In this document: positions 1 to 31,785 of the stretch, piece by piece | How the letters are laid out: each line of letters opens with the position of its first letter | Numbering within the stretch: the stretch's first letter is position 1 | Origin: a virus | Reading direction: 5' to 3' (one strand) | IMG/VR virus record: IMGVR_UViG_3300032516_000108 | Span: 1 to 31,785 of that record | Length of the DNA stretch: 31,785 bases | Position numbers and translations under genes: made by a program | The notes under the pieces: generated by a model | Database searches by the model: none | What the model saw: the letters and a program-made list of their open reading frames with translations, nothing else | Told to the model about the DNA's origin: nothing

Positions 1-1
1 G

Positions 2-313
2 CTCGCTCGACTCGAAGACGTTAGGCTCCTGGTGGAGGAGTTTGTAGATCCTCAGTCAGGAAAGCCTTATGTGGATAAGGTTACGGGCTGGGAGTCCAAG
101 GTACTTTCAAGTGTTGAGTACAAGGTTATCAATTCTTTGGAGGATTTGGTAACCATTGAGGCTACCAATACCATGATTCTATTTCCAGCGAAAATGGAAG
201 GTTCCAAGAGCGTTGAAAAGGTTGTTGCGTGGTTGAAAAATGATGGCAAGGCCCTGTCTTTACTGGGTAAGGCTCAGGGTATAGCCAGCTTGCCGGTCCA
301 CATCAATGGTTGA
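2..313 (+). CDS. Partial CDS, unknown protein (C-terminal part)
   Basis: The reading frame is open from base 2 to the TGA at 311-313, and the gene most likely starts upstream of the window. A GTG at 32 could start a 93-aa protein, but the in-frame residues before it (LARLEDVRLLVEEF) continue naturally into it. The visible part is a small mixed alpha/beta protein with no family I recognise. It has no zinc motif, signal peptide or membrane segment. The residues MILFPAKMEGSKSVEKVVAWL look like a beta strand followed by a helix. A promoter-like site (317-345) and a new gene follow directly, so this may be the last gene of an upstream operon. Confidence 0.6.
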   Translation, partial: LARLEDVRLLVEEFVDPQSGKPYVDKVTGWESKVLSSVEYKVINSLEDLVTIEATNTMILFPAKMEGSKSVEKVVAWLKNDGKALSLLGKAQGIASLPVHING

Positions 314-316
314 GTC

Positions 317-345
317 TGTACAAGCCCAGAAGGCTCTCATAGAAT
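317..345 (+). promoter_or_regulatory. Candidate promoter (TGTACA-N17-TAGAAT)
   Basis: TGTACA at 317-322, a 17-bp spacer and TAGAAT at 340-345, 24 bp upstream of the ATG at 370. The TAGAAT box and the 17-bp spacing match the other TAGAAT promoters in this window. The -35 is poor (4 of 6 to TTGACA), so this is the weakest promoter call of the set. Confidence 0.35.
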
Positions 346-369
346 CCCCGGGTATTGCTCAGGGGGACC

Positions 370-786
370 ATGCGAGTCGAATGTCCGAAGTGCGGGAGCA
401 CGAATGCCCGATACGAGAAGACAGATGCCGAATTGTGGGTGCGGTGTTTTTGCGGGTATTTGAAGTGCGTGTTCACCAAATACGAGCACTTGGAAACTGT
501 GGTAGATGGGAACGACCTTTCTATCAAGTTGCCCAGAAGGGATACCCATTTGTTCAATACTTTGGTTTGCCTGTGGTCCATAGAACCAGCAAATTCAAGA
601 GAAGTAACGGATACTCTGAGATTCAGAGGCCATGATTTCACGGTCAGTGATGTAAGCAGTTATTTGATGATGCTTAAATCCAAGGGACTGGTGCTGGTCG
701 TGGAGTACAGGCGGGGTGTCCCCGATGGAAGTACTTGGGAATGCACCATCGCTACGAATGACCTGCTCGGTGTGAACGACAACTAG
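370..786 (+). CDS. Zinc-ribbon / winged-helix-like protein
   Basis: Protein of 138 aa. I chose ATG 370 (MRVECPKCGS) because CAGGGGGA lies just before it. An in-frame TTG at 355 lacks a comparable site. The N-terminus has a CPKCG knuckle and then, about 17 residues later, CFCG, which together form a typical zinc ribbon. The C-terminal half (SREVTDTLRFRGHDFTVSDV followed by a helix and strand-like VLVVEYRRG) reads like a winged helix-turn-helix with a basic wing. A zinc ribbon plus wHTH suggests a small DNA-binding or transcription-associated phage protein. That role is inferred, and no named family is assigned. It is followed after 9 bp by the CsrA-like gene, probably in the same transcript. 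Confidence 0.75.
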   Translation: MRVECPKCGSTNARYEKTDAELWVRCFCGYLKCVFTKYEHLETVVDGNDLSIKLPRRDTHLFNTLVCLWSIEPANSREVTDTLRFRGHDFTVSDVSSYLMMLKSKGLVLVVEYRRGVPDGSTWECTIATNDLLGVNDN

Positions 787-795
787 GAGAGCTAT

Positions 796-1062
796 ATGGC
801 CCTGTCATTGGGAGTTCAAAAGGGTTCCAAGATTAGGGTTGGAGCTAGTCTGTTGGAAGTCATGAGCGTATCGTACGGTGTCCCGTTGGCCGCTCAGATC
901 CTTGTTGACGAACAGACCTTCCAGATCACGGAGGCTCAGAGTACCGAGATTATCCCCGGGGTGTTCGTCAGCTACGGTGTGAACCCCCGCAGGGTTGATG
1001 TGAGTCCAGCCTGTCGTCTGGCTTTTCAGGCCCCAAGATCTGTGGAGATTACCAGACTATGA
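796..1062 (+). CDS. CsrA/RsmA-like protein with a central insert
   Basis: Protein of 88 aa, ATG 796, with AGGAGA at 784-789. The N-terminus (KGSKIRVGASLLEVMSV) follows the CsrA pattern of strand, Gly, hydrophobic-x-hydrophobic-Gly, then V-x-V. The C-terminus (CRLAFQAPRSVEITRL) aligns closely with the CsrA core (VRIGVNAPKEVSVHR in E. coli), including Ala-Pro, the following Val and the terminal Arg equivalent to the RNA-binding Arg44. The two halves are separated by about 35-40 extra residues not found in classical 60-aa CsrA. CsrA proteins bind GGA motifs in mRNA leaders and control translation. A phage version could act on host or phage mRNAs, but that is inference. It overlaps the next gene by ATGA (1059-1062), which suggests translational coupling. 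The alternative is chance similarity in a small beta protein. Confidence 0.55.
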   Translation: MALSLGVQKGSKIRVGASLLEVMSVSYGVPLAAQILVDEQTFQITEAQSTEIIPGVFVSYGVNPRRVDVSPACRLAFQAPRSVEITRL

Positions 1063-1361
1063 TCCTGAGTCCTCGTGTGCGTCAGATTCTGGATGCAGAA
1101 GGGATTAGTGTTCCCGAGCTAGAGACTATGGTCAAGCTCAGTGCTCCGCACACGGAGGAGGAGTGGAGATTCAATCGCAGATTCCATGAGTGGGTGTTCG
1201 AGGTTGATTCGGATAAGGTCATGGACATGCGTAGTCGGTTGCCCTTTGTTATAGACGTGTCAGGAACAGCGCCTTCCAGGAAGGAGGTTGACCACCTATC
1301 GTGTATGAGCGAGGGCTGTAAAATCTGTGGTTGGCACGGAATTAGGTACCGGTACTATTGA
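1059..1361 (+). CDS. Unknown small protein with C-terminal Cys/His cluster
   Basis: Protein of 100 aa starting at ATG 1059 inside the stop of the previous gene (ATGA overlap), so it is probably translated by coupling. The N-terminus is helical (SPRVRQILDAEGISVPELETMV). The C-terminus contains HLSCMSEGCKICGWHG, a C-x4-C-x2-C-x2-H arrangement that could bind one zinc ion. The protein ends in a basic, aromatic tail (IRYRYY). I do not recognise the family. The TGA stop at 1359-1361 lies inside the -35 box of the next promoter, so the end of this gene is fixed by promoter sequence as well. Confidence 0.7.
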   Translation: MILSPRVRQILDAEGISVPELETMVKLSAPHTEEEWRFNRRFHEWVFEVDSDKVMDMRSRLPFVIDVSGTAPSRKEVDHLSCMSEGCKICGWHGIRYRYY

Positions 1362-1386
1362 CAAATCGATTTTGATGTGTCACAAT
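1358..1386 (+). promoter_or_regulatory. Sigma70-type promoter for the first PTP gene
   Basis: Perfect TTGACA at 1358-1363, 17-bp spacer, CACAAT at 1381-1386. The start site would fall near 1393, and the ATG of the PTP gene is at 1412 with GGAG at 1402-1405. The TGA inside TTGACA is the stop codon of the preceding gene. A 10-bp palindrome (AAATCGATTT, 1363-1372) lies in the spacer and could be an operator. Confidence 0.75.
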
Positions 1387-1411
1387 CTCTTTATCAGCAA
1401 CGGAGTGCTAA

Positions 1412-1912
1412 ATGGCGAAAAGTTCAAAACAGGTTGGTCGGGGAAGCGTAAAACTTCCTATGGGTGTTGGGCAGTATTTTGAGGTCTACGGCGGGCCGTA
1501 CATGGCAAGACCTAAAAGTTTCGTGGGACTGAAGATGGCCGAGGAAATCACTGCCCCGTTTGATGTCGAAATTCCGACACCGGATTTCAATGTTCCCACG
1601 TACGAGCAGGCTCTTGCGGGCCTGCGTCGGATCTTGCCCTTCATTTTGATCGGTCGCCCGGTGTACGTGGGGTGCATGGGTGGTGTTGGACGTACGGGGT
1701 TCATGCTGGCGATTCTGGCCAAGGCCTGGGGGGTTCCCAGCCCTATCAAGTACGTGCGGTCTCAGTACTACGCTCACGCGGTTGAAACCACCCCGCAACA
1801 GCGTTTTGTAGAGAACTTCAAAATCCCGAAGGATGTTCTGCGCAAGATCAGAGTCTATCGGGTGCTGAAATTCTTTCGTGTTGGTCCCCGGAATATGACC
1901 GATTCTGCTTGA
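1412..1912 (+). CDS. Protein tyrosine / dual-specificity phosphatase-like protein (first copy)
   Basis: Protein of 166 aa with GGAG 7 bp before the ATG. Residues 84-96 (VYVGCMGGVGRTG) carry the C-x5-R-T PTP signature with C88 as the candidate nucleophile and R94 as the phosphate-binding Arg. The usual His before the Cys is replaced by Gly. A WPD-type general acid could be D51 or D58 (PFDVEIPTPDF). Downstream, AVETTPQQRFV matches AVESDEQVEFL of the second phosphatase at 3010, so the two are paralogues. PTPs hydrolyse phosphotyrosine or phosphothreonine/serine by a Cys-phosphate intermediate. Whether the target is host or phage is unknown. The gene has its own promoter at 1358, and the stop codon again overlaps the next -35 box. 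The catalytic family is well supported; the substrate is not. Confidence 0.85.
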   Translation: MAKSSKQVGRGSVKLPMGVGQYFEVYGGPYMARPKSFVGLKMAEEITAPFDVEIPTPDFNVPTYEQALAGLRRILPFILIGRPVYVGCMGGVGRTGFMLAILAKAWGVPSPIKYVRSQYYAHAVETTPQQRFVENFKIPKDVLRKIRVYRVLKFFRVGPRNMTDSA

Positions 1913-1937
1913 CAAACCCCGATTATGGGAGTAAAAT
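1909..1937 (+). promoter_or_regulatory. Sigma70-type promoter upstream of the 345-aa gene
   Basis: Perfect TTGACA at 1909-1914, 17-bp spacer, TAAAAT at 1932-1937. The stop TGA of the PTP gene (1910-1912) lies within the -35. The -10 sits in the loop of an inverted repeat (1924-1946). The next gene starts at 1976 with GGAGGAG at 1962-1968. Confidence 0.8.
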
Positions 1938-1946
1938 TCTCCCATA
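1924..1946 (+). promoter_or_regulatory. Inverted repeat around the -10 box, likely operator
   Basis: Eight-base arms TATGGGAG (1924-1931) and CTCCCATA (1939-1946) are exact reverse complements and flank a 7-base loop, TAAAATT, which contains the -10 hexamer. A repressor dimer bound here would cover -10 and the start site. It could also form a hairpin in DNA, but there is no T-run, so it is not a terminator. Confidence 0.6.
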
Positions 1947-1975
1947 GAATCTAAGTCTCACGGAGGAGCGAGTTA

Positions 1976-3013
1976 ATGTCAGATGTTGTTACCTTGTCGG
2001 CCTTGGCGGATCACCCGTTAACCCAGGTGGCTAAGGTCAATGTCTCGGCCAAGCAGTTGGCCGGGGTCTTGAAAGCGGTGGACAAGAAGAATGTTGATAG
2101 GTCCCCGGACATCGAGGCCTTCAAGTTCTACGCGCTGAATCAATTGGTGGGGTTGATTCAGAAGCGCTTCACGAAGAACGAGATCCTGCCAGATTGGGCC
2201 GCAACACCAGTTTCTATGTACATCCAGGAACTGGAAACCCAGCATCGGCCTCTGGTCTGGTACACGTTCCTGATTATTACCAGGGAATTTCGTCACCTTC
2301 TCAATAAGAGCATACTGGTACCTCCCCAGTACAGCCCTGATTTTACTGCATTCTGTCCGAAAATCGCGGACAACTCAGACAATGATTTGATCAATAAGTG
2401 GTTGGCCTATGCTCCTGGTGACGACCTGGAGCACTATTGCCTGTGCATGGAAGCGGGGTTTAATACTCCGAAGTGCTGGGCAAGTAGTTATGGGGGCAAG
2501 CCCTGGGGTCGGATTGCCAAGGCCCTGGCTAAGTACATCGGGGGTCATACCAGCGCAGAGATGTTTATCGATACTGCCTACACCCTGGCCCATAACGGGG
2601 GTCCTATATTTAACAAGAACATGTTCTATCACAACGGGACGGCTTCGTTCAAGAAATTGCTTGACGTTCAGCGCTCTGGGCAGATGTGTGAATTCCTGTG
2701 GTCTAAACAGTACATAAAATGGTATGGAAAGTCTACATCGTTGTCTCAGTTGGAGAGTCTGAGGCTTGTGGTAGAGGCCGCGAAGCCCTGGCTTTCAGAA
2801 ATCGAGGATCACGTTGACTGGTACAAGGTGAAGGCCTTGGGTGGGACTGAGAACCATCTGGAAATGCAGGCTGCTCAGGACAAAGATCATGGGCCTAAGC
2901 AACCCAAGAGCACCATTGTTGAGGGCATGCCGGTAAAAGTTACGGGTTCGATTGCGGTCTATCCCGGTGAAGTTGTTCAGGTCTTTACACGGATCAAAGG
3001 GAGTCAAAAGTGA
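1976..3013 (+). CDS. Unknown 345-aa protein between two phosphatase genes
   Basis: ATG 1976 has a strong GGAGGAG site, and its own promoter lies at 1909. I do not recognise the family. Visible features are a helical N-terminal third, a central stretch with conserved-looking residues (YGGKPWGRIAKALAKYIGG, then ID.AYTLAHNGGPIFNKNMFYH), several Trp and Cys residues, and a C-terminal beta-like tail (MPVKVTGSIAVYPGEVVQVF). The HNGG.IFNK..FYH segment is rich in His, Asn and Tyr and could be a catalytic or ligand site, but this is speculation. It has no signal peptide or membrane segment. It lies between two PTP-like genes and shares a GTGA overlap (3010-3013) with the second, so all three may act together. 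It could be a substrate or partner of the phosphatases. Confidence 0.75.
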   Translation: MSDVVTLSALADHPLTQVAKVNVSAKQLAGVLKAVDKKNVDRSPDIEAFKFYALNQLVGLIQKRFTKNEILPDWAATPVSMYIQELETQHRPLVWYTFLIITREFRHLLNKSILVPPQYSPDFTAFCPKIADNSDNDLINKWLAYAPGDDLEHYCLCMEAGFNTPKCWASSYGGKPWGRIAKALAKYIGGHTSAEMFIDTAYTLAHNGGPIFNKNMFYHNGTASFKKLLDVQRSGQMCEFLWSKQYIKWYGKSTSLSQLESLRLVVEAAKPWLSEIEDHVDWYKVKALGGTENHLEMQAAQDKDHGPKQPKSTIVEGMPVKVTGSIAVYPGEVVQVFTRIKGSQK

Positions 3014-3762
3014 GCAAGAAATTTGGTCAGTCTTGGGGCGGTCAGAAAAGCCTGGGGACGGAGGACTACGAAAGTGATATGGCCTGGGGAGCTGCTGAGA
3101 CGACTTTGAAATTCAAACGCTGTCACGAGACGCATCCGGTGTTGAAAATCGGTGGCGGCACGGTATATGGTGGGTCTTGTTTGACGCCCATTCCGGAGGC
3201 GGACGTGTACATCGGATTTGAGCACGGGATGAAAATTGGGCCACATCATCCGTGGGAAAGAACGCCACTCCATGTGTTTTTTCCGATCACCGACAGGCGT
3301 GCTCCGAGTTCTGCCAAGGAGTTCAAGAAGTTGATCGATTGGACCCTGGCTCAACTTGAGCAGGGTAAGACCCTTCACGTTGGCTGTGTTGGTGGGCATG
3401 GGCGAACGGGCCTGTTCCTGTCGGCGCTGTTTGCGACCCTCAATGGGGATCTTAATGCGATCACGACCGTGCGAAATATGTACTGCAAAAAGGCCGTGGA
3501 GTCAGACGAGCAGGTTGAGTTTCTGGTGAAGCACTATCAAGTGCATGCTGTTCCTGGCACGGACGCCTCTAAGCACAGCCATAGTGGGAAGTTCAATGGG
3601 TCTGGCAAGGATTGGGGCAAGAGTTGGGTGCCCACGGCACCGGCCAAGATCGGAGGTAAGGAGTTCAAGGGCGCGGGTCAGTCCAGGATGTTCGAAGGCC
3701 ACACCAGGACCTGGGCGCCCTTGGGTATGAAAGACAAGTCTATCTGGGGTTCGTTGTTCTAA
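3010..3762 (+). CDS. Protein tyrosine / dual-specificity phosphatase-like protein (second copy, C-terminal extension)
   Basis: Protein of 250 aa from GTG 3010, which overlaps the TGA of the gene before it, with AAGGGAG at 2997-3003. The PTP signature is HVGCVGGHGRTG, with C126 and R132. As in the first copy, Gly replaces the His before the catalytic Cys. D95 in FPITDRRAP is a good candidate for the general acid. AVESDEQVEFLVKH follows, as in the paralogue. It has about 80 extra N-terminal residues and a C-terminal tail of about 70 residues rich in Gly, Ser, Lys and Trp (from SKHSHSGKF to WGSLF), likely disordered and perhaps nucleic-acid or protein binding. Two PTPs in one short region is uncommon for a phage. 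The enzyme class is well supported and the target is unknown. Confidence 0.85.
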   Translation: MSKKFGQSWGGQKSLGTEDYESDMAWGAAETTLKFKRCHETHPVLKIGGGTVYGGSCLTPIPEADVYIGFEHGMKIGPHHPWERTPLHVFFPITDRRAPSSAKEFKKLIDWTLAQLEQGKTLHVGCVGGHGRTGLFLSALFATLNGDLNAITTVRNMYCKKAVESDEQVEFLVKHYQVHAVPGTDASKHSHSGKFNGSGKDWGKSWVPTAPAKIGGKEFKGAGQSRMFEGHTRTWAPLGMKDKSIWGSLF

Positions 3763-3766
3763 CCCC

Positions 3767-3795
3767 TTGACAAACCCTGCCCCTGTGGTTATACT
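3767..3795 (+). promoter_or_regulatory. Near-consensus sigma70 promoter
   Basis: TTGACA at 3767-3772, 17-bp spacer, TATACT at 3790-3795, followed by a gene at 3829. This is the strongest promoter in the window. GTGGTTA occurs twice (3785-3791 and 3803-3809), 18 bp apart, flanking the -10 and start region, and may be an operator. The block CTGTGG plus ATACTAAG is shared with the promoter at 7813. Confidence 0.85.
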
Positions 3796-3828
3796 AAGTA
3801 CGGTGGTTAATCTCAATGGAGTGAGAAA

Positions 3829-4716
3829 ATGGCGGTCATGATGATGTCAACCTCGACTGAAAACTTTTTTAACGGGCTGTTCCCGATGTCGGCTAGTACG
3901 ACCTCGGTAATGGACAAGGTAGCCTATCTTGAAAAGAATGGCGCCAAGATCCAGATCGGACTGTTTCAGTTCTCGATCAAGGTGACCGATGGCCTTGTGG
4001 TAAGCGCCCAGTTGCCCTGCTCTAGTTCTAAGGTCGCCCTGCACGCTGTACCTGAGGGCGGTCTGCTGGAATCAATTCGGCAGAGTGTGGCCGATGTGAT
4101 CGAGAAGGCCCTGGTCGCCCAGGCTTCCCTGCCGAAACAGGCATTTGCCCTGGGTGAGGCTAATCTGGCGGCGAAGCTGGCTGGGGCCGAGAAACAGTCC
4201 GAACCTGTGACTCTTGCTAGTTTGCTCAAAAAGCACTCAGAACCTGACACGGTTGAAGTGCCAATTGCGAAGCCCAAGAGCACGAAGTACGTCAGCCCCC
4301 CTTCCGTGAAAGAGACGTTGGCGGCATCAAAGGCCAAGGACAACCCTAAAGTTCTCGATACCGATGGTCTGGTGTCGGCGGTGATTCTGTTGAAAGATGC
4401 CAAGGCCATTGGGCAGAAGTGCAAGGGCACCAGCGCCGGGGCTGTCTATCGGGCATTTGCTCTGGGTAAGGTCAATCTGGCGGCGAAGCTGGGTGAGGCG
4501 GGCAAGACCGTGAGCATCAGGGCCGAATCCCAGGACTTCACCCCTGTTCTGAAAGACAAGCTCAAGGCGGCGTCTTTTTCAGACAATGGCACGTACATGA
4601 GCATTCACGTGACGCTCGGTGCGGTGCCAGCCATCCGAACCATCGGCGCCCTCTTGTACTCCATGGATTTGGAGTTCGACAAAATAAGTACGAACAAGGA
4701 CTTTTTCAATGTCTAA
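3829..4716 (+). CDS. Unknown 295-aa protein with an internal duplication
   Basis: ATG 3829 with GGAG at 3818-3821, directly downstream of the strongest promoter in the window, so expression may be high. I do not recognise the family. Residues 105-122 (AFALGEANLAAKLAGAEK) and 209-226 (AFALGKVNLAAKLGEAGK) are near-identical. The second copy follows VILLKDAKAIGQKCKGTSAGAVYR, which looks like a folded unit, while the first lies next to a Lys/Pro/Ser-rich linker (about 130-175). The N-terminus is Met/Ser-rich and has a beta-like segment (IQIGLFQFSIKVTDGLVVSAQL). No catalytic motif is visible. It overlaps the next gene by 8 bp and probably starts a short operon running to 5403 or into the polymerase gene. 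Confidence 0.75.
   Translation: MAVMMMSTSTENFFNGLFPMSASTTSVMDKVAYLEKNGAKIQIGLFQFSIKVTDGLVVSAQLPCSSSKVALHAVPEGGLLESIRQSVADVIEKALVAQASLPKQAFALGEANLAAKLAGAEKQSEPVTLASLLKKHSEPDTVEVPIAKPKSTKYVSPPSVKETLAASKAKDNPKVLDTDGLVSAVILLKDAKAIGQKCKGTSAGAVYRAFALGKVNLAAKLGEAGKTVSIRAESQDFTPVLKDKLKAASFSDNGTYMSIHVTLGAVPAIRTIGALLYSMDLEFDKISTNKDFFNV
4141..4492 (+). repeat. Two 40-bp direct repeat copies inside the 295-aa gene
   Basis: Copies at 4141-4180 and 4453-4492 match at 36 of 40 bases, with 19 identical bases in a row (4162-4180 and 4474-4492). They are in the same frame and encode AFALG..NLAAKL. The high nucleotide identity suggests a fairly recent duplication or gene conversion rather than only protein-level constraint. 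Confidence 0.75.
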
Positions 4717-4993
4717 CCCTATGCTGTCCAGCAGTAGTGCTTTGAATACCTCGCCTTCGTCCGGTAAGGAGCGAAGCCAGACATCGAAGACCGTGGATGT
4801 CCTTAAATCCATGAAGGTCGGGGATAAGGGGATTGTGCGGGTGAACGGCATTGACCGAGAGTTGTTCTGTGTAGAGCGTCTGGACGATGGGAACAAGACC
4901 ACTTTCAGGTACAGGCTCATGGCGTACGGCATTGAGATTGCCGAACTTCAGGCTGTTCGTACCAATTCGAACTGGACTTTCAAAGGACTGTGA
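4709..4993 (+). CDS. Unknown 94-aa protein
   Basis: ATG 4709 overlaps the end of the previous gene (stop 4714-4716). The first 30 residues are Ser/Thr-rich and probably disordered. The remainder (VLKSMKVGDKGIVRVNGIDRELFCVERLDDGNKTTFRYRLMAYGIEIAEL) looks like a small beta-barrel or SH3-like fold with alternating hydrophobic residues. No family is recognised. The stop TGA (4991-4993) overlaps the start of the next gene, which suggests coupling. Confidence 0.65.
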   Translation: MSNPMLSSSSALNTSPSSGKERSQTSKTVDVLKSMKVGDKGIVRVNGIDRELFCVERLDDGNKTTFRYRLMAYGIEIAELQAVRTNSNWTFKGL

Positions 4994-5403
4994 TGAAAAA
5001 CGAGCTGATGTTTAAGTTGGCAGACACCATGAACATGCACTTGTACGAAGTGGATGGGAAGGTCCGGGGGTTTGAGGCTAAGCACGCTGATGTCGGTGGG
5101 GCCTGGAATCTCTCTCACCATGTGACGCTGATCGTGGACGAGCAGGGAGACAATCTGGTGACCGCGTTCGTGCGGATCATGAAGCACCTGTGGTCCTACG
5201 TAGTAGTCACAGAAGCCGGAATCTGGGCTATCATGTTCGACGGTGATAGCGCCAAAATTCGAGTTGGGTCCGAGCACGAGTTCGGACTCGGCAGTGCGTC
5301 TGCCAGCTTGAAGAAGATCAGAGGCAGTGCTACCCAAGCTTTTTCTATGGAGAATGGCATATGGATTCAGGTGGATGCCAAGGTCTTGATGGGCTCGACC
5401 TGA
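4993..5403 (+). CDS. Unknown 136-aa protein
   Basis: ATG 4993 is chosen over the in-frame GTG at 4990 because it lies 5 bp after AAAGGA (4982-4987). The start shares a base with the preceding TGA. The protein looks beta-rich (HHVTLIVDEQGDNLVTAFVRIM, WSYVVVTEAGIWAIMFDGDSAKIRV) with a short amphipathic N-terminus. No motif or family is recognised. It ends 7 bp before the DNA polymerase start. That gene has no clear ribosome site, so polymerase translation may depend on ribosomes finishing this gene. Confidence 0.65.
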   Translation: MKNELMFKLADTMNMHLYEVDGKVRGFEAKHADVGGAWNLSHHVTLIVDEQGDNLVTAFVRIMKHLWSYVVVTEAGIWAIMFDGDSAKIRVGSEHEFGLGSASASLKKIRGSATQAFSMENGIWIQVDAKVLMGST

Positions 5404-5410
5404 TTAGCAG

Positions 5411-7816
5411 ATGACTCTGACTATTCTCAGCAAGGACTCGAAGTCCAAGGTCCTTAGCGCAATAGGGCAGATCACTAAAAACCACCCGGCCACAGAGTTG
5501 CAGGTTCTGACTGGCCTGGATCAACTCCACCTTATAACCAGTAGCACCAGGGCCATTCTAAGTCTTGGTCCCCAGATTCTGGAGCAATTCCAGATGATGG
5601 GCGTTGTTCCAAAGGGACGAACAGTAACGGGCCTGCGCAAGACCACGTTCCTGTTCAAGACCATACCCACGTTGTTCAGCTATAACGTAGGGATTGCAGA
5701 AGTTGACTACGGATACTACGTAGATCTGCTGACGGACGTACAGCTTGCGTACAGGCTTGAACACACGGGCACTACCCACCCTATCACCGGAAAGTACGAG
5801 TACGTCCAGGACCTGTCCAAGGTCGTCCAGGAGGTCGTTACCCTGCTTCAAACCCAGGAGCACGTGGATCTGGCGATGGACACCGAGACTCTGGGGCTGG
5901 ATAGATTCCACCCAGAGGGGTATCTGGTCAGCCTACAGTGGTCCTGCAAGCCCGGTACTGCCCGGGTTCTGTACTTTCCAAACAAGGCCGAGAGCTTGAG
6001 GTTCCTGCTCAAGCTGGAGAACCAGGAACATTTACATTGGCTGCTGAATGAGCCACGGATTCGATTGGTTGGGGCCAATGCCAAGTACGACACCGAATGG
6101 ATATACGAGCAGACTGGCATAGGGTGTACCAATCTCAGGTTTGACACCACGTTGGTAGGGTCGTTGCTGGATGAAAATCGCAGCAATGGTTTGGATGTCC
6201 ATGCGAAGATCTACACCGATGGGATGGGCGGGTATTCGGACGAGTTCGACAAGAACGCCGATAAGTCCAGGATGGATCTGGAGTACTTGAAGAGCCCAGA
6301 GAAGTTCTTGGCGTACTCCGGGGGAGACCCGGATGCCACCTTGCAAGTAAAGCATGCCCAGAGATTGGAGTTGCTGGAAGACCAGCAGCTAACTGGGTTC
6401 TATGTGAACATCCTGCACCCTGCGGCGAGGGCGTTCGAACATGTAGAGCGTACAGGGTGCTTGGTGGACTCCCAGGCGTACGCCGAATTGAATAGCGAAC
6501 TGAAAGTAGACCTGAATCTACAGGTCAACCGAGTGAAGCAATTGATTGGAGGGATCCTGGCGGTTAAACACCATGATCCAAAAGTAGAGGGAGGTCTGAA
6601 CCTGACCAAGGCCAGCCTGATTACGGATTTCATGTTCACACCCCGAGGTCTGAATCTAAAGCCGTTGATGGTGACCGAGAAATCGAAGAGCCCGAGTACG
6701 GCCATGGAGCATCTGCTGATGTTCAAAGACCACCCAGAGGCCCAGGAGTTTGTTCAGGCTCTGAGTGAGTACAGCAGTACGAACAAGACCAGGAACACCT
6801 ATGTTACTGGGTTTTTGAAGCACCTTAGGCCCGATACCCGATTTCACCCCAGCTACTGGTTTTTTGCCGGGAACAAGGATGAAGGGGAGGGCGGGACCAA
6901 CACCGGCAGGCTCAGCGCCAAGGACCCTGCTTGGCAAACTTTACCCAAGCACACGAAGTGGGCCAAACCTTTGCGTCGGTGCATGATCGCCCCACCAGGG
7001 TACGTGATCGGGGAGTTCGACTACAGCCAGGGAGAGTTGAAAGTTATGGCCTGTTTGGCTAACGAACAGGAGATGATCAGTGCGTATTTGAATGACATGG
7101 ACTTGCACGTGCTCACTAGCGGCACGGTCCTGGGCTATACGTACGAGGAGATGCTGGCCCTTCAAGTTACGGACCCGGAGAAATTCGAATCCGTGCGTCA
7201 GTTGGGCAAGGCCGGCAACTTCGGGCTGATCTACGGCATGGGTGTTGATGGGTTCGTGGAGTACGCGCGCACGACCTTCGGAGTGAAGCTCACCAAAGAT
7301 CAGGCTGCTGATTTTAGAACCGGGTTCTTCAATACTTACTCAGGCCTCGTTACCTACCATCAGACGTACAAGGCGTATGCCAAGAAGCATGGATTTGTTC
7401 GAAGTCCTCTAGGTCGGGTTCGGCATCTGCCGTTGATCAACAGCCCCCACAATGAAGTACGGTCCAAGGCCGAGCGACAGGCCATCAACAGCCCCGTGCA
7501 GGGCGCGCTATCGGACATGACCATCTGGTCTATTGCCGAACACAAGCGGGCTCTCAGGCACATCCAGGCCCCGTGCTTTGGGGCAGTTCACGATGCCGGG
7601 TACTACTACCTGCCAGAGGATCAGGCAGAGCAACTGGCCAAGATCATAGTGGAAACGATGTCCAATCTGCCGTTCGATCTGGTAGGTTGGAAGCCCCAGT
7701 TGCAGTTCACGGCGGACGCGAAGATCGGGCCGAACATGGCGGACTTGAAGAAGTTGAAGTTCAATATCAGCGAGCCCTATAAGGGTCCTGCGCAATTGAT
7801 TGCACAAACCGCTTGA
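5411..7816 (+). CDS. polA-like: Family A DNA polymerase with 3'-5' exonuclease
   Basis: Protein of 801 aa that replicates phage DNA in the cytoplasm. The exonuclease motifs are present: D157-T-E159 (MDTETLG), NAKYDTEW, and YSGGDPDATL, so proofreading is probably active. Polymerase motif A is DYSQGELK (D537), and motif B is RQLGKAGNFGLIYG (R596, K600, F604, YG). Motif C is VHDAGYY: the catalytic Asp (D728) is kept, but the usual Glu of the HDE triplet is Ala. The F in motif B matches Phe762 of E. coli Pol I, which disfavours ddNTPs. About 140 residues before the exonuclease domain match nothing I recognise. There is no 5'-nuclease domain. The start lacks a clear Shine-Dalgarno site. The last codons include a GCAATTGATTGC site, and the stop lies within the next -35 box. 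Confidence 0.95.
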   Translation: MTLTILSKDSKSKVLSAIGQITKNHPATELQVLTGLDQLHLITSSTRAILSLGPQILEQFQMMGVVPKGRTVTGLRKTTFLFKTIPTLFSYNVGIAEVDYGYYVDLLTDVQLAYRLEHTGTTHPITGKYEYVQDLSKVVQEVVTLLQTQEHVDLAMDTETLGLDRFHPEGYLVSLQWSCKPGTARVLYFPNKAESLRFLLKLENQEHLHWLLNEPRIRLVGANAKYDTEWIYEQTGIGCTNLRFDTTLVGSLLDENRSNGLDVHAKIYTDGMGGYSDEFDKNADKSRMDLEYLKSPEKFLAYSGGDPDATLQVKHAQRLELLEDQQLTGFYVNILHPAARAFEHVERTGCLVDSQAYAELNSELKVDLNLQVNRVKQLIGGILAVKHHDPKVEGGLNLTKASLITDFMFTPRGLNLKPLMVTEKSKSPSTAMEHLLMFKDHPEAQEFVQALSEYSSTNKTRNTYVTGFLKHLRPDTRFHPSYWFFAGNKDEGEGGTNTGRLSAKDPAWQTLPKHTKWAKPLRRCMIAPPGYVIGEFDYSQGELKVMACLANEQEMISAYLNDMDLHVLTSGTVLGYTYEEMLALQVTDPEKFESVRQLGKAGNFGLIYGMGVDGFVEYARTTFGVKLTKDQAADFRTGFFNTYSGLVTYHQTYKAYAKKHGFVRSPLGRVRHLPLINSPHNEVRSKAERQAINSPVQGALSDMTIWSIAEHKRALRHIQAPCFGAVHDAGYYYLPEDQAEQLAKIIVETMSNLPFDLVGWKPQLQFTADAKIGPNMADLKKLKFNISEPYKGPAQLIAQTA
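7792..7803 (+). promoter_or_regulatory. 12-bp dyad site 1 (GCAATTGATTGC)
   Basis: Perfect copy on the + strand, in the last codons of the polymerase gene (codons CAA TTG ATT GCA), 9 bp upstream of the -35 box at 7813. Half-sites are GCAAT and ATTGC with a TG centre. This is one of six perfect copies. Confidence 0.7.
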
Positions 7817-7841
7817 CAATCTATTTTTTCTGTGGCATACT
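7813..7841 (+). promoter_or_regulatory. Sigma70-type promoter after the polymerase gene
   Basis: TTGACA at 7813-7818, 17-bp spacer, CATACT at 7836-7841. The polymerase stop TGA (7814-7816) lies within the -35. The spacer ends with TGTGG, giving an extended -10-like TG. It drives the genes from 7876 to the terminator at 9348. Confidence 0.8.
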
Positions 7842-7875
7842 AAGGCCATAAGATTACCACTACGTAAAGGAGTGC

Positions 7876-8214
7876 ATGATGGACTGGAAACAGGTAGACC
7901 AAGAGTGGGATGACCTCAGAAGCTCTTTCTGGGTTCTGCTCGAAAACTTGAGCGCGGCCAGGGCCGAACAAGGGCGTCTTCAAGTAAGTTCGATACCGGA
8001 TCAGCCGTTGCTCAATGCCATCCATCGGGCCGAAAATCTGGAGTATCAAATGAAGAACATGATCACTCTCACTCTGGAACAGATTCGTAGTGGGCAAACT
8101 CCACTCTTCAAAGCACTACTGCTGCAAAACAAGTTTTCCCAGGTGCTGACCAATATCCGTGAAGAGGATCGGCGTGAAGCAGAACTCAATGAGAAGAAGG
8201 AGAAATCGGAATGA
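7876..8214 (+). CDS. Unknown 112-aa helical protein
   Basis: ATG 7876 (or in-frame ATG 7879) follows AAAGGAG at 7866-7872. The protein is almost wholly helical, with alternating charged and hydrophobic residues (WDDLRSSFWVLLENLSAARA, then NIREEDRREAELNEKKEKSE), and probably forms a coiled coil or helical bundle. It contains no Cys and no membrane segment. No family is recognised. ATGA overlap with the next gene (8211-8214) suggests the two are made together. Confidence 0.7.
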   Translation: MMDWKQVDQEWDDLRSSFWVLLENLSAARAEQGRLQVSSIPDQPLLNAIHRAENLEYQMKNMITLTLEQIRSGQTPLFKALLLQNKFSQVLTNIREEDRREAELNEKKEKSE

Positions 8215-9056
8215 GACCCGAAGAAAAAATCAGATGGACCAAGGCTGAGTGGTTGCAACTGGCGGAAGAATGCCTGAAACGCAATGGCTATGGGGCCTGG
8301 AGAGTGTCCCCTGTCGCCGCAATTCGTGCGGTTCAGACCATCTTGCCGAAAGACAGGCAGAGGTCGAACATGAAAGGGGCTGACAACATAAAGCCATTGG
8401 CCGCGCTGCTTTCACAGTTGAGGGCAAGAGGGCCTGTTTTGCATGCTCCCGCACCGCCCGTGTTGCCCCCGGCACCGTCCCCTGCACTGCCCCCGGAGTC
8501 GATCCCTGTACGTGACATGCTTCCCAGGGCCGGGCCAAGTTTTTCTTTGTCCCCCGAGCGTACCGTTACTGACGTGCTCAGTACTTTCCTCGCAGATGTT
8601 CTGGTGGAGTCGGTCAAGAAGTTGCTTACCAACGGAGACATCGCACGGATGTTGCGCAGTTTGCAGAATGGGGTTCTGCCTCAGATGGCGGTGGACAGTG
8701 CCCCACGACACAATCCCATGGGCATGTCCGCTCCACGGGAAAAGAAATTGGAGTGTTTGGTCTGTGGGTTCAAGGGCCATCAACAGTCTGAAATCAACAC
8801 TCGCACGGCTCAGTTAGGGCGACTGCATATCCGCTTTTGGTATGCAGAGAGTTCGAACGAAAATCTCACTGTGCTGAAACACAAGGCCGAGTCTTCGGAT
8901 GTGGTGCTGTTCACGATGGAGGCCAGTAGTCACAATGCCGTTGACGTGGTAAAGTCCATGCACAAGCGCATTATTCGAGTCACCGGGGGCATGACCACGA
9001 TGCTGGAGATGTTGCAGAAATTGCAGGATGAACAACTGCTTGACGTTCAAGCCTAG
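8211..9056 (+). CDS. DUF2325-domain protein with helical N-terminus
   Basis: Protein of 281 aa, ATG 8211, with AAGGAG at 8197-8202. Residues 1-55 (RWTKAEWLQLAEECLKRN, then AIRAVQTILPKDRQR) look like a small helical, perhaps DNA-binding, unit. Residues 78-110 are a Pro-rich linker. Residues 180-275 match the DUF2325 pattern: an N-terminal strand with a Gly-His-Gln turn (CGFKGHQQSEI), a central strand with SSDVVLFTMEASSH and NAVDVVK, then a strand and helix (RIIRVTGGMTTMLEMLQKL). DUF2325 is a Rossmann-like domain of unknown function found in bacteria and phages. Its fusion to a possible DNA-binding part suggests a regulatory or DNA-linked role, but this is inferred. Confidence 0.7.
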   Translation: MRPEEKIRWTKAEWLQLAEECLKRNGYGAWRVSPVAAIRAVQTILPKDRQRSNMKGADNIKPLAALLSQLRARGPVLHAPAPPVLPPAPSPALPPESIPVRDMLPRAGPSFSLSPERTVTDVLSTFLADVLVESVKKLLTNGDIARMLRSLQNGVLPQMAVDSAPRHNPMGMSAPREKKLECLVCGFKGHQQSEINTRTAQLGRLHIRFWYAESSNENLTVLKHKAESSDVVLFTMEASSHNAVDVVKSMHKRIIRVTGGMTTMLEMLQKLQDEQLLDVQA

Positions 9057-9057
9057 G

Positions 9058-9294
9058 ATGCTTAGGATTCATAGTTCAGCCATGCTCTACTATTTGCTGC
9101 ATCAGTCTCTCGCCCAGATGTTTCGACCCCTGGGGTTGATCCGGGCACCCTTTTGGGAGCTTATCTGGAGTTATGAACCAGAACCCAAGAGGAACCAGAG
9201 AAAACTAGCCTCGGTCGAGGCCGCGCCGGTGGACCGAGGTAAGTGCCCTGGGCGTTGTCCGAACTCGCGCCAAAAAACCGGACCATTACCTTAA
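9058..9294 (+). CDS. Possible small protein (78 aa), uncertain
   Basis: An ORF starts one base after the DUF2325 stop (ATG 9058, with a second in-frame ATG at 9082). The N-terminus is hydrophobic and aromatic (MLYYLLHQSLAQMFRPLGL) and the C-terminus is basic. No good ribosome site is seen, only TAGGA very close to the ATG. No family is recognised. It fills the space before the terminator, but coding is not established. Confidence 0.35.
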   Translation: MLRIHSSAMLYYLLHQSLAQMFRPLGLIRAPFWELIWSYEPEPKRNQRKLASVEAAPVDRGKCPGRCPNSRQKTGPLP

Positions 9295-9347
9295 AGGTAC
9301 CGCCCCCAGCGCGCTAAAGTCTGGACAAAGCCTGTGTACAGGTAATA

Positions 9348-9372
9348 GGGGCCTTCCGGCCCCTTTTCTTTT
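9348..9372 (+). terminator. Rho-independent terminator before the late genes
   Basis: Stem GGGGCC (9348-9353) and GGCCCC (9358-9363) with loop TTCC, followed by TTTTCTTTT. It should end transcription from the promoter at 7813 and insulate the portal operon. The interval 9295-9446 otherwise holds only the promoter at 9392 and a dyad CCTGTGTACAGG at 9331-9342. Confidence 0.9.
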
Positions 9373-9391
9373 GGGCAGTGCCCGGTATAGA

Positions 9392-9420
9392 TTGCACGCT
9401 GGGGTGGAAGGCCATAGAAT
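9392..9420 (+). promoter_or_regulatory. Candidate late promoter for the head operon
   Basis: TTGCAC at 9392-9397, 17-bp spacer, TAGAAT at 9415-9420, immediately after a terminator and 26 bp before the portal ATG. The spacer begins with GCTGGGGT, similar to GGTGGGGT in the promoter at 20706 and GGTGGGAT at 16436. Confidence 0.6.
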
Positions 9421-9446
9421 GCCTGCTCTATCCCCTGGAGTGTGCA

Positions 9447-11249
9447 ATGGCTGTATCGATAAAGACCAAACCGGCAACCTCTGCTGCTCCCGACTCCCCA
9501 GTATTGACTGTAATCGCCAAGGTAATCAAGGGCGATACGTACATGGTCATGGCGGATGCCGCTAAAGAACTGGAAGACGAGTTTGCCAATAATGGGCTGT
9601 ACACCGGGGAGGGAAGTACTCTAGCCATACTCCCCCCATATCCCCCCAGGAGTCTCCTTTCCCTGGTCACACATAACAATGTGCTGAACCAGTGTGTGCA
9701 GGCTATGGAAGTGAACATCGATGGCACTGGTCATGAGTTTGTTTCGGCAGAGGAGGGTGGAACTGTTGATGAGAAGGAAAAAAGTGCGGCTGCTGACTTT
9801 TTTAATGAGCCCTACCCAGGCCGATCATTCATAAGTCTGCGTAGGGACTTGCGCAGAGACCTGGAGTCCATCGGGTACGGGTTCTTGGAAGTACTTCGCA
9901 CCATGGGTAAGGAAGTAGCGGCCCTCAGGCCCATGGATGCCCAGACTATCAGGCTGGTGAGACTGGGTAAGCAGGTACCCATGAAACGCATGGTAAAGCG
10001 TGGGGGCAAGGACGTGGAGATCACAATCAACGAACGTCCTCGCCGGTTCATGCAGATATTCAATGCCCAGCACCGGCAGTATTTCAAAGAATTTGGCGTC
10101 CCTCTTAGTTTGAGTCGAACTACTGGGGAGTGGGCCGAGGATGGCAAGTCTTTTCCCGTGGACGAAGAAGCCACTGAACTCATGTTTTTTGGCGTGGACA
10201 AGGACGCCAGTGGGCCGTATTTCGTACCCAGGTGTATCAATCAATTACCGGCTGTGGTTGGAAGCCGCAAAGCCGAGGAACAGAACTTGGAATTTTTTGA
10301 TAGTGGGGGTATGCCACCGGCCATCATCTTCATTCAGGGTGGGGCTCTGGCTGGGGAAAGCGCTGCACAGCTACGAACGTACCTGAGCAATGCGAACAAG
10401 AAAAAGGGTCGGGCGGTTGTCGTGGAGCTTGCTAGTAACAGCGGGTCGCTGGAAAGCTCGGGCACGGTATCTGCCAAGGTGGAGCGCTTTGGGGCAGAGC
10501 GGGCGAACGACAGCATGTACGCCAACTACGATAAGGCTGCGGAGGAGCACGTACGGGTTGGTTTTAGATTGCCTCCGTTGTTCTTGGGATTGTCTCAGGA
10601 CTATAACTACGCCACGGCTGTGACCGCCTATCAAGTGGCAGAGGCCCAGGTGTTTCAGCCTGAGCGTGTGGAATTCGATGAGCGAATCAACAAGTCCTTG
10701 ATTAAGGCCCTGGGTTGGAAGACCTTGAAATTCAAGAGCCTGCCGATCACCATCAAGTCCGTGGAAGAGACTTTCAAGGGCTTGGCCTTGCTGGATGGAA
10801 AAGTGGATCCAGAAGAATTTGTTATGGAGGTGAACAAGACCATTGGTTCGGATCTGGAGTACAAGGAGCCCCCAGAGCCACCGCCTGCTGCGGAGCCTTT
10901 GATCGATCCCCATACCAATCTACCGTACACCGAACCAGTAGCCCCACAGGTGCCCCCTGCTGGTCCAGGAGGCACTGTGGTGCCACCCAAACCTAAACCC
11001 CAGGTGGTGGTGGTGCCGATCAAACCCCCAGTGAAAGCGGCGAAGACCGAGCGCTTGCAGTTGATAAAACTCGCTAGGGCCTGGGCCGAGGTCGAGGGCC
11101 TGCTGGATCCGATGCTGCACCTGAACGAGGGCGAGGTCGAAGTGGTTCGGAAATCAGTAGAAGACCTGGGTACTGAGGACCGAGTGCTGCTCACAGAATT
11201 AGTGAGAGAGTATGCTCGGCCTGCTCCAGCGCGCGGACATGACCACTGA
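9447..11249 (+). CDS. Phage portal protein
   Basis: Protein of 600 aa from ATG 9447, with GGAG at 9437-9440. The frame is open upstream, but the promoter and terminator place the start here. Portal-like features: an N-terminal region with LLSLVTHNNVLNQCVQAMEVNI, FFNEPYPG, RRDLRRDLESIGYGFLEVLR, and a core with AEEQNLEFFDSGGMPPAIIF and PPLFLGLSQDYNYATAVTAY, the usual clip/stem pattern of HK97- and SPP1-like portals (compare PBSX XkdE). The C-terminus is Pro-rich (about 495-560), then helical. The portal forms the dodecameric DNA channel at one capsid vertex. It overlaps the next gene by 38 bp. No terminase gene lies before it, which is unusual. Confidence 0.85.
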   Translation: MAVSIKTKPATSAAPDSPVLTVIAKVIKGDTYMVMADAAKELEDEFANNGLYTGEGSTLAILPPYPPRSLLSLVTHNNVLNQCVQAMEVNIDGTGHEFVSAEEGGTVDEKEKSAAADFFNEPYPGRSFISLRRDLRRDLESIGYGFLEVLRTMGKEVAALRPMDAQTIRLVRLGKQVPMKRMVKRGGKDVEITINERPRRFMQIFNAQHRQYFKEFGVPLSLSRTTGEWAEDGKSFPVDEEATELMFFGVDKDASGPYFVPRCINQLPAVVGSRKAEEQNLEFFDSGGMPPAIIFIQGGALAGESAAQLRTYLSNANKKKGRAVVVELASNSGSLESSGTVSAKVERFGAERANDSMYANYDKAAEEHVRVGFRLPPLFLGLSQDYNYATAVTAYQVAEAQVFQPERVEFDERINKSLIKALGWKTLKFKSLPITIKSVEETFKGLALLDGKVDPEEFVMEVNKTIGSDLEYKEPPEPPPAAEPLIDPHTNLPYTEPVAPQVPPAGPGGTVVPPKPKPQVVVVPIKPPVKAAKTERLQLIKLARAWAEVEGLLDPMLHLNEGEVEVVRKSVEDLGTEDRVLLTELVREYARPAPARGHDH

Positions 11250-12594
11250 TCTACGGGCGTACTTGGATCTGGAGGACCTCCTAGTAGGCAGGTTGCAAAG
11301 TGAATGGGCGGATGAAGCACGTACCTTTCAAAAACAAGTTGAAGACGCTATCGCGGTTGAAGATTGGGCGGCAGCGACGGCCGCCGCAGAAGAGATCGAC
11401 CTTAGTGCGGTGGGTGAGCGCTCCAAGGATTTTGCGTACGCGGTATTTAAGGGGGCAATTGATTTCGGTGCTCAGGTGGCTGCTGGGGGACCGGCGCTAG
11501 TCACGAGCCTGGGGTTCGATCAATCGCTACGAGCCTCTGTAAACCAGTTGTTGAAGTACCTTGAGTGGCAAGCTACTGCCCAGGCTCAGGAGTCGGCCCT
11601 GCAATCAATTGCACAGGCTCAGCAGACGCTGGTACAGAAGTTCAACCCGTACCATGACGAACTAGGGCAGTTCACCTACAAAGAGTATGCAACCCATGTG
11701 TCGATAACCGGCATGTTCGCTGGTAGGCAGAACGTGGACACCTACAAAGCCAGAATGCGGATTCAGACCAATAAGTTTGGGCCTGATGCCCAGGACAAGC
11801 ACCTGGAGATCATCGGAGCATTACAGACTGTCGTCGAAGATCAGTTGGCCAACCCAGAGTATGGCTACAGTGAGAGTGACGCTGCCTACCTTCGCGGTGA
11901 CCGTGCTTATGCTATGGACGTGTTTCAAAACCGTGTAGAAGAGGTACTTGGATTCAAGATCAGAGATGACCGGCACCCAGAGACCGGTGAGTACCTGTAC
12001 CACGCTACTGAATTCAAGCTCGATACAGTTGCAGGCCAGAGAAAGTATGCGAGAGCCGCTCTGGAGATGATGGCCGGGGCCTCTGCGGTTCGAGATAATC
12101 AGGTCAGCCTGAGAATCGTCACCGAGCGTCGGGACTTTGTAATCGGAGACATGCGCGGTGAGTACGCTGGGTCGTACACCCCCGAGACTGGCAGAATTGA
12201 CTTGTACAGTGCCCACGTCAAGAACGAGACCGCGCTGTTGGGCATCCTGGCCCACGAAGTGCACCACCATAAGTGGACTTCAGTTTCTCAGAGTTCCAAA
12301 GGCCGAGAGTTTGAAGAGGCCTGGATGGACGTTAGGCCAGAGGCCCGAGACCCGAAGACGTTCTACCACCCGGCCAAAGCTGATCTAGCATCGTCTGATG
12401 GGGTGACGGACTATTCCAAGGACTGGTGGGCCTCTGCTGGCAGATCAACTGAAGTGCATCACAAGGCCGTGAACGAGACCTTGGCAGAGATAGCCACCCT
12501 GAGTCCCTCGGTACGGTCCAAGACCGTGGCCCCGGCCTGGCAAGACCTGTTCAAGTTGATGAACAACCTGTACGACCAGCAGGGCCGTCCATGA
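11212..12594 (+). CDS. Head-associated protein with linker motif and HExxH metallopeptidase-like domain
   Basis: Protein of 460 aa. ATG 11212 lies inside the portal gene, after GAGAGAG. Residues 1-140 are helical and Ala-rich. Residues 141-160 (VQKFNPYHDELGQFTYKEYA) are a linker also found in the next two genes. In the C-terminal domain, AHEVHHHKW (H348, E349, H352) fits HExxH, and NETLAEIA (421-428) supplies a Glu that could be the third zinc ligand, as in gluzincins. The protein is likely packaged in or near the portal, by analogy with MuF-type effector proteins that carry toxin or enzyme domains after such a linker. The activity is inferred: cleavage of a capsid or host protein are both possible. 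It ends in an ATGA overlap with the next gene. Confidence 0.7.
   Translation: MLGLLQRADMTTDLRAYLDLEDLLVGRLQSEWADEARTFQKQVEDAIAVEDWAAATAAAEEIDLSAVGERSKDFAYAVFKGAIDFGAQVAAGGPALVTSLGFDQSLRASVNQLLKYLEWQATAQAQESALQSIAQAQQTLVQKFNPYHDELGQFTYKEYATHVSITGMFAGRQNVDTYKARMRIQTNKFGPDAQDKHLEIIGALQTVVEDQLANPEYGYSESDAAYLRGDRAYAMDVFQNRVEEVLGFKIRDDRHPETGEYLYHATEFKLDTVAGQRKYARAALEMMAGASAVRDNQVSLRIVTERRDFVIGDMRGEYAGSYTPETGRIDLYSAHVKNETALLGILAHEVHHHKWTSVSQSSKGREFEEAWMDVRPEARDPKTFYHPAKADLASSDGVTDYSKDWWASAGRSTEVHHKAVNETLAEIATLSPSVRSKTVAPAWQDLFKLMNNLYDQQGRP
11601..11612 (-). promoter_or_regulatory. 12-bp dyad site 2 (reverse orientation)
   Basis: GCAATCAATTGC, the reverse complement of site 1, within the metallopeptidase-like gene (codons CAA TCA ATT GCA, QSIA). 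Flanking bases extend it to the perfect half-sites TGCAAT and ATTGCA. A near-copy with one mismatch (GCAATTGATTTC) lies at 11455-11466. Confidence 0.65.
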
Positions 12595-14111
12595 TCGAGC
12601 ACCGTGTAGTAGATGGTCGCCCGGTGAGCGTTCAATGGCTGACGGCCATGGGCAAGCCCTGCGAGAAAGACGACGCTTGGCTGATCAGGTTGATGTACGA
12701 CGATGGAGAGACCGGGTTGGTCGTGATCAACAGGACTCCAAAATCGGTGCAGAAGTTCAACCCCTACCACGACGAACAGGGCAGATTTTCAACCAAAGAT
12801 GCTGCTAACTTCCACTCCATTGGGGGTGTATTCGACAAACAACGTGCGAAAGCCGCCGAGTCTTCAAAGCAGAGGGCCGCTGCTATCAGGCTCGAAGCCA
12901 GGAAGCATCTAGAGAAGTACGTGGATTTCGACGCACCCATAGCCCGCATCCATGAATTGAATGCCAGGATCAAAGAAATAGGGGAGGAACAAGCAAAGTA
13001 TGGTTACGGCTGGGATCTGCCTCAATTGAGAGCCCTCCCAGTAGAAGGTGAAGGCTTTGGGGGCGTTAGCGAAGACGAGATTCGTGAGGCGTTTTCCGCT
13101 GAGCACTCTTCTGTGTACATGGCGATGTCCCGGTCCACTACCTTGAAGATCTTGGGTGGGGACACCATAAAGAATAGCCTGGAAACTGGAAGAGGCACAT
13201 TCAAGGTCATCGGGGAAGAGCGTGCGAAAAAGGAAAAAAAGTTTCTGGGCGTGCGAGCCGAGGTTTCAGATCCTGCCTCATTTCCAAAGTATGGATTTGT
13301 GGGCAAGAAAGGGGCCATGGTAGATCAGAACATCGTGGGCTTCGGGTACGGGGGGTTGTACCTGGAGTTCTCTGACACAGTTCGGAAGAGGACCACGGTG
13401 ACCATCGGTGATAGTTTTGACAGCAATTCTTCGGGTCAGTACAGGGTGCCAGCTCCTATTGATGCCGTAGGGGGCGCTCAATTTCATGGAGACGATTCCA
13501 CCAATCTGTTCGCCGTGGCTACGAGAGGCATCAGCAAGTTCAAGGAAAACAAACAGAACCGAAACGTTCGTGATCTGGCCATAACCTCCCCGTACATTGA
13601 AGCTCAAGTTTACGGACGGTTGGATACTGACAGTATTGCGGCCATTCATGTTGAATCCAAAAAAGACGCCTTGGCCTTGCAGGCTTCAATGAGAAAAAAC
13701 GGGTTGAACATCCCCATCAAGCCCACAAATACCCACACGGTATTGAAACGGCTGTCAGAATCGTACATAGGTGATTGGCAAAAGGTTTCTTCCAAGGATG
13801 TGGCTAACCTGGGAGATGACTACATTGCCAAAGGTTTCGAGCTTACGGGGGCTAATGTCTGGGCGTCTGGGTGGAGAAGCAGTCTTTCAAAGTTAAATTT
13901 GCCGAAGATCAAAGCTGCGATGACAAAGTACCCCTCTGCGAAAGATGTGCCCCCCAGTTTGAAGCGTGAACTCATGATCGAGTACATCGATGAGGGCCGC
14001 AAAGGTTCAGCCGGAACTCTGCCGAAAAATTTGCACAGAAAAGCCTCTGTAAGAGATGGGTTTACTGAGGACGTGTTCAACTCGTCCCTGTTGGAGAGGT
14101 ACCCTCAATGA
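12591..14111 (+). CDS. Linker-containing head protein with DUF3626-like C-terminal domain
   Basis: Protein of 506 aa from ATG 12591 (ATGA overlap). Residues 53-70 (VQKFNPYHDEQGRFSTKD) are the shared linker, preceded by a short N-terminal domain. The region about 200-370 contains GFGYGGLYLEFSDTVRKRTT, VTIGDSFDSNSSGQ and SPYIEAQVYGRLDTDSI. The pattern of an Arg-containing strand, a Gly-Asp-Ser turn and a late Glu-Ala-Gln-x-x-Gly strand resembles DUF3626 proteins and, more loosely, ADP-ribosyltransferase folds (catalytic Glu/Gln near the end). This is pattern recognition only. As with its neighbours, it may be a head-carried effector delivered into the host. The C-terminal 130 residues are helical and basic and unassigned. 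Confidence 0.6.
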   Translation: MIEHRVVDGRPVSVQWLTAMGKPCEKDDAWLIRLMYDDGETGLVVINRTPKSVQKFNPYHDEQGRFSTKDAANFHSIGGVFDKQRAKAAESSKQRAAAIRLEARKHLEKYVDFDAPIARIHELNARIKEIGEEQAKYGYGWDLPQLRALPVEGEGFGGVSEDEIREAFSAEHSSVYMAMSRSTTLKILGGDTIKNSLETGRGTFKVIGEERAKKEKKFLGVRAEVSDPASFPKYGFVGKKGAMVDQNIVGFGYGGLYLEFSDTVRKRTTVTIGDSFDSNSSGQYRVPAPIDAVGGAQFHGDDSTNLFAVATRGISKFKENKQNRNVRDLAITSPYIEAQVYGRLDTDSIAAIHVESKKDALALQASMRKNGLNIPIKPTNTHTVLKRLSESYIGDWQKVSSKDVANLGDDYIAKGFELTGANVWASGWRSSLSKLNLPKIKAAMTKYPSAKDVPPSLKRELMIEYIDEGRKGSAGTLPKNLHRKASVRDGFTEDVFNSSLLERYPQ

Positions 14112-15667
14112 CGACCTTTTGCACTGACGGCGACCGTACTTTCGCCATACAAGATACCCATGTTTTTGAATTGGAAGATAGTGAGTGGGTGGGTTTGGAC
14201 TGTTCGCTTGAGCTGCTGGCTAAGTTCGTACCCGGGTTGGAGGACCTGCCCGCGAGGGATGTTTCCACGCCTTTTTTGGAGCCCGTTCAAAAAGCAAACC
14301 CCTACCGTGATGCCGAAGGCCGGTACACGTCCAAAGAACACGCAAAGACCGTAGACACCCTGGAAACTGATCTGCACCGTCAAATGCAGTGGATCCAGGA
14401 ACAGGCCAAGTTACATGGTAAGGAGACCCTAGATCAATTGTTGACCGAGGATCCGGGGTTGTTCATGGCCCTGGGTAAACAATGGCGTAGGCACCACACG
14501 TACAAGGCCGACCCCATCAGAGCCCTTACGAGTTTCAAAGAGGATGGGGACGCGCTGTTGCAGATGATCAGCGGCCTGCACATAAATCGACTCGCAAGTT
14601 GGGGATTCATTGCCGAGTCGGACATGCGCGGCCTCAAAGGCTACCGATTGAGTGCCGTGCTGGACAACCGCACCAGTGAATTCTGCAAGTTGATCAACGG
14701 CCGAACGTTCTTGATCGAGGACGCTCGTCCGATTATCGAGAACGGCATTCATGCAGAGGATCCGAACGATCTGCGGGTGATCCAGCCCTGGCCTCGCCAG
14801 AACAAAGCGGATATCGAGGCCTACGGGAAAATGTCGGACGCTGAGCTTGTGGCGGGGATCATGCACGTACCCCCGTTTCACCCCAGTTGCAGGACGATCA
14901 TGGTCCCGGTGACGGCTTTGACTGGAACTAAGCCCAAGGTCTTGCCCGACCTGCAAGAGTTTCTAAGCACCATCCAGACCTTCAAAGATCTGGGAATCAA
15001 GCTAAGTCTTGCCCAGGTAGAGGTATGGAATACTCAAGTTGGTTTGAACCCAGCAGTGTTGATGAGCACGTTGTCCAACACGTTGTTGGCCGACGCCCTG
15101 GCAGTGAATAGTTGGGACATAAAGATCACTGCTGGCGAGGATGTGAAGCTTAATTGGGAGACAGCGAGTCCCCTGGCTTTTTCATTCGAGGGGTCGCTGG
15201 TGTACTCTCATTTCACCGGAGTTCTGAAACAACTCAGTCCAGGTTTCAAGGACATCACTGACTACAAGAAGGTCAGCCAGTACTTTAGTATGTACGAGAC
15301 ACAGGTAGTGGCCTACGGCTTGTCCGTGGGAGCCACGACCGTACAGGTACTGGTAGAGCCCGGGAGCGCCAGTACCTACTTGGCCCTGGGATACCTGCCA
15401 TCAGCCGGGGCCTGGAAGACCATAAGTAAGAACCTGCGGATTAAACTAGGGACGGACTTTCAGGAAGAGCTATCGGGGCTCACCCAGGAGATGCGACAGT
15501 TATTGAATCAGATACTGGACTCTGCTGATCCGTACGCCGCAGCGGCGCTGATGGATCTGGGACTGCCCACGGGGTTGGTGGTGTCGCTGTTGGCTGATGT
15601 TACTTTCACAGGGTTCCTGGATCTGACCAACTCCCAGATGGTCTCCAGGCATGGAAGTCACCTATGA
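14108..15667 (+). CDS. MuF-domain minor head protein (phage Mu gpF / SPP1 gp7 type)
   Basis: Protein of 519 aa from ATG 14108 (ATGA overlap). A short N-terminal domain is followed by the shared linker at 60-80 (VQKANPYRDAEGRYTSKEHA). The MuF domain spans about 140-270: LSAVLDNRTSEFCKLINGRTF (D186, R188, T189, C193) and VPPFHPSCRTIMVP (255-267), the classic C-terminal signature. MuF proteins bind the portal, enter the capsid and may be injected. The 250 residues after the domain are unusual for simple gpF and include a GNAT-like look (STYLALGYLPSAGAW), but I cannot assign them. It is probably modular like the two genes upstream. An ATGA overlap leads into a 46-aa ORF. Confidence 0.85.
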   Translation: MTTFCTDGDRTFAIQDTHVFELEDSEWVGLDCSLELLAKFVPGLEDLPARDVSTPFLEPVQKANPYRDAEGRYTSKEHAKTVDTLETDLHRQMQWIQEQAKLHGKETLDQLLTEDPGLFMALGKQWRRHHTYKADPIRALTSFKEDGDALLQMISGLHINRLASWGFIAESDMRGLKGYRLSAVLDNRTSEFCKLINGRTFLIEDARPIIENGIHAEDPNDLRVIQPWPRQNKADIEAYGKMSDAELVAGIMHVPPFHPSCRTIMVPVTALTGTKPKVLPDLQEFLSTIQTFKDLGIKLSLAQVEVWNTQVGLNPAVLMSTLSNTLLADALAVNSWDIKITAGEDVKLNWETASPLAFSFEGSLVYSHFTGVLKQLSPGFKDITDYKKVSQYFSMYETQVVAYGLSVGATTVQVLVEPGSASTYLALGYLPSAGAWKTISKNLRIKLGTDFQEELSGLTQEMRQLLNQILDSADPYAAAALMDLGLPTGLVVSLLADVTFTGFLDLTNSQMVSRHGSHL

Positions 15668-15804
15668 AGCTGCCAGAGCCCAAGAAGTTGGCCCCAAAAT
15701 CCAACTTGAGTACTCGTTTGCAGACTATCACGTGGTTGGTTCATGCTCTGTCCCTGGCTCACGAGGATGCTAAGAAAGTTGTGCCCGGAACTCAGAGGTC
15801 CTAG
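15664..15804 (+). CDS. Small 46-aa ORF coupled to the MuF gene
   Basis: ATG 15664 overlaps the TGA of the MuF gene (ATGA), the same coupling as its upstream neighbours. The product begins MKLPEPKKLAPKSNLSTRLQ and includes TITWLVHALSLAHEDAKKVV. It looks basic at the N-terminus with a short amphipathic helix. The TAG stop (15802-15804) lies in the -10 box TAGACT of the next promoter. No family is recognised. The overlap makes coding plausible. Confidence 0.55.
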   Translation: MKLPEPKKLAPKSNLSTRLQTITWLVHALSLAHEDAKKVVPGTQRS

Positions 15805-15807
15805 ACT
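15779..15807 (+). promoter_or_regulatory. Candidate late promoter before the protease gene
   Basis: TTGTGC at 15779-15784, 17-bp spacer, TAGACT at 15802-15807. The next 12 bases are the perfect dyad GCAATCAATTGC (15808-15819), covering the expected start site near 15814. The protease ATG is at 15831. Confidence 0.5.
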
Positions 15808-15819
15808 GCAATCAATTGC
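15808..15819 (-). promoter_or_regulatory. 12-bp dyad site 3 (reverse), on a transcription start
   Basis: GCAATCAATTGC directly adjoins the -10 box TAGACT and lies just before the GGAGG (15822-15826) of the protease gene. A protein bound here would block open complex formation or elongation. This is an intergenic site. Confidence 0.7.
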
Positions 15820-15830
15820 GTGGAGGTCAG

Positions 15831-16439
15831 ATGAAGCAACAGCAGTCAGCGCTGATTAAGAAAACTGATCCTGAAGAAGAGCTTCGAATGGTCTGGGCAG
15901 AGGTATATGCCCCTTCAAGACCAGATGCCGGGGGGGATTTCATGGATGCCAAGACCATCCGTGAAATGTCTTACAAGTTCATGAAGAGCGGGCGTACCGA
16001 TCAAGTGGACGTTATGCACAAGAACGACACCACCAAGGGTGTGGAGATCGTGGAGTCCTTCATTGCTCGGGAGGATGACCAGACCTTTATTCCTGGGTCC
16101 TGGGTGGTCGGTGTGCATGTTCCTGATGATGGTATTTGGGGCAGAATCAAGAGCGGTGAATTGAATGGATTCAGCCTTGAGGCCCTGGCGATGACCAAAA
16201 AGGTCGAGGTCGAACTGGATATACCACCGGTGGTTTCTGGGCAGACCTCAAAAGATAATGATCACGTCCACAAGTTTTACGTCACGTTCGGGGACAAGGG
16301 CGAGTTTCTGGGCGGGAAAACTGATGTTCAGGTAGGCCATTTTCATGTGATAAAGGCCGGAACAGTTACCGAGGAGTCCAAGGACCACACTCACAGGTTC
16401 TCCTCCGTTGATGATCTTCTGATCGTCGAGCAAGTTTGA
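15831..16439 (+). CDS. XkdF-type prohead protease (peptidase S78_2-like)
   Basis: Protein of 202 aa from ATG 15831, with GGAGG at 15822-15826; the in-frame TTG at 15816 is rejected. The core fits the XkdF family: MVWAEVYAPSRPDAGGDFM, DQVDVMHKN (candidate catalytic His), VEIVESFIAREDD, IPGSWVVGVHVPDDGIWGRI and LNGFSLEALA (candidate catalytic Ser). The enzyme would cut scaffold and capsid during prohead maturation. After it comes a His-rich segment of about 60 residues with repeated H-x-H units (DHVHKF, VGHFHVIKAGT, DHTHRF), likely beta-rich and possibly metal-binding. The stop TGA (16437-16439) lies in the next -35 box. The scaffold-like gene follows, which fits head assembly. Confidence 0.8.
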   Translation: MKQQQSALIKKTDPEEELRMVWAEVYAPSRPDAGGDFMDAKTIREMSYKFMKSGRTDQVDVMHKNDTTKGVEIVESFIAREDDQTFIPGSWVVGVHVPDDGIWGRIKSGELNGFSLEALAMTKKVEVELDIPPVVSGQTSKDNDHVHKFYVTFGDKGEFLGGKTDVQVGHFHVIKAGTVTEESKDHTHRFSSVDDLLIVEQV

Positions 16440-16464
16440 TCGGTGGGATTTCCTGGCGTACAGT
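16436..16464 (+). promoter_or_regulatory. Candidate late promoter, possibly giving a leaderless mRNA
   Basis: TTGATC at 16436-16441, 17-bp spacer (beginning GGTGGGAT), TACAGT at 16459-16464. The start would be near 16471, the first base of the scaffold ATG. The protease stop TGA lies within the -35. Confidence 0.45.
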
Positions 16465-16470
16465 CTGACT

Positions 16471-17655
16471 ATGCCAAAGCTCAAAGTCACCCAGAGGAAA
16501 CTCACGGAGCTTGATGTCAAGTACGTGTCGCTTGTTGATCGAGCGGCAACCCGTATACCTTTCCGAATCATCAAACGCAATCCACAACAGGAGTCAGCAA
16601 TGCTTGATCTTGCACGTATCGGCTTGGCGAAAATTCTCAAGGGTGATGCCGCGCCCGAGCAGGCCGTTCTGGCAGCGGTGATCCTTTCCAAGTCTGATCC
16701 TGTCCTGGCAGAGGCTGTTCAAAAGGCGATGTCTGCCCAGGGGGTGGAGTTGCCGAAAGTGCAGACTTTTGATGACGGAACCATGTCCCTGAGCGTGGAG
16801 GAGGACTTTTCTGAGGGGTCCACCATCATCCGCCTGAGTGAGAATCTGGCGATGGTCGTGAAGGGATTCAATCCGTACGGAAGCTCCCTGGACGAACTGA
16901 GCTTCGGAGAAGCTGCAACGGCCAGGGGTTTCTATGACGGCGTGCGTGGTGCTCTGAGCACGTTCAACGACATGGTGATGGCTCGTATGTACAAGGCCGA
17001 CAGCCCGGATGCAGCGGCCACTGAAGTTCAGAGCGCCATGGACGACCTGAAGAAGTACATGGTGACCTTGACCAAGGCCCTGCCTGCGGCGGTGTTCAAG
17101 ATCGAAGAGCCGGTGGAGACCCTGGTACTGGACTTCATCGCCAAAGCGGACAAGGCCAAGGAACCTGACGAGGACGATGCGGCTCCTGACGGCGCGGACG
17201 CTGGCAAGTGGAAGGCCATGAGCAAAGAAGACCGCAAGAAGTACATGGGTCTGAGCGTCGAAGAGAAGGCGGCGTACTTCAAGAAAGCCGACCCGGTGGT
17301 GATTGCCCCCGAAGTGGTGGTCGCACCGGTCACCGAAAAAGTTGAGGACAAAAACCCTCAGTTCGAGCAGTTGATGACGGCGGTTACGGCCTTGACCAGT
17401 TCGATCACTGAGATCAAGAAGTCCATGACGGAGCAGGGGACGGCCCTGGCGGACCTGAAAAAGTCCACCGAGGAAAAACTTGTGGAAGTTACTCGGAAGG
17501 CTGAAGATGCGGCAAAGGCCGTGAACAGCACCGTGATTTCCAGTACCACCAGTGGCGACCCAGTGCCTTTGCCAAGGGTGGTGAAGAAAGATGATGATCC
17601 GCGCTCTGGGATCTTCGACACCGCGTATATCGCCAAACGCGCTGTCAGCCGTTAA
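16471..17655 (+). CDS. Scaffold-like head protein with XkdF-type N-terminal motif
   Basis: Protein of 394 aa. ATG 16471 has no visible ribosome site. I keep it because VKYVSLVDRAATRIPFRIIK (residues 16-35) resembles a conserved motif seen in XkdF-type proteins, so it is likely translated. An internal ATG at 16600 has perfect AGGAG at 16589-16593 and could give a second, 351-aa product. The protein is acidic and helical (AKEPDEDDAAPDGADAG) with a C-terminal coiled coil (about 290-360: LMTAVTALTSSITEIKKS, ADLKKSTEEKLVEVTRKAED), as expected for a scaffold that leads capsid assembly. Its position between protease and capsid supports this. Confidence 0.7.
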   Translation: MPKLKVTQRKLTELDVKYVSLVDRAATRIPFRIIKRNPQQESAMLDLARIGLAKILKGDAAPEQAVLAAVILSKSDPVLAEAVQKAMSAQGVELPKVQTFDDGTMSLSVEEDFSEGSTIIRLSENLAMVVKGFNPYGSSLDELSFGEAATARGFYDGVRGALSTFNDMVMARMYKADSPDAAATEVQSAMDDLKKYMVTLTKALPAAVFKIEEPVETLVLDFIAKADKAKEPDEDDAAPDGADAGKWKAMSKEDRKKYMGLSVEEKAAYFKKADPVVIAPEVVVAPVTEKVEDKNPQFEQLMTAVTALTSSITEIKKSMTEQGTALADLKKSTEEKLVEVTRKAEDAAKAVNSTVISSTTSGDPVPLPRVVKKDDDPRSGIFDTAYIAKRAVSR

Positions 17656-17694
17656 CCGACAGACCACCCTATCAACCTTCAAGGAGTTTTGACC

Positions 17695-18627
17695 GTGACC
17701 AACGAAGAAATCATCAGGAAAGCAGACCTTGCATTGGCTGATCTGGCAACGGCTGGTCGTCTGAACGACGAACAGACCAATCGGTTCGTGCGCAAGCTCA
17801 TGGACACCCCGACGATCCTGAATGCGGTTCGAACGGTGACCATGAACGCCCCGCAACGCAAGATCAACAAGATCGGCTTCGGCACGCGCATGTTGCGTCC
17901 GGGTGTGGCCAGCACGGCTCTGATTCAGGCAGATCGGTACAAGCCGACGCTTGAACAGGTGGTGGTCAGCACGACCGAGGTGATCGCTGAAATCAACCTG
18001 CCGTACGATGTGATCGAGGACAACGTTGAGAGCGCGGCAACGGGCGGCGCCCTGCAAGCAGGTCCTGGGGGCATGCACCAGACCATCGTGGACATGATGG
18101 CCGAGCGTGCGGCGGTGGACCTGGAAGAACTGGGCCTGAAGGGCGATACCGGCAGCGGCGACGCTTATCTGGCGCTGATGAACGGCTGGCTGAAGCGTGC
18201 GACGACGAATGTCGTGAACGCCGGTGGCGCGACCATGAGCAAGGACGTGCTGAAGTCCGGGGTCAAGGCCATGCCCGACAAGTACCTGCGTGACCGTGCA
18301 AACATGCTCCAGATCGTGTCCGTGGACAACGAGACCGAACTGCGTGACACGTACGCCAACAGGCAGACCAGCCTGGGTGACGCGATGCTTCAGGGCACGA
18401 CCCCGATGTACATGCACGGTTCGAGGGTCATGGGCGGTGCGGCCATGCCTGCGGCGGATGCCCTGTACACCAACCCTCTGAACCTGATCTTCGGCATCTG
18501 GCGGAACATCCAGATCGAGTACGACAAGGACATCCGCACCCGGACGTTCATTATCGTTCTGACGGCCCGGGTGGGCTTCCAGATCGAGGAAATCGATGCT
18601 GTCGTCAGGTACAACAACATCGGCTGA
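17695..18627 (+). CDS. Major capsid protein
   Basis: Protein of 310 aa. GTG 17695 is chosen (8 bp after AAGGAG at 17681-17686) over the TTG at 17689, which is too close. It follows the protease and scaffold and precedes a strong terminator, the standard place for the capsid gene. The sequence is consistent with an HK97-type fold: a helical N-terminus (TNEEIIRKADLALADLATAG), a long central region with STTEVIAEINLPYDVIEDN, an A-domain-like part and a C-terminal strand IRTRTFIIVLTARVGFQIEE. Codon use is strongly biased (mostly CTG, AAC, GCC/GCG, AAG) compared with its neighbours, as expected for a very abundant protein. There is no N-terminal delta domain in the same gene, which fits a separate scaffold. 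Confidence 0.88.
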   Translation: MTNEEIIRKADLALADLATAGRLNDEQTNRFVRKLMDTPTILNAVRTVTMNAPQRKINKIGFGTRMLRPGVASTALIQADRYKPTLEQVVVSTTEVIAEINLPYDVIEDNVESAATGGALQAGPGGMHQTIVDMMAERAAVDLEELGLKGDTGSGDAYLALMNGWLKRATTNVVNAGGATMSKDVLKSGVKAMPDKYLRDRANMLQIVSVDNETELRDTYANRQTSLGDAMLQGTTPMYMHGSRVMGGAAMPAADALYTNPLNLIFGIWRNIQIEYDKDIRTRTFIIVLTARVGFQIEEIDAVVRYNNIG

Positions 18628-18649
18628 TTTTTGCCCGGGGCATAAGAAG

Positions 18650-18677
18650 AGGGCGGCTTCGGTCGCCCTTTTTGTTT
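18650..18677 (+). terminator. Rho-independent terminator after the capsid gene
   Basis: Stem AGGGCGGC (18650-18657) and GTCGCCCT (18662-18669) with a UUCG tetraloop and a T-rich tail (TTTTTGTTT). It ends the capsid transcript or reduces read-through into connector genes. A new promoter starts two bases later. Confidence 0.92.
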
Positions 18678-18678
18678 C

Positions 18679-18707
18679 TTGCAATTGATTGCGCACGGAC
18701 TTAGAAT
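18679..18707 (+). promoter_or_regulatory. Late promoter after the capsid terminator
   Basis: TTGCAA at 18679-18684, 17-bp spacer, TAGAAT at 18702-18707. It contains the 11-bp block GGACTTAGAAT shared with the promoter at 20706. The dyad GCAATTGATTGC (18681-18692) overlaps the -35 and spacer, so binding there should block RNA polymerase. Confidence 0.6.
18681..18692 (+). promoter_or_regulatory. 12-bp dyad site 4, over a -35 box
   Basis: GCAATTGATTGC on the + strand overlaps TTGCAA of the promoter at 18679. It is in intergenic DNA, so the sequence is not fixed by coding. With site 3 it is the best evidence that the motif is an operator. Confidence 0.7.
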
Positions 18708-18734
18708 TCGGCGTCCAATCAACAGGAGATGTCC

Positions 18735-19229
18735 ATGGTAGTGTCTGTGAACAAGAAAATTGTGGCTGCTGCTGCGGCTGCATCCGATCCCACGCCTCCA
18801 CAGGATCCCCAGAAGCACAATCTGGAACTGGTGCGTATCCATCGATATCACTATGCAAACACCCTCTATTTGAGGAACACCATCTACGTGTTCAATGAAG
18901 ACGGAGCCAAGCACATGATGGCCCTGAGAGACCCACAGGGTTTGCCGGTTTGGAAAATTGCCCAGCCGCGAGTGCGGATGGTCCAGGTGCCGGTGGACAT
19001 GAACGAAGAGACCTTGCGGCCTATCGATCACGGTCGAACCACTGCGGACCTCGTTGATTTCCTGAATGCCCAGTCAAAGCCTGGACCGGTGGGGACGTTG
19101 GAACTTGGTGACGCTGAGTCTGAGGCGGATCTTCAAGCGCGCGTTGCGGCGGCTGATGCGACTCTGGCAGACAATGGCGAGACCGCAACGGACGAGATCG
19201 ACACCGGGGCAGCAGTTACTGTCGGATAA
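18735..19229 (+). CDS. Unknown head or connector-region protein
   Basis: Protein of 164 aa. ATG 18735 is 6 bp after AGGAG (18724-18728); the in-frame ATG at 18729 is immediately after it and unlikely. The N-terminus is Lys/Ala-rich (VNKKIVAAAAAASD), the centre is beta-rich (LELVRIHRYHYANTLYLRNT, YVFNEDGAKHMM, RVRMVQVPVDM), and the C-terminus is acidic and Ala-rich. No family is recognised. Its place between the capsid and adaptor genes suggests a capsid decoration or head completion role, but this is inferred. Confidence 0.65.
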   Translation: MVVSVNKKIVAAAAAASDPTPPQDPQKHNLELVRIHRYHYANTLYLRNTIYVFNEDGAKHMMALRDPQGLPVWKIAQPRVRMVQVPVDMNEETLRPIDHGRTTADLVDFLNAQSKPGPVGTLELGDAESEADLQARVAAADATLADNGETATDEIDTGAAVTVG

Positions 19230-19241
19230 TAGGAGAGTGGG

Positions 19242-19844
19242 ATGTTGGTTACTGTCAATGACGTAATAGTGTCTATGGCACTCCAGACTGATCTGGAGGG
19301 TCCGTTGACGCCAGCCATTACCAGTGCCATCGCGAAGGCCACTACTCGGTTGCAGACCGAACTGGATACCTTGCTGTTCAAGTACACGAACGTCGAGACC
19401 TTTCATTTGGACAGTGACCATTTCAACGGGGTGGTCCTGGGTGGTAGACTGAGAATTCGCCTCAGAAACGCCTATGTTACAGGCACTCCCACTCTGTCCT
19501 TTTGTGAGGAAAAGTGGAATGGTACGTTCGAAGTCATTCCAACCACGGATTATGAGATCCAGGCCGACAGTGGGATCATCAATCTTGATTCCCTGTACGC
19601 TGAGGCGTATGTTCAGGTGACGTACGCCAGCGGTTTCCAAAACAAAACTGATTGTCCGGACATACTGAAACAGGCTATTTTGTCCTACGTGCCGATGTTC
19701 TTGACCCAAACCCAGGGTACGGACGAAGAGCCCAAAGCCAAGGGCAAGGTTTCCGGGGATCTGGCTCAGGGAATTGTTCAGCGCCTGAACCGCACTCTTG
19801 GTTTTTGCTACAGACCCATTTCCCATGTGGCGACGGTCGTCTGA
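19242..19844 (+). CDS. Head-tail connector / adaptor protein (gp6-like)
   Basis: Protein of 200 aa, ATG 19242, with AGGAGAG at 19231-19237. The N-terminal helices (VSMALQTDLEGPLTPAITSA, IAKATTRLQTELDTLLF) followed by a beta region and a C-terminal stretch (DCPDILKQAILSYVPMFLTQT) are typical of adaptors that bind under the portal (HK97 gp6, SPP1 gp15). Context is strong: it follows the capsid and precedes a tail-completion protein, with the next ATG overlapping its stop by one base. The assignment rests on size, helix pattern and position rather than a unique motif. Confidence 0.65.
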   Translation: MLVTVNDVIVSMALQTDLEGPLTPAITSAIAKATTRLQTELDTLLFKYTNVETFHLDSDHFNGVVLGGRLRIRLRNAYVTGTPTLSFCEEKWNGTFEVIPTTDYEIQADSGIINLDSLYAEAYVQVTYASGFQNKTDCPDILKQAILSYVPMFLTQTQGTDEEPKAKGKVSGDLAQGIVQRLNRTLGFCYRPISHVATVV

Positions 19845-20275
19845 TGATCAGCGTAAGCCCTGAGACCCTGAAAAATCTGGTAAAGATTCAGAATCTACCA
19901 GCGGAAATAGAAAAGGCGTCTGAGAGAGCCCTGGATGAGTCTGCTGCGGCAATTCTGAATCGACTGCGGACGGGTTATTTGCAAGAGACGGATCCATTTG
20001 GGAAGCCGTGGATACCTAGTCTTGCTGGTGCCAAACGTCGAGCCCGGGGACGGGGCTTCACCTTGTTTGACACCGGGAGGCTGTTCCATAGTATTCAACT
20101 GTACAGAACGGCTCCAGGGGAGCGTCTGATAGGTACGGATGTGCCGTACGCAGGGTGGTTGAATTTCGGTACTTCGAAGATGGTTGCTAGGCCCTTTTTA
20201 GCAGTCACTGAAGAGCATGTTCAGCTTTCGCTGGCTATCTACACCTTTCGGTTGAGCGAGGCCCTGTATGACTAA
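19844..20275 (+). CDS. Tail completion / virion morphogenesis protein (Mu gpG- or HK97 gp10-like)
   Basis: Protein of 143 aa. ATG 19844 overlaps the previous TGA. The frame is open further upstream, but only this start fits gene spacing. Family-like features are an N-terminal helical part (EIEKASERALDESAAAILNR), DPFGKPWIPSLAGAKRRARG, LFDTGRLFHSIQL, GTDVPYAGWLNFGT and MVARPFLAVTEEH. The PxGxxW, tG-L-SI, YA-hxfGT and ARPFL series is well known for this group. It closes the head-tail interface. A short overlap joins it to the next gene. Confidence 0.8.
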   Translation: MISVSPETLKNLVKIQNLPAEIEKASERALDESAAAILNRLRTGYLQETDPFGKPWIPSLAGAKRRARGRGFTLFDTGRLFHSIQLYRTAPGERLIGTDVPYAGWLNFGTSKMVARPFLAVTEEHVQLSLAIYTFRLSEALYD

Positions 20276-20702
20276 GGTCGTGGATTGCTTGAGTGATTTG
20301 CAGGCCCGTGTTCAGTTGGTGGTCGGTCTGGAACAAAAGACTTTGATCTGCTACAACCCGGATGATCTGGTGGATAGTCTGAAGGCCGTTCCCCCACCGG
20401 CTGTGGGAGTTGCCTATCTGGGAACCCAGGCGGCTGGAGAACCTGGGCAAGCACGTCAAGGAAAAGCCGGGATAGCAAGTTTTGGTCTGTATTTGTTTAT
20501 CGGGACGCCTGTTCCAGGGCTTTCCGCTCCACCTCCGGCAATGGAGTTCTTGGATCTGATGCGTCAGCAGATAATTGAGTCCACGGCACCGGCTGGACAC
20601 CGGTGGAGGTTCGTGAGTGAATCCCTGGCAGATTCAAGCAAAGGGAAGGCTATTTGGGTTCAGAGATGGGACACACCGGTTATCTTGGGCGTAGGGCAGT
20701 AA
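20268..20702 (+). CDS. Tail terminator-like protein
   Basis: Protein of 144 aa from ATG 20268, overlapping the previous gene by 8 bp. Its position directly after the tail completion gene and before tail tube genes, and its alpha/beta pattern (VDCLSDLQARVQLVVGL, TLICYNPDDLVDSLKAV, GIASFGLYLFIGTPVP, MEFLDLMRQQIIESTAP), fit the tail terminator or Gp37-like group that caps the tail tube. No single diagnostic motif is seen, so position carries most of the weight. Confidence 0.6.
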   Translation: MTKVVDCLSDLQARVQLVVGLEQKTLICYNPDDLVDSLKAVPPPAVGVAYLGTQAAGEPGQARQGKAGIASFGLYLFIGTPVPGLSAPPPAMEFLDLMRQQIIESTAPAGHRWRFVSESLADSSKGKAIWVQRWDTPVILGVGQ

Positions 20703-20705
20703 AGT

Positions 20706-20734
20706 TGTTAGGTGGGGTCCCAGGACTTAGAATG
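20706..20734 (+). promoter_or_regulatory. Late promoter before the tail tube genes
   Basis: TTGTTA at 20706-20711, 17-bp spacer (beginning GGTGGGGT), TAGAAT at 20729-20734, with GGACTTAGAAT identical to the promoter at 18679. The gene at 20772 follows, with AAGGAG at 20760-20765. Confidence 0.6.
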
Positions 20735-20771
20735 TAGTGTCTGAGCTTTCATCAACCACAAGGAGCACTGC

Positions 20772-21407
20772 ATGTCTCTCGAATCACTGAACCAAGTAGG
20801 TAGTGGGGGCACGGGCATCCCGACTTCGATCCCCAAGGCTATCAAAGAGCTTCAGGGTCTGACGTTTTCGACGTTGACCGGGGCGGCTTCCGGAACGAAG
20901 ATCAACCTGAACGCCATTCGTCCGGAAGACACTGTGCTTGCGGCCTGGGAGTACGCGGCTGGCGCCAATCCTGTTGATCGTGCGGGTGTGCTGACCATCG
21001 AGGATCTGAAGGCCAGTGGCACGGTCACTTTCGCAGCGGCTGCGGCGTTGGACACCATCACTGTTCGGGGCATTGTGTACACGGCCACAGCCGCAGCGGC
21101 GGCGAACGATATCCTGAATCGGTTCTTCAGTATCGCTGGAACCGATACGGCAGACGCCGTGGCGTTCTGTGCGTTGGTGAATCAAGTTGACCCGGCAGTG
21201 GTCTGTACAAACATCGCCGGTGTGGTTACGATCAAGGCCTTTGTGGAGGGCACGGCCGGTAATGCCTACACGTTGGTAAGTTCCAATGGCACGCGATTGG
21301 CTGTAAGTGGGGCCACGTTGGCGGGCGGCTCTGCAACGGGAGGAATCAAGATCGCCGACGACACCACGGGAAATCAGGTGATCGTCGCTTGGTTCAACAA
21401 GAAGTAA
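20772..21407 (+). CDS. Tail or decoration protein with a beta-domain
   Basis: Protein of 211 aa, ATG 20772. The first 75 residues hold a region (SIPKAIKELQGLTFSTLTGAASGTKINLNAI) that looks like a virion subunit. Residues about 80-195 contain a beta-domain seen in many phage virion proteins: ASGTVTFAAAAALDTITVRG, IVYTATA, a helix AVAFCALVNQ, GVVTIKAFVEGTAGNAYTL and SGATLAGGSATGG. Such domains are often added to tail tube or decoration proteins and may be exposed. It has a strong promoter and is next to the tail tube gene, so it is likely abundant in the virion. The role (decoration, tube or structural subunit) is not settled. Confidence 0.65.
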   Translation: MSLESLNQVGSGGTGIPTSIPKAIKELQGLTFSTLTGAASGTKINLNAIRPEDTVLAAWEYAAGANPVDRAGVLTIEDLKASGTVTFAAAAALDTITVRGIVYTATAAAAANDILNRFFSIAGTDTADAVAFCALVNQVDPAVVCTNIAGVVTIKAFVEGTAGNAYTLVSSNGTRLAVSGATLAGGSATGGIKIADDTTGNQVIVAWFNKK

Positions 21408-21440
21408 ACCCCCCACCGCATTCAACTTCAGGAGCACCTT

Positions 21441-22223
21441 ATGTATTTTTCTGGCCAAGGGCATTTGTATTTCGGAGCCCGGGTTACCGGTGGTCTTCCG
21501 CAGAGTCTGGTGTGGGTGGGAAACGTAAGTGCGTTGACCATCGCACTTGAAACCACGAAGATCGAGCACCAGGAATCGTATTCTGGTTCACGGTTGACGG
21601 ACTTGCTGTTGGAAACGTCCAAGAAATCCAGCATGACCGCGACGTTCGAAGATTGGTCTGCGGAGAACCTTGCACGGGTTTTGAGAGGTACGGTAAATAC
21701 CGGGTCGGTCACGCCGGTTGTGGCTGAACTGGTGCCGACCTTGGGCGCGTTGCTTACGAACGCGGCGGCTGTGCCTGTGCGAGTGGTGGCCAAGGGCAAG
21801 AATATCGGCACGATCACATTCGTGGACAGTACGGGCACGCCCAAGGTCTTGGTGGTGAACGTCAACTACCGGATCATCAGTGCCGCAGCCGGTATTCTGG
21901 AGATCTATGACATTACGACCGGCATTACCGGCAGCTTGCTTGAGCCGTTGAAGCTCAGCTACACGCCGGGCGCGAGCAAGAACGTGGCGCTGTTCACACA
22001 GGCCGTGACCAGTTACTACATGCTGTTCGATGGCCTGAATACGGCCGACAACAACGCGGCGGTGATTGCCGAGTTCTACAAGGTGCAGATCGACCCAGCG
22101 GCTGGCATTCCGCTGATCAACTCCGAACTCGGAACGTTCGAGATGTCCGGGGCGGTGTTGTTGGACGGAGATCGCGTGTCCACGGATCCATTTGGACAGT
22201 TTGGCCGAATTACCCACGTGTGA
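21441..22223 (+). CDS. Major tail tube protein
   Basis: Protein of 260 aa, ATG 21441, with CAGGAG at 21430-21435. It has a typical tube pattern near the N-terminus: SALTIALETTKIEHQESYSG, LTDLLLETSKKSSMTATFED and WSAENLARVLRG, a signature of tail tube proteins of siphoviruses. A C-terminal AVLLDGDRVSTDPFGQFGRI follows. The tube forms the tail conduit around the tape measure. It is followed by the chaperone and tape measure genes, the expected order. The gene has strong codon bias, as expected for abundant expression. Confidence 0.85.
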   Translation: MYFSGQGHLYFGARVTGGLPQSLVWVGNVSALTIALETTKIEHQESYSGSRLTDLLLETSKKSSMTATFEDWSAENLARVLRGTVNTGSVTPVVAELVPTLGALLTNAAAVPVRVVAKGKNIGTITFVDSTGTPKVLVVNVNYRIISAAAGILEIYDITTGITGSLLEPLKLSYTPGASKNVALFTQAVTSYYMLFDGLNTADNNAAVIAEFYKVQIDPAAGIPLINSELGTFEMSGAVLLDGDRVSTDPFGQFGRITHV

Positions 22224-22265
22224 TGAGTGGGGGTTAGGCTGGTAGTTAAACGTCAAGGAGTGACG

Positions 22266-22682
22266 ATGACCGGTTTTGTTGAAAACCCGGTCTCCCAACT
22301 TGAGAAGCTTTCGTCCATTGGGCGAGATCTTCTCATTGGCCAGGAGACCATTGCAATTCGACCCCTGAAGTTCGGGCAGTTGATCAAGGCCATAAAGATC
22401 ATGGCCCCGATCATCCGCTTGGCCGAGGGTGTGGACCAGGAGATGGGCCTGGAGAGGATCCTGGCTGAGGCGCCTGAGGCGTTGGTCGAGGTGGCAATCC
22501 TCTGTACCGGAAAACCTAGACCATGGTTTGAAGCCCTTGAGTCAGACCAGGGGGTGGATGTCCTTGGTGCGGTGTTGGAGGTGAACAAGGATTTTTTCGA
22601 CCAGCGCCTCGGGGAGAAGCTCCGGGGCCTGAGGGAAAAGTTCTTGCCTCAAAAGTTGGCAACGACTGGTACTCCAAGGTAG
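22266..22682 (+). CDS. Tail assembly chaperone, upstream frame (G-like)
   Basis: Protein of 138 aa from ATG 22266, with AAGGAG at 22255-22260. It is mostly helical (KFGQLIKAIKIMAPIIRLAE, APEALVEVAILCTGKPRPWF) and lies between the tube and tape measure genes, as for lambda gpG. Most ribosomes would end at TAG 22680. A minority should shift to -1 to make a longer product (next entry). The chaperone keeps the tape measure soluble during tail assembly. Confidence 0.8.
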   Translation: MTGFVENPVSQLEKLSSIGRDLLIGQETIAIRPLKFGQLIKAIKIMAPIIRLAEGVDQEMGLERILAEAPEALVEVAILCTGKPRPWFEALESDQGVDVLGAVLEVNKDFFDQRLGEKLRGLREKFLPQKLATTGTPR

Positions 22683-22888
22683 ATGACCTAGTAGCTTCCG
22701 GATATTCTTGGACTGAGGTTCAAGATATGACCATCGCCCAGATGGAGATTTTTCTTGAAGCTAGCAGGCGTCGAGAGCTTGGTATTCGGGCTAGGTTGAT
22801 ACATGATGTGCGGGTGGCATTCGGCGCTGAGTCGAAGGCCTGCCTGAAGTTCATCAAGTCCTTGGAGGACCTATCCGGTGGCCGATAA
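22266..22888 (+). CDS. Tail assembly chaperone, -1 frameshift fusion (GT-like)
   Basis: The interval 22683-22885 has no gene of its own but is open in the -1 frame and continues the chaperone: KVGNDWYSKVDDLVASGYSW, then TEVQDMTIAQMEIFLEASRR and so on to the TAA at 22886-22888. The DMTIAQMEIFLEASRRREL segment is typical of the T part of chaperone fusions. The frames overlap from before 22633 to 22680 with no stop in -1. Likely slip points are GGGAAAAG (22633-22640, codons GAA AAG) or CAAAAG (22650-22655). Neither is an ideal X-XXY-YYZ site. The product would be about 207 aa. The existence of the fusion is well supported by position and the open frame; the exact slip site is not. Confidence 0.75.
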
Positions 22889-25800
22889 GCTCAATCTGTC
22901 GATCAAGATATCCGCGCAGGTAGAGGGCCTGGAGCAGATCAAGACCCTTGCGCAATCAATTGCAAACCTGTCCAAGACCGCACTGGGAAGTGTGGATCTC
23001 AGCAAAGGCTTTCTTCAGGGTATTCCTCAGCTAAAGGCCCAAGTTCAGAGCGTTGTCGCTGAACTGTCGAAGATCTCCCAGACTTCGTTCGTCGTGGACC
23101 TGAGCAAGGGCTTTATCCAGGGAATACCGCAGGTAAAAAGCCAAATACAGACGTTGGTTTCGGATATCGGGAAGATATCTGAATCGTCGTTCAAGCCCCT
23201 GGATCTGGGTAAAGGCTTTTTGGAGGGCGTGCCCCAGGTAAAGGCCACTATTACGGGCTTGGTCTCTGACATCAATCTCTTGAGCAGTACCGGAATCAAG
23301 CCCCTGGACTTGGGTAAGAGTTTCATTCAAGGGGCTCCTCAGGTTAAGAACGAACTCCAGTCTGTAGCCAGTACGATAACGGCTGTCGGGGATGCCCCGC
23401 TCAAGCCCGTGGACTTCACCCGGAATTTCTTGATCGGGGTTCCGCAGGTAAAGGCCACCATCAACGGGGTGGTTTCTGACATCAAGGCCGTGGGAGACAC
23501 GGTTGTTGATGCTGTGCATTTCGAGAACATCATCCAGGGCGTGCCCCAGGTAATGAGGATTCTCGGGGACTTGAAGGCCAGTATTTTGGGCGTAACGTCC
23601 GTGGGCGTGAAAGATCCCCTGGACTTGTCCAAGGCTGTTGTTGGAGGGTCAGCGGCTGAAAAACAAATAGCTTCGTTGACCGATCAACTGCGGTTGATGG
23701 AAAAGGCTATCTCACCCACGGATCAGGCTATCGAGTCGATCATCAAGCGAATGATTCAACTCGGGGCAACTTCCAGTCAAGTTACCCAGTCCCTGAAGAC
23801 TGCTGGTATAAGTTTTGATCAATTAGGTAGTTCCAATCAGAAAGTAATCCAAAACCTAGCAGCCACTGAGAAAGGTGTCAATAATCTCGGGGGTGCTTTC
23901 GGCAAGTTGGTGTCCGGGCTGAAGTTCTTGGCCGGGGGTTTCCTGGCTCTGGAAGCAGTTTCGATAATCAAGAGCTTTGCCGATGTGGCAGCCAGGACCG
24001 AGACCCTGGGGGTGGTCCTGGATGTGGTTGGGACGAATGCCGGGTACACCAAAACTCAGTTGCATGATGTTGAGGAGGAGGTAAAAAAGCTTGGAATCAC
24101 GGCCAGTAGCGCCAGAGAAGCTATCACCAAGCTGATTCAAGCAGATATTCCTGTGGAGTATGCCAAGCCTTTGGCTCGTGCAGCCCAGGATCTGGCAGTT
24201 ATCAGTGGGTTTAATTCGAGTGAGACCTTCCAGAGGTTGATCACGAACATCCAACAACTGGATGTACAGGGCCTGCGGTTCATGGGGATCGTGATTGACC
24301 GCGAGAAAGCTTTCGCGGATGCCAAACGAGCTACTGGAAAAGAGGTAACGTCCGCGAATGAGAAACAGGTTTTTGCTAATGCTGTACTTGCTAAGGCCGC
24401 TGAAATTCAGGGGGTGTACGAGGCGAGCTTGAACAGCGTGGGTAAGCAACTTACGTCCATACCCAGGTATGTAGAAAACTTTCAAAAGACTCTGGGCGAT
24501 CTGCTGCTGCCAACGTACTTGGAACTGGTGAAGACCGGTATTGCCTTGTTGGATCTAGTCGGAGAACTGGCGAAGGCATTCTCAGGGGCTTCTCAATCTA
24601 CGGGGTTGTTCGGTACTCAATTGGATGGCACCGGTGGGATTCTGGGGAACATCAGTGGGTCCATAAAGGATCTCACAAAGTTTGTGAAAGAGAATGGAGA
24701 GGCTATCAAAGAATGGGGTTTGATTCTTGAGGCGGTGTTCCTAGGATTTGCTGTTACTAAGGGCGTGTCCCTGCTCATTACTGGGTTTCAGGCTCTGAGA
24801 CTTCTCATAGTCCCAGTAACAGCAGCTTTTGCTAGCTTGAGTGCAGGGGTCGCTGGGATTGGTGCGGCCTTTACAGCAGCGGGTGGGGGGCTTGCTGGAG
24901 TAGGTGCGGCGCTGTTGGCATTCCTTGGCCCTGTAGGGGTAGTTATTGCCGCTGTGGCCGCTCTAGTGGCTGTAGGGTATGGACTGTACACGCTCTACCA
25001 GAAGTTAAAGGGTGGGCAGGAGGAGTTGTCTGTAGCTACTAGCACCACTGCTCAAAATGTAGAGAAGTACCTGAAGATTATTCAGGACGAGACTAACTTA
25101 AGAAAAGAGCTTGGGGCCGCTATTGCTAGGCAACTTCTTGCTAGGAATCAACTAGCCGCAGCGGACACGGGAGAAAAGATTGTTGAGGCCAAAGAAGAAC
25201 TACGTTTGGCTGATGAACAAAAGACTGCGGTTGACAAGAGGCTAGAGGGCTTGCAAAAGGAGAAGCTGGCGCTTGAGAAATTGATAGACACGGCCAAGGA
25301 CTTGACCAAGGCGGATCGTACTCGAATTGAGCAGTCTTTGATTGATCAAGCAAAGGTCATAGCCGCTATAAAGGCCACAGCCAAGGAGCATGAGGCGCTT
25401 TTGGATGCGCTGAAGAAGGCCGGTATTGACTATGAGCAGTTCACTACGGGAGTGAGCCTCAAGTTCAATGAAGCCATTCAAGGGATCGTGGCTGGATTGA
25501 AGTTGGTACCAGAAGCTGCGGATAACACCTCTGCGGGGATTACGGCCCTGATTGACAAGATGATTGAGCTGGCCACTCAGACCAAGACCGAAGAAGAACT
25601 GAAACTCTATCTTGAGCGTCTTAAAGAGGTAGGTGCTGCGGCCAAGGCTGCTGGGGTCGAGGTTGGGGGTCTTTTGACCGGTGCCAAGACCACGGCTGAG
25701 AGCACGTTCAAGAAGGCCGCAGATGAGCGCAAAGCCGGGGGTGCCGCTGCGTTGCAAGAAGCAAAGGCTTTTGCTCTGGCTAGACAAGCGGCCATTTCCT

Positions 25801-27563
25801 CTGGTGTTCAGTCAGAAGCGGCCTTGAACAAGGCCCTCAATGATGAGAAGACTGTCAATAATGAGAGGGCCAATGCTCAGGGTCTACTGAGTTTGGAAGA
25901 GTACTACGCTGCCAGAACGGCTATTGTTAAGTCCAATCAAGTGGACGAACTGCGGGTGGTTGATGCTCAGATTGCTGAGTTGGCGGTAAAGGCCAGACAA
26001 GCAGAAACTGCTAGCGCTCGGCTTACGGCCAAGACTTCTTTAGAGGCTGAGAAAAAGAAGCGCGAGCAGATAGTAGTCACCCAGGATACCAAGCTGTTGG
26101 AAGAACAGAATGCCAAGCTCAAGGCCCAGGAGGATCTTAGGCTTCGCATTCGATCCATTCAGTTGGACAACGCCGTGCGTGCCAATGACCTTGATGCGGC
26201 GGCGAAGATCGAGCAGATAAATCAAAAGTACAACGAGCAGATAAAGGCCATCGGCCTTACAAAAGAGGGTGTAGATGCTCTGAATGTGGCTCGGGAACGT
26301 GATATCAAGGACGTGGTGCTCCAGACCGAGCAGTTGAAAATCACCCGTGATCGGACTCGGGAAACAAACTACTTGGCAGAGGCGCAGGCTACTGTCAGTC
26401 TGGCAGAGACCGAGGGCTTGATCACCTCCAGAGAAGCTGGTGTTCAGCGGGATGCCCTTCAGAGAGATCGTATTGCTGGTTTGGAAACCGAGTACGCCCG
26501 GCTCCAGGCTATCGCGGCGATCCAGGGCCAGACTGCTGAGCAGGAGGCTACGAACCAGGACCGGCTGTCCAAGGCCCGGCAGGAGCTTCTACAGGTCCGT
26601 AAGGAGCTTGGTACGGACAAAGGCTTCCAGGGCCTGCGGGACGGTCTGGAGCAGGTGTTCAACGGCCTGACAGACCGTACGAAGTCTTTCGGTCAGGTGA
26701 TCAAGGACGTGATCGGCAATGCGTTCAAGAACATCGGGCAGGAGTTCAACAAGCAACTGGCGGACGATCTGGCGGTGACGATCAAGAAGTTCTTTTTGAA
26801 GAACGCCACGGCCGGTGCGCCCGGGCAGGGAGCCCCTGGGGGGGACGGGTCGTTGTTCGGGGGTGTGGTTACCTCGGTCAAGAACTTGTTTGGTAGCACC
26901 CAGAAGGTAACCGCTCCAGACCCATTCCCAGACCCCACGGGCTTGGCCTCGCTCGGTGGGCGCATAGGCTCCTTGGGTGGGCCTCCACCATCGGCTGAGA
27001 CGTTGACGGTGTTCGAACAGATCAAAGGTCAAGCTGCAACTGGATTCGAAAGTCTGGGCAATGATTTTGACAACTTCTTTTCAAATGTTGGGGAGTCTTT
27101 TGCGGAGACCAGTCAGTCTATTTTTGAGACTTTTGATGGTCTGAGTGGAGACCTGTCAGGGGTGTTCGAGACTATAAAAGGCGGGGCTAGTGGTCTACTA
27201 GACACTGTTACCTCTTTTTTCCAGAGCAGCGGAGGTGATGGTACCACCGGTGAGGGTCTGTATGGCCTGATAGGTTCGTTCTTCGGGCCTGGGCAGGCTG
27301 ATGGTGGGCCGGTAATGGCCGGCAAGATCTACCCGGTGAACGAGCGTCGTCCAGAGCTTTTGGCCGTCAACGGCAAGGACTTCTTGATGATGGGGGATCA
27401 ATCGGGGACGGTCAAACAAACCCAGCCTGGAAGTCGCACACAAGTAACCCAGAGCCAGAACTTCACGATCAACGTACCGGCGAACACCAGCCGGGAGACC
27501 GCCAATCAAACCGCCGCTAGTATTCAGGAACGTTTGAGTCGCGGGCAATTTAGGAACAGTTAA
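22878..27563 (+). CDS. Tape measure protein
   Basis: Protein of 1561 aa from GTG 22878, with GGAGG at 22864-22868; it overlaps the chaperone by 11 bp. Length sets tail length; at roughly 0.15 nm per residue this suggests about 230 nm, a rule-of-thumb estimate. Residues 38-248 contain six repeats of about 35 aa (D-L-S/G-K-G/S-F-hydrophobic-x-G-x-P-Q-V-K). Residues about 640-705 are very hydrophobic and Gly/Ala-rich (VTAAFASLSAGVAGIGAAFT, AAVAALVAVGYGLY), a likely membrane segment for DNA entry. A long coiled coil follows (AKARQAETASARLTAKTS-like helices). The C-terminus has the common GGPVMAGKIYPVNERRPELL motif. One perfect dyad site (22952-22963) lies within it. Confidence 0.93.
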   Translation: MADKLNLSIKISAQVEGLEQIKTLAQSIANLSKTALGSVDLSKGFLQGIPQLKAQVQSVVAELSKISQTSFVVDLSKGFIQGIPQVKSQIQTLVSDIGKISESSFKPLDLGKGFLEGVPQVKATITGLVSDINLLSSTGIKPLDLGKSFIQGAPQVKNELQSVASTITAVGDAPLKPVDFTRNFLIGVPQVKATINGVVSDIKAVGDTVVDAVHFENIIQGVPQVMRILGDLKASILGVTSVGVKDPLDLSKAVVGGSAAEKQIASLTDQLRLMEKAISPTDQAIESIIKRMIQLGATSSQVTQSLKTAGISFDQLGSSNQKVIQNLAATEKGVNNLGGAFGKLVSGLKFLAGGFLALEAVSIIKSFADVAARTETLGVVLDVVGTNAGYTKTQLHDVEEEVKKLGITASSAREAITKLIQADIPVEYAKPLARAAQDLAVISGFNSSETFQRLITNIQQLDVQGLRFMGIVIDREKAFADAKRATGKEVTSANEKQVFANAVLAKAAEIQGVYEASLNSVGKQLTSIPRYVENFQKTLGDLLLPTYLELVKTGIALLDLVGELAKAFSGASQSTGLFGTQLDGTGGILGNISGSIKDLTKFVKENGEAIKEWGLILEAVFLGFAVTKGVSLLITGFQALRLLIVPVTAAFASLSAGVAGIGAAFTAAGGGLAGVGAALLAFLGPVGVVIAAVAALVAVGYGLYTLYQKLKGGQEELSVATSTTAQNVEKYLKIIQDETNLRKELGAAIARQLLARNQLAAADTGEKIVEAKEELRLADEQKTAVDKRLEGLQKEKLALEKLIDTAKDLTKADRTRIEQSLIDQAKVIAAIKATAKEHEALLDALKKAGIDYEQFTTGVSLKFNEAIQGIVAGLKLVPEAADNTSAGITALIDKMIELATQTKTEEELKLYLERLKEVGAAAKAAGVEVGGLLTGAKTTAESTFKKAADERKAGGAAALQEAKAFALARQAAISSGVQSEAALNKALNDEKTVNNERANAQGLLSLEEYYAARTAIVKSNQVDELRVVDAQIAELAVKARQAETASARLTAKTSLEAEKKKREQIVVTQDTKLLEEQNAKLKAQEDLRLRIRSIQLDNAVRANDLDAAAKIEQINQKYNEQIKAIGLTKEGVDALNVARERDIKDVVLQTEQLKITRDRTRETNYLAEAQATVSLAETEGLITSREAGVQRDALQRDRIAGLETEYARLQAIAAIQGQTAEQEATNQDRLSKARQELLQVRKELGTDKGFQGLRDGLEQVFNGLTDRTKSFGQVIKDVIGNAFKNIGQEFNKQLADDLAVTIKKFFLKNATAGAPGQGAPGGDGSLFGGVVTSVKNLFGSTQKVTAPDPFPDPTGLASLGGRIGSLGGPPPSAETLTVFEQIKGQAATGFESLGNDFDNFFSNVGESFAETSQSIFETFDGLSGDLSGVFETIKGGASGLLDTVTSFFQSSGGDGTTGEGLYGLIGSFFGPGQADGGPVMAGKIYPVNERRPELLAVNGKDFLMMGDQSGTVKQTQPGSRTQVTQSQNFTINVPANTSRETANQTAASIQERLSRGQFRNS
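22952..22963 (-). promoter_or_regulatory. 12-bp dyad site 5 (reverse), in the tape measure gene
   Basis: GCAATCAATTGC in codons CAA TCA ATT GCA (QSIA), 75 bp from the tape measure start. It uses the same reading frame as the other coding sites. Confidence 0.65.
22989..23621 (+). repeat. Six ~105-bp repeats encoding a 35-aa unit
   Basis: The units begin near residues 40, 74, 109, 144, 179 and 214 of the tape measure, giving periods of 34, 35, 35, 35 and 35 aa. Conserved elements are LDLSKGF, then IQGIPQVK and VSDI. The sixth unit is degenerate (HFENIIQGVPQV). This is a tandem protein repeat near the N-terminus. Confidence 0.85.
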
Positions 27564-27565
27564 CC

Positions 27566-28210
27566 ATGGCTACCGCAGTAGGAACTCTGGCCCAGCGTTT
27601 CCCTGACACCATTCAGGCTGTCGGTGGGCCGATGTACAGCACGACTATCGTGAAGTTGTTATCTGGTTTTGAGTACAGAAACATCAATCGAGCCCGTCCA
27701 ATCCATCGTTGGAACGTGGCTCAGGGGGTTCGTGAGAGCACAAACGATGCTCTGACCTATGACACGTTTTTCAGAAAAGCCAAGGGCAGGGGCAACAACT
27801 TCAGGTTCAAAGACTGGGGTGACTACGCTATAACCATCGCAAATAGTAAGCTCACGTTGATAACGAGCACTACCTTTCAACTGTACAAGGTCTATGGTTC
27901 GGACGAGCCCACTTTTCAAGAAGAGCGTAAACTATCTAGGATCGTGACCGGAACGTACCACATATTCCAGAGCGCGATAGAGCTTACAGAGGGGGGCGGG
28001 GCCGGGCAGTTCACGATCAACGTCAACACCGGAGTAGTTACCTTCGGCACGGCTCCCGGCGCAAATCCCCTCACAGCGGCGCTGGAGTTCGATGTCCTGT
28101 GCCGGTTCGACTTCGATGAGAAGCGCGCGGACCTGATGTACAGGGATCCTTCGACCGGTAGATTGATCCTGAACTGGGACAACATCGAGATCACTGAGGT
28201 CCTGGAATGA
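27566..28210 (+). CDS. DUF2460 tail protein (GTA-type distal tail)
   Basis: Protein of 214 aa from ATG 27566, two bases after the tape measure stop. It matches DUF2460: FPDTIQAVGGPMYSTTIVKL, LSGFEYRNINRARPIHRWNV, QGVRESTNDALTYDTFFRKA and GRGNNFRFKDWGDYAI, a well-known N-terminal pattern, with a C-terminal strand IEITEVLE. In GTAs and related phages this protein forms the distal tail ring that connects the tube to the tip. It has an ATGA overlap (28207-28210) with the next gene. The order DUF2460, DUF2163, NlpC/P60, hub is diagnostic of a GTA-like tail tip. Confidence 0.92.
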   Translation: MATAVGTLAQRFPDTIQAVGGPMYSTTIVKLLSGFEYRNINRARPIHRWNVAQGVRESTNDALTYDTFFRKAKGRGNNFRFKDWGDYAITIANSKLTLITSTTFQLYKVYGSDEPTFQEERKLSRIVTGTYHIFQSAIELTEGGGAGQFTINVNTGVVTFGTAPGANPLTAALEFDVLCRFDFDEKRADLMYRDPSTGRLILNWDNIEITEVLE

Positions 28211-29109
28211 AGACCTTCGGATCACTAGCTACTCACTACGCCCAACCGGTGACGAGTGTCTGCCAGTGCCTGAAGATCACGCTTGAAGATGGTCGTTTAA
28301 TTAGGATCACCAATCTGGACATACCTGTAATAGTGAATACCGCTGGGGGTGAGACCTACGTGCCGAGTGGTATGGAGATCTCGAACATCGGTTCTAGTGC
28401 GGGGTTGGCCGTTGACAATCTGGAACTCACGTTATTGCCAGATCTAGGCGGGTTGATTCTCAGATTGGATTTGCAGACCGGAAAATGGAACAATGCTTTA
28501 TTTGAGCTATTTGAAGTTAACTGGCTGGAAGTAGCGAATCCAAAAGACAAGAACATCCTGCTCACGGGTAGATTGGGTGAGGTCAAGATTTTTCGTGGTA
28601 AGTACGTGATAGAGCTTCGTGGTCTTGGGCAGTATCTTCAGCAGACCATTGTGGCGGTGACCAGCAAGACCTGTAGGTACGCTCTGGGGGATGTTCGGTA
28701 CACCATAAGTGGAGTACCGATAGCGGTGCCCAGAAGCCATTGCAGATTGAGCCTGACGGGCTTCACATTCACCGGCACGTTCACCAGTGTTACCAGTACC
28801 TCGGTGATGACCGATACCACCAAGGTCCAAGCCGCAGCGTACTTTACAGAAGGGCTGTTGAAAATTACCAGTGGCCCGTCCAATGGGTACAGCAGCAAGA
28901 TAAAAACCCACGCGGGTGGAGGTGTGTTCACTCTGTTGAACCCTATGCCATTCTTGCCGATAGCAGGAAATGCGTTCACGGTGATAGCTGGATGCGACAA
29001 GCTCCGAGCTACTTGCATCACAAAATTCAACAACATCCTAAATTTTGGAGGTGAGCCAGATCTTCCGGGGTTGGACAAGTTGATGAAGAATCAAAGTCCG
29101 GGGGTCTGA
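28207..29109 (+). CDS. DUF2163 / BR0599-type tail hub protein
   Basis: Protein of 300 aa from ATG 28207. Evidence is the N-terminal VTSVCQCLKITLEDGRLIRI and TNLDIPVIVNTAGGETYVPS, the central VNWLEVANPKDKNILLTGRL and GQYLQQTIVAVTSKTCRYAL, and the C-terminal VIAGCDKLRATCITKFNNIL followed by NFGGEPDLPGLDKL. The Cys-containing GCDK..ATC..KFNN..NFGG.P..PG motif is characteristic of this family. It is thought to form part of the hub at the tail tip with DUF2460. Spacing is tight: the next ATG shares one base with its stop. The family is certain and the precise structural role is inferred. Confidence 0.92.
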   Translation: MKTFGSLATHYAQPVTSVCQCLKITLEDGRLIRITNLDIPVIVNTAGGETYVPSGMEISNIGSSAGLAVDNLELTLLPDLGGLILRLDLQTGKWNNALFELFEVNWLEVANPKDKNILLTGRLGEVKIFRGKYVIELRGLGQYLQQTIVAVTSKTCRYALGDVRYTISGVPIAVPRSHCRLSLTGFTFTGTFTSVTSTSVMTDTTKVQAAAYFTEGLLKITSGPSNGYSSKIKTHAGGGVFTLLNPMPFLPIAGNAFTVIAGCDKLRATCITKFNNILNFGGEPDLPGLDKLMKNQSPGV

Positions 29110-29573
29110 TGCTAGAAGTCACAGCCGTGCAATTGATTGCAGAGGCTAGATCCTGGATCGGTACTCCCTACCACCATCAAGCTCGGTTAAAGGGAGTGGG
29201 GGTCGATTGCGCGGGTGTGCCCATCTGTGTAGGGCGCAATCTCAAACTGTTCCCTCCGGAAATGGACATCACGCACTATGCGCGGGTGCCGGATGGTGTG
29301 AGTCTGATAGACCATTGTAATCAATGGATGTCCCCGATCCCTATTGAGGACGCGATGTTCTCGGACATAGGCATATTCAGGTTCGCGTACGATCCCCAGC
29401 ATCTGGGAATTCTGGCCGACTATCTCCATGGTGGGTTTTCGGTCATTCACAGTCTTGATCGTAATGGTTCTGTGCGTGGCTCGGTGATAGAGCACAGGCT
29501 TGCAAACAAATTCAAGGACAACATGATTGCCTGTTACCGTATCCCTGGAGTGGTAGGGCAATGGCGCAGTTAG
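29109..29573 (+). CDS. NlpC/P60-family tail peptidase
   Basis: Protein of 154 aa, ATG 29109. AEARSWIGTPYHHQARLKGV and GVDCAGVP give the catalytic Cys (DCAG) typical of the NlpC/P60 superfamily, and DPQHLGILADY contains the likely catalytic His. These enzymes cut peptide cross-links in peptidoglycan. In GTA-like tails they are thought to locally open the cell wall during DNA entry. A 12-bp dyad site (29129-29140) lies within the gene (QLIA). The gene ends with a 13-bp overlap with the hub gene. Identification is strong by motif and neighbours. Confidence 0.9.
   Translation: MLEVTAVQLIAEARSWIGTPYHHQARLKGVGVDCAGVPICVGRNLKLFPPEMDITHYARVPDGVSLIDHCNQWMSPIPIEDAMFSDIGIFRFAYDPQHLGILADYLHGGFSVIHSLDRNGSVRGSVIEHRLANKFKDNMIACYRIPGVVGQWRS
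29129..29140 (+). promoter_or_regulatory. 12-bp dyad site 6, in the NlpC/P60 gene
   Basis: GCAATTGATTGC, with flanks giving TGCAAT and ATTGCA. It codes QLIA in the same frame as the other coding sites. Confidence 0.65.
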
Positions 29574-31785
29574 TAGTAGCTGCTGCTGCGGTGGTTGCAG
29601 ATGCCTATGCCCCAGGCTCAGGGGCGTACGTCTGGATGGCTGGTAATATACTTCTAGCCCTCACTGCTCCTAATCAAAAAGTTCAGGGTCCTCGTCTTCA
29701 GGATCTGAAGGCAACTACGAGCAGCTATGGGATGGTTATTCCACCTTTGTACGGGCATCCTAGAGTATCTGGGGCCGTCATCTGGAGCAGTGACAAACGG
29801 GAGATATCCCACACCACAAGTTCTGGGGGTAAGGGAGGTCCTGGGGTGGACAGCACGACCTACACTTACGAAATCGACATCCTATACATGGTGAGTGAGT
29901 CCCAGATCTCCGGGGTCACAAGAATCTGGAAGTACGGGGACCTTAAATACAGCACCAGAACTGACAGCCCACCAGAAGCTCTTGAGGCTAGTCTGAGTAC
30001 GACCATGTGGGAAGACTTCATAGTCTATTCTGGCTCCCCCACTCAAGTTCCTGATCCAACGTATGAGACGGTGGTAGGCATTGGGCAAGCCCCAGCTTAC
30101 CGTGATCGTGGGACGATCATGATCAAGAGCTTTCAACTTGGTAGCAGTGGCCAACTGCCTAATTTGACGTTTGAGGTGGCCCAGGGTCTTGCGGTGGCTG
30201 GGTATGCCGACCTGCTGTTGATGCACATGGATCCCATATTCGTGGATACCTATGACCCAATCACTCAAACAGTTGTTCCCGCATTGAGTCCAGCCACAGG
30301 ATACGTGGATGCAGTTTCTGGGCATACGTGGGTGCCCTTAACCGGGACGACGACCGTAAACACCCAGGCCAAATTTGGGAGCGGATCCTTTACGCACCTG
30401 ACTTTACCGGATTTGGCATCTCTCAGTGCTTCTCTAAGTTTGAATGTGGCTGTCAGTAAATTTGCCATTGAGACGCAGATAAGGATGGCGACTGCCGCAG
30501 ATAGGACAGCAGAGGTCAGTTTGACATTGGCCGGTACGAACATAAAGCTCTTGTACCAAGCTGACAACAAGATCAGATTGACTGTCACGGATCCCATAAA
30601 TGGGACGACTTTCGCAGAAACTTCTAGCACCTTCACCACTTTGGGCACTTGGATCCACGTTCAGGGGACCTACGATGGTGCGACCCTGAAAGTGTTTGTC
30701 GCCGGGGTCCAGGAGGCTTCCCAGACCGGAGTATTTCAGGCTCTAGTAGGTACCTATCTTGGGGTCATAAAGACCACGGCGGTGGGTGGCACAGGATCTA
30801 TGTGGTTGGATGAGGTACGAGTGGTCTATGGAGACCCTGTGCACACTTCGGGGTTCACCCCCCCTGCGGCTGCGTATGTGCGGTCTTATTTGACGGCCGA
30901 TCCAACGGATCAAGATCTTAGTCTAGTGGTGTCAGATTTGGCTGTTCGTGGGGGGCTGCTGCCTGGGGATATCGATGTAACGGCTTTGGTAGGAAAATTT
31001 GTACGATCCTATGCTGTGAGTGCGGGAACCAGTGCCAGAGCGGCCATAGAAATCCTTCAGTCGGTATTCCTATTTGACTGCCTAGAATCTCAGGGAATAC
31101 TGAAGTTCGTACTTCGAGGTGGCTCGACCGTGGCCACTTTGCAATTCACAGATCTAGGAGCAAGCACTGGTACTCCGAATGACGATCCGCTTCAATTCCA
31201 AAGAATGTCGGACCTGGAAGCTCCGGCCTCGACGTTGATCAAGTACTCCAATGTTTTAGATGACTACCAAGATGGGGCAGAGGGGTCAGAGAGACTGGTT
31301 AGCAGTAGCAATAGTGCGTCCATGGTGGAGATTCCAGTGGGCATGACCCCCACTGAGGCCAAACAACTAGCTGATATTTACAACCAAAATCTTTCCAACA
31401 CCTTGATAGGGGCCAACAGCTTTACGATAGCCCCCGCATGGAAGCATTTGGAGCCAACAGACGCGATCCTGGTGTTTGATGAGGATGGAACGTCCTATCG
31501 ATTCAGAATCAACAAGATTCTCGATGGAGACGGGGTTCGTAAATTGGATGTGGAACTAGATAGTGCGAGTTCATACACTAGCGGCGCGGTGACGGACATC
31601 ACGTATGCGCCTATTGTGGCTGTCACAGTAATTCCTAAGTCTTTGTTTGAGATCTTGGACACCCCTATCCTGAGAGATGCTGACAACTACATGGGGTTGT
31701 ACATAGCGGCTAAGGGGGTGTCCATTCCTTGGCCCGGGGGTGAAGTATTCAAGAGTCCAGACAACAGCACTTTTGAATCAAAAAC
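29561..31785 (+). CDS. GTA gp15-like tail hub protein with LamG-like insert (partial)
   Basis: At least 741 aa; it starts at ATG 29561 (AGGG at 29555-29558) and runs off the end of the window. The N-terminus matches the GTA gp15 or phage-tail_3 group: QGPRLQDLKATTSSYGMVIP, LYGHPRVSGAVIWSSDKREI, TYEIDILYMVSESQISGVTR and IWKYGDLKY. About 245-435 holds an insert: AKFGSGSFTHLTLPDL and WIHVQGTYDGATLKVFVAGV are typical of laminin G/concanavalin-like domains, which often bind sugars. After it the tail fold resumes (SVFLFDCLESQGILKFVLRG). The insert could contact host surface glycans or brace the tip. No TIM barrel is visible within the part present. Confidence 0.88.
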   Translation, partial: MAQLVVAAAAVVADAYAPGSGAYVWMAGNILLALTAPNQKVQGPRLQDLKATTSSYGMVIPPLYGHPRVSGAVIWSSDKREISHTTSSGGKGGPGVDSTTYTYEIDILYMVSESQISGVTRIWKYGDLKYSTRTDSPPEALEASLSTTMWEDFIVYSGSPTQVPDPTYETVVGIGQAPAYRDRGTIMIKSFQLGSSGQLPNLTFEVAQGLAVAGYADLLLMHMDPIFVDTYDPITQTVVPALSPATGYVDAVSGHTWVPLTGTTTVNTQAKFGSGSFTHLTLPDLASLSASLSLNVAVSKFAIETQIRMATAADRTAEVSLTLAGTNIKLLYQADNKIRLTVTDPINGTTFAETSSTFTTLGTWIHVQGTYDGATLKVFVAGVQEASQTGVFQALVGTYLGVIKTTAVGGTGSMWLDEVRVVYGDPVHTSGFTPPAAAYVRSYLTADPTDQDLSLVVSDLAVRGGLLPGDIDVTALVGKFVRSYAVSAGTSARAAIEILQSVFLFDCLESQGILKFVLRGGSTVATLQFTDLGASTGTPNDDPLQFQRMSDLEAPASTLIKYSNVLDDYQDGAEGSERLVSSSNSASMVEIPVGMTPTEAKQLADIYNQNLSNTLIGANSFTIAPAWKHLEPTDAILVFDEDGTSYRFRINKILDGDGVRKLDVELDSASSYTSGAVTDITYAPIVAVTVIPKSLFEILDTPILRDADNYMGLYIAAKGVSIPWPGGEVFKSPDNSTFESK

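Follow-up and report, generated by a model that had tools for sequence, protein, structure and literature searches.

The window analysed here, a stretch of 31,785 nucleotides of viral DNA, contains two genes for putative phosphatases (PTP-A and PTP-B) that flank a third gene, which we call the hub. These three open reading frames are present as described in the first-pass annotation of this DNA, and the motifs that it had listed could all be read in the sequence: the two CX5R signatures, the Gly that precedes each of them, the AVE-x3-Q-x2-F segment in both phosphatases and HNGG.IFNK in the middle gene. The genes and signals of the region are as follows.

2–313, + strand: putative 3′ end (last ~100 codons) of the gene for a dikinase, a truncated pyruvate phosphate dikinase (PPDK); the remainder falls outside the contig, to its left
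355–786, + strand: zinc-ribbon and probable winged-helix protein between the dikinase and PTP-A, with a CPKCGS...C.CG motif; homologues in 20/54 loci
796–1062, + strand: small conserved protein, possibly CsrA-like; homologues in 45/54 loci
1059–1361, + strand: small conserved protein with a CxxxxCxxC motif; homologues in 43/54 loci
1358–1386, + strand: sigma-70-like promoter before PTP-A, TTGACA-17-CACAAT (consensus match only)
1412–1912, + strand: PTP-A, 166 aa, dual-specificity-type cysteine phosphatase; P-loop C88–R94 at 1673–1693, Asp58 at 1583–1585
1909–1937, + strand: sigma-70-like promoter before the hub, TTGACA-17-TAAAAT
1976–3013, + strand: hub, 345 aa, phrog_20946; motif H206–K214 at 2591–2617
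3010–3762, + strand: PTP-B, 250 aa, paralogue of PTP-A; P-loop C126–R132 at 3385–3405, Asp95 at 3292–3294
3767–3795, + strand: sigma-70-like promoter after PTP-B, TTGACA-17-TATACT
3829–4716, + strand: conserved gene, 295 aa, between PTP-B and the polymerase; homologues in 51/54 loci
4990–5403, + strand: conserved gene, 137 aa; homologues in 45/54 loci
5411–7816, + strand: family A DNA polymerase, the constant right-hand neighbour of the block

Gene order and expression signals

The order dikinase, small genes, PTP-A, hub, PTP-B, DNA polymerase is found in 54 loci drawn from annotated phages and IMG/VR contigs, and it is kept in phages of Stenotrophomonas, Rhizobium, Rhodobacter and Vibrio that are only distantly related. 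In Rhodobacter phage RcZahn the dikinase is gene 6, the hub is gene 10 and the PTPs are genes 9 and 11. The phages that carry this block form a family of siphophages of roughly 80–120 kb. PTP-A adjoins the hub in all 48 loci where this is visible, and PTP-B follows the hub in 48 of 51 loci. To judge from this conservation, the block is an ancient, constantly linked gene set of the phage family. The linkage, together with the 4 bp (GTGA) that the stop of the hub and the start of PTP-B share in the window, strongly suggests that the middle gene is a partner of the phosphatases, as had been proposed in the first-pass annotation. The hub and PTP-B overlap or lie within 4 bp of each other in 21/49 loci; the starts of open reading frames in this census are the first possible start codons, and longer overlaps in it are unreliable.

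Sigma-70-like matches number four in the window, compared with 0.45 expected. The fourth, again a TTGACA promoter with a 17 bp spacer, is located at 7813–7841, and all four lie at gene boundaries of the block. The sequence TTGACAAA is found at the 1358–1386, 1909–1937 and 3767–3795 promoters and nowhere else in the window. This arrangement suggests that the hub and PTP-B are a translationally coupled pair and that PTP-A is a separate unit. Since PTP-A and the hub each have a promoter-like site of their own, co-expression of these genes is not required, a point against the phosphate-transfer module proposed below.

The gene at the position matching 796–1062 in Vibrio phage VH2_2019 (L079:12061-12540) matches Pfam CsrA at 1.9e-6, and a Pfam search with the window copy gave no match. 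A CsrA-like translation regulator would be unusual in a phage. The gene at 3829–4716 likewise gave no match in a Pfam search. It contains an internal repeat (FALGEANLAAKL / FALGKVNLAAKL), and its label in Vibrio phages is 'transporter' or 'pyruvate decarboxylase'.

The two phosphatases

By motif and profile, PTP-A and PTP-B are members of the cysteine-based (CX5R) phosphatase superfamily. Their P-loops read CMGGVGR and CVGGHGR, respectively, and the common AVE-x3-Q-x2-F segment is C-terminal. The catalytic Cys and Arg of the P-loop are identical in 100% of the aligned rows (49 for PTP-A and 47 for PTP-B), and an Asp located ~30 residues before the Cys (Asp58 in PTP-A and Asp95 in PTP-B) is also invariant in these rows. 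From its position this residue is likely to be the general acid. Because no aligned relative departs from the Cys, the Arg or the Asp at these positions, both proteins are probably active enzymes. Loss of the catalytic Cys in relatives, which the first-pass annotation had named as a refutation, was looked for, and the Cys was found to be kept in every row. The residue preceding the Cys is Gly in every copy of both proteins in these alignments; as it always replaces His, the classical HCX5R subgroup is ruled out. Invariant residues that are particular to PTP-B are Cys38, His42, His130 and Cys159.

The Pfam model Tc-R-P is matched by 18/18 copies of PTP-A and 18/18 copies of PTP-B. For the window proteins the values are 4.8e-8 for PTP-A, which is above the model cut-off, and 2.6e-5 for PTP-B, just under it; PTP-SAK is the second-best Pfam match. 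Profile matches to PDB sequences reach 4e-9 (PTP-A) and 1.5e-11 (PTP-B), and the closest solved structures are those of a Thermococcus PTP (TkPTP; PDB entry 5z59), Sulfolobus SsoPTP (PDB entry 2i6i) and human DUSP23. The phage proteins resemble these enzymes and the two Pfam families in their CxGGxGRTG P-loop and upstream Asp, with significant profile matches. They differ from them in the Gly in place of His before the Cys and in the C-terminal AVE-x3-Q-x2-F segment, while PTP-B in addition has an extra N-terminal part containing the invariant Cys38 and His42 and a long tail.

The two phosphatases are paralogues, as the first-pass annotation had recognized. They belong to the same phage family, phrog_17568 (8e-34 for PTP-A and 2.6e-27 for PTP-B), they find each other in BLASTP (E = 5e-11) and their profiles match with 99.4% probability (E = 3e-21). 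In a tree of 96 sequences the PTP-A and PTP-B copies fall on opposite sides of a single branch with a support of 100/100. This split extends across the phage family and rules out a recent duplication; on this tree the separation is ancient. Two PTPs are rare among phages overall (11 of 50,697 records), in agreement with the earlier remark that duplicated PTPs are uncommon in phages. That remark does not hold within the family that carries the block, where the phylogeny indicates that two PTPs are the ancestral state. PTP-B is absent only from one clade of Vibrio phages that is nested among PTP-B-bearing phages, with a support of 0.865 in the polymerase tree and less clearly in the hub tree, and this nesting points to a single loss of PTP-B.

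PHROG 17568 carries the label 'thymidylate synthase', which is ruled out here as PTP-A and PTP-B match phosphatase models only. The same label is attached to this family in the GenBank records of DLP3, DLP5, SIO-2, sm030 and others, and is evidently a propagated error.

The hub

The hub motif H206–K214 reads HNGGPIFNK. In an alignment of 43 sequences 23 residues are invariant, including Arg103, Glu104, Arg106, Asp199, His206, Asn207, Lys214, Asp230 and Gln232, a pattern that would suit an active site or a binding site. The structure is predicted with confidence (pLDDT 88.6, pTM 0.85) and is mainly helical, with strands in the C-terminal part. A fold search against the PDB gave no match at E ≤ 0.001, and profile searches against Pfam and PDB sequences gave nothing credible. 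Strong matches among viral models (BFVD) are only ∼21–27% identical in sequence and are evidently members of the hub's own family. As modelled, the hub is a protein without a recognized fold. No copies were found in plasmids, and in bacterial genomes the hub was seen in seven contigs only, some of which are MAG contigs of phage-like size.

An HD-domain dNTPase was considered for the hub on the basis of the resemblance of LAHNNGPIFNKG to LAHDLGHTPFGHVG and of HD chains in the Foldseek list. Such chains are frequent in this list, at E ≥ 0.3 and probability ≤ 0.09 (VIA Z ≤ 3.6). This candidate is not supported: the hhalign probability is 0.2%, similar to that of the negative controls, and HN replaces HD in 43/43 sequences.

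The dikinase and the possible role of the block

The product of 2–313 scores 11.5 bits with the dikinase profile A4, compared with a best score of 5.8 bits in 500 shuffles, and aligns with the C-terminus of the dikinase of L027. The gene at 355–786 is ∼59% identical to the gene that directly follows the dikinase in the closest relatives (L006, L007 and L027). Thus weak in score and strong in position, 2–313 is probably the end of the dikinase gene. The dikinase was invisible to the first-pass annotation because the rest of its gene is off the contig. In all 37 relatives with enough upstream sequence, the next larger gene on the left is annotated as 'pyruvate phosphate dikinase'. The PPDK_N (ATP-grasp) and PEP-utilizers (phosphohistidine) domains are present in 35/35 copies, and the PEP-binding C-terminal (pyruvate/PEP) domain is found in 0/35. 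The profile match to solved PPDKs ends at residue ∼537–592 of ∼874. Lys20, Arg83, Asp286, Glu288, Gln300, Arg302 and His415 are invariant, and none of the 184 C-terminal columns reaches 90% conservation. For the copy in DLP5 the structure is predicted with confidence (mean pLDDT 91). Compared with PPDK (PDB entries 1kbl and 9pzl), the phage dikinase has the ATP-grasp and phosphohistidine swivel domains and the ATP-site residues, but ∼184 unconserved residues take the place of the pyruvate/PEP barrel.

The phage thus seems to be equipped to attach phosphate and take it off again by itself, and our tentative reading is that the block is a phage-encoded, reversible phosphate-transfer module. The truncated dikinase would load a phosphate from ATP onto its own swivel-domain histidine and, being without the pyruvate/PEP half, would hand it to another acceptor. 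The most likely acceptor is the hub, or else a molecule that sits in the conserved pocket of the hub. From this product, or from two related ones, PTP-A and PTP-B would take the phosphate off again. The constant linkage, the intact catalytic residues in three enzymes, the loss of the pyruvate domain and the ancient split between PTP-A and PTP-B are observed. A common substrate, an acceptor site provided by the hub and the direction in which phosphate flows are the parts that we infer. We rather doubt the bolder reading that the hub represents a novel type of phosphate acceptor or phosphotransfer protein and that, alongside the pyruvate-less dikinase and a dedicated pair of phosphatases, it forms a self-contained phosphorylation cycle as a core function of the phage family. 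Against the module, linkage alone is no proof of a common reaction, and the other conserved small genes of the block are unexplained by it. Distance correlations corrected for the polymerase are modest (0.43 for hub and PTP-B, 0.36 for dikinase and PTP-A); several unrelated pairs reach 0.30–0.39, and this test did not single out the proposed partners.

In plants, glucan water dikinase and a SEX4-type phosphatase form a pair of a dikinase and a dual-specificity phosphatase that act on one substrate. The likeness of the phage block to this pair would be a functional analogy only; the block contains no glucan-binding domain. Dikinase chemistry directed to an acceptor other than pyruvate, as proposed here for the phage enzyme, is found in HpeHI (PMC12167813) and in the rifampin phosphotransferase RPH (PMC4844700). 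HpeHI is a two-component dikinase in which the chemistry is split over two proteins, between the ATP-grasp and the swivel and acceptor domains, whereas the ATP-grasp and swivel domains are fused in the phage protein. VadK (Rv1127c) of Mycobacterium tuberculosis is, like the phage dikinase, described as a PPDK derivative without the pyruvate domain; it autophosphorylates and binds metabolic enzymes, and the accessible part of its report (PMC13400623) concerns a non-phage protein and describes no adjoining phosphatases or hub.

What is novel is the conserved block and its fold-orphan hub, not the two PTPs as such. Genes labelled as a PPDK 'auxiliary metabolic gene', 'thymidylate synthase', 'tyrosine phosphatase' and 'hypothetical protein' come together as one conserved block beside the DNA polymerase, and two of these labels, PPDK and thymidylate synthase, are corrected. 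This raises the concrete biochemical question of what the pyruvate-less phage dikinase phosphorylates and why two phosphatases adjoin it. Were DNA the target, phages would have a further, new way of modifying their DNA; were it proteins or metabolites, the block would be one of the rare phosphorylation cycles owned by a phage.

The main rival to the phosphate-transfer module is a role in DNA modification, in which the block serves to build a modified nucleotide, sugar or DNA base. The dikinase would phosphorylate either a base or a small molecule, with the hub as the synthase and the phosphatases trimming phosphates, resulting in modified phage DNA. The DNA of DLP3, which bears the whole block, resisted 15/15 restriction enzymes (PMC7326821), but such resistance is reported for this one phage only; no usable statement on the restriction sensitivity of DNA in single-PTP relatives was found in the literature. 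dUTPase or dCTP deaminase genes adjoin some copies of the block. A glycosyltransferase is present in 11/11 annotated phage records with PTP-B, where read within an amino-sugar cluster (DegT aminotransferase, epimerase and PIG-L deacetylase), and neither glycosyltransferase was matched in any hub-bearing single-PTP record. A strict link between PTP-B and the glycosyltransferase nevertheless fails in environmental records: only 9/30 relatives (29/30 of them with PTP-B) have a match, one being a short end match. A deacetylase or aminotransferase occurs in just 6–7 of 23 relatives, and with these counts the sugar cluster looks optional and accessory. As PTP-B was probably lost once in the Vibrio clade, its co-occurrence with the glycosyltransferase in named phages may reflect a single event. 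On balance we consider this role unlikely.

A cluster ahead of the terminase is seen in DLP3 (L061:19670-25095), RcZahn (L063:30393-35184), KarBoss (L071:35069-39968) and V-YDF132 (L077:5897-11150). Its products are a PIG-L deacetylase together with a glycosyltransferase, mostly also an epimerase, a DegT aminotransferase and a methyltransferase, and it is a candidate for amino-sugar modification of DNA or of a surface; in DLP3 it accompanies the restriction-resistant DNA described above.

That the phosphatases act on host proteins, for example by undoing kinase-based defence or the phosphorylation of host tyrosine or histidine residues, was the suggestion of the first-pass annotation and found no support. 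The nearest solved relatives (5z59, SsoPTP and DUSP23) are active protein phosphatases and the PTP-A and PTP-B sites are likely to be active, but PADLOC gave no match for PTP-A, the hub, PTP-B or the dikinase. Counter-defence genes usually form a variable accessory set, whereas these PTPs are fixed core genes that are co-inherited with the phage dikinase, in phages of very different hosts. With the dikinase in the block, the phosphatases are more simply paired with a phage-owned phosphate donor than with host kinases, and we regard action on host proteins as improbable.

An action on RNA ends, as a 5′-triphosphatase or in repair, in which the hub and the small, possibly CsrA-like protein would be the RNA partners, is more improbable still. 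RNA-acting members exist in the phosphatase superfamily, and PTP-SAK, the second-best Pfam match, is a domain named after the 'Swiss Army Knife' protein, an RNA-repair protein; the possible CsrA-like neighbour at 796–1062 would also fit. These profile matches are at the superfamily level, however, no RNA ligase or kinase was found in the block and the dikinase is left unaccounted for.

Least credible, and rejected here, is an ordinary PPDK that boosts host glycolysis beside unrelated phosphatases, as published for Vibrio phages, where the dikinase is described as a glycolytic auxiliary metabolic gene (PMC12038007, PMC9229204, PMC10141217): the PEP/pyruvate domain is missing, the PPDK alignment stops before it, the C-terminal part has no conserved residue and the published model overlaps a solved PPDK over residues 1–527 of 691 only. 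Because the dikinase is without a PEP-binding domain, this description needs correction.

Elsewhere in the window, at 11212–15667, three successive genes have a common segment near NPYHDE.G.(F/Y)(T/S).K (VQKFNPYHDELGQFTYKEYA, VQKFNPYHDEQGRFSTKDAA and VQKANPYRDAEGRYTSKEHA), as though copies had been made of a single module.
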